A stretch of 49,474 nt of DNA from Gemmatimonadota bacterium. Lineage in GTDB: Bacteria; JAAXHH01. Below, piece after piece: positions 1 through 49,474 of this stretch. A program made the position numbers and the translations under genes. The notes below the pieces were generated by a model, which saw only the letters and a program-made list of their open reading frames with translations, did not search any database and was not told where the DNA came from. Every line of letters starts with the position of its first letter. Positions within the stretch are counted from its first letter, which is position 1. The stretch lies in the NCBI GenBank assembly GCA_026706345.1, contig JAPOYX010000242.1, forward strand, positions 1 to 49,474. Reading direction: 5' to 3'.

Positions 1-941
1 AAGTCGATAAAGCTTTCTGGCGAACTTCCTGCGTTGCCCGCGCTCGGTGAGACCACCCAGATAGGGAACCGAGTTTATGAGCGAATTCGCTATAGCGATC
101 TGTTCCGCACCGGGCTCCGGCTCGCGGGCCAGGCCTACACGACAGAAGTCAAGCGCTTCCTGGTAGTTCCGGAACAGTAAAGCCCGGGGCACGCCGAGCA
201 GTTGTGCCGTGTAACGCCAGATGGTCATGAAACTATCGCGTTGTTCGTCGTCCAGGCGAACGCCGAGCCATTCTCCGAACTTAAGGCACTGGGCGGAGAA
301 ATGGCCGTGGCGAGAACCACATGGGAAGCGTTGATTGGTACACCGTCGGCGGTTTCGTCCCATCCGTCCCATTCTCGGAGTTGCTTTCTTACCTGCGCGT
401 GGATCAGCCGGATGCGAAGCGTCAGTTTCCGCCCATCCCCATCTCTGTCCAGTGCGTGAGGCATCAGTATTTCCATAAGGTGCCTGAGGTTCTGCTGCGT
501 CCTTCGGATCCCGAAATCCGTCATGCGGCCTGTCGCGAAAAACGACTTGGCGATAACGGTGGAGAATCCTTGGACGCCGCTGCCGACGACGAAAGTGAGC
601 GCCAGGACATCCGAGTTCGCGTGGAACCCCCGACACCCCGCATAGACCTGCTGGGAATCAAACCAGGCGGGTACCGGTTCAACAGCCTTGAAGAAGTCGA
701 TAAGCGGCTGGGGGGCCCGGCTCAGTGTCTGTTCCTCGTTGTCCATGCCGGCCCGGACGAAAGACTGACTCGTGTCCTCGTTCAGGTCCGCGAGCGATTC
801 GACGGCGGCGTCAGCCAACGGGTCGCCCACGGCCAGGTGCTCCACATACTGCCGTGCCCATTCGGGATCGGAAGCTCGGGTACGTTGATATCCGTTTCGA
901 AAGGAGGTTGGGATGGACATTGTTTGCGGTATGCACTCCAC
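1..941 (-). pseudogene. DUF2236 / MpaB-type rubber oxygenase family protein, frameshifted and cut by the window edge
   Basis: The reading frame opens at a GTG (941) with a possible ATG at 920 and runs to a TGA at 225-227. It carries the DUF2236 core (R-x-R-x-x-H-A-x-V-R near residues 177-187, then W-D and G-V-P-I-N), the region that binds haem in latex-clearing protein and MpaB relatives. After the segment ending VVLATA the frame turns into nonsense. In the next frame, from about position 300 to position 1 without a stop, homology resumes (FSAQCLKFGEW, then WRYTAQLLGVPRALL), which is the expected C-terminal half of this family. Adding one base to the AAA run at 299-301 restores a single frame. 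The gene is therefore either a true frameshift mutant or an assembly error; the rest lies beyond the window. Family members are haem-dependent oxygenases, but the substrate here cannot be inferred. It lies downstream of mutL on the same strand, 581 bp away. Confidence 0.72.
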
Positions 942-1085
942 CTGGCGTCCGGTAGCCGGACCATCCTTTTGCCGTCCAGAATCCGGGTCGCCCGATGGAC
1001 CTTGTTACGAGTTGTTTAGTGAGACAGAGACTCCTCTACAGCGTCTCCAGGCAGAGGGCGGATCGAACTACCGTTCGGCCATCCG

Positions 1086-1114
1086 TTGACAAATACTGCT
1101 GAACATCGCATAAA
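1086..1114 (+). promoter_or_regulatory. Sigma70-like promoter without an obvious target gene
   Basis: The -35 TTGACA (1086-1091) is a perfect consensus and is followed after exactly 17 bp by CATAAA (1109-1114). Transcription would start near 1121 and run toward the 3' end of mutL, antisense to it. No supported CDS lies immediately downstream on this strand, so an untranslated RNA or a lost gene is possible. Confidence 0.4.
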
Positions 1115-1393
1115 GGTTCAATATAAGAAAACTCGACGAGTACAAAAGATTTATCGACATCAAAATATGACTATAACATGCTTATGTACTGTTATTAAGT
1201 AATTATAGCGTCATCATTAGCCCCTTTGGGCAAATACAGCCCAATGAATGGAGGCTGATGACGTATCGGGAGTGTGAATGCAGTCGCGGCGACCGAGACT
1301 CCGGAGGCCGCTTGACTTCAAAAGAGAGTGCGGAAATGGAGGCTGACCGGAAAAGTTTACCGACGAGGACGAGTTGCAGACCTGTCACAACCT

Positions 1394-1419
1394 GTAGACA
1401 TAGTAAGTAGACATAGTAA
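1394..1419. repeat. Perfect 13-bp tandem duplication
   Basis: GTAGACATAGTAA occurs twice back to back (1394-1406 and 1407-1419) in the intergenic region downstream of mutL. It looks like a recent slippage or duplication event. Confidence 0.8.
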
Positions 1420-1522
1420 TTGGTGGCCGTTAACAGAACCTATTTGAATCGTGAAACACTTATCGGATCGTGGATGAAAGGATCTCGACAGGAGGAAGAA
1501 CCTCCTCCCGGCCTGAAGAAAC

Positions 1523-3331
1523 CTACGCTGGCCTGTTGAATCTGCGTTCGATCTCCTCGAGCGGCATGCGAACCACGGTGGGACGGCCCCGGGGCGTCAC
1601 ATAGGGCGTTTCCGTGGCGAAAAGATCGTTTACGAGCCCGTTCATCTCCTGCAGGGACAGCGATTCACCCTTCCGGATTCCTGCATGGGAGGAAAAAGTA
1701 AGCGCGATGCGTTCTTCCGTCTTGAGATTCTTTTCGGGCATTTCCTGCAGGTTTTCAATCATACGGTGAAAGAGTGTATCTACACCCTGGTTGCTCGCCA
1801 TGCAGGGAACGGCGTCAACGACCACGGTCTGTTCACCGAACAGTTTCACATTGAATCCCAGCCGGGTAAAGTGATCGAAGTGTTCCCGGACCAGTGCAAT
1901 CTGCGGCGCCATGAGATCGAGGGTCACCGGAAACAGCAACTGCTGGGAGGGGGCGGACTCGTGGCCCATCGTCCTCAGCGCCCGTTCGAACAGTACGCGT
2001 TCGTGTGCGGCGTGCTGGTCGATGAGCATGAATCCGCCTCTAACCTGGGCCAGGATATAGGCGTTGTGCAGTTGCCACAGCGATATCATTTCCGCATCGT
2101 TGTGCTCCCTGACCGTTCCCTGTCCCGTCTCGTCACGCTCCCCGCGCTCCGCGTCCGCCGGCGCATAGGTCCACTCGCCCGAAGGATCCCCGTCGTTTCC
2201 GCGCGCGGGACCGAAAAGGTCGATCTGGGTCCTGCGCGCCTTGGCCGGTTCGTGGTCAGGCGCGCTCACGTTGCCGGGCGCCGCGGCCGGCGTCATTTCG
2301 GATACGTCCGGCGTATCCGTTTCGAAAACGGGCACCACGTCCGAGTTCTGAAGCGCCAGACGTATGGCCCGCAGGAGCCGCTCATACACCCTGGACTCGT
2401 CGGAGAACCGGACCTCTCGCTTTGCGGGATGCACATTGACGTCCACCTGGTCGAGATCGATGTTCAGGAAGACGATGGATACGGGATACCGGTCCCGGGG
2501 TAGAATCGAACCATACCCTTCGAACACGGCGCGGTTCAGGGCGCGGCTGGATACCGGCCTGAGGTTGATGAACAGGTACTGGTGAGTACGGGAAACCCTG
2601 GCGGCGTCCGGACGGCTGATGAACCCGTGTATCTTGACGAGGTCGTCGTAGAACGTGACCGGTATCATCTGGTTCATGAGCGTGTTGCCCATGACGGCCT
2701 GCGCGCGGGTATAGGTGTTGGATACGGCGGGCAGGGAAAGGGTATCCCGTCCGTCGACCGTCAACGTGAAGGCGATCCCGGGATAGGCCATCGCGGTGGA
2801 GGAAACCACGGAGACCACATGGCGCGTCTCCGTACCCGTTGTCCGTAGAAACTTCCGGCGGGCGGGCACGTTGTAGAACAACTGCGATACGGCGATCGTC
2901 GTACCCGTTGCCCGACCGGCGTCCGTTACCCGAGGCGCCGAACCCCCTTCGATGCGAATGCGGGTCCCGGCCGCTTCCCCTTTCGTATTCGTCGTCAGAT
3001 CCACCCGGGACACGGAGGCAATGCTGGCCAGCGCCTCGCCCCGAAATCCGAAAGTGCCGATGCGGTAGAGGTCGTCTTCGCTGCCGATCTTGCTGGTCGC
3101 GTGACGCTCGAAGGCCAGCAGCGCGTCCTCCCGGGACATGCCACCGCCGTCGTCCATGACGCGTATGAGCTGCTTCCCGCCCGACTTGATCTCCACGGAA
3201 ATCCGCTCGCCGCCGGCGTCGATCGCGTTTTCGACCAGTTCCTTCACGACCGAGGCGGGGCGCTCGATCACCTCGCCCGCGGCGATCATGTTCGCCAGCT
3301 TCTCGGGCAGCACCCTGATTTGATCAGCCAT
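1523..3331 (-). CDS. mutL: DNA mismatch repair protein MutL (with atypical zinc-site motifs)
   Basis: MutL is the mismatch-repair matchmaker recruited by MutS. The 602-residue protein has the GHKL ATPase domain at the N-terminus (ELVENAIDAG at about residues 31-40, DDGGGM, GFRGEALASI), the transducer domain, a variable linker near residues 330-400 and a C-terminal dimerisation domain. The metal-dependent nicking motif DQHAxxExxxxE is intact around residue 437, which marks the endonuclease type found where MutH is absent. However, the partner motifs usually read A-C-H and C-P-H-G-R-P, and here they read S-S-H (about residue 545) and T-P-R-G-R-P (about 577-583), so the usual Cys and His zinc ligands are missing. 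The start is an ATG with AGGTG upstream. It lies 21 bp downstream of the lipoprotein gene on the same strand and is probably co-transcribed with it. Confidence 0.97.
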   Translation of the reverse strand: MADQIRVLPEKLANMIAAGEVIERPASVVKELVENAIDAGGERISVEIKSGGKQLIRVMDDGGGMSREDALLAFERHATSKIGSEDDLYRIGTFGFRGEALASIASVSRVDLTTNTKGEAAGTRIRIEGGSAPRVTDAGRATGTTIAVSQLFYNVPARRKFLRTTGTETRHVVSVVSSTAMAYPGIAFTLTVDGRDTLSLPAVSNTYTRAQAVMGNTLMNQMIPVTFYDDLVKIHGFISRPDAARVSRTHQYLFINLRPVSSRALNRAVFEGYGSILPRDRYPVSIVFLNIDLDQVDVNVHPAKREVRFSDESRVYERLLRAIRLALQNSDVVPVFETDTPDVSEMTPAAAPGNVSAPDHEPAKARRTQIDLFGPARGNDGDPSGEWTYAPADAERGERDETGQGTVREHNDAEMISLWQLHNAYILAQVRGGFMLIDQHAAHERVLFERALRTMGHESAPSQQLLFPVTLDLMAPQIALVREHFDHFTRLGFNVKLFGEQTVVVDAVPCMASNQGVDTLFHRMIENLQEMPEKNLKTEERIALTFSSHAGIRKGESLSLQEMNGLVNDLFATETPYVTPRGRPTVVRMPLEEIERRFNRPA

Positions 3332-3352
3332 GCATCACCTGAATTACCACGC

Positions 3353-4492
3353 TTACTCCCCGTATGTGATACGGTATATCATCCCGGAGTAGTCATCAGA
3401 AACAAGCAGGGATCCGTCCGGCATGACCTCGACGTCGGCCGGGCGTCCGTAAATCTCCTCGTCCTCGAGCCAGCCCGCGGCGAAATCCTCGTAACCCGCG
3501 GACTCGTTGCCGTCCAGGCGCACCAGGGTGATCCGGTACCCGATCCGCTCGTCCCGGTTCCAGGATCCGTGCTCGGCGATGAACACCTGGTGTCGATATT
3601 CGGGCGGAAACATGTCGCCGGTGTAGAACCTCATGCCCACCGCGGCCACGTGGGGACCGAGATCCTGCACGGGCGGTACCATGGAATCCAAGGGGCGCCT
3701 GCCGCCGAATTCGGGATCCGGAATGTCCGTGCCATGGTGATACGGGAAGCCGAAATGCTGGCCGGCTTCGGTCACGCGGTTCAACTCGTCCGGCGGGATG
3801 TCGTTGCCCATGAGGTCCCGCCCGTTGTCGGTAAACCAGAGTTCGCCTGTCTCCGGGTGCCAGTCGAAGCCCACCGTATTGCGCACACCGCTCACGTAGA
3901 CTTCCAGGTCCGTTCCGTCCGGGTTCATGCGCATGATGGTTGCGTAACGCGGATCAACGCGTTCACAGATGTTGCACGGAGCCCCCACGGGCACGTACAG
4001 CTTGCCGTCGGGACCGAACCGTATGAACTTCCAGCCGTGATGTCGGTCGGACGGGAACCCCCGGCTGACCACGACCGGTTCCGGGGGATCATCCAGCCTG
4101 TTTTCGATGTCGTCGTACCGAAGCACCTGGTTGATATCGGCGACGTAGAGCGCTCCGTCTCGAAAGGCGATGCCGCTCGGCATTTTCAGCCCACTATCTA
4201 GAGTGAGCACCTCGTCGGCGACAAAATCCCCGTCCCTGTCCCTGACGGCGTATACATTCCCGGCGCGCCGGGAACCCACGAAGAGGGTGCCGCCGGGGCC
4301 CATGGCCATGGCCCGCGCGTTGCGGACACTGCTGGCGTAAACGGCGATCCGGAAGCCTTCCGGCAAATGGATTCGGGACAGGAGAGGATTGGATTCCGGG
4401 GATCCGTCACCGGGCGCGGGAGTCGTTCCACACGCGACCATCAGGAAACCTAGCAGGAACAGACGTGGAGTCCAAATGCGGATTGGGGTCAT
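3353..4492 (-). CDS. PQQ-type glucose/sorbosone dehydrogenase-like lipoprotein
   Basis: The protein resembles the soluble aldose / L-sorbosone dehydrogenase beta-propeller family. Recognisable blocks are LPEGFRIAVYA, MPSGIAFRDGALYVAD, a Cys-containing VGAPCNICE, an HP-E-x-G-E-x-W-F-T-D-N-G-R-D blade and a late IAEHGSWNR. Such enzymes oxidise sugars or sugar aldehydes outside the cytoplasmic membrane using PQQ, although many family members have never been tested. The frame is open from 4609, but I start at the ATG at 4492 because it begins a classical lipoprotein signal (LLGFLMVACG, lipobox V-A-C). That gives 379 residues, anchored outward after cleavage at Cys. No PQQ synthesis genes are visible in the window. 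mutL follows after 21 bp. Family assignment is fairly secure; the substrate is unknown. Confidence 0.82.
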   Translation of the reverse strand: MTPIRIWTPRLFLLGFLMVACGTTPAPGDGSPESNPLLSRIHLPEGFRIAVYASSVRNARAMAMGPGGTLFVGSRRAGNVYAVRDRDGDFVADEVLTLDSGLKMPSGIAFRDGALYVADINQVLRYDDIENRLDDPPEPVVVSRGFPSDRHHGWKFIRFGPDGKLYVPVGAPCNICERVDPRYATIMRMNPDGTDLEVYVSGVRNTVGFDWHPETGELWFTDNGRDLMGNDIPPDELNRVTEAGQHFGFPYHHGTDIPDPEFGGRRPLDSMVPPVQDLGPHVAAVGMRFYTGDMFPPEYRHQVFIAEHGSWNRDERIGYRITLVRLDGNESAGYEDFAAGWLEDEEIYGRPADVEVMPDGSLLVSDDYSGMIYRITYGE

Positions 4493-4585
4493 TGAAACGG
4501 GTCGGTGGTGATTGTTGCGGTGGTGGAATCCGGCCGGAGACGCGCGGTGCGCGCCGGGGACCTGAAGTCCTTTCCGGTTATACCC

Positions 4586-4614
4586 ATGGTAAGGATACCA
4601 GGGATACAAATCAA
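4586..4614 (-). promoter_or_regulatory. Possible promoter for the dehydrogenase-like lipoprotein / mutL operon
   Basis: On the minus strand TTGATT (4609-4614) is separated by 17 bp from TACCAT (4586-4591). Each hexamer matches consensus at four of six positions. The leader to the ATG at 4492 would be about 87 nt. Confidence 0.35.
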
Positions 4615-4699
4615 GGGCAAACTGAGGCTTGCTTTTGAGGTTGTCGACCGTTAACGTTTACCACGAGTTTGGCAGTAAACTTCCCATCGGGAACCGGCC

Positions 4700-6037
4700 A
4701 TGTCGCGTATCGAACGCCTGCAAAACTACGGTATAGACGCGTATCCCGCCCGGGTCGGCAGGACGCATACGGTGCGCCAGGCGCGGGAATCCGGAGTCGT
4801 CGAAAACGCGACCGTTATTGCCGGCCGGCTTGTCCGGCTGAATCCGCGGGCCGGGAGCGGCGTACTCGAGGACTGGACCGGCACGGTCGACCTCGCCCTG
4901 GATGAACCGGCCTTGTCTGAAGTCCTTTCCCAGGTTTTTTCAGGCGACCTCGTGGAATGTGCGGGTACCTGGGAAAACGACGTATACACTGTTACCGACC
5001 TCAGGCTCCTGGCGCCCCGGCTGCGTGACGCGCCTGAACCGGAAGCGGCCGGCGCCGTGCGCATCCGCGCACGCATCATGTCCGGGACCCGTTCTTTTTT
5101 CGAATCCCGCGGCTTCATCGCCGTGGACACGCCGACCCTTATGACCGTGCCGGACCTGACGCCGGCGTTGCGTTCGTTTCAAACGCAATACGTGGACGGC
5201 GAAGGCGGAACACGGACCTTATACCTGCAGACCTCGCCCGAACACTACATGAAACGTCTGTTGGCGGCGGGCTGCGAACGGATTTACCAGATTTGCCGGT
5301 TCTATCGCAATGGCGAACGATTCGACACCCACCATCCCGAATTCACCGGACTGGAGTGGTACGAGGCCTTTGCCGATTACGGCGCGGTCATGGCCACCAC
5401 CGAAGACTACGTGACGTCACTGGCCGAGACGCTCACCCAGGCCGGAGAACTGACCTACCAGGGGACCAGGGTCGACCTCCGGCCCCCCTGGCCGAGGTAC
5501 AGGGTGAGGGATTTCTTCCTGGACCGGTCGGGGATCGACCTGGACGACTGCGATGACCGGGAGGCGTTCGCGTCCACGGCCAGGGCGAGGGGATACGAGG
5601 TACGTGAAGACGATGACTGGGACGACCTGTTCCATCGCATTTTCCTGACCGCCGTGGAACCCGCGCTGCCGGCCGGCCGGCCGGTCTTCCTGACCGAGTA
5701 TCCCGCCCAACTGCCGTCGCTGGCGCGCCGGGTCCCGGACAACCCCCGGTACGTGGAACGCTTCGAACTGTACATGGGCGGGCTGGAACTGGCCAATGCC
5801 TTCACGGAGCTGAACGATCCGGTGGAGCAGCGCGCCAGGTTCGAGGCGGACCTGGCCGTCATGCGATCGCGGGCAGGGCGGGAACACTACGACGGCGGGG
5901 TGGACGAAGCGCTGCTGGCGGCCCTGGAATACGGGATGCCTCCGTCAGGCGGCATCGCCTTCGGCCTGGACCGGCTGGCCATGTTGTTCTCCGACGCGCC
6001 CACCATCGATCCCATGATCATGTTCAGGGATTTCTGA
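4700..6037 (+). CDS. EpmA/GenX-like class II lysyl-tRNA synthetase paralogue
   Basis: The 445-residue protein has a C-terminal class II synthetase catalytic core resembling EpmA (GenX, PoxA), which attaches beta-lysine or lysine to elongation factor P. Diagnostic blocks are LYLQTSPEHYMKRLLAAG, IYQICRFYRNGE, HHPEFTGLEWYEAFADY and the motif 3 GIAFGLDRLAML near the C-terminus. EpmA is normally about 325 residues and lacks an anticodon-binding domain. This protein adds about 115 N-terminal residues with an OB-fold-like pattern (VIAGRLVRLN, GDLVECAGTW). The linker typical of true LysRS, which contains a conserved arginine-rich stretch, is absent. It may therefore be an EF-P modifying enzyme with a retained OB domain, or another amino-acid ligase. 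Neither efp nor epmB is visible nearby. The start is an ATG; the gene is divergent from the lipoprotein/mutL operon. Confidence 0.8.
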   Translation: MSRIERLQNYGIDAYPARVGRTHTVRQARESGVVENATVIAGRLVRLNPRAGSGVLEDWTGTVDLALDEPALSEVLSQVFSGDLVECAGTWENDVYTVTDLRLLAPRLRDAPEPEAAGAVRIRARIMSGTRSFFESRGFIAVDTPTLMTVPDLTPALRSFQTQYVDGEGGTRTLYLQTSPEHYMKRLLAAGCERIYQICRFYRNGERFDTHHPEFTGLEWYEAFADYGAVMATTEDYVTSLAETLTQAGELTYQGTRVDLRPPWPRYRVRDFFLDRSGIDLDDCDDREAFASTARARGYEVREDDDWDDLFHRIFLTAVEPALPAGRPVFLTEYPAQLPSLARRVPDNPRYVERFELYMGGLELANAFTELNDPVEQRARFEADLAVMRSRAGREHYDGGVDEALLAALEYGMPPSGGIAFGLDRLAMLFSDAPTIDPMIMFRDF

Positions 6038-6085
6038 CCGATTTCGAAGTAGCTGAAACACATTTATCGTTCTGAGGAGGAAGCC

Positions 6086-7111
6086 ATGCGGGCACTGATG
6101 TATCTGGGAACGCGACAGATGGAAATGCAGGAGGTTGAAGAACCCGGGGCCACGCCCGGACACGTCGTGCTGAAGGTCGGTGCGGCGAGCATTTGCGGTT
6201 CGGACCTGCACGGCTTTCTGGGCAAGAGCGCCAAGCGGGTCCCGCCCTTGATCATGGGCCACGAATTCACCGGCGAGGTGGTGGAACGGGGCTCCGGCGC
6301 GGACGGGCTGTCCATCGGCGACCGTGTCACCACCAACCCGATCCTGTCCTGCGGCCGGTGCGACCAGTGCCTAAGGGGTCGCACCAGTATCTGCCCCCAC
6401 CGAACGGTCATCGGCATCGAGCATCCAGGGGCCTTCGCCAATTACGTTTCCGTCCCGGCGGAGTCCTGCTTCAGGCTGCCGGACCACGTGGGGGATCTCG
6501 AAGGCAGCATGGTCGAATCCCTCTCGAACGCGCTGCATATCTTCGACCGGAGCCTGCACGGTTTCATCCGAAGCGTGGCCGTCATCGGCGCGGGTACCCA
6601 GGGACTCCTCGCCCTGCAGGTGGCCCGCCACATCGGGGCGACCCGCATCGCGGTAACGGACATGGTGCCCTCGCGCCTGGCCCTGGCCTCCACAATGGGC
6701 GCGACCCACGCCATCGACGTGAGGGCGGACGACCCGGTGGAAGCGGTGCTGGGCATGACGGATGGGCAGGGGGTGGACCTGGCGGTCGAGGCGGTGGGCC
6801 ACACGGCGACGCAGGAACAGGCCGTGCGGATGCTGCGGCAGGGCGGCGAGGCCGTACTGCTGGGCCTCGGCGCCGAAGCGCCCATGGCCGTAGACGGCGT
6901 GGCCATGGTCAACAGGGAACTGGTCGTTCGCGGATCGTATGCCTACACGAGCCTGGACTTCGCCTATTCCCTCGAACTGATCTCATCGGGCAGGATCGAC
7001 GTCGCCTCCATGGTCGTCGAACGGGAACTGGAGCAGGGACCCGGCATTTTCGCGAAACTGGTGGACGACCCGGGCGACCTGATCAAGGTGGCGCTGGTGC
7101 CGGATTCCTGA
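6086..7111 (+). CDS. Zinc-dependent medium-chain alcohol/polyol dehydrogenase
   Basis: A 341-residue MDR-superfamily dehydrogenase that oxidises a secondary alcohol using NAD(P). Catalytic zinc ligands are visible at C37 (ICGSD) and H59-E60 (MGHE). The structural zinc lobe has four cysteines (C89, C92, C95, C103), and the nucleotide-binding Rossmann motif is GAGTQG at about residues 169-174. The overall pattern resembles L-threonine, sorbitol and galactitol-phosphate dehydrogenases; the exact substrate cannot be read from sequence. The ATG is preceded by a strong GAGGAGG Shine-Dalgarno sequence. It follows the EpmA-like gene by 48 bp and may be co-transcribed. Its 3' end faces the convergent long operon, 32 bp away. 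Confidence 0.9.
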   Translation: MRALMYLGTRQMEMQEVEEPGATPGHVVLKVGAASICGSDLHGFLGKSAKRVPPLIMGHEFTGEVVERGSGADGLSIGDRVTTNPILSCGRCDQCLRGRTSICPHRTVIGIEHPGAFANYVSVPAESCFRLPDHVGDLEGSMVESLSNALHIFDRSLHGFIRSVAVIGAGTQGLLALQVARHIGATRIAVTDMVPSRLALASTMGATHAIDVRADDPVEAVLGMTDGQGVDLAVEAVGHTATQEQAVRMLRQGGEAVLLGLGAEAPMAVDGVAMVNRELVVRGSYAYTSLDFAYSLELISSGRIDVASMVVERELEQGPGIFAKLVDDPGDLIKVALVPDS

Positions 7112-7143
7112 GGCGGTCCTGTATCCCGCTACCCTTAATCGCG

Positions 7144-10100
7144 TCAGCGACCCGGTCCATGAAGCCGCAGCGCTTCCCGAAACACCTCCTGGGAGACCCA
7201 GCGCGTGTTATAGGCGCCCCGGTAAGTTCGCAGGTCGGCATCGTCCGGATAACGGGACGCCAGACCGTAAGGATAATCGGGCATCCCGTGAAAGGGCAGC
7301 GGTTCGATCGTGGCGGCGGTCGCCGTGTTCAGGTCGCCCTCCTTGAGCCATCCGTCGGTATGCAGGACAAAGTCTCGCGTCCAGCCAGGCGGTGGTTCGG
7401 GAAGGTCCGCGGCATCGAAGGTCACCTTGATTTCCTCTCCCGAACTGTAGATGACATAACGGTTGTCGGATGCCCTCAGCAGGGGCGTCACGTCGCCGTA
7501 CCGCGTTCTGTATCCCTCGAAAGGCAGCCACTGAGGTTCGCCGCTCAACGATTGGTAATCCCTGATAAATGGTCCATAGGGCGCGGTCCGGTACTCCCGG
7601 GAGTAGCCGCGGTAGTGTAGATCCGCGATTTCGGGCGACATCCGCGTGATGCGCGTTTCGGCCTGCAAGGGTTCGTCGACGGTGAAAAAGGCCTCGCTCC
7701 AGTACAGTTGCAGGTTCGTGGTAAGCCTGACGCGGTAGTCGTCGGCAGCGAATCGGTCCGTCAAATCGATGAATACGGTCTTGTGTTCCCCAGACGGAAA
7801 GCCGGTGTACGGTATCACGGTCCGCCACATTCCTTCCTCGTCCGGCGTTTCCAGGTACGGCGCGACCACGGCGGCGTTTTCGCGCTGGGACAGGGCCAGG
7901 TTGGAACTGGGCTCGACGGGCATGATCCAGCCACACAGGTACAGGTGGATCCGTTCCGCGTCCTTCAGATCGCCCAGGTCCAGCGTAATGGAATGGAGTT
8001 CGGGGACGCCCTGGAAGTCACCGAGCCTGTAATCACCGACGTAAAGGCTGTCCCGGGCGGTGAGATGGGGCAGGATGTTTCTTCCATGGTGGTCATGAGC
8101 CGCCACGGGCAGGCGCGGTTCGGTCACCGTATGGATCTCGAGATCCGGGTACGGTGGCGGCAGGTACTTCTCATCCACGTAGATGTCCGTCTCATCCGGG
8201 TGGTCGACGACCAGCAGTTCCATTTTGTCCATGTACACCGCGTCCCATAGTTCTTCCACGACCCGGACCTCGAACTTTCCGTCCCGCAGCCGCAACTGGT
8301 CCCCGCGAATCTTCACATAATCGTTCGCCGCGTCCGGAAAGGCCGGCGTGCCGGTTTCCGTCAGGGCGCCGATGGCGCTGCGCGTCATCAGGTGGGTAAC
8401 GAATACGTAACGGTCGCCGTTCCAGGTGTACAGCGACGGACACGAACCCTTGAGCCGCTGGGGTTCGACGATGAGCGTGCGGGACTCCGGATCGATCCGG
8501 TTCTGGGGCACACCGTTGCTCCAGACGACCCGGATGACGTCGGCCTGTTCCCGGGTGCCGAGACCGACGTGGGTGACGGGAGCGTCGACCAGCAGGGACT
8601 GGTAATGTGCCCCGGCGTTTACCTCGATCGTGGATCCTATGCCGTAGAAGTTGTTCTTCCCGCTTCCTTCCAGGGCCGCGGCAAGCTGCACCTTGAGCCA
8701 ACCGTTTGCGTTGCCGCCGTCATTACGGAGTATCATGGGGCGGCCCGCGGAGAGTAGTACGATATCCAGGTCACCGTCATCGTCCAGGTCACCGGGTTCC
8801 ACGTCTTCGATGGTCGGAGGCAGGCCGGGCAGCAGGGACGCCTGTTCCTCGAAGCGGCCATTCCCCAGGTTTCTGATCAGCCGGAGCCCTGCCCCCTCCG
8901 GCGCCGCGGCGCCGGCCAGGATCAGGTCGATGAATCCGTCATTGTCGAAGTCGACGGTCCGGACGGCGACGGCATCGAGGCCGTCACACGCATTGCCGAA
9001 CGCCGATGGCGTGCCCTTTCCGTCGAAACGGCTGCCTGCTTCGTTCCACAACATCCGGCATCCGCCGCCCCCGGTTCCCGCGAGAAAAAGGTCCAGCGCG
9101 CCGTCGTTATTGAAATCGGCCGCGGCAACCGTCTTCGCTCCGTCCCAGCGGATACCGCCGAAGCGGCCGGTCCAGTCCACCCACCTGCCCTGACGCACGT
9201 TTCGGTAGATCCGGTGCGCCCCGTCCCCGAACAGCGCGACCACGTCCACAGCCCCGTCCAGATCGAAGTCGCCCCACACAATCGGCTGGGCAGCTGGGGT
9301 GCCGGAAGCGCCATTCCCGCCTGCGCCGGAAACGCCATCTCCAGACGCAACGGAGACTTCGCCTCCCGTTTCTTCGAAACCTACTGCAGCCGTGGCATCT
9401 TCGAACAGGCCGCCCTCCGTATGGCGAGAGAATCGAAGCGCCCGCCCGTTGGACGCCAGGATGTCCAGGTCGCCGTCGTGGTCGAAATCCGCCCGCGAAG
9501 CGTACACAGGCGAATTCGACCCGGTAGAATCGAAGGTCTGGACCAGGACGTAGGTCCCGTCTCCCGCGTTGTGATACACCCGGGACAGTCCGACTTCGGC
9601 CACGTGCAGATCCGCGTCCCCGTCGTTGTCGAAATCCCCCGTTGTCAGCCGGTAGTTCGAACCCGCGTCTTCACCGGTCCACGGGTTCGAGCCGGCCTCC
9701 CAGCCACGCTCGCGGTTGTGAATGACGGCCAGCCCATCCGGGCCTGCCAGCACCATGTCTAGTCGGCCGTCCCCGTCCAGGTCCGGCAGCGCCAGGTCCG
9801 TCCATCCGTCCTCGGCAGGAAGTAAAGCGCTTATCGATTCGTCGCCCGCATCTACGAAATTCATGTCGACCAGGGTGTCCGCGGTCACGACGGCGAGGTC
9901 AGGCGGCGCCGTCCGGAAATCGTAGAGCGGGGGCGACTGTTGCGATGGATCCCCCAGGCGGTCCCGCGACGCCCGGTAGGCCGGGTCCACCACGAGCAGG
10001 TTGCCCAGGATGCCCGCGCTGGAACCGGCCTCGGCCGTGTCACGGCGGTTCAGCGCGTCCATGGTTCGGTCCAGCCAGATCCGAATGTCAGCCGGAACGG

Positions 10101-10713
10101 GGACGAGCAACCGGCTCATTCGTTCGTACCCGGCCGAGGCTTCCTGTAACCGGCCCATTCGAACCAGGGTTTCGTTCAACTCGACGAGCACGGCCAGGTT
10201 GTCCGGTTCGTATTCAAGCATGGCCTGCAGTTCGCCAAGCGTGTCTTCGTCCCGGTGAGCCGGTCCCCGCAGCCTTCTCATTTCCGTGAGGTACTTGTAC
10301 CGGAGCGCCACGTCGCGCCTGTTCTGGTCGACGGCGCGGGCGAGAATGGACAAAGCGCGTTCGCGGTCGCCCAGGGCCGCCACGATGTCGGACTGGATGG
10401 AAAGGACGGCGCCGTCCCCCGGGGCGAGATCCACTGCCCGGTCGATGGTCGCACCGGCCGTCCGGTAATCCCGAAGCTTCAGAAGTGCCAGGGCCCGGTT
10501 CGCGTGGCCGAGCGGTTCTCCGGGCGCCAACCCGGCGACCGCCTCGAAGGAACCCGCCGCGCCTTCCAGATCGTTCCGATACAGGTAGGCCAGCCCCGTG
10601 TTCTTCTCCGACAGGGCTTCCACCCACACGTCGCGGGAGGGAGGCGTATCACCGCATCCCGCGAGCAGGCATATGGCCAGAGATATCGCAATTGTGCCCG
10701 TAGGCATTCGCAT
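7144..10713 (-). CDS. Giant lipoprotein: TPR + FG-GAP/VCBS propeller + ASPIC/UnbV (CRTAC1-like)
   Basis: This 1189-residue protein begins with a lipoprotein signal (LLAGCG). Residues about 30-230 form TPR-like helical repeats. Residues about 300-660 contain at least seven calcium-loop repeats of the D-x-D-x-D-G type (DLDGDGRLD, DFDNDGDAD, DFDHDGDLD, DFDLDGAVD, DFNNDGALD, DFDNDGFID, DLDDDGDLD), expected to form an FG-GAP/VCBS beta-propeller. An ASPIC/UnbV segment follows (GIGSTIEV, VGLGTR, VVWSNG at about 690-750). The last 430 residues start with CPSLYTWNGDRYVFVT and match no domain I can name. Comparable proteins are surface or periplasmic and may bind proteins or carbohydrates. A Gly/Ser-rich loop lies at 9293-9356. 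It is the last gene of the six-gene minus-strand operon, 25 bp after the cyclohydrolase gene. Confidence 0.85.
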   Translation of the reverse strand: MRMPTGTIAISLAICLLAGCGDTPPSRDVWVEALSEKNTGLAYLYRNDLEGAAGSFEAVAGLAPGEPLGHANRALALLKLRDYRTAGATIDRAVDLAPGDGAVLSIQSDIVAALGDRERALSILARAVDQNRRDVALRYKYLTEMRRLRGPAHRDEDTLGELQAMLEYEPDNLAVLVELNETLVRMGRLQEASAGYERMSRLLVPVPADIRIWLDRTMDALNRRDTAEAGSSAGILGNLLVVDPAYRASRDRLGDPSQQSPPLYDFRTAPPDLAVVTADTLVDMNFVDAGDESISALLPAEDGWTDLALPDLDGDGRLDMVLAGPDGLAVIHNRERGWEAGSNPWTGEDAGSNYRLTTGDFDNDGDADLHVAEVGLSRVYHNAGDGTYVLVQTFDSTGSNSPVYASRADFDHDGDLDILASNGRALRFSRHTEGGLFEDATAAVGFEETGGEVSVASGDGVSGAGGNGASGTPAAQPIVWGDFDLDGAVDVVALFGDGAHRIYRNVRQGRWVDWTGRFGGIRWDGAKTVAAADFNNDGALDLFLAGTGGGGCRMLWNEAGSRFDGKGTPSAFGNACDGLDAVAVRTVDFDNDGFIDLILAGAAAPEGAGLRLIRNLGNGRFEEQASLLPGLPPTIEDVEPGDLDDDGDLDIVLLSAGRPMILRNDGGNANGWLKVQLAAALEGSGKNNFYGIGSTIEVNAGAHYQSLLVDAPVTHVGLGTREQADVIRVVWSNGVPQNRIDPESRTLIVEPQRLKGSCPSLYTWNGDRYVFVTHLMTRSAIGALTETGTPAFPDAANDYVKIRGDQLRLRDGKFEVRVVEELWDAVYMDKMELLVVDHPDETDIYVDEKYLPPPYPDLEIHTVTEPRLPVAAHDHHGRNILPHLTARDSLYVGDYRLGDFQGVPELHSITLDLGDLKDAERIHLYLCGWIMPVEPSSNLALSQRENAAVVAPYLETPDEEGMWRTVIPYTGFPSGEHKTVFIDLTDRFAADDYRVRLTTNLQLYWSEAFFTVDEPLQAETRITRMSPEIADLHYRGYSREYRTAPYGPFIRDYQSLSGEPQWLPFEGYRTRYGDVTPLLRASDNRYVIYSSGEEIKVTFDAADLPEPPPGWTRDFVLHTDGWLKEGDLNTATAATIEPLPFHGMPDYPYGLASRYPDDADLRTYRGAYNTRWVSQEVFREALRLHGPGR

Positions 10714-10738
10714 CCGCGCCGCCTCGATTCGGGGAGGG

Positions 10739-11449
10739 TTAATACCTGTTGATGGCCGTGAGTTCGCTGCTTCCGTCCGGGGCCACGCGTTTCACGGCGA
10801 TGGCGATCCGGTTTTCCCTGTCGAGAGCGTTCCAGTACGTCCGCATGACTTCCTCCGCACCGCCTGCCAGGGGCATGGCCAGGGGATCGCCCGAAAATCC
10901 CGGCAACGGATTCCCGTCCCCCGCATACGTCGTCAGGCACAGTCCGAGACCGGGCGGCGGTGGCGACGGGCGGTAGGTCGCCCGGTCGGTCCGGGCGGGA
11001 TCGACCGGATTCGCCTTGAGTATGTTAAGGGTAACGGTGGGCGGCCCTGACAGGTCCAGCATGCCGCTGATGCGCGGCGTGTAGTTCGGGGCGTCGGGCT
11101 CACGCTCCCGGGTGGCCAGGGCGTCGTCGAAGGTTCCGCCGTTTCTCAACGCGTCGTAAATGGTCTGCGACTGGTCGCCGTTGGCGATGATGTATATACC
11201 CGACAGTTCGAGCATGGCGGGATAGATGATCAGTTCAGGCGCGTCCAGCCTGGAGCGGTCGACCGGTTCGGTCCGCAATACGGGACCTTCGATCGTGAGC
11301 CGGCGGTTCCGGCTGTGCCCGCTGCGGCCCATGATCCAGTAGAGCATCAGCCAGGTACCGTCATCGGCCGACCGTCCGATGATCAGGCCCCGTCCGGGAT
11401 AGCTGTTAGCGGCGATATGTCGCGCGAAATTCCGTTCCGGGGCCTGCAT
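10739..11449 (-). CDS. purO: IMP cyclohydrolase, archaeal PurO type
   Basis: The 236-residue protein matches the PurO / IMP_cyclohyd family, which closes the ring of FAICAR to give IMP, the last step of purine synthesis. Landmarks in order are NSYPGRGLIIGR, YWIMGRSGHSRNR, the NGDQSQTIYDAL block, NYTPRI and PGLGLCLTTY. Most bacteria use the C-terminal or N-terminal domain of PurH for this reaction, and PurO is best known in archaea, with scattered bacterial homologues. There is a good AAAGGA Shine-Dalgarno sequence before the ATG. It lies between the AAA ATPase gene (33 bp upstream) and the giant lipoprotein. No other purine gene is visible. It may act in purine synthesis or be a reused paralogue. 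Confidence 0.82.
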   Translation of the reverse strand: MQAPERNFARHIAANSYPGRGLIIGRSADDGTWLMLYWIMGRSGHSRNRRLTIEGPVLRTEPVDRSRLDAPELIIYPAMLELSGIYIIANGDQSQTIYDALRNGGTFDDALATREREPDAPNYTPRISGMLDLSGPPTVTLNILKANPVDPARTDRATYRPSPPPPGLGLCLTTYAGDGNPLPGFSGDPLAMPLAGGAEEVMRTYWNALDRENRIAIAVKRVAPDGSSELTAINRY

Positions 11450-11482
11450 GCGGTTCCTTTGGGTTTCCTGACGACGGTCTCT

Positions 11483-12637
11483 TCATTCGAAGAGATTCAA
11501 CTGATCCAGGTTGTCGGCGTGGGTCTTTTCGAAGGCGCCCCGGTCTTCCGAGGCGTCCCGCTCCAGTAGAAAAAGGGCGTCCCGCACGTTTCCGGTCACC
11601 TCCGCTTCCGATCCTTCGGGGACGGGCTTCAGCAACAGGAGTTCCTCACGCTCTATATCGGGGTCGGACAACAGCGCATCGCTGTGCGTGCTGATCAGCA
11701 CCTGTCTGCCTGTGTTCCGCTGCATGCGCTGGATCAGGGCGGCAAGGCGGTTGACGATGCCCGTGTGCAGACAGAGTTCGGGTTCTTCCAGCATCAGGAG
11801 CGAATCGCCTTCGAGAAGCGCCCACAACATGCCGATCAGACGCAACGTGCCGTCCGAGAACTGGTCCTCCCGCTGAATGCCGGCCCGGGGCCGCCAGTGG
11901 GCATACAGGGCCTGGAGATGGGGACGGCCCGTTTCCTGGTCACGTATGAATTCTAGCTGCTCCAGCTGCGGCACGGCCACCTTCAGCACCTGCTCTATCC
12001 GGGACAGCCGGGCCCTGCGCGTCCGCTCATGTTCCCGGGCTATCTTCTCCAGGAAATCCTGTCCATATGGATCGCCCTCGAGGGTCCGGCCGCGAATCAG
12101 GTCCGTATGGCGCAGAAGCGGCGGCACCAGATGATGGTAGGTGATGGCCTGAAAGAACCGGGCGATATCCCGGAACGCCCGGTTGGCGGCGATCTGCTCC
12201 AGGTAGGTCTGCGTCAGCCGCACGATGTCTTCCTGGTCGTCCTCGTTCGGCCTGTCGAGCAGGGCGACCCCGTCCCTGCTCACGCGTTCGTAGGTAATCA
12301 GCGTATGCCGGTTCCCCCGGGCCTGCTGCTTGAGCCCCAGTTCGTAGCGCCAGGTCTCGCGTCCGTTAACCGGGTCGGAGAATCGGACTTCGATGGCGAT
12401 ATCCGGATCCCTCCGCGCGGCGAGATTCCGGATCTTCGTCATGCCGCCCCGGTCCGCGCCGGCCCTCTGCAGCCCGCCGCCCTCGATCTTAGCGATATCC
12501 GGCAGAAACCGGAAGACGTCCATCAGGTTGGATTTGCCAGACGCGTTGGGGCCGACGATGAACTGCCTTTTCTGCAGGTCGACGTCAATCTGCGGGAAAT
12601 TGCGCCAGTTTCTGACTTTCAGGTGACTCACATACAT
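11483..12637 (-). CDS. AAA family ATPase (RecF/OLD-like, AAA_21)
   Basis: A 384-residue SMC/RecF-like ATPase. The N-terminus (LKVRNWRNF) is typical of this group. It has Walker A GPNASGKSN (about 29-37), a signature-like QFSDGTLRLIGMLWALL and Walker B LLMLEEPELCLHTG, followed by a switch ISTHSDALL. Such proteins couple ATP hydrolysis to DNA or protein transactions. Many sit next to nucleases or DUF4276 proteins in defence modules, but no such partner is adjacent here and no TOPRIM domain is visible. Start ATG with GGAG about ten bases upstream. It is 25 bp downstream of the enolase-superfamily gene and presumably in the same operon. The function remains open. Confidence 0.82.
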   Translation of the reverse strand: MYVSHLKVRNWRNFPQIDVDLQKRQFIVGPNASGKSNLMDVFRFLPDIAKIEGGGLQRAGADRGGMTKIRNLAARRDPDIAIEVRFSDPVNGRETWRYELGLKQQARGNRHTLITYERVSRDGVALLDRPNEDDQEDIVRLTQTYLEQIAANRAFRDIARFFQAITYHHLVPPLLRHTDLIRGRTLEGDPYGQDFLEKIAREHERTRRARLSRIEQVLKVAVPQLEQLEFIRDQETGRPHLQALYAHWRPRAGIQREDQFSDGTLRLIGMLWALLEGDSLLMLEEPELCLHTGIVNRLAALIQRMQRNTGRQVLISTHSDALLSDPDIEREELLLLKPVPEGSEAEVTGNVRDALFLLERDASEDRGAFEKTHADNLDQLNLFE

Positions 12638-12662
12638 GGGTCGCTCCGGGCATACGCGACAG

Positions 12663-13853
12663 CTAGTCGAAGAATCCCTGGTCGTCTTCCTTCAGATAAG
12701 GAACGGTCTTGTCCGGCACCAGGTCGACGCCCAGGCCGGGACGGTCCCAGACCTCGATGAAGCCGTCTTTCACGACGGGGTCCGGCAGGCCCTCCACGAT
12801 GTCGTACCACCAGGCCGGGTTCCCGACAGGATATTCGAAGGCGATGTAGTTGGGCGGCATGGCGGCCGAGGCGTGCACCAGCGCGGCCAGGCCGATCAGG
12901 CCGTCGATGACGCCGTGGGGCGCCATGAGCACGCCGTGGAGGTCGGCGTATTCGGCGATCCACTTGAGTTCCGCGATCCCGCCCACGTCGGCGGGATCGG
13001 GTCCCACCACGTCCACGGCCCGCTTCTCGATGAGGTCGACGAAATTCTCCCGAAGGTAGATCTGTTCCCCGGTGTGAATCGGCGTAGAAGTCCTCGAGTT
13101 CACCTCCCGGTAGAGGTCGGCCAGGACAAAGGGCGTATAGTCGCCGGTGATCATGTCTTCGAGCCACATGATGTGCAGGTGTTCCACGGCTTTCGCCAGG
13201 CGCAGGGCGTCCGGCACGAGCATGCCGGGGCCGCAGTCGAGGGCCAGGCCGACTTCATCTCCGAGGACCGCCTTCATGGCTTCGATGCAGGCCACCAGGT
13301 GCTTCAGGCCCTTCTCGGTGAGCGGACCGCGATTGGCGTGAAAGCCTTGGCGCTGCAGGTCGCCGTAGAAGAAGTCGGGGACCTGCGTAGGCATCTGGCT
13401 GTGGAAACTGATGCCCTGCTTGATGATGGTGAAACCCTCTGGCGCCGCCTTCATCCGGGCCATGTCCTCGGCGTAGTCTTCCACCGTGGCGCCCTTCATG
13501 GGAAACCGTACGGCGCCGTTGTAGACCCGGACCCGGTCCCGCATCTTTCCCCCGAGCAGCTTGTAGACCGGCAGGCCGGCCGCCTTGCCGGCGATATCCC
13601 ACAGGGCCATTTCGATGGCGCTGACCGCGCTGCCCCAGGGCTTGAAACTGCCCAGCCGCCGTATGCTCGCGACGACGCGGTTCACGTCCGTCGGGTCCTG
13701 GCCGATGATATAATCCCGATAGAACAGGACGTGGGGTTTCATGTAGGGCTTGGAGTTCTCGATTTCGCCCAGACCGTGAATCCCTTCGTCCGTGGTGATC
13801 CGGACCACGGGATTCTGTCCGATCACGGCGCATTTCAGGTCGGTGATTTTCAT
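12663..13853 (-). CDS. Mandelate racemase / muconate lactonizing enzyme (enolase superfamily) sugar-acid dehydratase-like
   Basis: This 396-residue enzyme has the enolase-superfamily capping domain followed by a modified TIM barrel. Metal ligands can be placed at D206 (LALDCGPG), E232 (MWLEDM) and E263 (HTGEQ). K145 (FTIIKQG) and H313 (MAPHG) are positioned as the opposing acid/base residues. The family abstracts a proton alpha to a carboxylate, and this subgroup is closest in pattern to acid-sugar dehydratases such as galactonate or gluconate/mannonate dehydratases. The ATG overlaps the stop codon of the preceding PhyH gene by four bases and has GGAG upstream, so translation is probably coupled. 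With the neighbouring aminotransferase and oxygenase it suggests catabolism of a hydroxy- or sugar acid. The exact substrate is not readable. Confidence 0.9.
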   Translation of the reverse strand: MKITDLKCAVIGQNPVVRITTDEGIHGLGEIENSKPYMKPHVLFYRDYIIGQDPTDVNRVVASIRRLGSFKPWGSAVSAIEMALWDIAGKAAGLPVYKLLGGKMRDRVRVYNGAVRFPMKGATVEDYAEDMARMKAAPEGFTIIKQGISFHSQMPTQVPDFFYGDLQRQGFHANRGPLTEKGLKHLVACIEAMKAVLGDEVGLALDCGPGMLVPDALRLAKAVEHLHIMWLEDMITGDYTPFVLADLYREVNSRTSTPIHTGEQIYLRENFVDLIEKRAVDVVGPDPADVGGIAELKWIAEYADLHGVLMAPHGVIDGLIGLAALVHASAAMPPNYIAFEYPVGNPAWWYDIVEGLPDPVVKDGFIEVWDRPGLGVDLVPDKTVPYLKEDDQGFFD

Positions 13854-14674
13854 GAAGCGTCTCCATTTAACTCCGCCAGCAGGCGCTCTACAACAAGCTT
13901 CGGTCCCTGGAATCCGCCCTGGCGTTTCATCTCGCAGACGCCCTCCGACAACAGGTTCCGGTGTTCCTCAATGGGGCCCGCACCGGGCGTCCAGGACGCG
14001 TAGGACGTGCAGTAACGCTGGAACATGGTGCGCCGCGGGGGATCGTGCCAGGGCCAGGGCAGGGCGCCGTGGCACAGCGCCTCGGTGAAAACGACGGCGT
14101 CGCCGGCGTTGACGGGCACGTTGACGACCGTCGGGGGACCGGATCGGATGTTGACGTGTCGGGGCCGTTCGAAATAGGTCTTGTGACTTCCCGGTATGCA
14201 GACGAAGCCGGCGCCGTCCGGAACGTCCACCAGGGAAATGGCCGCGTTGATGAAGGTGGCGAAAACCTCGCCGTCCGCGGCCTGGTAATCGTTGGCCGGG
14301 TTCCGCCATGCGCCGGAGGCGCCGTTGTGCAGCGTAATCTCGTCGCTGTCGGGAAGGTTCACCGTGAGGGCCGACAGCAGATGCTGAGGGCGCTCGCGGG
14401 TCAGGGCGAGCACGACGCGCATGATCGGCAGGTTGAGGATCAACCGGTCGAAAACCGGGTCGGCGTATTCGGCGTGGAGAATAGCCCGCGCGGCGGTCGG
14501 TTTTTCGACGGGATCGTCGTAGGAACAGAGCGGCGGCGGCAGCTCCTTCTCTTCCATCCCGTGCCACTCGTCGCACCGCGCGATCATGTGTTCAAGGTCC
14601 TCCTGCGAGACGACCTGGCGGAGGACCAGGTAACCGTGCAGATCGAAAAGCCATTTCTCCTGATCTGTGAGCAT
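13850..14674 (-). CDS. PhyH-fold Fe(II)/2-oxoglutarate oxygenase-like protein with HxG motif
   Basis: The 274-residue protein belongs to the phytanoyl-CoA dioxygenase superfamily (N-terminal LFDLHGYLVL, later GFVCIPGSH and AGDAVVF). The proximal iron motif, normally H-x-D, reads H116-N-G118. The distal histidine is H202 (CHGALPW), and arginines near R215 and R220 could bind 2-oxoglutarate. Loss of the Asp is also seen in Fe/2OG halogenases and in some uncharacterised PhyH subfamilies. The frame opens at a TTG (14692) overlapping the aminotransferase stop codon. I prefer the ATG at 14674 because its first residues (MLTDQEKWLFDL) align with the start of the paralogue at 21713. The stop codon overlaps the next gene by four bases. 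Confidence 0.85.
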   Translation of the reverse strand: MLTDQEKWLFDLHGYLVLRQVVSQEDLEHMIARCDEWHGMEEKELPPPLCSYDDPVEKPTAARAILHAEYADPVFDRLILNLPIMRVVLALTRERPQHLLSALTVNLPDSDEITLHNGASGAWRNPANDYQAADGEVFATFINAAISLVDVPDGAGFVCIPGSHKTYFERPRHVNIRSGPPTVVNVPVNAGDAVVFTEALCHGALPWPWHDPPRRTMFQRYCTSYASWTPGAGPIEEHRNLLSEGVCEMKRQGGFQGPKLVVERLLAELNGDAS

Positions 14675-14688
14675 GCGATTCGCCCCAG

Positions 14689-16137
14689 TCAATTCACATA
14701 CGCTTTATGGAATTCGATCCACCTCGGAAGGACCTCCTCGATGACATCCCTGGGCGGCAGAAACGCGATCCTCAGGTGACTGGTGCCCGGTTTCTGCCCG
14801 AATCCCGCGCCGTTGACCGTGACCAGCCCGGTCGCTTCCAGGAGTCCCATGCAGTAATCGAAGTCGTTCTTTCCGTCCGGCAGCCTGTCCAGACGGGGAA
14901 ACAGGTACATCGCGCCCGTTCGTCCGAAACAGGATACGCCGTCCATGTGGTCGAATCCCGCCCGTATCATGACCGCCTTGTCGTGGAGGTCGTCGAGGAT
15001 CTTTCTCCGCTCGATCGTGAAACGGCGGTAGGGCTCTGCGTTTTCGGGCGGGGGGCTGACGAGGAGATACATCATCAACTGCCCGACTGTGTTGGAACAG
15101 ATATTCACCGAAGCCTGCTTGAGCACCAGGTCTGTAAAAGACAGTCCGGTGTTTCCGACACGCGGAGCGTTCCTGATCTCGAGATATCCGCCCCGGTGGC
15201 CGCACTCGCCGTAGAAACCCTTCGAGGTACTGTGCACGCTGAACAGCGGAACATCGCTTCGTCCCAGCACCCGGGCGAAGGATACGAAACCCGCGTCCGC
15301 TTCGTAGACGTTCTCCTGGTAGACCTCGTCGGCAATGATGGCCAGGCCGTTTTCCCCGGCGAAGGCAATGACCTCGCCGATTGTCTCCTCGTTCAGTACC
15401 GCGCCGGTCGGGTTGCCCGGACTGATGACCACGATGGCCTTGACGGCCACGCCGCGTTCCCGGGCGCCTTCCAGGGAAGATTCCAGCAGGGCCCTGTCCA
15501 TGGCCCAACCCGATTCCTCGTGGAGGAAATAGTCTACCTGTACGCCGCCGCATCGCCTGATGGCCGCGGAGTACAGCGGATACTGGGGGATGGGGATCAT
15601 GATGCCGTCGGATTCGTCATCGATCAGCAGATCGATGACGTACCGCACCGCCTCGCTGGCGCCGTTGGTGATAAAAACCTGCCCGGGGTCGGAACGGGGC
15701 ACGCGGCCGCCGTCCGCTCCGTCCCGGCGGTCGATGTAATCGGCCACGGCTGCCCGGATGAACTGCGGCCCGCTGCTGTCCGAATAGGCGCCCATGCCGG
15801 TTTCCATCCGCGCCAGATAGCGTTCGCTGAGGTCGAGCACGTAGTCGGAGTGGAAGTCGTCCCTTTCCAGGCCGTCCAGGCTGCCATCGTCGAACAGCGT
15901 TTTGAGGCGACGCTCGCGTTCGATCCGAACCGGGTGTTCGACCAGGCTCAGCACCTCCCGGTAGAATGAGATGGGCTGTTGGCCGAGCGCCTGGGGATTA
16001 CCGAGATTGCACGGGATGATCCGTCTGCCCTGCTGCTTCAATTCGGCTGCCCGCTGGGGTATCGGTCCCCGCACGGCATACTCCATCTCGAGTATCCGTC
16101 GGTTGACCTTCATGTCCCAGGGCGCGTCAACTTTCAT
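14689..16137 (-). CDS. Class I/II PLP-dependent aminotransferase, alanine aminotransferase type
   Basis: A 482-residue fold-type I aminotransferase. It resembles the alanine aminotransferase (GPT) branch rather than the shorter AspC type. Signs are the N-terminal MEYAVRGPIPQRA and CNLGNPQALGQQPISFYRE, the VISPGNPTGAVL block and the PLP-lysine motif HSTSKGFYGECGHRGGY with the lysine near residue 305. ALT transfers the amino group between alanine and 2-oxoglutarate, giving pyruvate and glutamate. It is the first gene of the six-gene minus-strand operon, about 110 nt downstream of a strong promoter. Its stop codon lies just before the PhyH gene. A second ATG eight codons in is an alternative start. 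Confidence 0.9.
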   Translation of the reverse strand: MKVDAPWDMKVNRRILEMEYAVRGPIPQRAAELKQQGRRIIPCNLGNPQALGQQPISFYREVLSLVEHPVRIERERRLKTLFDDGSLDGLERDDFHSDYVLDLSERYLARMETGMGAYSDSSGPQFIRAAVADYIDRRDGADGGRVPRSDPGQVFITNGASEAVRYVIDLLIDDESDGIMIPIPQYPLYSAAIRRCGGVQVDYFLHEESGWAMDRALLESSLEGARERGVAVKAIVVISPGNPTGAVLNEETIGEVIAFAGENGLAIIADEVYQENVYEADAGFVSFARVLGRSDVPLFSVHSTSKGFYGECGHRGGYLEIRNAPRVGNTGLSFTDLVLKQASVNICSNTVGQLMMYLLVSPPPENAEPYRRFTIERRKILDDLHDKAVMIRAGFDHMDGVSCFGRTGAMYLFPRLDRLPDGKNDFDYCMGLLEATGLVTVNGAGFGQKPGTSHLRIAFLPPRDVIEEVLPRWIEFHKAYVN

Positions 16138-16549
16138 GGTTCCCGTTTCCGGTGAGCAGCGGGGGCAGGCGCCGCATTCCAGCGTATTGCATCGTTACCT
16201 GCGTTACCGAATCCATCTATTGAATACAAAAGTGCCGTATTAGAATCATTTAGATTATAGATTCCCTTCACGTGTTTGTCGATGTATAAATGACCGGCCC
16301 CGCGATCGTATCCGGCGAATATTTGCTTGACCCCCGTTCCGGCGCGGGGTAACTTCGCCCTATACCGATCTGGAAACCTGATGGTCGTACAACCAACTTG
16401 CCATCTTTGCCTGCCGGCAGCATACCGCAATGCCAGACCATGTTTCGTGACGGCGGCCGTGTCGCCGCATGCGCTTTGCTTGGCGCGTGGCGGTCGAACG
16501 GTCCGTACGGTGTAAGCGGAACGAACGCCGGAGTAACCGGGGAGGAATC
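16138..16549. other. 412-bp divergent intergenic region
   Basis: This region separates the minus-strand six-gene operon from the plus-strand NHL/HupE pair. It contains the clear minus-strand promoter at 16254-16282. A plus-strand TATAAA at 16285-16290 preceded by TG could be a -10 element for the NHL gene, but no good -35 is seen. An imperfect ACCCC/GGGGT hairpin lies at 16330-16350 without a T-run. No CDS is convincing. Confidence 0.5.
16254..16282 (-). promoter_or_regulatory. Sigma70-like promoter of the six-gene operon
   Basis: On the minus strand TCGACA (16277-16282, five of six consensus) is followed after exactly 17 bp by a perfect TATAAT (16254-16259). Transcription would start near 16247, giving a leader of about 110 nt before the aminotransferase ATG at 16137. 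This is among the best promoter matches in the window. Confidence 0.6.
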
Positions 16550-17779
16550 ATGATACGAAGGTCAATAGATCGCATGGCCGCAGCCACCGTGTTTGCAGCC
16601 GGATTCCTGATTATGGCGTCCGCGTGCGCGGACATGGAGGTGGCTGAGCAGGCATCCGACGCCGTGACGGCGCCGGTATTCGAGGTGGATCCCCTGTGGC
16701 CCAAGCCGCTGCCCAACCACTGGATCCTGGGCTCGGCCATCGGCGTAACGGTCGACGCCAGCGACAACATCTGGATCATACACCGCGGCAACGGCAATCC
16801 GAGTACCGAATTGGGCGCCGCGCAGGACCCGCCAGTGGCCGAGTGCTGCGTTCCCGCCCCGCCCGTGCTCCAGTTCGACCCGGAAGGCAACCTGCTGAAC
16901 CACTGGGGTGGTCCGGGTGAAGGATACGACTGGCCCGCGTCGAATCACGGCATCACGGTCGATCCCATGGGCAATCTCTGGATCGGCGGCAACGGGGGCG
17001 ATGACGCCCACATCCTGGTTTTCGCCCAGGACGGCACCTTTCTGAAGCAATTCGGCAAACCGGGCGCGCGGAAGGCTGACTCCTTCGACGAAGCCGATCC
17101 GCAGTGGACCGGCAACAGCATGGATATGGAGAGTTTCGGCCGGGTGGCCAAGATCTCCTTCGACGCTGGCGCGAACGAGGCCTATGTCGCGGACGGCTAC
17201 CTCAACAAGCGTGTCGCCGTGCTCGACATCGAGACCGGGGCCTTCAAGCGGTACTGGGGCGCCTATGGCAACGAGCCGGACGATGCGAACCTCGGCCGGT
17301 ATGATCCCGAGGCGCCGCCGGCCCAGCAGTTCCGCAATCCCGTTCACGCCGCCGACCCGTCCAACGACGGCCTCGTGTACGTCTGCGACCGTCCGAACAA
17401 CCGCATCCAGGTCTTCCGGACGGACGGTACCTTCGTGATGGAGAAAGTCCTCTCAGGGAACACGCTCGGCGCGGGTTCCACCTGGGACGTGGCCTTTTCC
17501 AAGGATCCGGAACAGAAATACGTCTACGTTGCCGACGGACAGAACATGAAGGTGTACGTGCTCCTTCGCGAAACGATGGAAGTGCTGACCACGTTCGGAG
17601 ACGGAGGCCGCCAGCCCGGCCAGTTCTTCGGCGTGCACAGCATCGCCACCGACTCCAAGGGCAACATCTACACCACGGAGACCTACGAAGGCAAGCGCCT
17701 GCAGAAATTCACCTACATGGGTGAGGCCCCGGTCGAGCAAAAAGACCAGGGCGTGATATGGCCCACCGCATCCAGGTAG
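16550..17779 (+). CDS. NHL-repeat beta-propeller lipoprotein (peptidyl-hydroxyglycine lyase-like)
   Basis: A 409-residue exported protein made of NHL-type repeats. Successive blades are visible as GVTVDASDNIWIIHRG, GITVDPMGNLWIGGNG, NEAYVADGYLNKRVAV, LVYVCDRPNNRIQVF and SIATDSKGNIYTTETYEGKR. The arrangement resembles the lyase domain of peptidylglycine alpha-amidating enzymes, although NHL propellers serve many roles and activity cannot be assumed. The frame is open from 16469, but the ATG at 16550 has an excellent GGGGAGG Shine-Dalgarno sequence and begins a signal peptide with a lipobox-like IMASAC. The next gene starts 22 bp before this stop codon, so the two are translationally coupled. 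Confidence 0.85.
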   Translation: MIRRSIDRMAAATVFAAGFLIMASACADMEVAEQASDAVTAPVFEVDPLWPKPLPNHWILGSAIGVTVDASDNIWIIHRGNGNPSTELGAAQDPPVAECCVPAPPVLQFDPEGNLLNHWGGPGEGYDWPASNHGITVDPMGNLWIGGNGGDDAHILVFAQDGTFLKQFGKPGARKADSFDEADPQWTGNSMDMESFGRVAKISFDAGANEAYVADGYLNKRVAVLDIETGAFKRYWGAYGNEPDDANLGRYDPEAPPAQQFRNPVHAADPSNDGLVYVCDRPNNRIQVFRTDGTFVMEKVLSGNTLGAGSTWDVAFSKDPEQKYVYVADGQNMKVYVLLRETMEVLTTFGDGGRQPGQFFGVHSIATDSKGNIYTTETYEGKRLQKFTYMGEAPVEQKDQGVIWPTASR

Positions 17780-19173
17780 CGGGAGCTGATCGGCTTTCCT
17801 CTCTGAACGGACGCGGGGCGGCGGCCTCCCAGGTTGCCACCCGCGTCCTGCTGTTCCTGGCTATCGCAGGCTTCATGGCTGCTGTGCCCGTAACCGGTGC
17901 ATACGGCCACGACATTCCCCGCGACATCACCATTCAGGCCTTTGTCAAGCCGGAAGGCCAAAGCCTCCGGCTGCTCGTGCGCGTGCCGCTGGAGGCCATG
18001 CTCGATGTTAACTTTCCGTTAGTCGGTCCGGGCTACCTGGACCTGGCCCGCGCCGACGAATCCCTGAACGACGCCGCCATGCTCTGGATCGGCCAGGAGG
18101 TGTCGATCTACGAAGACGGCACGCGTCTGCCCGTACCTGAACTGGCCGCCGTCAGGGCCTCCCTTCCCTCCGATCAGTCCTTCCGCGCATACGATACCGC
18201 GCTGGCCTCTACCCTGGGGCAGCCCCTGCCCGCAGACACGCAGATCTACTGGCAACAGGTCATGCTGGACGTGCTGTTCGATTACCGGATTACATCGGAT
18301 CGTTCGGAGTTTTCCATTCTGCCCGGCCTGGAAAGACTGGGCATGCGGGTCTCGACCGTGCTTCGGTTCCTGTCTGCGACCGGCGGCGAGCGTCTCTACC
18401 AGTACACCGGGAATCCGGGACGTATCGTGCTCGATCCCCGCTGGCACCAGGCCGCGTGGCGATTCGTTCAGCTCGGATTCACCCACATCCTCGACGGTAT
18501 GGACCATCTCCTGTTCCTGCTCTGCCTGGTCATCCCCTTTCAGCGATTGCGAGTGCTCGTGATCCTCGTCACCGCCTTCACGGTCGCGCACTCGGTCACG
18601 CTGATCGCCGCCACACTGGGCCTGGCGCCCGCTGCTCTCTGGTTCGTCCCCCTCGTCGAAACGCTGATCGCGGCCTCTATCGTCTACATGGCTCTGGAGA
18701 ATATCGTCTCCCCGGGGCTGCGCCGCCGCTGGATTGCCGTTTTCGGTTTCGGCCTCATACATGGGTTCGGTTTCGCCTACGCCCTCCGGGACATGCTGCC
18801 TTTTGGGGGAGAACATCTGGTGACCTCTCTCCTGGCCTTCAACGTAGGAGTCGAGATCGGCCAGTTGCTCGTGATTCTGATTTGCGTCCCGATACTCAGG
18901 TTACTCTTCCGATACATCCCGGGCGAGGGCACCAGGCAGACCAAGCGGACCGGAGCCATCATACTCTCGGTGCTCGCGGGCCATACGGCCTGGCACTGGC
19001 TGGTGGAACGGGGCGGTTCGCTGTGGGAATTCGATCTGCTGTCCGCGTCGCCGGACGGCGCGCTTTACGGCGTGGCCGGACTCCTGGCGCTGATGCTGAT
19101 CATCGCCGCTTTCGCCGGCTGGGCGCTCACTCGTCCCGGCCGTCCCGGCCGTCCAGGCTGGCTGCATGAATGA
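17758..19173 (+). CDS. HupE/UreJ family membrane protein
   Basis: A 471-residue membrane protein with an N-terminal signal or membrane segment, an extracytoplasmic domain of about 180 residues and a C-terminal multi-helix HupE/UreJ-like module. The hallmark is FTHILDGMDHLLFLLCLV followed by FTVAHSVTLIAA and GLIHGFGFAYAL, with histidines suited to metal binding. HupE/UreJ proteins are implicated in nickel or cobalt uptake, but this long extracytoplasmic version is widespread and poorly characterised. No hydrogenase or urease genes are seen nearby. The ATG overlaps the NHL lipoprotein gene by 22 bp. The C-terminus carries three 9-bp repeats encoding RPG, inside a 47-bp tail-to-tail overlap with the convergent gene at 19127-19747. 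Confidence 0.85.
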   Translation: MAHRIQVAGADRLSSLNGRGAAASQVATRVLLFLAIAGFMAAVPVTGAYGHDIPRDITIQAFVKPEGQSLRLLVRVPLEAMLDVNFPLVGPGYLDLARADESLNDAAMLWIGQEVSIYEDGTRLPVPELAAVRASLPSDQSFRAYDTALASTLGQPLPADTQIYWQQVMLDVLFDYRITSDRSEFSILPGLERLGMRVSTVLRFLSATGGERLYQYTGNPGRIVLDPRWHQAAWRFVQLGFTHILDGMDHLLFLLCLVIPFQRLRVLVILVTAFTVAHSVTLIAATLGLAPAALWFVPLVETLIAASIVYMALENIVSPGLRRRWIAVFGFGLIHGFGFAYALRDMLPFGGEHLVTSLLAFNVGVEIGQLLVILICVPILRLLFRYIPGEGTRQTKRTGAIILSVLAGHTAWHWLVERGGSLWEFDLLSASPDGALYGVAGLLALMLIIAAFAGWALTRPGRPGRPGWLHE

Positions 19174-19747
19174 AGGTCTCGGACAGGGCGAACACGCAGG
19201 AGCTGCGCTCTCCGCCGAGGCTGGGTTTCCAGATATCGACGGCATAGGGATCGCCGGCGATGAGATGGCCGTCGAACATGATCTGCGCGGAGCGGGCGAA
19301 GAACAGGCAGGAGAATACGTCCCATTCCTCCCTGAGTTTCGGCGCGGGCGCTTCGAGCAGTTCCGGGAGCTGCAGGCCGCTCCAGCGGGCGATGATCTGG
19401 TCATCTTCCGTATCGATGGTCCAGGACGGTGAATCAAGGACGCTTCCGCCCCGCGTAAAGGCGGCCTGGGTGATCTCCAACTCCATGTCGTACATGCCGC
19501 CCCGGCCGCGCATCCATCCTTGAATGAAGGCCGCCATTTCCGGGTTGTCCGTACAGATTCTCCGGTAGGCGGCACCGTCCTCGATCAGGACGTACGCCAC
19601 GGTCCCTTCGCCGGCCGAACTGTAGTGCGTATGCCACAGGCTGACCATCCCGCTGTTCTCCCCGGCGTCCGCGGGACGCAGATAGTTGATCCAGTGCTGC
19701 CCCGTCCAGTACAGCCTGCCCTGGTTTACGATAGGCCTGTTGTCCAT
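19127..19747 (-). CDS. Conserved-looking hypothetical protein
   Basis: I do not recognise this 206-residue protein. It begins MDNRPIVNQGRLYWTGQHW, is soluble with no signal peptide or membrane segment, and is rich in Trp and acidic residues. Some blocks, such as YVLIEDGAAYRRICTDNPEMAAF and a central DDQIIARWSG, look like a folded beta-rich domain, possibly a lipocalin-like ligand binder, but that is only a guess. Codon use resembles its neighbours. It converges on HupE and the two coding regions overlap by 47 bp, so its C-terminus (DGRDGRDE) is the reverse reading of the HupE RPG repeats. It is divergent from tatA. Confidence 0.6.
   Translation of the reverse strand: MDNRPIVNQGRLYWTGQHWINYLRPADAGENSGMVSLWHTHYSSAGEGTVAYVLIEDGAAYRRICTDNPEMAAFIQGWMRGRGGMYDMELEITQAAFTRGGSVLDSPSWTIDTEDDQIIARWSGLQLPELLEAPAPKLREEWDVFSCLFFARSAQIMFDGHLIAGDPYAVDIWKPSLGGERSSCVFALSETFIHAASLDGRDGRDE
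19132..19158. repeat. 9-bp x 3 in-frame minisatellite
   Basis: Units CGTCCCGGC, CGTCCCGGC and CGTCCAGGC encode Arg-Pro-Gly three times at the C-terminus of the HupE-like protein. They also encode a GRD-type repeat in the convergent gene. Confidence 0.8.
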
Positions 19748-19905
19748 CCATACCCCCGATCTGACCTGTCCGTGCCGTCCGTCATGCGCGCAAACGGTCC
19801 GTTATCCGCGTTCGTGTAAACTGGCCGCCAGGAGATTGGCCGTCAAGAACGATCTGGGAGCCCGCCCGGAACGGACCCTGTGGACGGCTTCCCCACATTA
19901 TTCGC

Positions 19906-19934
19906 TTGCCCGGCCAAGACCTGCCCTGTACATT
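19906..19934 (+). promoter_or_regulatory. Possible tatA promoter
   Basis: TTGCCC (19906-19911), a 17-bp spacer and TACATT (19929-19934) lie in the 280-bp divergent gap upstream of tatA. Both hexamers match consensus at four of six positions. Nothing else notable is seen in this gap. Confidence 0.3.
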
Positions 19935-20027
19935 TTCGGCATAACGTCTTGCTTTCAGGGAAGGGCCGCGAAATGCGATCGCTTAAAAGCCGTGAACGGT
20001 CGTCTTTCACGCCAGGAGTGTGGCAAC

Positions 20028-20258
20028 ATGATCGGTGACATCGGGATGCAGGAACTGATGGTGATTTTCCTGATCGTCCTGCTCCTGTTCGGCGCGGACC
20101 GGATTCCGGCCCTTGCAAGGGGACTGGGCAAGGGGGTGCGGGAATTCAAACGCGTCGTGAACAACGCGAACACTGAAATCCAGCGCGCGATGGACATCGA
20201 CGAGCAGGAGCAGCCGCCCCGAAGGCCGCCGCCGTCAAAGGAATTGGACCGGTCATAA
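20028..20258 (+). CDS. tatA: Twin-arginine translocase subunit TatA/TatE family
   Basis: A 76-residue protein with one N-terminal transmembrane helix (ELMVIFLIVLLLFG), the hinge residues around FGADRIPALARGLGKG, an amphipathic helix and a short polar tail rich in Pro and charged residues. This is the TatA architecture; TatA oligomerises to form the protein-conducting element for folded Tat substrates. The longer open frame starting at 19686 includes intergenic sequence. The ATG at 20028 has GGAG about ten bases upstream and gives the expected family length. tatC is found separately at 44724-45992 rather than adjacent, a split arrangement that is not rare outside proteobacteria. Confidence 0.93.
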   Translation: MIGDIGMQELMVIFLIVLLLFGADRIPALARGLGKGVREFKRVVNNANTEIQRAMDIDEQEQPPRRPPPSKELDRS

Positions 20259-20357
20259 GACAACCGGATAGTCGATCTGTCGAATGGGCGTGCCGGCCGG
20301 CTGGCGGTGCGCCCGTTTTGCTTGATTCGCAGCCGAAGCCGATCCGCGAACCCGGCC

Positions 20358-21716
20358 ATGTCCACTGTTGATCTTCGAACCGACGCACGTAGCATATTTG
20401 ACGCGGCCCTGCGGGCCGTCGATCCAGCGGCAGCGACCATGCGTCATGTCGTGCGCGACGGGAACAGCCTGAATATCGGCGGCATCTCCTGCAACCTGGA
20501 CCGCTTTGACGGGGTTTACGTCGTCGGCGCCGGAAAAGCGGGCGCCATGATGGCCGGTGCCATGGAATCGATACTCGGCGACCGGCTCACCGGGGGAGCC
20601 GTCAACGTCAAGTACGGTCATACGGCGCCGCTGACGTATGTAGAGCTGATCGAAGCGGGGCATCCCATCCCCGATGCCGCCGGCGTGGAAGGAACGGAGA
20701 GAATCGTCGAGCTCCTGGAGCGCCTCGGGGAGGACGACCTGGTGTTCTGCCTGCTCTCGGGCGGGGGCTCCGCGCTTATGCCGCTGCCGGCCGAAGGGGT
20801 GACGCTGGCGGAGAAGCAGGCGGTGACCGGCCGGCTGCTCCAGTGCGGCGCGACGATCAACGAGATCAACACGATTCGCAAGCATATCTCGCGCGTCAAG
20901 GGCGGTCGGCTGGCCAGGCTCGCTTCGCCGGCGCGCGTGGTCGGCCTGGTCCTATCGGACGTCATCGGAGACCCGCTCGACGTCATCGCGTCGGGTCCCA
21001 CGGTACCGGACGAGAGCACCTACGCCGACTGTCGGGAAATTCTGGGAAAGTACGGACTGCACGATGAACTTCCCTCTTCGGTGATCCGCCACCTGGATGC
21101 CGGGATGAAAGGGTCTGAACCCGAAACGCCCTGTCCCGGCGATCCGGTCTTCGATCGCACGCGGAACGTGATGATCGCCAACAACCGCCAGGCGCTCGAT
21201 TCCGCCCGGACGGAGGCGGAGAAAAGAGGCTATAACGCCCTGGTGCTGTCCAGTTCCATCGACGGCGAGACCCGGGAAATCGCCCGCGTCTATGCGGCTA
21301 TGGCCCGGGAGATCGTGCGACATGGAGATCCGGTGCGAAGTCCGGCGTGCGTGATTTCCGGGGGCGAGACCACGGTAACGCTGAAGGGCGGCGGAAAAGG
21401 CGGGCGAAACCAGGAATTCGTCCTGGCCGCCGCTGCCGGCATCGACGGACTGGAACGAACCGTCGTGTTCAGCGCGGGCACGGACGGCACGGACGGTCCG
21501 ACTGACGCGGCCGGCGCCGTGGCGGACGGACAGACGCTGGCGCGGGCGGCCGGGAGGGGACTGGCCGCCACTGCCCGCCTGGACGACAACGACGCCTATC
21601 ATTTCTTTGAACCGCTGGGCGATCTCGTCATTACGGGACCTACCCACACGAACGTGATGGACCTGCGCTTGTTACTCGTCGGCCAGGGGCCTCAGAAAAA
21701 CCGGGATCGATCATGA
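20358..21716 (+). CDS. Glycerate 2-kinase (DUF4147 / MOFRL family)
   Basis: This 452-residue enzyme phosphorylates D-glycerate, most likely at the 2-position, feeding glycolysis. The N-terminal DUF4147 domain shows VVGAGKAGAMM, the GHPIPDAAGV block, CLLSGGGSALMP and a KHISRVKGGRLA helix. The C-terminal MOFRL domain shows ISGGETTVTLKG, GKGGRNQEFVLAAA and the conserved AGTDGTDGPTDAAGA. The start at the ATG 20358 is preferred over the frame opening at 20307 because homology begins at DLRTDARSIF. The stop codon overlaps the ATG of the next gene (ATGA), so this is the head of a coupled operon with a PhyH oxygenase, a 2-hydroxyacid dehydrogenase, DUF1028 and an MFS protein. Confidence 0.92.
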   Translation: MSTVDLRTDARSIFDAALRAVDPAAATMRHVVRDGNSLNIGGISCNLDRFDGVYVVGAGKAGAMMAGAMESILGDRLTGGAVNVKYGHTAPLTYVELIEAGHPIPDAAGVEGTERIVELLERLGEDDLVFCLLSGGGSALMPLPAEGVTLAEKQAVTGRLLQCGATINEINTIRKHISRVKGGRLARLASPARVVGLVLSDVIGDPLDVIASGPTVPDESTYADCREILGKYGLHDELPSSVIRHLDAGMKGSEPETPCPGDPVFDRTRNVMIANNRQALDSARTEAEKRGYNALVLSSSIDGETREIARVYAAMAREIVRHGDPVRSPACVISGGETTVTLKGGGKGGRNQEFVLAAAAGIDGLERTVVFSAGTDGTDGPTDAAGAVADGQTLARAAGRGLAATARLDDNDAYHFFEPLGDLVITGPTHTNVMDLRLLLVGQGPQKNRDRS

Positions 21717-22519
21717 TGACCGAAGAGCAAAGATACCTGTTCGACCTGACCGGCTATCTGCATCTGGATGGAGTCCTCGGTGAAGCGGAGCTTTCCGAGG
21801 CGCGTGCCGCCGCCGAGCGGTATATCGAGACGCCTTCTGAAGACCTGCCGCCGGATTTCGGGAGCAGGGACGGGCGTATTTACGAAAACGGATTCGCCTT
21901 CGACAAGGCACTGGAAAGACTGGTGTTCCAGCCGGGTTACTGGCCCATTGTGAAGGAATTCACCTCCGGAAAGCCGCGTTTTGTCCGGGGTTCCATGCTC
22001 GTGAACCAGGCGGGCGGAGTCGTCGATGCCGGATCGCTCCACTGCGCGCGGGAGTCCTACGGGTGGCAGAGTACGCGCTATGAATGCCGGGACGGCCGAA
22101 TCTACTGTGACGACTTTGTCGTATTCACCTATCTCACCGACGTGCATCCCGGAGACGGCGGACTCGTGGTCGTGCCCGGGTCCCACAAGTGCAATTTCGA
22201 CCGGCCCGATACGATCTTCGACGGGGGTGACCTGGAAGACGACGCACCGCGTGGCACGGTAAACGTCACGCCCCGGGCGGGTGACGCGGTGGTTATCTCC
22301 GAACTGCTCACCCACGGAACGCTCCGATGGAAGCCGGCCGACCGCAAGCGCATCGTGCTCGTGCTGCGGTACGCGCCGCAATACAGCGGCGGCGGACCGT
22401 GGACGACGGACACCCTGAAGGCCCGGCTTTCGCCGGAAACCAACGAACTGATGGCCCTGGCCTCGTATACTGAAGTCAAAGATGTCGCTCGCATGGACGC
22501 GGTCACGTTGACGGTGTAG
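21713..22519 (+). CDS. PhyH-fold Fe(II)/2-oxoglutarate oxygenase-like protein with HxA motif
   Basis: A 268-residue phytanoyl-CoA dioxygenase superfamily protein, paralogous to the one at 13850-14674 (compare EEQRYLFDLTGYLHL with DQEKWLFDLHGYLVL). It contains GGLVVVPGSHKCNF, AGDAVVISELLTHGTLRW and an Arg after the distal His. The proximal iron motif is H110-C-A112 (numbered from the first Met) instead of H-x-D, and the distal histidine is H201. HxA is the pattern of the PhyH-like halogenase SyrB2, but it could equally mark an uncharacterised hydroxylase or an inactive protein. Start is ATGATG; the first ATG overlaps the glycerate kinase stop codon. Context suggests it prepares a substrate for hydroxyacid oxidation. 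Confidence 0.85.
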   Translation: MMTEEQRYLFDLTGYLHLDGVLGEAELSEARAAAERYIETPSEDLPPDFGSRDGRIYENGFAFDKALERLVFQPGYWPIVKEFTSGKPRFVRGSMLVNQAGGVVDAGSLHCARESYGWQSTRYECRDGRIYCDDFVVFTYLTDVHPGDGGLVVVPGSHKCNFDRPDTIFDGGDLEDDAPRGTVNVTPRAGDAVVISELLTHGTLRWKPADRKRIVLVLRYAPQYSGGGPWTTDTLKARLSPETNELMALASYTEVKDVARMDAVTLTV

Positions 22520-22585
22520 TCCGCTCGCGTCTCCGGCAACCGGGACAGCCCGGCATCAGCCCGGCGCATCGTTCAGGTAAGGTAC

Positions 22586-25483
22586 ATGGACACAGCCTGG
22601 CAGGAACAGATCGGGAAAGAAATCGACTGCGCGTTCCGGTTCGACGAAACGGCCAGGGTCCTGTACAGCACGGACGCCAGCATATACGAGATCGAGCCCC
22701 TTGGCGTCGCGTATCCCGCCAACACTGACCAGGTCTCCCGCATCCTCCGGTTCGCGTACGAAAGAGGCATTTCCGTCACGCCCCGCGGCGGAGGCACCAG
22801 CCTGGGCGGCCAGGCGGTGGGCCGCAGCATCCAGGTCGATTTCTCCCGGCACATGAACCGGATTCTCGAGGTCAACGTCGAGGAGCGGTGGGCCAGGATC
22901 CAGCCCGGCGTGGTGCTCGACGAACTCAACGCCCACCTGAAACCCCTGGGACTGCTCTTCGCGCCGGACGTCTCGCCAAGCAACCGGGCGAACGTCGGCG
23001 GCATGATCGGTAACAACTCCTGCGGTTCCCATTCCATCATCTACGGGAAGACGATCGACCACGTGCTGGAACTCGACGTGGTCCTGAGCGACGGCACGCG
23101 GACGGTCTTCAAGCCGGTCGGCGACCGCGAATACGGCGAGAAGGCCGCCCTCGGCGGCCTGGAGGGCCGAATCTACCGCGAAATCCGCCGCATAGCCCAC
23201 GAAAACCGGGACGAGATCGAGGCCCGGTATCCCAGGATCATGCGGCGCGTCGGCGGATACAACCTGGACGAATTCATCGGAGAAGGTCCCTTCGACCCCT
23301 GCAAGATGATCGTCGGATCCGAAGGCACCCTGGCCGCCGTGACCGAGGCGCGCGTCAACCTGGTGCCGTTGCCTGCGCATAAGGCCCTGAGTATCTGTCA
23401 TTTTTCGGACCTGATCGAATCCATGGAGGCGACGGTCGAGATCCTGAAGACCGATCCCTCCGCCGTGGAACTTACCGACAAGACCATACTGGACCTGGCC
23501 AAGGCTTCTCCCGCGGCCGCCCATCAGCGTGACTTCATCGAAGGCGACCCGGAAGCCATCCTCATGGTCGAGTACTACGGAGAAACGGCCGAAGCGGTGG
23601 CGGAGCGCATGGATGCGCTCGAATCCCTGCTCCGCGAGAAGAACCTGGGCTATGCCTGTGTCCGGGCCGCGACCCCCGCCGCCCAGGCGAACGCCTGGGG
23701 CATCCGGAAGGCGGGACTTGGGCTGCTGATGGGCATGAAGGGGGATACCAAGCCGGCGACTTTCGTGGAGGACACGGCGGTCTCGCCGGAGAAGCTTCCG
23801 GACTACATCCGCGACTTTCGCGATATCGTCCACAGACACGGCACGGTGGCGTCCTACTACGCCCACGCCAGCGTGGGCACGATCCACATCAGGCCACTCA
23901 TCAATCTCAAGGAAGCCGAAGGCATCGCGCGCATGCGGGCCATTGCCGAAGAAATCCGCGACCTGGTCATAGCCTATGGCGGCGCGGTCAGTTCCGAGCA
24001 CGGGGACGGACTCGTGCGGAGCGAATGGAACGAGCAGGTGTTCGGGCCGAAGCTATACGAGGCCTTCAAGACAGTCAAGGCCGTGTTCGATCCGAACGGC
24101 ATCATGAATCCCGGCAAGATCATCGCGAACCAGAAGATGACGGACAACCTGCGATTCGGCCCGGCATACCAGGCAGAGGAGATTAACACGTATTTCGATT
24201 TCTCGGGCGACGGCGGGTTCTCGCGGTCCATCGAACTCTGCAACGGGGTCGGCGCCTGCCGCAAGAAGCTGGTGGGGACCATGTGTCCTTCCTATATCGC
24301 CACGCTCGATGAGGAGCACAGCACCCGGGGCCGTGCGAACGTGCTCCGGGCCGCCCTGTCGGGCAAGCTGGACGGGGAGGGATTCACGAGCCGGCGGGTA
24401 TACGAAGCCCTGGACCTCTGCCTGGAGTGCAAGGGCTGCAAGGGCGAGTGCCCCTCCAACGTCGACATGGCCAAGATGAAATACGAATTCCTCGCCCACT
24501 ACTATGAGAAACACGGGCTGCCCCTGCGCAACCGCATATTCGGCCGTATCGAAACGCTCAACCGGCTCGGTTCCGCCTTCGCGCCGCTGAGCAACAGGAT
24601 CGTGAACCATCCGTGGCATAAGTCGCTCCTGGAGCGGGCCATCGGCGTGGACCGGCGGAGGTCGCTGCCGGAATTCGCCGAGGAGACGTTTGAACAGTGG
24701 TTCTATCAGCGCGCTCCCGGACGCGCCGCTGACCGTGATCGACCGACGGTCGTCTTCTTCCCGGACACCTTCATCAATTACAGCGAGCCTCATATCGGTA
24801 TTGCTGCCGTGGAAGTCCTGGAGCGCGCCGGCTACCGGGTGGTGCTGGCCGAACCCCGCGCCTGCTGCGGCAGGCCCCTGATCTCGAAGGGGATGCTGCG
24901 CCAGGCCCGGGCGGCCGCCGAATACAACATCGCGCAAATGGAGCGGTACGTGGACCGTGGATGGACCATCGTGGGCTGCGAGCCCAGTTGCGTCATGACG
25001 TTTCGGGACGATTACCGCGACCTCGTGGACGATCCGCGGGCCGCCGGGCTGGCGGACGGCATGCTCATGATCGACGAGTTCCTGGCCCGGGAACACGCGG
25101 CCGGGCGCCTTTCACTTCCGGTCAGGCCCACAGACCGGGCGATCAGCCTGCACGGACACTGCCAGCAGAAGGCCATCGCCGGCACGGGTTCCACGGTGGC
25201 CGCCCTGGAACTGGTGCCCGGATACGAAGTCACGACGTTGAATACCGGGTGCTGCGGCATGGCCGGCAGCTTCGGCTACGAGCGGGAGCACTACGACCTG
25301 TCCATGAAAATCGGGGAAGACCGGCTCTTCCCCGCCATCCGCGCGGCCGGTGAGCGGACGGAATTCGCTGCGACAGGGACCTCCTGCCGGCACCAGATCG
25401 CCGACGGCACGGGAAGGTCCGCCCTCCATCCGATCGAATTGATCAGGGCGGCCGTGGACGATCGACGGAGTATCCAGCGTTGA
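22586..25483 (+). CDS. FAD-linked D-2-hydroxyacid dehydrogenase fused to Fe-S/CCG module (GlcD-GlcF type)
   Basis: A 965-residue flavin and iron-sulfur enzyme. The N-terminal half is a VAO/PCMH-type FAD domain (PRGGGTSLGGQAVG, NVGGMIGNNSCGSHS, IVGSEGTLAAVTEA) with the FAD-oxidase C-terminal fold ending in SSEHGDGLVRS and FDPNGIMNPGKI. The second half has two 4Fe-4S cysteine clusters (CNGVGACRK with CPSY, and CLECKGCKGECPSN). Two CCG-type motifs follow, ACCGRPLISKG and CCGMAGSFGYE. Fusions of this type oxidise D-lactate, D-2-hydroxyglutarate or glycolate and pass electrons to the quinone pool. With glycerate kinase two genes upstream, a glycolate/glycerate or related hydroxyacid is a reasonable substrate. 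The ATG lies 66 bp after the PhyH gene. Confidence 0.92.
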   Translation: MDTAWQEQIGKEIDCAFRFDETARVLYSTDASIYEIEPLGVAYPANTDQVSRILRFAYERGISVTPRGGGTSLGGQAVGRSIQVDFSRHMNRILEVNVEERWARIQPGVVLDELNAHLKPLGLLFAPDVSPSNRANVGGMIGNNSCGSHSIIYGKTIDHVLELDVVLSDGTRTVFKPVGDREYGEKAALGGLEGRIYREIRRIAHENRDEIEARYPRIMRRVGGYNLDEFIGEGPFDPCKMIVGSEGTLAAVTEARVNLVPLPAHKALSICHFSDLIESMEATVEILKTDPSAVELTDKTILDLAKASPAAAHQRDFIEGDPEAILMVEYYGETAEAVAERMDALESLLREKNLGYACVRAATPAAQANAWGIRKAGLGLLMGMKGDTKPATFVEDTAVSPEKLPDYIRDFRDIVHRHGTVASYYAHASVGTIHIRPLINLKEAEGIARMRAIAEEIRDLVIAYGGAVSSEHGDGLVRSEWNEQVFGPKLYEAFKTVKAVFDPNGIMNPGKIIANQKMTDNLRFGPAYQAEEINTYFDFSGDGGFSRSIELCNGVGACRKKLVGTMCPSYIATLDEEHSTRGRANVLRAALSGKLDGEGFTSRRVYEALDLCLECKGCKGECPSNVDMAKMKYEFLAHYYEKHGLPLRNRIFGRIETLNRLGSAFAPLSNRIVNHPWHKSLLERAIGVDRRRSLPEFAEETFEQWFYQRAPGRAADRDRPTVVFFPDTFINYSEPHIGIAAVEVLERAGYRVVLAEPRACCGRPLISKGMLRQARAAAEYNIAQMERYVDRGWTIVGCEPSCVMTFRDDYRDLVDDPRAAGLADGMLMIDEFLAREHAAGRLSLPVRPTDRAISLHGHCQQKAIAGTGSTVAALELVPGYEVTTLNTGCCGMAGSFGYEREHYDLSMKIGEDRLFPAIRAAGERTEFAATGTSCRHQIADGTGRSALHPIELIRAAVDDRRSIQR

Positions 25484-26130
25484 ACCGCGCCCCCTGTTTC
25501 TCCACCTTTTCCATCGTCGCCCTGGACCCCGATACGGGGGATCTCGGCGTGGCGACCCAGTCGAAGTACCTCGCCGTAGGATCCGTGGTCCCCTGGGCGA
25601 GGCCCAACGCCGGCGCCATCGCCACGCAGGCCTGGGCCAACGCGTCCTTCGGCCCCAGGGGACTCGACCTGCTCGAACAGGATGTGGGCGCCATCGACAC
25701 CCTCGAACGCCTGCTCGAACCGGATCCCGGCCGGCAGTCCCGGCAGGTAGGCGTGGTGGACGTCGACGGCACGGCGGCGGCCTTCACGGGTACGGCATGC
25801 CAGGAGTGGGCAGGGCACGTGACCGGTCCGGGCCACGTCTGCCTGGGCAACATCCTCGCGGGTGAAGACGTAGTCACCGCCATGGCGGAAACCTTCGAGG
25901 CGCCCGGCGAGGAAGATTTCGCGACGAAACTCGTCGCCGTGCTTACGGCCGGCCAGGAAGCCGGCGGCGACCGGCGGGGCAGGCAGTCGGCCGCCCTGCT
26001 CGTGGCGCGGGAAGGCGGCGGTTGTGGCGGCACCTCCGACTTCCTCGTGGATCTGCGGGTCGACGACCATGCCGATCCCATCGAGGAACTGAAGCGCCTG
26101 TACACGCTCCATGGAAGACTTTTAACATGA
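25480..26130 (+). CDS. DUF1028 family protein (Ntn-hydrolase-like fold)
   Basis: A 216-residue protein of the DUF1028 family. The signature FSTFSIVALDPDTGDLGVATQSKYLAVGSVVPWA near the N-terminus and AIATQAWANASFGPRGLDLL are characteristic. The fold is thought to resemble N-terminal nucleophile hydrolases, and members are often found with amidohydrolases or catabolic genes, but no reaction is firmly established. Translation appears to start at a TTG (25480) overlapping the stop codon of the dehydrogenase fusion; there is no early ATG. Its own stop codon overlaps the ATG of the MFS gene by four bases. It therefore belongs to the hydroxyacid operon. Confidence 0.88.
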   Translation: MNRAPCFSTFSIVALDPDTGDLGVATQSKYLAVGSVVPWARPNAGAIATQAWANASFGPRGLDLLEQDVGAIDTLERLLEPDPGRQSRQVGVVDVDGTAAAFTGTACQEWAGHVTGPGHVCLGNILAGEDVVTAMAETFEAPGEEDFATKLVAVLTAGQEAGGDRRGRQSAALLVAREGGGCGGTSDFLVDLRVDDHADPIEELKRLYTLHGRLLT

Positions 26131-27332
26131 AGTCCGACATACAGCGCGCCAAGCTTGTCCTGCTCACCGTGGTTCATTTCCTGGTGGACCTCTTTTCCTC
26201 CCTGTTGACGCCGATCCTCCCCGCGCTCGTGACGCGGTTGCAGCTTTCCCTCACGCAGGCCGGCATACTCGCCGGTCTGCCGGCCATGACCTCCTCCCTG
26301 GTCCAGCCCCTGACGGGTATCCTGGGGGACCGGATGGAGAAACGCTATTTCATCATCCTCGGACCGGTATTCTGTGCCGTCTTCATGTCGGCCGTGGGAC
26401 TTGCGCCCTCCTTTCTCGTGCTGCTGGCCTTCATCATCCTGGGCGGATTCGGCACCGCCAGCTTCCACCCGCAGAGCGTGTCCATGGCCGGGGACGTCAG
26501 CGGTTCGAGACGTGGATACGGCGTGTCTCTCTTTATCGTGGGCGGCACCGCCGGGCTGGCGGCAAGCCCCTTTGTCGTACCGCGCATCGTGGAGCGGTTC
26601 GGACTCGAAAGCCTGGTCTGGCTCGCCGTTCCCACGGTGATCGCCGTCCTGGCGTTGGCCCGGGTCATACCTATCCGCAACGAGGACCGCAAGGTGACCC
26701 GCCTGGCCGATGTGGGCGCTTCGTTCCGGCCCAACCTGTGGCCCATGGTGAATCTCACGGTGGTGGGCATCATCCGGACCATCTCGGGGGTCGGTTTTGC
26801 CACCTTTTTCGTATTGCTGCTCAAGGACCGGGGCCTTACCCTGCAACAGGGGGGTGATCTGCTCTTCGTCTTCCAGGGCGGTGCGGTGATCGGCGGTTTC
26901 GTGGGCGGCTGGCTCTCGGACAGGTTGGGACGGGCCCGCGTGATCTGGTCTACGATCCTGCTTTCCACGCCCTTTCTGCTCGTTTCGCTAAATGACACCG
27001 GGCCGTTGCTCCCCGTGTGGCTGTTTCTGGCCGGCTTCATGAACATGGCGTCCAATTCCGTCTCCGTCGCCATGGCCCAGGAGCTCGTCCCGGACAGCGC
27101 GGGAACGGCATCCAGTTTTCCCATGGGCTTCAGCTGGGGCGCGGCGGGAGGCGCGCTGATCGTCTTCGGCGGTGTCGCGGACCGCATCGGCATCGTGGCA
27201 ACGCTTGAAGTGCTCGCGCTGATCCCGCTGGCCGCCGTGGCGCTGGCCCTGATGCTGCCGCCGGATCGGGAGTTTCGAAAAGCGGCGACCCGGGTGCGCA
27301 AGTCAGCCGCGGCCGCGGAGAAAGTAACCTGA
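26127..27332 (+). CDS. MFS transporter, fosmidomycin-resistance (Fsr)-like
   Basis: A 401-residue integral membrane protein with about 12 hydrophobic helices and the MFS loop motif GILGDRMEKR between helices 2 and 3, repeated in degenerate form as GGWLSDRLGRAR in the second half. The N-terminal pattern (VVHFLVDLFSSLLTPILPAL, AGLPAMTSSLVQPL) resembles the Fsr group of drug/sugar-phosphate transporters. Transport direction and substrate are unknown; the operon suggests uptake or export of a hydroxyacid. The upstream frame to 26022 lies inside DUF1028. The ATG at 26127 forms ATGA with the DUF1028 stop codon and is the likely start. Confidence 0.88.
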   Translation: MKSDIQRAKLVLLTVVHFLVDLFSSLLTPILPALVTRLQLSLTQAGILAGLPAMTSSLVQPLTGILGDRMEKRYFIILGPVFCAVFMSAVGLAPSFLVLLAFIILGGFGTASFHPQSVSMAGDVSGSRRGYGVSLFIVGGTAGLAASPFVVPRIVERFGLESLVWLAVPTVIAVLALARVIPIRNEDRKVTRLADVGASFRPNLWPMVNLTVVGIIRTISGVGFATFFVLLLKDRGLTLQQGGDLLFVFQGGAVIGGFVGGWLSDRLGRARVIWSTILLSTPFLLVSLNDTGPLLPVWLFLAGFMNMASNSVSVAMAQELVPDSAGTASSFPMGFSWGAAGGALIVFGGVADRIGIVATLEVLALIPLAAVALALMLPPDREFRKAATRVRKSAAAAEKVT

Positions 27333-27370
27333 GACTTCACGCTGTTCAGCTCTTGACCTTGTATCGTCGC

Positions 27371-27420
27371 GACGGTTGCATCGTCTTGACCGTTGCGTCG
27401 TCTTGACCGTTGCATATCTT
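27371..27420 (+). repeat. Three imperfect 16-17-bp tandem repeats
   Basis: Units at 27371-27387, 27388-27404 and 27405-27420 share the core GAC(C/G)GTTGC(A/G)T and end in CTT. They lie in the 137-bp gap between the MFS gene and the bacilliredoxin gene. They may be a regulatory array or a neutral slippage product. Confidence 0.65.
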
Positions 27421-27469
27421 AGCATCCAGGATTCACTGGCAAACTCCATGATCCCAGGGAGGTTGATTG

Positions 27470-27820
27470 ATGTCGGATCGTGTCGTGCGTCTCACGAAGA
27501 TGGAGGAACTGGACGAGGCCGTCGGATCGTCGTCGGATCGTCCCGTGTTTATCTACAAACACAGTACGGTGTGTCCGGTAAGTGCCCGGGCCGCCGACCA
27601 TTATCACGATTTCGCGGAGGAGGATTCGTCCTCTCCGCCACCCCTTTTTACCCAGGTCCTGGTCATAGAAAACCGGGACCTCTCCAATGAAATCGAATCC
27701 CGCCTGGAAGTACGGCACGAGTCGCCGCAGCTGCTCCTCCTCAGGGACGGGAAGGTTGCCTGGCACGCTTCTCATTTCTCCATTTCCGGAGAGAACATCA
27801 GATCTGCGCTGGAGGGGTAG
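27470..27820 (+). CDS. ytxJ: YtxJ/BrxC-type monothiol bacilliredoxin
   Basis: A 116-residue thioredoxin-fold protein with FIYKHSTVCPVSARA, matching the T-C-P-[IV]-S monothiol active site of YtxJ/BrxC proteins (Cys at about residue 35), and a cis-proline region at HESPQLLLLRDGKVAWHASH. These proteins remove bacillithiol from S-bacillithiolated proteins after oxidative stress. The start is the ATG at 27470 with GGGAGG seven bases upstream; an in-frame TTG lies one codon earlier. The FAD oxidoreductase gene begins three bases after the stop codon. Presence of this gene suggests that the organism makes bacillithiol, though no bsh genes are in the window. Confidence 0.85.
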   Translation: MSDRVVRLTKMEELDEAVGSSSDRPVFIYKHSTVCPVSARAADHYHDFAEEDSSSPPPLFTQVLVIENRDLSNEIESRLEVRHESPQLLLLRDGKVAWHASHFSISGENIRSALEG

Positions 27821-27823
27821 GCC

Positions 27824-29074
27824 ATGTCGAGACACGCCGTCATCGTAGGCGCGGGCGTGACCGGGCTCAGCACGGCTTACCATCTCGCCCGCAAGTCGTA
27901 CGGCAGGATCACGGTCATCGAGAAGGGACGTGTCGGAGACGGCGCCAGCAGTCGTGCCGCCGGGATCATCACCGGACTGCTCTGGTCGGAAACCGGCGTA
28001 CAGGCCCGCAAGATCAGCCTGACCCGGTTCAGGGAACTTTCCGATGAACTGGATGGATACCGATTCCAGGACGTGGGCTGCCTGAATCTCTTCGACGCAG
28101 CGAGCTGGCCGGAACGGGAACGCCTGTTACCCCTGTATGATCGTCTGGGCGTGGAATACACGATCATGGACAGGGGAGAAATGGCCGCGACGTGGCCGGA
28201 CCTGGTCCTTACGGAAGAGCCCGTCGGCCTTCTTGACCCCCTGGGCGGATACAGCGAACCGGACCACTACCTCCCGGCGCTGGCGGAAGGCTGCCGGACC
28301 CTCGGCGTCCAGATCAGGGAAGGATGCATGATTTCGGACTTCATTACGGATTCGGGACGCATGGCGGGTGTCGTCGCGGGCGAAGAACGAATCGAAGCGG
28401 ATGCCGTGGTTAGCACCGTGCACGTCTGGACCCTCAAGGTGCTGGAGAGCATCGGCCTGCAACTGCCTCTGAAGTCCTTTATACACCAGCGGTACGTCAC
28501 GGCGCCGTTGTCCGCTCCGGTCCGGATCCCGGCGGTCAACGCCAATCCCTACGGCGGCTACATCAGGCCGGCCCACGGCCAACGGCTGCTGGCGGGAATC
28601 GAGAATCCATCGGCCCCCGAGTTCCGCGTACCCGACCGGTCCTTTGACATGTCGGCTATTACTCCGCCGCCGGGACTCAGCGACGCCGCGCGGGAAAACC
28701 TGCTGCCGCTCGTCCCCAACGCAATCCGGTCCGGCGGGTCTGGCCAGGCCGACTGGACCGGCTGGGCGGGCTGGGCGGGCTGGGAAATCGAAAAGGCGGG
28801 GCTGCTGTCCTTTTCCCGGGACGGAGAACCCGTACTCGGTCCGGTCCATCGCTTTCCGGGACTCTACGTGGGGGTTGCCTTTCACTCCGGAGGATTCGCC
28901 TACAATCCGGCGGCCGGTGTGCTGCTGGCGGGGTGCGTCGCGGACGGCAGGCCTGAAATCAATATCGAGGACTTCTCGCCGAACCGGTTCGATCCGGAGG
29001 AAACGGACGCCTACAACCGGACCCTGATCACCCACGGGGAGTACAGTATGCCCGGCCATTCCCGTCGGCATTGA
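27824..29074 (+). CDS. FAD-dependent oxidoreductase, DAO/sarcosine-oxidase-like
   Basis: A 416-residue flavoprotein with the Rossmann dinucleotide motif VIVGAGVTGLSTAYHLA at the N-terminus and a second glycine-rich FAD contact near the C-terminus (PGLYVGVAFHSGGFAYNPAAG). The general layout matches the D-amino-acid oxidase / sarcosine oxidase / glycine oxidase family, enzymes that oxidise C-N bonds of amino acids. Substrate unknown. A Gly-Trp-Ala repeat at about residues 310-321 (28751-28786) appears to be a 9-bp expansion. The ATG has GGAGGGG upstream, overlapping the end of the bacilliredoxin gene, and mutY follows after 118 bp. Confidence 0.85.
   Translation: MSRHAVIVGAGVTGLSTAYHLARKSYGRITVIEKGRVGDGASSRAAGIITGLLWSETGVQARKISLTRFRELSDELDGYRFQDVGCLNLFDAASWPERERLLPLYDRLGVEYTIMDRGEMAATWPDLVLTEEPVGLLDPLGGYSEPDHYLPALAEGCRTLGVQIREGCMISDFITDSGRMAGVVAGEERIEADAVVSTVHVWTLKVLESIGLQLPLKSFIHQRYVTAPLSAPVRIPAVNANPYGGYIRPAHGQRLLAGIENPSAPEFRVPDRSFDMSAITPPPGLSDAARENLLPLVPNAIRSGGSGQADWTGWAGWAGWEIEKAGLLSFSRDGEPVLGPVHRFPGLYVGVAFHSGGFAYNPAAGVLLAGCVADGRPEINIEDFSPNRFDPEETDAYNRTLITHGEYSMPGHSRRH
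28751..28786 (+). repeat. 9-bp in-frame minisatellite in FAD oxidoreductase
   Basis: Four 9-bp units, two of them identical GGCTGGGCG, encode DWT-GWA-GWA-GWE. The unit length matches other in-frame repeats in this window. Confidence 0.75.
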
Positions 29075-29192
29075 CGCATACGGTTCACCTGAGGCGAAGT
29101 CTTCCCGGTATTCGCGCAGTCCTTTTACATTTAGGCGGCGTGAGGGACCGCGAGGAACCGCGGGGGACATGGATACCTACGTGGATTGAATC

Positions 29193-30311
29193 GTGAAAAA
29201 CCTCCTGGAACCCGGACAGATCGAAGTATTTCGGCACGCCCTGCTCACCTGGTACGAGGCGCACAGGCGGGACATGCCCTGGCGGCGGACCCGGGACCCC
29301 TACGCGGTCTGGATATCCGAAGTTATGCTCCAGCAGACCCGGGTAGACCAGGTCCGGCCCTACTACGACAGGTTCATGAGCCGTTTCCCAACAGTTGGCG
29401 ATCTGGGTGAAGCGCCGCTCGAGGAGGTGCTGAAGGCGTGGGAAGGCATGGGATACTACGCCCGGGCGAGAAACCTCCATCGGGCCGCCCGGCAGGTTGT
29501 GGCGCTGCACGGTGGAAGGATACCCGACGATCCGGTGCAGATCTCCGCGCTGCCGGGCATCGGACCCTATACGGCCGCGGCGGTATTGAGCATTGCGTAC
29601 GGAAGGGACTGCCCCGTGGTCGACGGAAATGTAGTCCGCGTGCTGAGCCGCCTGTTCCACCTGGACGACGATCCCGCGACCGCCGCCGCGAAGAAAAAGA
29701 CGGCTGGCCTGGCCGAAAGACTTCTCCTGAAGGGCCGGCCGGGCGATTTCAACCAGGCCATGATGGAACTGGGCGCGACGGTATGCACCCCGCGACAGCC
29801 GGGCTGCGGCGCCTGCCCCGTAAGCAGCCTGTGTCTCGCTCGCCAGGTGCTGCCGGATCCGTCGGTCCTTCCACGCAAGCAGCCGCGGAAACAGCGCCCC
29901 CATCATCATGTCGCCGCGGGCATCGTGCGCAAGGGAGACGAGATGCTGATCGTACAGCGCTCGCTGGAGGGCCTGCTGGGCGGACTTTGGGAGTTTCCGG
30001 GCGGGATATCGGAGGAAGAGGCGGCCAGGGAAGGGTTCCTACGTCACGAAATAAAACGCAAACTGGGCATCGACATCCGTGTCGGCCGCGCCTTCGCGGC
30101 CGTCCGGCACGCCTTTACCCATTTCGAGATGACGCTGCACGGCTACCACTGCACGTATCTTCGCGGCGAAGCGCGTCATGGGGACGGCAACGACTGCCGC
30201 TGGATTCGATCTGACGAACTTGATCAATACGCCTTCCCCAGGGCGCATCATCGCCTCATCGAAGCCATGGCCGTTGCCGAAGAAAGTCCGCAAACCACAC
30301 TGTTCCCATAA
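29193..30311 (+). CDS. mutY: A/G-specific adenine DNA glycosylase MutY
   Basis: MutY removes adenine mispaired with 8-oxoguanine. The 372-residue protein shows catalytic Glu43 in SEVMLQQTRV, the helix-hairpin-helix LPGIGPYTAAAVL, the conserved Asp in VVDGNVVRVLSR and the 4Fe-4S cysteines C-x6-C-x2-C-x5-C in CTPRQPGCGACPVSSLC. The C-terminal half is the NUDIX-like 8-oxoG recognition domain (GGLWEFPGG). The start is a GTG at 29193; no better ATG is present. It converges on recA with 50 bp between stop codons. Confidence 0.95.
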   Translation: MKNLLEPGQIEVFRHALLTWYEAHRRDMPWRRTRDPYAVWISEVMLQQTRVDQVRPYYDRFMSRFPTVGDLGEAPLEEVLKAWEGMGYYARARNLHRAARQVVALHGGRIPDDPVQISALPGIGPYTAAAVLSIAYGRDCPVVDGNVVRVLSRLFHLDDDPATAAAKKKTAGLAERLLLKGRPGDFNQAMMELGATVCTPRQPGCGACPVSSLCLARQVLPDPSVLPRKQPRKQRPHHHVAAGIVRKGDEMLIVQRSLEGLLGGLWEFPGGISEEEAAREGFLRHEIKRKLGIDIRVGRAFAAVRHAFTHFEMTLHGYHCTYLRGEARHGDGNDCRWIRSDELDQYAFPRAHHRLIEAMAVAEESPQTTLFP

Positions 30312-30343
30312 CCCGGGGCGTTCAACCGAGACACATCCCGGGT
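30311..30343. terminator. Possible bidirectional terminator between mutY and recA
   Basis: An inverted repeat ACCCGGG (30311-30317) / CCCGGGT (30337-30343) sits between convergent mutY and recA. A smaller GTGAC/GTCAC hairpin follows at 30351-30365. There is no T-run, so factor-independent termination is uncertain. Confidence 0.3.
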
Positions 30344-30361
30344 CCTGGAAGTGACAGGCGG

Positions 30362-31438
30362 TCACCGCCCCTTGACCGATGGCGCGGCTCTCGAAACCGG
30401 TTGCTCCGCCGTCCCGTTGTTCGCGGCGGCGTCCTGGTCCGTGGGTGCGAAAATCGAACGGACTTTCTCTTCGATTTCCCCGGCAAGCTCCGGCCGTTCA
30501 CGGAGCAACTGCCGCACGTTCTCGCGGCCCTGCCCCAGCCGATCATCGTTATACGAGAACCACGTCCCGCTCTTTTCTATAATCCCGTTGTTGACGCCGA
30601 GTTCGATCAGGTCGCTTTCCTTGGATATGCCTTCGCCATAAATGATATCGAACTGCGCCTCGCGGAAGGGAGCCGCCAGCTTGTTCTTCTTCACGGTGCC
30701 CCGGACCTGGATGCCGGCCGAGGCGTCGTCGCCCTTGATGTTCCCGATCCTGCGCACCTCGATCCGGACCGAGGAGTAGAATTTCAGGGCCAGTCCCCCC
30801 GTGGTCGTCTCGGGGTTGCCGTACATGACCCCGATTTTCTGACGGATCTGGTTGATGAAGATCAGACAGGTTCTCGACCGATTGATTACAGAGGTCAACT
30901 TGCGCAGCGCCTGCGACATCAGGCGGGCCTGCAGGCCGACATGGGAATCACCCATTTCGCCTTCGATTTCGGCCCTGGGGACCAGCGCGGCCACCGAGTC
31001 GATGACGATCACGTCGACCCCGCCGCTGCGAACCAGGATCTCGGCCACGTCGAGCGCCTGCTCTCCCGTGTCAGGCTGGTGGATGAGCAGTTTGTCCATG
31101 TCCACGCCGAGCGCCCGGGCATAACGGATGTCCAGGGCATGTTCCGCGTCGATGAACGCGGCCATCCCGCCCAGTTTCTGGGCTTCGGCCACGATGTGCT
31201 TGGCCAGCGTCGTCTTGCCGGAGGATTCGTTTCCGTATATTTCGACCACGCGTCCCCGGGGGACGCCGCCGATGCCCAACGCCAGGTCGAGGGTCAGGGA
31301 CCCCGTCGGTATGGACTCGACGGACAACTGGGGGTTTTCGTCCCCCATCCTGATAATGGACCCCTTGCCGAACTGCCGCTCGATCTGCATGATGGCGCCG
31401 CTGAGCGCCTTCTCCCTTCCCGGATCACTATCGTTCAT
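30362..31438 (-). CDS. recA: Recombinase RecA
   Basis: RecA forms filaments on single-stranded DNA for strand exchange and triggers SOS cleavage. The 358-residue protein has Walker [10 protein letters not shown] (about 69-77), [10 protein letters not shown], Walker [22 protein letters not shown], the L2/[14 protein letters not shown] region and the C-terminal core ending [15 protein letters not shown] plus a short polar tail. The open frame begins 14 codons earlier (31480), but the ATG at 31438 aligns with the usual start, [15 protein letters not shown]. No LexA-type palindrome is obvious upstream. A sigma70-like promoter is present at 31494-31522. Confidence 0.98.
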
Positions 31439-31742
31439 GGCCTGGATCTCCCTCTCGTTGATCTCGTGATCATACCTCATGACATATCATGTTGAATATG
31501 CCAAACAAATGTATAGTGTCAAGCGGTTTCGGACCGACCGATTGAAATAGTCGGAATCAGGCGGGGATTCTTGAAAAAAAGTATCTCCGCCCGACCGTAA
31601 TGTAAAGTAGTTTCGATTCGATTCCTCCTTTCGGGACACGCTCCGAATAAAAACGGGCGGCGGGACTGTGAATGCGGTATATTACAAGAGTACGCGCGGC
31701 CTCTCCGCCTCTCGAAAAAACTTTGAACTGGAGCGAAACAGG
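31439..31742. other. 304-bp divergent region between recA and the TPR lipoprotein gene
   Basis: The stretch is AT-richer than its surroundings and carries the recA promoter on the minus strand. No E. coli-type (CTGT-N8-ACAG) or Gram-positive-type (GAAC-N4-GTTC) LexA box is apparent. No clear plus-strand promoter for the lipoprotein gene could be fixed; two TTGAAA hexamers (near 31541 and 31571) lack well-spaced -10 partners. Confidence 0.5.
31494..31522 (-). promoter_or_regulatory. Probable recA promoter
   Basis: On the minus strand a perfect TTGACA (31517-31522) is followed after 17 bp by ATATTC (31494-31499), or after 18 bp by TATTCA. The transcript would start about 50 nt before the recA ATG. 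Confidence 0.5.
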
Positions 31743-33977
31743 ATGTCTGTCCGGCTGAACATCTGCCTCGGAATGATGGCCGTCTTCATCCTGGGTGCGG
31801 GCACGGGTTGCTCAGGCGCGCCGATGCCTGTTTCCGACGACGTCGAAACCGGAAGGCTGATCGAGGCCGGAAATGCGTCCATGCGCGACGGCGACTACAC
31901 GAAAGCCGCCACTTACTACCGCCGTGCGCTGGCCGTGGACATGACGGATTCCGAGGCCTTCGGAAACCTGGGCGTGGCCTACTACTACCTGGAAAGATAC
32001 GACGAGGCGATCCGGGAAGCGCTGCAGGCGGTGGTCCTTTCGCCGGAAGAGATCAACTGGCGGCTCAACCTGGGCGCAAGCTACTCGCGCAAGGGGAATC
32101 ACGAAGGTGCGGCAAGAGCCTATGGCGCCGCTGTCGATATCGCCCGTGGCCTGGCGGATGAAAACCGGCATCAACTCCGGAACGCGCTGATCGGCCTGGG
32201 CCGTTCATGCGAGTTGGCCGGCTGGTACGACCGCGCGATGGACGCATATGACGAGGCGCTGGTGTTCGACCCCGAAGATACGGAACTGCTTACAGGGGCG
32301 GGCAACATCCATTTCCGCCTGGGACGCCTGGACGAGGCGGAAGCCTTGTATCACCGTACCCTGGCACGGGATTCCACGCATACCGTGGCCAGATACAACA
32401 TCGCCCTCATCTACGCCAGGACGGGACGATACGACGAGGCGATCGGTCTTTTTTCAGACATTCCCGCGTTGGACCGCCGCCTCGAAGGTGCCCTGGAGGG
32501 CAGTTCGGTGAGTGCCGTGGACCGGTCAAAGTCCCGCAGCATCGCGGCCTACCGGGCCGGGCTCGAGAGAATGGGCGGACCGGGCGGACCGCCTCCTCCT
32601 GGCGACAGGCGGGGACGCCGTCCGCCGCCCTATGTTTACATGATGGGGCTGACCTATTACGAGCAAGGGTCGGAAACCGCGGCGATGCAGGCTTTTGAAC
32701 AGGCGTTGGCGGAAGATCCCGGGCTCGCGGAGGCCCACCTGTACATCGGCAATATCCATGCGCGGCAGGGACGCCCCTCGGCGGCAGCAGATGCCTACGA
32801 AAGAGCGATACAGATCGACTCTGAATTCGCCGAGGCCTACAATAACCTGGGCACGATGTACGTCAACATGAACCGGCCCGAAGACGCCATGGAAGCGTAT
32901 CTCGGAGCGCTTTCGCTGAACGATCGATTCTACGACGCCCGCACTAACCTCGGGCTGCTGTACGCGGAGGCGGGCCGGCTGGATGACGCGATTGATGAAT
33001 ATATGAAAGTCATCCGGGCCGAGGCGGGCATAGCCGAGGTGCACAACAATCTTGGCATGGCGTACCTCAGGCAGGGAAGGCCCGAAGATGCCAGGAGCCA
33101 GTTTCAAAAGGCTGTTGCGCTTCGAGACGATTTCGCCGAGGCCTACAACAATCTGGCCCTTACATATAGCAGGGAAGCCGTACTCGACGACGTGATCGGT
33201 TCCTGGCGCGGTCTCGCGGCCCGGTGGGCGGGGCATGACCTCACGGCCCGGGTGGTTTTCGACTGGTTGCCGCTCCGGCGCGTACCCACCCGTTCCTCCG
33301 CCGTGGGCGGCGAAGCCAGGTCCGCCTACCGCAGGGGAGTCGACGCCGCCTTCGCCCACGATCTTGACGCCGCGCTCGCGCACTTCGAAGACGCCCTCGT
33401 CACACGGCCGGGATGGAGCGCCGCGCGGCTGGCCCAGGGTGCCGTTCTATTTGCCCAGGGAAAATGGAACGCGGCGGAATCGGCCCTGGAGAAGACACTG
33501 GCCCCGGAATCCGCTGATCCGCTGCCCCACGCCATCCTGGCGATCGTGCGAGTATCCGGCGGCGACTATGATTCGGCATTGAAAAGCTGGGAGGAAGCGG
33601 TCCGCCTGGCCGGCGAAACGGATGGAGCGGAGGCGCGGGAGGCCTTGACGGCCATGCGGGCCCGTACCGAGGCCGCCGACCGGGTTTTGAACGCCCTTGA
33701 ACGGGCCAGAGCGCTGCGACCGGGTTTTACCACCGCCCATTTCAACATTGGCCTTGTCAACGATCTTCTGCACCGTTACCATCAGGCCATTCGAAGCTAC
33801 GAAGAAGTCGTCCGCCTCGCCCCGGAGCTTCCCGCCGGTCATTTTCGCCTGGGTATCGCGTACTACCGGCTTGGCGACGACGAAAGAGCCCGGGATACGA
33901 TGCGTGAGTACATTCGGCTCTCCACGGACCCCATGCTGCTTCCCCAGGTGGAGACCTTTCTGAATAAGTCGCGGTGA
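31743..33977 (+). CDS. TPR-repeat lipoprotein
   Basis: A 744-residue protein starting with a lipoprotein signal peptide (FILGAGTGCSG) followed by many tetratricopeptide repeats. Typical units are YTKAATYYRRALAVD, YDRAMDAYDEALVFDPED, LDEAEALYHRTLARD, TAMQAFEQALAEDPGLAEAHLYIG and PEDAMEAYLGALSLNDRF. A low-complexity linker of Gly, Pro and Arg (about residues 277-300) divides the array into two blocks. TPR lipoproteins act as scaffolds on the periplasmic face of a membrane, but no partner can be named. The ATG at 31743 has GGAG eight bases upstream; an upstream in-frame ATG at 31668 lacks a signal-like sequence. Confidence 0.88.
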   Translation: MSVRLNICLGMMAVFILGAGTGCSGAPMPVSDDVETGRLIEAGNASMRDGDYTKAATYYRRALAVDMTDSEAFGNLGVAYYYLERYDEAIREALQAVVLSPEEINWRLNLGASYSRKGNHEGAARAYGAAVDIARGLADENRHQLRNALIGLGRSCELAGWYDRAMDAYDEALVFDPEDTELLTGAGNIHFRLGRLDEAEALYHRTLARDSTHTVARYNIALIYARTGRYDEAIGLFSDIPALDRRLEGALEGSSVSAVDRSKSRSIAAYRAGLERMGGPGGPPPPGDRRGRRPPPYVYMMGLTYYEQGSETAAMQAFEQALAEDPGLAEAHLYIGNIHARQGRPSAAADAYERAIQIDSEFAEAYNNLGTMYVNMNRPEDAMEAYLGALSLNDRFYDARTNLGLLYAEAGRLDDAIDEYMKVIRAEAGIAEVHNNLGMAYLRQGRPEDARSQFQKAVALRDDFAEAYNNLALTYSREAVLDDVIGSWRGLAARWAGHDLTARVVFDWLPLRRVPTRSSAVGGEARSAYRRGVDAAFAHDLDAALAHFEDALVTRPGWSAARLAQGAVLFAQGKWNAAESALEKTLAPESADPLPHAILAIVRVSGGDYDSALKSWEEAVRLAGETDGAEAREALTAMRARTEAADRVLNALERARALRPGFTTAHFNIGLVNDLLHRYHQAIRSYEEVVRLAPELPAGHFRLGIAYYRLGDDERARDTMREYIRLSTDPMLLPQVETFLNKSR

Positions 33978-34016
33978 GCCGGACAGCTGGTTCACCGGCA
34001 GCAATGTTGAACACCT

Positions 34017-34919
34017 ATGACCGCAAAACCGCTCGAACTCGTCGTACAGGAACGTCCGTTTCCCGAATACGCCGCGTGGTGGCCGGTCGGCAGCGAATTC
34101 ACCACGTTCATGTCCGATGCCGTCGTTACCGAATGGCGGAAGCTTTACCAGAACGACGGGGCGTTCGAAGACGTGCAGGAATACCTCGCAACATACCTTG
34201 AGGCAGTGTATCACAGGCCGGCCCGGGGCGGACTGCTTGAATCCTTTGTCGGTCGTAACGGCGGCAGGGCGCCGCAGGCGGGGCAACCCGGGCAGTCCAC
34301 GCAGTCCGGGCAGCCCACACAGTCCGTGCAGTCCATGCGGTCCGGAGAATTCGACGCCCTTTCCTACGCCTTCTACCGATCGGCCTTCGAGCGCATCGAA
34401 CGGCACATCGATCTCTATGATCATGCGCTGGAGCGGGAGCGCCGCCTTTTTACCGTTCGCGTGGGAAAACGGTTCTTCGATCGGCTGCGGGATCACCTTG
34501 AACTGGACCTGCCCGGCGACTTGGCTGTCCCGGACCAGGTGAGGCAGCTATCCGAAGGGATCGGCCGCGTCGGACGTTTCCTGCACGACCAGGGATACCT
34601 TCGCAGTCACTTCGCCTTCCGTTTCGACGTCGACATCGAGCATGGGGGCACACGAATCTTGCAGCACGCCGATGACGTCATTGAACGTCTGCGGAATGGC
34701 CAGGCGGCCTACGCGCTGTACGAGATGGGCTATCCCGTCATACTCCCGTCGGCGGTCTATCTCTACCACACGATCGGCGAGGCGCAGCATCATTCTTCCC
34801 GGACCATCGAGAACCTGTTCGGCGAGGTGGGATACGACGCGAGAGAGACGGACGACTTCGATCCCATAGGCTATCCTGCCGATATGGTAGTGGAACTCTG
34901 GGAGATCCGAAAAGGATGA
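34017..34919 (+). CDS. Hypothetical protein with a tandem-repeat insert
   Basis: I do not recognise this 300-residue protein. It has no signal peptide or transmembrane helix. Two mostly helical blocks flank a low-complexity segment (about residues 89-109) encoded by seven 9-bp units, GQP-GQS-TQS-GQP-TQS-VQS-MRS. The C-terminal part contains RSHFAFRFDVDIEHGGTRI and a His-rich YHTIGEAQHHSSRTIENL, which might bind metal, though no known motif fits. Codon use resembles its neighbours. It starts at an ATG 39 bp after the TPR lipoprotein gene and is followed by a duplicated leader before the HalD-like oxygenase, so the three may be expressed together. Confidence 0.65.
   Translation: MTAKPLELVVQERPFPEYAAWWPVGSEFTTFMSDAVVTEWRKLYQNDGAFEDVQEYLATYLEAVYHRPARGGLLESFVGRNGGRAPQAGQPGQSTQSGQPTQSVQSMRSGEFDALSYAFYRSAFERIERHIDLYDHALERERRLFTVRVGKRFFDRLRDHLELDLPGDLAVPDQVRQLSEGIGRVGRFLHDQGYLRSHFAFRFDVDIEHGGTRILQHADDVIERLRNGQAAYALYEMGYPVILPSAVYLYHTIGEAQHHSSRTIENLFGEVGYDARETDDFDPIGYPADMVVELWEIRKG
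34281..34343 (+). repeat. Seven 9-bp in-frame units
   Basis: Seven degenerate units of the form NNGCAGTCC (first GGGCAACCC, last ATGCGGTCC) encode Gly/Thr-Gln-Pro/Ser tripeptides in the hypothetical protein at 34017-34919. This is the longest of several such minisatellites in the window. Confidence 0.85.
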
Positions 34920-35027
34920 ACGCGGACGCTGGCGGACCGTCCCGGCCAGGCCTGAACCGTGAGAGGATGAATGCGGTCCCCGGCGGACCGACCAGGTTGA
35001 GTCCGCGAACGTAAGAGGATCAGGACC
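34913..35027 (+). repeat. Duplicated ~51-bp leader upstream of the HalD-like gene
   Basis: Two imperfect copies of a ~51-bp unit start with AGGATGA at 34913 and 34964 and share GCGG-x-CGGCGGACCG and a later CCAGG. A third AGGAT at 35016 begins the ribosome-binding region of the next gene. The first copy overlaps the upstream stop codon. The array thus repeats a Shine-Dalgarno-plus-ATG-like sequence. Confidence 0.7.
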
Positions 35028-35855
35028 ATGAAACCCGCAAGTCCGGATACCCTGATAGACACCGGCCGGTACCCGCTGGAAGACCTCGAAAGCCCTGCAG
35101 GTCAGGGTTTTCTCGCATCCTGCCGTTCCGAGCTCGAGGCGAAGTCCATCTGCGTACTGGAGGACTTTGTCGAGCCGAACGCGCTGGCCGGCATGGTGAG
35201 GGAGACCAGCGCCCTGATACCACAGGGTTACTACTACGACCGGCCGCGCACGAGTTACGAGGGCAACGACTACTACGACCGGCCCTGGCCCGCGGACCAT
35301 CCCCGGACGACCGAACATGTCAACCGGTACCGGCAGGTACTGAACTACCAGATCCCCAACGACAGCTTCGTGCGCAGCGTGTTCCACTGGCCGGCGCTGA
35401 CCGGGTTCGTGCGCCGGGTGCTCGGATTCGATACGCTGTATACGAGCGCCTGCCCCCATCTGGCCCTGACCCTGCAGATCGCCCACGAGGGCGACAGCAA
35501 CGGGTGGCACTTCGATTCCAACAACGGCAATATTACGCTGCTGATCCAGCAGCCCGATTCCGGCGGTGTATTCGAGTACGTCCCCGGTCTCCGGGAAGAT
35601 CACGACGAGCATTACGACGACGTGCGCGCCGTCTTCGATTCGCCTGAAAGGCACGCCCGACGCACCGACATCCGGCCGGGTACCCTCGTCCTGTTCAACG
35701 GCAAGTACGCGCTGCACCGGGTTTCGCCGGTCGGACCGACGAAACGGCCCCGCATCATCGCGATCTTCAGCTACGACAGGCGTCCGGACAAGCTCTTCTC
35801 CAGGGACTACATCGACATGGTGCGCAGCTTCAGGCAGGACGCGCTCGTGGGCTGA
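35028..35855 (+). CDS. Fe(II)/2-oxoglutarate-dependent oxygenase, HalD/BesD-like
   Basis: A 275-residue cupin-fold oxygenase. The iron triad is readable as H161-F-D163 (GWHFDSNN) and H230 (KYALHRVSPV), with an Arg in the following KRPRI block for 2-oxoglutarate. The surrounding order (WHFD, then LLIQQPDSGGVFEYVPGLRE, RPGTLVLFNGKYALHRVSPV, then IFSYDRRP) resembles the HalD/BesD group acting on free amino acids. In chlorinating members the Asp is Gly; here it is kept, so hydroxylation is expected rather than halogenation. The substrate is unknown, but the AGCS amino-acid symporter 57 bp downstream fits a free amino acid. The ATG is preceded by an AGAGGAT Shine-Dalgarno sequence within the duplicated leader. 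Confidence 0.78.
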   Translation: MKPASPDTLIDTGRYPLEDLESPAGQGFLASCRSELEAKSICVLEDFVEPNALAGMVRETSALIPQGYYYDRPRTSYEGNDYYDRPWPADHPRTTEHVNRYRQVLNYQIPNDSFVRSVFHWPALTGFVRRVLGFDTLYTSACPHLALTLQIAHEGDSNGWHFDSNNGNITLLIQQPDSGGVFEYVPGLREDHDEHYDDVRAVFDSPERHARRTDIRPGTLVLFNGKYALHRVSPVGPTKRPRIIAIFSYDRRPDKLFSRDYIDMVRSFRQDALVG

Positions 35856-35912
35856 GCCATAACTTTCGCACGAGCGCACACAGGGCACGCGCAGATCCAT
35901 TATTGCTTGGCC

Positions 35913-37328
35913 ATGGACTTCATAGAACCCTACTTAGTCGCCTTTTCCGACCTGGCCTGGTCCTACGTATTCTACCTGATCATCGGCGGCGGAGCGCTGC
36001 TGTTGCTCTACAGCCGCTTCACGCCGTTCCGATACGTGAAGCACGCCTTCGACCTCGTCCGCGGCAGATACGACGACCCCGACGATCCAGGCGACGTCTC
36101 CCACTTCAAAGCGCTGGTCAGCGCCCTCTCCGCCACGATCGGCATGGGGAACATTTCGGGTGTCGCCATCGCCATCACCACGGGAGGGCCCGGGGCGATT
36201 TTCTGGATGTGGGTCAGCGCATTCGTCGGCATGGCGACCAAGTTCTTCACCTGTTCGCTGGCCGTCATGTACCGGGGACGGGACACCGTGGGGCGCATAC
36301 AGGGCGGCCCGATGTACGTGATTTCTGAAGGCCTGGGAGGCATCTGGAAACCCCTGGCCGCCCTCTTCGCCGTCGCCGGCGTCATCGGCTGCCTCCCGCT
36401 CCTGCAGCCCAACCAGTTGATACAGATCGTCCGGGACGTCGTGTTCGCGCCGTACATGTCTTTCGAAAGCGGTCATTTCAGATTCGATCTCATCGCCGGG
36501 CTGGTCCTGTCCGGTCTCGTGGCCGTAGTGATTTTCGGCGGGATTACCCGCATTGCCGAAGTCGCTTCCCGCGCCGTGCCGGCCATGGTGGTCCTGTACA
36601 TGGTTTCGACCCTGTGGATCATCCTGTACAACCTGGGCGAGGTGCCCCGGTATCTGTTCCTCATCCTGACGGATGCTTTCACCGGGGCGGCAGTGGCGGG
36701 CGGCGTAGTCGGTACGACCATCGTGACCGGCGTCCGCCGCGCGGCCTTTTCAAACGAGGCCGGCATCGGCACGGAAGCGCTGGCCCACGGCGCCGCCAAG
36801 ACCGGCGAGCCAGTCCGCGAGGGCCTGGTCGCCATGATGGGGCCGGTCATCGATACGATGATCGTCTGTACCTGTACGGCCCTGGTCATACTGATGACCG
36901 GAGTATGGCAGAACACACCGGACAACGGAGTGACGCTTACCGCCGGGGCATTCGAAGCGTCCATTCCCGGCTACGGCGCGTATATCCTTACGGTCTGCGT
37001 GTTCTTCTTCGCCGTTACCACATTGTTGACCTACTCCTACTATGGCGCCAAGTGCCTGAGCTTCCTGATCGGCGCCAGGTATGCGAAACTGTACAACGTG
37101 GCCTACGTGATCTTCGTCGTGGTCGCCTCCGTCGCCTCGATCGACGCGGTGATCAGCTTCGCCGACGGCCTGTTCGCCCTCATGGCGATCCCGACCATGG
37201 TCTCGACCCTGCGCCTCGCCCCCCGGGTGATGGCCTCTTTTCGGACGTACAGCGGGTCTTTTGAATCTCGAAATCAAGATGTTTCCGGACTGCAACGGGA
37301 ACACAGCCGAAATCCCGAAAGTGCTTGA
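35913..37328 (+). CDS. Sodium:alanine (AGCS family) amino-acid symporter
   Basis: A 471-residue multi-span membrane protein of the alanine/glycine:cation symporter family. Characteristic segments are ALSATIGMGNISGVAIAITTGGPGAIFWMW, the GGPMYVI loop, FSNEAGIGTEALAHGAAKT and a late VISFADGLFALMAIP. It imports Ala, Gly or related amino acids with sodium. The ATG at 35913 is chosen; a TTG lies two codons upstream. It follows the HalD-like oxygenase by 57 bp, too little room for a riboswitch. The C-terminal tail is soluble and polar. Confidence 0.93.
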   Translation: MDFIEPYLVAFSDLAWSYVFYLIIGGGALLLLYSRFTPFRYVKHAFDLVRGRYDDPDDPGDVSHFKALVSALSATIGMGNISGVAIAITTGGPGAIFWMWVSAFVGMATKFFTCSLAVMYRGRDTVGRIQGGPMYVISEGLGGIWKPLAALFAVAGVIGCLPLLQPNQLIQIVRDVVFAPYMSFESGHFRFDLIAGLVLSGLVAVVIFGGITRIAEVASRAVPAMVVLYMVSTLWIILYNLGEVPRYLFLILTDAFTGAAVAGGVVGTTIVTGVRRAAFSNEAGIGTEALAHGAAKTGEPVREGLVAMMGPVIDTMIVCTCTALVILMTGVWQNTPDNGVTLTAGAFEASIPGYGAYILTVCVFFFAVTTLLTYSYYGAKCLSFLIGARYAKLYNVAYVIFVVVASVASIDAVISFADGLFALMAIPTMVSTLRLAPRVMASFRTYSGSFESRNQDVSGLQREHSRNPESA

Positions 37329-37380
37329 CGCCGCGAATCAGCGACTATTCCAGATATCGGTTTCTCTCAACATTTTGTGT

Positions 37381-37409
37381 TTGCAGACGGCATTTATACG
37401 ACATATTGT
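37381..37409 (+). promoter_or_regulatory. Possible promoter for the TonB receptor pair
   Basis: TTGCAG (37381-37386), a 17-bp spacer and TATTGT (37404-37409) lie in an AT-rich 200-bp gap upstream of the first TonB receptor, giving a leader of more than 100 nt. Confidence 0.35.
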
Positions 37410-37528
37410 AATTATTGAACAATTCACTTGTTCCGGATAATGTACCATGTAAAGCATCTGATAAAGCGCCCGCAAAACTGGGAGGGAGCTTTTTGCAAGA
37501 TTTCCTTACTAAAGGAGAATATCTTAAC

Positions 37529-40336
37529 ATGAGACCTGCCAGATTTATCTCCGTTCTTGTGCTTGCGATATTCGCCTTCGTCACAGCCGGCGCCGGCGCC
37601 CAGGAAGCCCAGGAACCGGCAGACGAGGTCGATTTCGTCATGGAAGAAGTGACGGTGACCGGTTCCCGGATCAGGGGCGAGGCCGCCGAATCCACCGCAC
37701 CGGTCATCATCCTCGCCAAAACCCAGATACAGGAGAAGGGACTCGCGTCCATCGGCGATGTGCTCCAGACCCTGACCGTCCAGTCCAACGCCATCAATAC
37801 CCAGACCAACAACGGGGGGGACGGATCCACCCGGATCAGTCTTCGCGGACTGGGCTCGGGCCGAACCCTCGTACTGGTCAACGGCCGCCGGTTCGTGCCG
37901 GGCGGAACCGGGGCGAACTCTTCCGTCGACCTGAACTCCATACCGGCTTCCGTCATCGAGCGAATCGAGGTACTCAAGGACGGCGCCTCGGCCGTATATG
38001 GTTCCGATGCGGTGGGCGGCGTCGTGAACGTCATCACCAGGTCCGACCTGGAAGGCGTGGAGTTCGAATACTACCAGGGGCTTTCGGGCGCGGGCGACGG
38101 TGACGTGATCGACGCCAGCATCACCACCGGCCTGCGAAGCGGCCGGGGCAGCATCCTGTTCTCCGCCGGATACCACAGCCGGAAGCCCGTCTGGACCGGT
38201 GACCGTGACTTCAGCAAAGCGGATAAGGCATACGACTGGGAGAAGAACGACGGGACCTTTGCCACGAACGGCAGTGCTGCGACGCCCGAAGGAACCATCA
38301 TCGACCGTCTGGAGGAGGAAGGCAACGCGGCCTGGCAGTCGATCGTGGAAAGAGCCGGAGCGGACGCCGGGGTTTACTTTAACGCGCCGTCCGGTGGCTG
38401 GCGTCCTTTCAACTCAGCCGGAAATTCGGACGACGGCTCCGGCGACCTGTACAACTACCAACCGGAGAATTACCTGTACACTCCGCAGACGCGGTACTCC
38501 GCCTTCCTGAGCGGCAACTACCTGTTCACCGATAATCTGAGCGGCTTCTTCGAGGTATCGTACACCAACCGGCAGTCGGACCAGAAGCTGGCTCCTACCC
38601 CTCTGTTAATCTACTTCGAAGATGATGTCGTGCTGTCGGCCGACAACCGATACAACGAATACGGTCGGGACTTCCTCGACGTCCGCCGCCGTTTCGTCGA
38701 AACGAGTAACCGGAACTTCCTGCAAGACCTCGACACCTACCGGATCGTCCTGGGCATGGAGCACGAGTTCCGGGGATTCACCGGGGACCTGGCCTTCTCC
38801 TACGGCCGCACCAGTGGAACCAACGTCAACGAGGGGCAGTTCATCCTGAGTAACGTAAGGAGGGCGCTGGGACCCGATTCGGAGTGCGCGGCGCCCTGCG
38901 TACCCCTGGATCTGCTACACGGCGCTGGCACCATCACGGACGAGATGCTGAAATACATCCAGTACACCGGAATCGCGAGGGGTTTTACGCAGCAGAAGAT
39001 CCTGCAGTACAACCTGACCGGCGACATCGTCGAATTGCCGGCGGGTTCCCTGGCCATGGCCGTAGGCGCTTCCTCGAGGTGGGAAGCCGGAGGTGCTATC
39101 CCCGATCCCATTACCGCCACGGGCAACACCACGGGCAACAAGGGAGAAGCGACCGAGGGCGATTACTCCGTCCGCGCGGTGTACGCCGAAACCAGTATTC
39201 CGCTCTTTCAGGGTGAGATGGGCGGCCTGGACGTGACGGCCGCCGGCCGGCTTTCTGACTACGACACCTTCGGGACGAACTTCACGTACGAAGCGGGCGC
39301 ACGCCTCGAACTCCCGCGGGGCCTCGCCTTCCGTTCGACCTACTCGAAAGCCTTCCGCGCGCCGAGCATCGCCGAATTGTACCTGGGTCAGAGTGACAGC
39401 TTTCCGGTGGTCAGCGATCCCTGCAGCGTCGTGGACAAAGCCGACAACCCGCGCGATCTGACCTCGCAGGAGATGCGCAACTGCGCGTCCGCGGGCGTGC
39501 CTTCTGATTTCGAGGATACCCGTGCGCAGATACGGGCCAGGGTCAGCGGATCCACGGACCTCGATCCCGAGCGGGCCAACACGGTCACCGCCGGCGTGGT
39601 GTACCAGCCCGATTTCCTGCCGGATCTCGACATCGCGGTCAGTTATTACGCCACGAAGATCGAGGATGAAATCGGAGCGCTCGGCGCGGGGCTCATCCTG
39701 AGCAACTGCTACTCCCAGGACGCCCCGACACACTGCGACCTGATCCAACGGGACCAGTTCGGCGTAATCACCAACATTTTCACGACCGCCACCAATATCG
39801 GCGAGACGGAGACCAGCGGTCTCGACATCGAACTGAACTATATCGACGACACGCCGCTCGGTCTGCTCTCGGCGCGACTCGAGTCCAACCTCCTTTTCGC
39901 CTACGACGTGTACCTGCCCATACCGGGCGGTTTCGAACAGTTAAAGGGCAAGGGTTACTACGACCTGGGCGTGTTTCCCAACTGGCGGCATAATGCCAAT
40001 GTCGGATTGAAGTGGGGACCGGCATCGGCGGGCGTGACGTGGCAGTACGTCGGCGGGTTCCAGGAGTGCGAAGACGATGACTGCAAGGGCCTGTACCGCG
40101 ACGACGTCGAAACGACCCCGGTGGTCCGAAACGTGGATGCGAACCACCTCTTCGGTATCCAGGGGTCCTACCGGTTGTTTACCGGTGCCGGCGGTTCGGT
40201 GATCACAGTCGGTATCAACAACGTTTTCGACCAGGCGCCCGCGGTTCTCTTCAACGGCTCCCTGGGGACGTCGGACGCATCGACGTACGACTTCCTGGGC
40301 AGGTACCTGTACGTGCGCCTTTCCCACTTTCTGTAA
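37529..40336 (+). CDS. TonB-dependent outer-membrane receptor (copy 1)
   Basis: A 935-residue receptor with a signal peptide (ending AGAGAQ), a TonB-box-like segment before EEVTVTGSRI, a plug domain (DVLQTL, TRISLRGLG, VLVNGRRFVPGG, AVYGSDAVGGVVNVI) and a C-terminal beta-barrel ending in the aromatic YLYVRLSHFL. It imports a ligand across the outer membrane using TonB energy; the ligand is not known. Cysteine pairs in loops (SECAAPCVP, SNCYSQ and ECEDDDCKGLY) are shared with copy 2 and suggest disulfides. The frame is open from 37415, but the ATG at 37529 has AAAGGAG upstream and starts the signal peptide. The paralogue follows 29 bp later. Confidence 0.95.
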   Translation: MRPARFISVLVLAIFAFVTAGAGAQEAQEPADEVDFVMEEVTVTGSRIRGEAAESTAPVIILAKTQIQEKGLASIGDVLQTLTVQSNAINTQTNNGGDGSTRISLRGLGSGRTLVLVNGRRFVPGGTGANSSVDLNSIPASVIERIEVLKDGASAVYGSDAVGGVVNVITRSDLEGVEFEYYQGLSGAGDGDVIDASITTGLRSGRGSILFSAGYHSRKPVWTGDRDFSKADKAYDWEKNDGTFATNGSAATPEGTIIDRLEEEGNAAWQSIVERAGADAGVYFNAPSGGWRPFNSAGNSDDGSGDLYNYQPENYLYTPQTRYSAFLSGNYLFTDNLSGFFEVSYTNRQSDQKLAPTPLLIYFEDDVVLSADNRYNEYGRDFLDVRRRFVETSNRNFLQDLDTYRIVLGMEHEFRGFTGDLAFSYGRTSGTNVNEGQFILSNVRRALGPDSECAAPCVPLDLLHGAGTITDEMLKYIQYTGIARGFTQQKILQYNLTGDIVELPAGSLAMAVGASSRWEAGGAIPDPITATGNTTGNKGEATEGDYSVRAVYAETSIPLFQGEMGGLDVTAAGRLSDYDTFGTNFTYEAGARLELPRGLAFRSTYSKAFRAPSIAELYLGQSDSFPVVSDPCSVVDKADNPRDLTSQEMRNCASAGVPSDFEDTRAQIRARVSGSTDLDPERANTVTAGVVYQPDFLPDLDIAVSYYATKIEDEIGALGAGLILSNCYSQDAPTHCDLIQRDQFGVITNIFTTATNIGETETSGLDIELNYIDDTPLGLLSARLESNLLFAYDVYLPIPGGFEQLKGKGYYDLGVFPNWRHNANVGLKWGPASAGVTWQYVGGFQECEDDDCKGLYRDDVETTPVVRNVDANHLFGIQGSYRLFTGAGGSVITVGINNVFDQAPAVLFNGSLGTSDASTYDFLGRYLYVRLSHFL

Positions 40337-40365
40337 TCGGCGCGGCGAAGAGGCGTGAGGTTTCG

Positions 40366-43179
40366 GTGGTGGCAATTCGTCGCATATTACTCCGCTTAGT
40401 GGCTGTAGTCGTCGCGGTTGGCACTACCGGTGTTTTCGCCCAGGACACCGGGAACCCGGACGACGACCGGATCGAGTATGTCTTCGACGAGGTAACGGTC
40501 ACGGGGTCCAGGATAAAGAGTGAAGCGGGACAGTCCACGGCCCCGGTCGTGATTTTGTCCCGCGCGCAAATCCAGGCCAGGGGTCTGGCCTCCGTCGGAG
40601 ACATACTCCAGACACTAATCGTTCAATCCAACGCGACCAATACGCAGGCCAATTACGGAGGCGACGGGGCCACCCGCATCAGCCTCCGCGGCCTGGGCGC
40701 CCAGCGCACGCTGGTACTGGTCAACGGACGGAGGTTCGTGCCGGGCGGCCTCGGCGCTGACGCCTCAGTCGATCTGAATTCCCTCCCATCCACCGTCATA
40801 GAACGGATCGAAGTGCTCAAGGACGGGGCCTCGGCGGTCTACGGCTCGGACGCCGTGGGCGGAGTCGTCAACGTCATCACGCGCACGGACCTGGAGGGCA
40901 TCGAGGTCGAGGCCTACCAGGGGATCTCGGGCGCCGGCGACGGGGGATCCCTTGATCTTGGCCTGACGGCTGGTCTGAGGAGCGGCAAGGGGCATCTGAT
41001 GTTCTCCGCGGGTTATCACGACCAGCGGCCGGTCTGGACCTACGAACGAAGTTTCAGCGAAACGGACAAGAATTACAACTGGGCGAAGAACGACGGGTCG
41101 TTCACGACGAGCGGCAGTTCCGCGACCCCGGAGGGGCATATCATCGACCATTCCGGCGAAGCGGGCAACGCCGCATGGCAGACCCTCAATGCGGCCGCCG
41201 GCGAAGATGCGGGAGACTACCATCGAGACCCGGTATCAGGCTGGCGATCCTTCAATTATGCCGGCAACTCCCTCGACGGCACCGGCGACCTCTACAACTA
41301 CCAGCCCGAGAATTACATCTACACCCCACAGATCCGATACACGGTCTTTCTCAGCGGAAACTATGCGTTAAGCGACCGCCTGGGGACCTACTTCGAGGTT
41401 TCCTACGCAAACCGGCAGTCCGAACAGAAACTGGCGCCGACGCCCCTCTTCACGATTGAAGAGGACATCACGGTCTCGGCCGGCAACCGGTACAACGAGT
41501 TCGGCCGCGATTTCACGGATGTCCGCCGCCGATTCGTCGAAGCCGGCAACCGGATATTCAACCAGGATATCGACACGTATCGCATCGTGCTGGGACTGAA
41601 GACCCCTGTGCTGGGTTTCGATTCCGATCTCTTCTTTGCCTATGGACGCACGGCGGGCAACACGGTCAACCGGGGCCGGTTCATCCGAAGCCGCCTCATG
41701 CGCGCGCTGGGTCCGGCCGGCGACTGCAGCGGCGACTGCGTGCCCCTGGATATCCTGCACGGTGCGGGGACCATTACGCCTGAGATGCTCGCCTACATAC
41801 AGTATACCGGCGTTGCCCGCGGATACTCTCAGCAGAAGATACTGCAATGGAACCTGACCGGGAACGTGGCGGAACTGACGCACGGACCGCTGGCCGTGGC
41901 CGCGGGCGGGTCCTCGCGGTGGGAGTCTGGCGCGTACACGCCGGATCCGATTACCGCCTCGGGCAACACGACCGGGTTCCGGTCCGAAGCAACCGAGGGC
42001 AGCTATGCGGTCTCGGCGGCCTACGGAGAGACCAGGCTGCCGGTCTACCACGGCAACGGGGTAGGAATCCACCTGACGGCGGCCGGCCGGGCCTTCCACT
42101 ACGATACGTTCGATTCCGGCTTTACCTACGAAACAGGAACCAGCATCGAACTGCCGAGAGGGATGGTCCTTCGCGCCACCTATTCCAATGCCTTCCGGGC
42201 ACCCAACATAGCCGAGATGTTCCTCAGCGCAAATGACGTGTTTCCCCTGGTGAGCGATCCATGCAGTACGATAGACGAAGGAGGGAACCCCCGGGAATTG
42301 ACTGTACAGCAGAAACAGCACTGCGCCGCCGCGGGCATACCGGCGGGTTTCAGGGATTCGCGGGCGCAGCTTCGCGCCAGGGAGGGCGGCTCGACCGACC
42401 TCGATCCCGAAAAGGCGGCCATGATCACAGGGGGATTGAGCTATCGGCCAGACTTCGCGGAGAACCTCAATATAAACCTGAACTACTACCGGAACCGGAT
42501 CGAGGATGAAATCGGATCGCTCCCGGCGGGCGTCATCCTGAGCAATTGCTACTCGCAGGTCAACCCCACGAACTGCGAACAGATCGTACGGGACGCCGAT
42601 ACGCGCTTGATCTCCCACATCATTCAGACCAACACGAATGTGGGCGAGACCGAAACGGCGGGATTGGACCTGGAAGTCGACTACAACGGAACCACGCCTG
42701 TGGGCGTACTGGCGGCCCGGCTGGAATCCAACCTGCTGTTCACGTACGACCAGTTTCTTCCCGTGGCAGCCAGTACGGAAGTGATCAAGGGCAGGGGATA
42801 CTACGATGTGGGCGTGTTTCCCCGGTGGCGGCACGCCGCATCGGTGGATCTCAAGTGGCGGCGCGCCTCGGCGGGACTGACCTGGGAGTACGTCGGCGGA
42901 TTCGTGGAGTGCGAGGACAACGACTGCAAGGGGCTCTACCGTTCCGATATCATCGAAAAACCGGCATACCGGGACGTGGAAGCCAACAGCGTGCTTGGCC
43001 TTCGAGGGACGTACAGGCTTTTTTCACGGGCAGGCGCCACCGTGCTGACCCTGGGGATGAACAACGTGCTCGATCAGCCGCCCGCGGTGATCTTCAACGG
43101 CCTGCTGGGAACCTCGGATTTCACCACCTACGATTACATGGGCAGGTACCTGTACTTGAGGTTGTCGCATTACCTGTAA
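40366..43179 (+). CDS. TonB-dependent outer-membrane receptor (copy 2, tandem paralogue)
   Basis: A 937-residue paralogue of the preceding receptor, colinear with it from the plug (VTVTGSRIKSEAGQSTAPV) to the barrel end (YLYLRLSHYL). Shared distinctive blocks include IQYTG-x-ARG, QQKILQ-x-NLTG, GETETSGLD/GETETAGLD and ECED-x-DCKGLYR. The start is a GTG at 40366 or 40369, since no upstream ATG gives a signal peptide; the signal region VVVAVGTTGVFAQ follows. The 29-bp gap implies co-transcription. Divergence is concentrated in barrel loops, so the pair may have split ligand specificity. The gene ends at the border of the low-GC islet. Confidence 0.94.
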   Translation: MVAIRRILLRLVAVVVAVGTTGVFAQDTGNPDDDRIEYVFDEVTVTGSRIKSEAGQSTAPVVILSRAQIQARGLASVGDILQTLIVQSNATNTQANYGGDGATRISLRGLGAQRTLVLVNGRRFVPGGLGADASVDLNSLPSTVIERIEVLKDGASAVYGSDAVGGVVNVITRTDLEGIEVEAYQGISGAGDGGSLDLGLTAGLRSGKGHLMFSAGYHDQRPVWTYERSFSETDKNYNWAKNDGSFTTSGSSATPEGHIIDHSGEAGNAAWQTLNAAAGEDAGDYHRDPVSGWRSFNYAGNSLDGTGDLYNYQPENYIYTPQIRYTVFLSGNYALSDRLGTYFEVSYANRQSEQKLAPTPLFTIEEDITVSAGNRYNEFGRDFTDVRRRFVEAGNRIFNQDIDTYRIVLGLKTPVLGFDSDLFFAYGRTAGNTVNRGRFIRSRLMRALGPAGDCSGDCVPLDILHGAGTITPEMLAYIQYTGVARGYSQQKILQWNLTGNVAELTHGPLAVAAGGSSRWESGAYTPDPITASGNTTGFRSEATEGSYAVSAAYGETRLPVYHGNGVGIHLTAAGRAFHYDTFDSGFTYETGTSIELPRGMVLRATYSNAFRAPNIAEMFLSANDVFPLVSDPCSTIDEGGNPRELTVQQKQHCAAAGIPAGFRDSRAQLRAREGGSTDLDPEKAAMITGGLSYRPDFAENLNINLNYYRNRIEDEIGSLPAGVILSNCYSQVNPTNCEQIVRDADTRLISHIIQTNTNVGETETAGLDLEVDYNGTTPVGVLAARLESNLLFTYDQFLPVAASTEVIKGRGYYDVGVFPRWRHAASVDLKWRRASAGLTWEYVGGFVECEDNDCKGLYRSDIIEKPAYRDVEANSVLGLRGTYRLFSRAGATVLTLGMNNVLDQPPAVIFNGLLGTSDFTTYDYMGRYLYLRLSHYL

Positions 43180-43242
43180 AAGGTGACACTGCACATCGTA
43201 GGAAGAACAGTTACAGCAAAGCTCTGTATGCCGGGAGTTTTC

Positions 43243-43258
43243 ATACACGTCTGTGTAT
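43243..43258. terminator. Hairpin between convergent genes
   Basis: A perfect 6-bp stem ATACAC (43243-43248) / GTGTAT (43253-43258) with a GTCT loop lies between TonB copy 2 and the convergent nuclease-like gene. It has a few Ts before the stem on the plus strand and no strong T-run after it. Confidence 0.3.
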
Positions 43259-43271
43259 CTAACTGCTAATA

Positions 43272-44639
43272 CTATCCCTGGTTTTCTGCTCTTTCTGTAA
43301 CCACTCCAATTTCACGTGTCTCTGCGTCCTCGGACGTCTGCTTAGGATCACGTTTTTCAATAGAAGGTGGAGGGGGTATCCACCTACGCAAGTTCTGGCC
43401 TACGCGGTCGTAGAAACTAGGAATCGCTTTTTCAAGGTCTTCAATGAATGTTGACCGACCGGAGAAACGACCTGCTAGATCCGAGATGACCAAGACCTCA
43501 AAAGAAACTGGAACTGCGCCAGGTCGATCTATTTCTAAACATCCTGGGTCTTCCTGAACTTTCTGCAATACAGCCTGTGTAGATTGACTACGTCCTGACC
43601 AAAACGCACGTACGAAGACATCATCGCCTTCAACATTACGCAACTGACGTAGTATCCAATTAATCCTCGAGGTGGCTCTCTTCCTATCACCGGGGGACTG
43701 TAACTTCATCGAACAAGAAATCGTCCTCCGCTGAAGATTCACGACAACTTCCAAGTCACTGGCAGCATTAGGAATCACGAATCCGGATGTTAGCTCGTTG
43801 TCGTTAACCAGGAAGTCACAGGCGTCCCTTAATCGAAGTGCTGTATCGGTTCGATGCTTTCGTGGAAGACGTATATCGACCCGTTCGCCAATTCGACGAG
43901 TCAGTATCAGGCAGACATCTCTTTCTTCCTGATGCCAACTGGCAACAGTATTTTCAATTTCAGGTGATGTTCTTTGAAACTGTTCACCATGCCTGATACC
44001 CATAACGAGTTGGCGCCATTCCCTGTTCATTTGGTCAAATCTCCTGACGCCTGAATTCGAATGTTCGAAGTATCGAACCATTTCCTCCAGAATGAATCTC
44101 TGTTCTGAGCTTAAATCCTCACTGTCTTTCAGCGTTAGCATCGCTTGTGTACGAACACTCGTCCACGAAATGTGATAAAACTCCAGTTTTCGACTTAGTC
44201 GCTTAGGAACGGAATAGGGAATATGCGAAGGCAACGGCACCAGTTGATTTGAAATTGTGATCACAGTGTTGATCCCGTGCGCTCGAGCGACCTCGCCATA
44301 TCTAAGTACTTGCTCCTCATCTATCTCCGCATTGTCAACTTTAGCCTCAAATAGCGCAGACCATTCCTTGCTACGGCTCGTAATACTCAAAACACCATCT
44401 GGTCGTTCAGTACGATTCGGGTCTGGTGTTGGAAAGACAACTTCTGTGTAACTGTCTATATCTGCAGTTTTCCCTACTCTCATACTACAAAAACCAAGCA
44501 ATTGCGCGGCGAATGGTCGGACAGATCCTAACACGGCTAGCAATATGGATACCAGTTTCTCCTCTTTTCTGGACTCGGCGAGACTTGGTATCAGCCTTGC
44601 AGGTTTGGCATTACTTAAGACTTCCTCAAGCGAATCCAT
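43272..44639 (-). CDS. Putative PD-(D/E)XK nuclease-fold protein in a low-GC islet
   Basis: The 455-residue protein has no name I can assign. Its N-terminal third shows the order of a PD-(D/E)XK nuclease: a Glu-containing first helix (AESRKEEKLVSILLAVL), D81 in ERPDGVLSI, E98-x-K100 in WSALFEAKV and a downstream helix with Q110 (DEEQVLRYGEVAR). The middle and C-terminal parts hold a beta-rich region with RRTISCSMKLQSPGDRKRA and a proline-rich RWIPPPPS tail, without motifs known to me. Base composition (well under 50% GC by eye) differs sharply from the ~62% surroundings, implying horizontal acquisition. A strong GGAGG precedes the ATG. It may act in DNA restriction or nucleic-acid defence, but no methylase or helicase partner is present. 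Confidence 0.6.
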   Translation of the reverse strand: MDSLEEVLSNAKPARLIPSLAESRKEEKLVSILLAVLGSVRPFAAQLLGFCSMRVGKTADIDSYTEVVFPTPDPNRTERPDGVLSITSRSKEWSALFEAKVDNAEIDEEQVLRYGEVARAHGINTVITISNQLVPLPSHIPYSVPKRLSRKLEFYHISWTSVRTQAMLTLKDSEDLSSEQRFILEEMVRYFEHSNSGVRRFDQMNREWRQLVMGIRHGEQFQRTSPEIENTVASWHQEERDVCLILTRRIGERVDIRLPRKHRTDTALRLRDACDFLVNDNELTSGFVIPNAASDLEVVVNLQRRTISCSMKLQSPGDRKRATSRINWILRQLRNVEGDDVFVRAFWSGRSQSTQAVLQKVQEDPGCLEIDRPGAVPVSFEVLVISDLAGRFSGRSTFIEDLEKAIPSFYDRVGQNLRRWIPPPPSIEKRDPKQTSEDAETREIGVVTERAENQG

Positions 44640-44723
44640 AGACCCTCCAATTGGCGTAACTGAGTTAAGAATCTATTGCGTAGTTGAAACAAACTTCACG
44701 TAAATCAACGCAATACTGAATAG

Positions 44724-45992
44724 TTAGTTCGTAGGAAGTCCGGCAGGTGGGTCGGAATTTGGATCTCTGTTTCGTGGTGTTCGTTCTTCACCAGGTTCAG
44801 TTCCCCGACTGTCTTGAGAATCTTCTCCGTTCTCAGGTGTTACACTATCCGATGCATCGGAGGACTCCGATTTTCTGTTGCTTTCTCCCCCTTGCTTCGT
44901 GGTATCTTCCTCTGCTTCGTGGCCGCCTTGGTCCGACTTGTCGCGCCTGTCGGTATCAGAGTCCCCATCGCCACTGTTCTCTCCGCCCTTTCGGTCCACT
45001 TTCTCATCCTCCTCCGGCTCCTCCGAGTACCCCATCTCCATATCGTAGTCGTAGATGAACTCGTCGTCATCCGGCCAGTACGCCCGGCCGGTGCGTTGCT
45101 CGTCGGTCGGAGTGGACGAACCGCGGGGGAGCGTCGGGGTATCCGGTTCGCCCGTGGTCAGCGCGGGTTGCTCCTCGTCACCTCCATCGTCGCCTCCATC
45201 GCCGCCACCGTCGTCGTCGCCATCTTCCTCTTCTTCAGCCTCTTCGGCTTTCCTCCGGCTCCTGCCGATCAGCGCGGCGATACCCATGCTGATGAAATAC
45301 AGCACCACCAGCGGAATCGCCACGAGGGTCTGCGTGTAGGGATCGCCCGTGGGCGTGATGACGGCGGCGGCGATGAATATGACCACCAGGGCAATGCGCC
45401 ACACCCGTTTAAGCACGCCGGCGTTCAGGATGCGAAGCCAGGTCAGAAACGCCACCACGGCGGGCATCTGGAACACGACGCCCATGATGAGCACCATCTT
45501 GTTCACGAGTCCCACATAGAATCCGATATCCCACTGGGGCTTGATGTCAGGGACATGCAACTGGACGAAAAACCGGACCATGACCGGGATCAGGATGTAG
45601 AAAGCGAAGGCGGCGCCGACGAGGAACAGGACGCAGCAGAAGAAGATGACGATGGGGACGTACTTCTTCTCCTTGTCGAGCAGACCGGGCGATACGAATG
45701 TCCAGAGGTTGTAGAGCACATAGGGCAGCGCGAAGGCGAATCCCAGCAGCAGCGAGATGTTCACCTTGGCCGTGAACATGCCGGCCGGCCGGATGGCCTG
45801 GATCTCGATCTCGGTCTTGAGGTTTTCCTGAAACGTCGGCGAGAGCAGGAAATTGATGATATAGTCGGCAAAGGTGAAGCAGAGGACCATGCCCACCAGG
45901 ATGGCGAGCACGGATTTCAGTATGGCCCTGCGAAGCTCTTCGAGATGTTCGATGAAGGACATCTCGCCGCTACCGATTTTCGCTGGGGACAT
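44724..45992 (-). CDS. tatC: Twin-arginine translocase subunit TatC with a long acidic C-terminal tail
   Basis: TatC is the receptor for twin-arginine signal peptides. Residues 1 to about 245 are a normal TatC: MSFIEHLEELRRAILKS at the N-terminus, FVSPGLLDKEKKYV, FQMPAVVAFL and the late ITPTGDPYTQ loop, with six hydrophobic segments. The family normally ends near residue 250. Here a further ~175 residues follow, made almost entirely of Asp, Glu, Gly, Ser, Thr, Pro and Arg (starting RSRRKAEEAEEEEDGDDDGG) and probably disordered in the cytoplasm. The last ~90 codons are noticeably AT-richer than the TatC core and abut the low-GC islet. tatA lies far away at 20028. Confidence 0.93.
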   Translation of the reverse strand: MSPAKIGSGEMSFIEHLEELRRAILKSVLAILVGMVLCFTFADYIINFLLSPTFQENLKTEIEIQAIRPAGMFTAKVNISLLLGFAFALPYVLYNLWTFVSPGLLDKEKKYVPIVIFFCCVLFLVGAAFAFYILIPVMVRFFVQLHVPDIKPQWDIGFYVGLVNKMVLIMGVVFQMPAVVAFLTWLRILNAGVLKRVWRIALVVIFIAAAVITPTGDPYTQTLVAIPLVVLYFISMGIAALIGRSRRKAEEAEEEEDGDDDGGGDGGDDGGDEEQPALTTGEPDTPTLPRGSSTPTDEQRTGRAYWPDDDEFIYDYDMEMGYSEEPEEDEKVDRKGGENSGDGDSDTDRRDKSDQGGHEAEEDTTKQGGESNRKSESSDASDSVTPENGEDSQDSRGTEPGEERTPRNRDPNSDPPAGLPTN

Positions 45993-46244
45993 GATAGGGC
46001 CTCTCGCCGGTCCTCACTTCCGAATAACGCGCGGTAAGTAAGCCCGGACCATGGTTCCTGTCAAGCAAAACCCCCGTGCTCACCGCCTCCAACGGCCTTG
46101 ACGAAGGCATGTCCGGGGCATAAGTTTAATCGAGTTTGACGACGGCGAATTTCGGGCCGCAGCGGCTTGTCCGCACGGGTTCGCAGTAGGGATTGGCGCC
46201 GCTTTCGGGAGCCGATTGCGCATGAGAATGACCGGTGTACGCAA

Positions 46245-47255
46245 ATGACCGGGGCACTTAAAGGAGTTATCCTGACGGCGAACCCCGGTGAAGGCGACTC
46301 TGCCGGATGGCATTCCGGCACGGGGATGCTCCTGCCTATGGCAAACGTGCCGATGATCGAGCGGATCCTGGATGAGTATGAACGCGCCGGCGTGAAGGAA
46401 ACGCTCATCGCGGCCGGCAAAGACACCCGCGAGGCCGCTTCAAACTGTGGCAGCGGCGCGCGCTGGAACATGGTCCTTACCTACCATGACCAGCCGGAAG
46501 CCCGCAGTCCGCATGAGATCATGAAGGAAGTTGCGGCATTCACGGGCGAAGCGATGTTTCTCGCTACCCGAGGTGCCGTACTGCTGAATGCGGAGGCCTA
46601 CCTGTACGCCGTTCAAAGGTACGATGAAAACGATCTCCGCGGCATACGCCTTTGGGAGAGAAACGGGGAGGCGCACGGTGACGGGGATGGGAACGACGGG
46701 GGTGACGCGCACGGGAGCGATGGGAGCGACGGGATCTATCTCCTGACACCGGACGTCTGCGACGTCATAAACGAAAGCGGTGGCGCCGGTAACCGCGCAT
46801 ATTCTTTCGGTCCGATCCTGGATACGCTGGCCGGCCGCGGCGACCGGGTGCTGACCATGAAACGGGAAGACGAGCCGTACGAAACCGGCACGCCCGAAGC
46901 CTACCTCGAATCGAACGAACGCCTGCTCGAGTCCGCCACACGGGATGCGGTGTCCCCGGAGGTCATGGCCGACAACTTCTCGTCTCCGAACCTTGTGTTG
47001 CGCCCACCTGTGGCCCTGGACGATACGGCCGAACTGGAGCGTTGCCGGATCGGTCCCGGGGTCTGTATCGGTCCCCGAGTCCGTATCGGGCACGGCGCGG
47101 CCATCGAGCACAGCGTGATCATGGAGGGCGCGGATATCGGCGACGGCGCATCGATTTCCCGCGCGATCATAGGAAAAAACGCCAGCATAGCAAACCGGTC
47201 GGTGATGCACGGCCGGGCGGACCGGGTGACCGTCGCATGTCCCATCTCACCATAG
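46245..47255 (+). CDS. Degenerate nucleotidyltransferase with left-handed beta-helix repeats
   Basis: A 336-residue protein resembling sugar-nucleotide pyrophosphorylases. The N-terminal half has GVILTANPGEGD and LLPMANVPMIERILDEYERAGV, aligned with the usual K-P-x-x-P-x-x-N-K-P-M-I region, but the nucleotide signature G-x-G-T-R-L and its catalytic Arg/Lys are missing. A Gly/Asp/Ser-rich insert (about residues 144-164) interrupts the domain. The C-terminal part has hexapeptide repeats (CRIGPGVCIGPRVRIGHGAAI, then MEGADIGDGASI) forming a left-handed helix. It may be a regulatory or inactive relative, such as those paired with GlgC or eIF2B subunits. The start is the ATG at 46245; an upstream frame from 46167 is not supported. 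It overlaps selB by 19 bp. Confidence 0.72.
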   Translation: MTGALKGVILTANPGEGDSAGWHSGTGMLLPMANVPMIERILDEYERAGVKETLIAAGKDTREAASNCGSGARWNMVLTYHDQPEARSPHEIMKEVAAFTGEAMFLATRGAVLLNAEAYLYAVQRYDENDLRGIRLWERNGEAHGDGDGNDGGDAHGSDGSDGIYLLTPDVCDVINESGGAGNRAYSFGPILDTLAGRGDRVLTMKREDEPYETGTPEAYLESNERLLESATRDAVSPEVMADNFSSPNLVLRPPVALDDTAELERCRIGPGVCIGPRVRIGHGAAIEHSVIMEGADIGDGASISRAIIGKNASIANRSVMHGRADRVTVACPISP

Positions 47256-49225
47256 GTACGGCAGGCCACGTCGACCACGGCAAGAGCGCCCTGGTGGAAG
47301 CGCTGACGGGCGTTCATCCCGATCGTCTCCAGGAGGAACGGGACCGGGGCATGACGATCGATCTCGGATTCGCGTTCATGCCCTTGAGCGACGGCCGGGA
47401 GGTCCCCATCGTCGACGTGCCGGGCCACGAACGGTTCCTCAAGACCATGGTCGCGGGCGTAAGCGGCATCCACCTCGTCCTCTTCGTCGTAGCCGCCGAC
47501 GAAGGCGTCATGCCCCAGACCGTCGAGCACTTCGGAACGGTGAGATACATGGGGGTCGACGCGGGCATCGTCGTCCTGACGAAATGCGACCTGGTCGACG
47601 AGGAATGGCTGATGCTCGTCGAAGACGACGTGAAATCACTCGCAGCCGGTTCGTTTCTGGCGGACGCGCCCGTCGTGCGGGTATCATCGACGGCCGGCAC
47701 GGGGATCGCCCGGTTGAAGGAAATCATCGAGGAGAGGCTGGCCGGACTGCCGGCCGACAGCGGTGCGGGATACTTCCGCATGCCCATAGACCGGGTGTTC
47801 AGCATGAAGGGCTTCGGTACGGTCATTGCCGGCACCGTCCTGTCGGGAAGCCTGGCATCGGACGGAGATGCCGAACTGCTTCCCGCCCGGACGCCGTTGC
47901 GGATCCGGGGCATGCAGACCCACAACGACTCGGTCGACCGCGCCGTAAAAGGCCAGCGGGTCGCGCTGAACCTGTCCAACGTCAGGACGGCCGATATCGA
48001 GCGGGGCGACGAGCTGTGCGCGCCGGGATACCTGCTCCCGACCCTGATGACAGACGTCCGGCTGCAATGCCTGGAGTCCCTGGACGAACCCCTGAAGAAC
48101 AGGCAGCGCGTCCGCCTGCACAAGGGCACGAGCGAGACCATCGGGCGACTCATCCTGCTCGATCGGGACGAACTGGAACCCGGCGAGTCCGGATTCGTGC
48201 AGCTTCGCCTGGAGAAACCCATCGTGGCGGAACGAAACGAGCGCTTCATCATCCGAGGGTTTTCCTCCATGCGGCTGCTCGGCGGCGGCCGTTTCGTGGA
48301 GGTGTATCCGCAGAAGAACCGACGGTTCCGGCCATCCGTACTGGACTACCTGGAGGCGGTGACCGACGCCGAACCGGACGTCCTGATCGAACGGGTCATG
48401 CGGCACGCGTACGGCGAACAGCGGCTCAAATCGATGCAGGACCTGGTTCGATCCACGAACCTGGATGGCGACGTCCTGGAGCAGGGCGCAGTCCGGCTGG
48501 TGGAAAGGGGCGAGTTCATCCGGTTCGCGGATCATCGATTGCTGCACCGCCACTGGTACACAGGATTGAAGGACGAATTGATCACCCTGCTTGAAAAGAT
48601 GCACCGGGTCCAGCGACTGAAAGAAACGCTGCCCAAGGACGCCCCCAGGCTGCAGCTTTCCTGGGAGGCGCCGGATACCGTCTACGACGCGCTGCTGAAG
48701 GACCTCGACGAAGAATCCCGGATCGTGCTGTCCGGCCGGTCGGTCCGGCTGTACGCCCACGCGGTCGAACTGACCGGCCCGGAAGAACGCGTTCTCGCGG
48801 CGTTCGAGGAATTGGGCGACGCCGAGCCTCCCGCCGTTTTCACCATGAACGATTTGATGCAGGTCATGGAAGACCGGTCGATTGCCGTGCAGGATTTACC
48901 GGTTGATCTGAAGGCGAACGCGGATATGATTAGGAGCATGGCCGGGTATGCCATGGACCACGAGATCTTCGTCGAGTTCGCGGACCGGCAGATCATGCAC
49001 CGCCGGGCGCTCGCGTCGGTCAGAGAGAACCTCGTGGCCTACCTGAAAGACCATGGCACCGTGCGCGCTTCCGAGTTTCGCAGTCATCTCGGGGTCTCCC
49101 GGGCGCACGCCACCGCCTTGCTGGACTACTTCTGCGACCTCGGCGTAACCAACCGGGAATCCGGGACGCACAGGCTGGCGGAGGCGGAGCGAGACGGCGG
49201 CGATCCGGTGGGGAAGGGCGATTAG
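47237..49225 (+). CDS. selB: Selenocysteine-specific translation elongation factor SelB
   Basis: SelB delivers Sec-tRNA(Sec) to UGA codons marked by a SECIS hairpin. The 662-residue protein has the GTPase motifs G1 GHVDHGKS (10-17), G2 region T40, G3 DVPGH (60-64) and G4 TKCD (115-118). EF-Tu-like domains 2-3 follow (FSMKGFGTVIAGTVLSG, LRLEKPIVAERNERFIIRGFSS). The C-terminal winged-helix repeats that bind the SECIS end in VRASEFRSHLGVSRAHATALLDYFCDLGVT. The ATG at 47237 lies 19 bp inside the upstream gene; earlier in-frame ATGs belong to that gene's coding sequence. The tRNA(Sec) gene follows 83 bp downstream. selA and selD are not in the window. Confidence 0.97.
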   Translation: MSHLTIGTAGHVDHGKSALVEALTGVHPDRLQEERDRGMTIDLGFAFMPLSDGREVPIVDVPGHERFLKTMVAGVSGIHLVLFVVAADEGVMPQTVEHFGTVRYMGVDAGIVVLTKCDLVDEEWLMLVEDDVKSLAAGSFLADAPVVRVSSTAGTGIARLKEIIEERLAGLPADSGAGYFRMPIDRVFSMKGFGTVIAGTVLSGSLASDGDAELLPARTPLRIRGMQTHNDSVDRAVKGQRVALNLSNVRTADIERGDELCAPGYLLPTLMTDVRLQCLESLDEPLKNRQRVRLHKGTSETIGRLILLDRDELEPGESGFVQLRLEKPIVAERNERFIIRGFSSMRLLGGGRFVEVYPQKNRRFRPSVLDYLEAVTDAEPDVLIERVMRHAYGEQRLKSMQDLVRSTNLDGDVLEQGAVRLVERGEFIRFADHRLLHRHWYTGLKDELITLLEKMHRVQRLKETLPKDAPRLQLSWEAPDTVYDALLKDLDEESRIVLSGRSVRLYAHAVELTGPEERVLAAFEELGDAEPPAVFTMNDLMQVMEDRSIAVQDLPVDLKANADMIRSMAGYAMDHEIFVEFADRQIMHRRALASVRENLVAYLKDHGTVRASEFRSHLGVSRAHATALLDYFCDLGVTNRESGTHRLAEAERDGGDPVGKGD

Positions 49226-49308
49226 GCGGTGAGCGGTTAGGCGCGATTCTCGCCTGCCCGTTTCGGTGTATCCGCGGGCTGTGCCGCGCGACTTGGAACA
49301 GGATTCAG

Positions 49309-49406
49309 GGGAGTGTATGGGTTGCTGGTGCGCCTCACGGACTTCAAATCCGATGGCGGGCCCTAAACAGGTCCGTGGTGGGTTCGATTCCCACACGCTC
49401 CCCCCA
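49309..49406 (+). tRNA. selC: tRNA-Sec (anticodon UCA)
   Basis: The fold is clear. The 8-bp acceptor GGGAGTGT pairs with ACGCTCCC (one G-U). A long D-arm has a TGGT loop. The anticodon loop CTTCAAA carries TCA at about 49343-49345, on a CGGA/TCCG stem. A long variable arm (GCGGGCC with GGTCCGT, loop CTAAACA) precedes the T-arm GTGGG-TTCGATT-CCCAC. CCA is encoded at 49404-49406. At 98 nt it is close to the ~95 nt of E. coli selC. With this numbering the discriminator base is C rather than the usual G; an alternative one-base extension (G308-C403) would give a longer acceptor. Location right after selB supports the call. The remaining 68 bp to the window end are AT-rich with no gene visible. 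Confidence 0.95.
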
Positions 49407-49474
49407 GGTTGTTTACTCAGCCGCCCTCACTAATACGTTAATACCTATTCAATACGCTTAAACTCCCTGAAGGC

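Follow-up and report, generated by a model that had tools for sequence, protein, structure and literature searches.

The question raised by this locus is what a lone AT-rich gene between a TonB-dependent receptor gene and tatC encodes, how it came to lie there and what function it may serve. The window, i.e. the whole stretch of DNA analysed (49,474 nucleotides), corresponds to the whole of contig C242 of an assembly comprising 4.49 Mb in 293 contigs.

The low-GC islet and its history in the genus

The GC content of the window falls from approximately 0.60 to 0.45-0.47 across positions 43250-44750 and is back up by about 45000. Only one long ORF is found in this islet, on the minus strand (Table 1), so that the GC profile and the ORF content both agree with the single-gene islet of about 43190-44725 described in the initial annotation. 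GC3 was compared with that of 28 other ORFs of at least 200 aa picked within the window. The gene stands apart (GC 0.469, GC3 0.415) from these ORFs, whose GC3 is 0.64-0.85. The 3' end of tatC, which had also been described as AT-richer, has a GC content of 0.50 in its last 150 bases versus 0.60 in the rest of the gene. Scanning of the islet for repeats, promoters and Rfam families revealed neither mobile-element ends nor a promoter or RNA.

Table 1. Features of the locus, in window coordinates. G000 is the genome of the window and G002 a second genome of the same genus.
Feature	Position	Strand	Basis
AT-rich foreign block, from TonB-receptor stop to native part of tatC	43180..44870		GC profile; empty site in 9/12 genomes; tatC tail comparison
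Gene of the predicted two-domain nuclease, 455 aa	43272..44639	-	ORF; homologues; dN/dS ~0.09-0.12, G000 vs G002
Predicted N-terminal PD-(D/E)XK nuclease domain, residues 21-161	44157..44579	-	AF2 model of low-to-middling confidence; VIA-align matches McrC, PaqCI, FokI, AspBHI, BamHI
Predicted catalytic D81 codon	44397..44399	-	Conserved in 34/34
Predicted catalytic E98-x-K100 codons	44340..44348	-	E98 in 34/34, K100 in 33/34
Q110 codon, active-site helix	44310..44312	-	Conserved in 34/34
C-terminal domain, residues 231-423, type III secretion chaperone/YbjN-like fold	43371..43949	-	AF2 model of residues 205-434; best 18 VIA-align rows
Imported last ~48 tatC codons, partly common to G002 only	44727..44870	-	Alignment of 11 TatC tails
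tatC, conserved neighbour outside the system	44724..45992	-	Present in 12/12 genus genomes
TonB-dependent receptor-like gene, conserved neighbour outside the system	40366..43179	+	Genus locus comparison

The locus was compared among all 12 genus genomes available. Wherever it is readable, the gene order is conserved, with the TonB receptors followed by tatC, a fast-changing gene and selB. The islet gene lies between the TonB-receptor and tatC stop codons in G000 and G002 only. The site is empty in nine genomes, in which only about 2-110 bases separate the two stops. In the twelfth, G005, the site is unreadable because the locus meets a contig edge, and a search of the whole G005 genome for the gene was negative. 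Thus, a vertically inherited core gene, which would have spoken against transfer, was not seen at this position. Since the insertion is common to two separate assemblies, it does not result from misassembly. Within the 48 C-terminal residues of the G000 TatC, a stretch of approximately 35 residues is common to G000 and G002 and unlike the other nine of 11 tails, which indicates that the foreign block runs into the tatC reading frame.

The nuclease gene copies of G000 and G002 differ by a dS of 0.60-0.77 (two methods), compared with 0.51-0.85 in the flanking genes, and their dN/dS is approximately 0.09-0.12. The low dN/dS together with the flank-like dS shows that the gene is selectively maintained and did not arrive very recently. 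The broken copies L056 and L090, in which the gene lies in two pieces and is apparently decayed or interrupted, would be in keeping with selfish or neutral passenger DNA that serves no selected function in the host. This reading is nevertheless very improbable given this dN/dS at a dS of 0.6-0.8 and catalytic residues that are invariant or nearly so. A genus tree of ten rows including selB (truncated for G003, G006 and G011; G005 and G010 left out) placed G000 as sister to the empty-site genome G008, and G002 in another clade. As a simple explanation, transfer between G000 and G002 in recent times was rejected, as dS is flank-like and both genomes have empty-site neighbours in their different clades. 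One old insertion followed by losses, or two old acquisitions, are possible histories.

Several further observations were made on the flanks. Two tandem TonB-dependent receptor genes with 63% mutual identity occupy 37415-43179, and this tandem is conserved across the genus where readable. At its C-terminus, TatC has a long acidic tail of low complexity, which is hypervariable within the genus; the tail of G001 is of the type found in the other clade, suggesting local recombination. The gene between tatC and selB (46167-47255) shows 46-80% identity within the genus versus 78-90% for selB, and hence evolves much faster.

Domain architecture of the encoded protein

The signature D81, E98-x-K100 and Q110, on which the first assignment as a PD-(D/E)XK nuclease was based, had been read and placed correctly, and its conservation among 34 homologues is given in Table 1. 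Y114, N131, H156, W159, E186, M204 and W208 are also invariant in the 34 family members. Fragmentary, masked or split copies (L006, L056, L059, L090) were omitted from these counts. An AF2 model based on six sequences (pLDDT 70.7, pTM 0.52) contains the PD-(D/E)XK order of elements. The alpha-beta-beta-beta-alpha-beta core is formed by helix 25-49, strands 60-64, 82-87 and 92-99, helix 108-120 and strand 125-130, these blocks having mostly a pLDDT of 58-79, and the D...E-x-K residues are located on strands 2-3. Structural alignment of residues 21-161 with VIA-align retrieved McrC (Z 8.3), PaqCI (7.1), McrBC (6.9), FokI (6.6) and AspBHI (6.4), and further EcoT38I, BamHI (5.7), MspJI (5.4) and Cap4 (5.3). 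Foldseek alone returned no match with E <0.001 for the model of the nuclease protein. With element order, structural matches and a conserved active site in agreement, and no predicted fold lacking the core, the PD-(D/E)XK fold of the N-terminal domain is well supported at the level of modelling. The domain is probably a metal-dependent DNA endonuclease.

The protein had been noted to have no familiar family name, and this also held for the libraries searched. No match of the window protein was obtained in Pfam (up to E 1), in NCBIfam or, by sequence, in the PDB (E up to 5). The weak Pfam matches among 29 members were VRR_NUC (8/29, best E 8e-4), Tox-REase-7 (1/29) and PDDEXK_4 (1/29), all of the same nuclease superfamily (clan) as PD-(D/E)XK; L003 reached 16.2 bits for VRR_NUC (PF08774), the curated cut-off being 23.8 bits. 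PHROGs gave no convincing match for the family. The best PADLOC match of the window protein (PDC-M10A, E 0.035, 35 residues) was too weak to be accepted, and across the 29 members the best E-value with PADLOC 2.0.0 was 0.0015, in one member, which was not significant. No description of this protein was found in the open-licence literature consulted.

The interbacterial function suggested in the initial annotation found no support. That the protein is an interbacterial toxin, either secreted (perhaps through the Tat system) or delivered by contact, is extremely improbable: this reading would be based only on the adjacency of tatC and the distant Tox-REase-7 similarity of the one member. The conserved nuclease region lies at the very start of the protein, neither a domain for export or delivery nor an immunity gene was seen, and the adjacency to tatC occurs in only two of the 12 genus genomes.

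The description as a lone nuclease-fold protein stands with respect to the fold and fails with respect to "lone", as a separate, well-folded C-terminal domain of about 200 residues had been overlooked. Residues 205-434 were modelled alone (AF2, seven sequences) with a pLDDT of 90.3 and a pTM of 0.84. The best 18 VIA-align rows (Z 7.7 to 4.7) comprised 15 YbjN or type III secretion chaperones and three uncharacterised proteins, the names being YbjN, AmyR, Spa15, SycT, ExsC, VecA, SicP, SycH, STM2138, SchA and SycE; rows below these were unrelated (Z 4.5 and less). The best match, Z 7.7, extended over 127 residues, and the class I chaperone fold was assigned with caution because Z remained under 8. 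With Foldseek alone, this domain had no match at E <0.001, the top rows being mostly kinases of low probability. Comparison by HHalign with a profile built from 30 YbjN proteins gave a probability of 0.2%, no better than controls, and no sequence-profile kinship of the window protein to YbjN (PF10722) was found. A common fold is therefore indicated, whereas membership in YbjN is not established. In a sample of 289 alphaproteobacterial genomes, the domain was confined to genomes with the full-length family (17 of the 17 matching genomes), and a search for it on other effectors found none. Conversely, the N-terminal nuclease domain of the family invariably comes with this C-terminal domain.

Spread of the family and its genomic neighbours

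Relatives were identified at 64% identity in a Binatia genome, at 59% and 49% in two Gammaproteobacteria and at 41% and 39% in Alphaproteobacteria; 11 Rhodococcus and Streptomyces plasmids carry relatives with 25-30% identity. The family is present in 11 of 321 genomes of the gammaproteobacterial sample (approximately 3%), two of 198 genomes in the Binatia phylum and, among the Alphaproteobacteria, 18 of 289 (approximately 6%, one of the 18 being a weak match of 63 residues), with centre genomes counted. The gene is AT-richer than its flanks at 30 of 33 loci and the lowest-GC ORF at 15 of 30, compared with 3.9 expected; these counts leave out L005, L006, L056, L059 and L090, whose copies are fragmentary, masked or split. 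The family tree mixes phyla, with 12 label changes versus a minimum of five, and the clade of the window (support 100/100) groups a Binatia and two Gammaproteobacteria with the host genus. The earlier view of the islet as transferred DNA agrees with the presence in two of 12 genomes, the odd composition and this cross-phylum tree, and mobility of the family is well supported.

Homologues were also found in phage-related contexts. One (L083) is flanked by tail genes and tail-fibre/endolysin genes within a prophage-like region. Two are on IMG/VR contigs, one with a terminase and a serine integrase (L033) and one (L125) with a CI/UmuD-like regulator and genes for recombination nearby. None of 50,697 annotated phage records holds the family. 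Directly downstream of the L125 homologue, an apparently membrane-anchored protein of 791 aa without a PHROGs match is encoded (L125:1486-3861), which is possibly a partner. At L054, the end of the nuclease gene coincides exactly with the start of a membrane-protein-like ORF (7301-8041) of the same strand.

At 32 loci, 119 ORFs lying no more than two positions from the gene were compared with PADLOC, and strong matches were present at four loci (L003, L048, L051 and L085, the last by domain-level helicase similarity only), given here as a descriptive count. A strong match at L055 lies just outside the two-ORF range, and most other neighbours are ordinary metabolic genes. The genes at L048 and L051 encode type IV methyl-directed enzymes. 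They would fit a modification-dependent, type IV-like restriction enzyme whose C-terminal domain reads modified DNA and whose N-terminal domain cuts it, as would the structural proximity of the latter to McrC, AspBHI and MspJI. This reading is quite unlikely, however, since the C-terminal domain resembles protein-binding chaperones and no known DNA-reading domain, and the window gene has no adjacent McrB-like partner.

In the actinobacterial plasmid homologues, the same two domains are preceded by TerD, as annotated in 10 of 11 records (one is unannotated); L008 and L009 were scanned and gave TerD E-values of 6e-47 and 5e-49. A ThiF-Mov34-DUF6602 module is located near the TerD-nuclease gene in two of four plasmid regions examined (L008 and L144, Rhodococcus). 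The TerD fusion is annotated as response to stress. Excerpts of two papers connect Ter genes with the inhibition of phages (PMC8123226) and propose that they counter superinfecting phages (PMC7824862).

The TerD fusion could also be taken, together with the weak VRR_NUC similarity and the binding of the SSB-like DdrB by the YbjN-like DR1245 (excerpt of PMC3575483), to indicate a DNA-repair or stress-response nuclease that spreads by transfer without being a defence effector. This is considered unlikely: the family is sparse, patchy, AT-rich, found in prophage cargo positions and absent from nine of 12 close relatives at the locus, and is in these respects unlike repair genes.

Proposed function and comparison with known systems

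With moderate confidence, the family is interpreted as a horizontally spread single-gene nuclease of defence type, which would, as a hypothesis, be targeted or gated by its chaperone-like domain. The defence part of the function suggested at the outset is plausible in view of the sparse occurrence, the carriage by prophages, viral contigs and plasmids, and some defence neighbours; a defence role, held to be moderately probable, accounts best for a family that is sparse, AT-rich and borne by phages and plasmids. Domains of this TY-chaperone type have been predicted to be peptide-binding chaperones in conflict systems (excerpt of PMC9503650). The N-terminal domain would cut DNA as a metal-dependent endonuclease, and the C-terminal domain would bind a polypeptide, as its structural relatives do. 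Hypothetically, this binding would bring the nuclease to invading phage or plasmid DNA, or unlock it there; alternatively, the cell's own DNA would be the target in an abortive response. In the actinobacterial plasmids, the added TerD would feed a Ter stress or antiphage signal into the same effector. A specific form, proposed only tentatively, is a one-gene defence in which the chaperone-fold domain senses a foreign polypeptide (e.g. a phage or SSB-like protein) and switches on the fused PD-(D/E)XK DNase, the TerD version coupling the Ter stress signal to it.

Although widespread and conserved, the family bears no curated name in any library searched except via its TerD partner. If the proposed function is confirmed, it would add a compact defence effector and suggest that the chaperone fold that holds secreted effectors also performs sensing or targeting in immunity. 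The TerD fusion, if confirmed, would give a concrete handle on the long-standing question of how Ter genes inhibit phages.

The C-terminal domain has its fold in common with YbjN and the class I type III secretion chaperones ("TY-chaperones", PMC9503650), but differs from them by the missing sequence-profile link, its fusion to a nuclease and its larger size. With the nuclease domains of McrC, PaqCI, FokI, AspBHI, MspJI and Cap4, the window protein has the core topology, the P-D...E-x-K and the Q motif in common (Z 5.3-8.3). In contrast to these, it has no PDB sequence match, is encoded by a single gene without McrB partner and carries another second domain; at the place of the AAA+ McrB of McrBC systems, its neighbours are the TonB receptor and tatC. 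The TerD domain (PF02342) of Ter systems is found in the plasmid homologues and is absent from the window protein. Mobile single-gene defence effectors form a general class. The window family does not convincingly match any PADLOC model, but is, like this class, a sparse, AT-rich, prophage- and plasmid-borne single gene.
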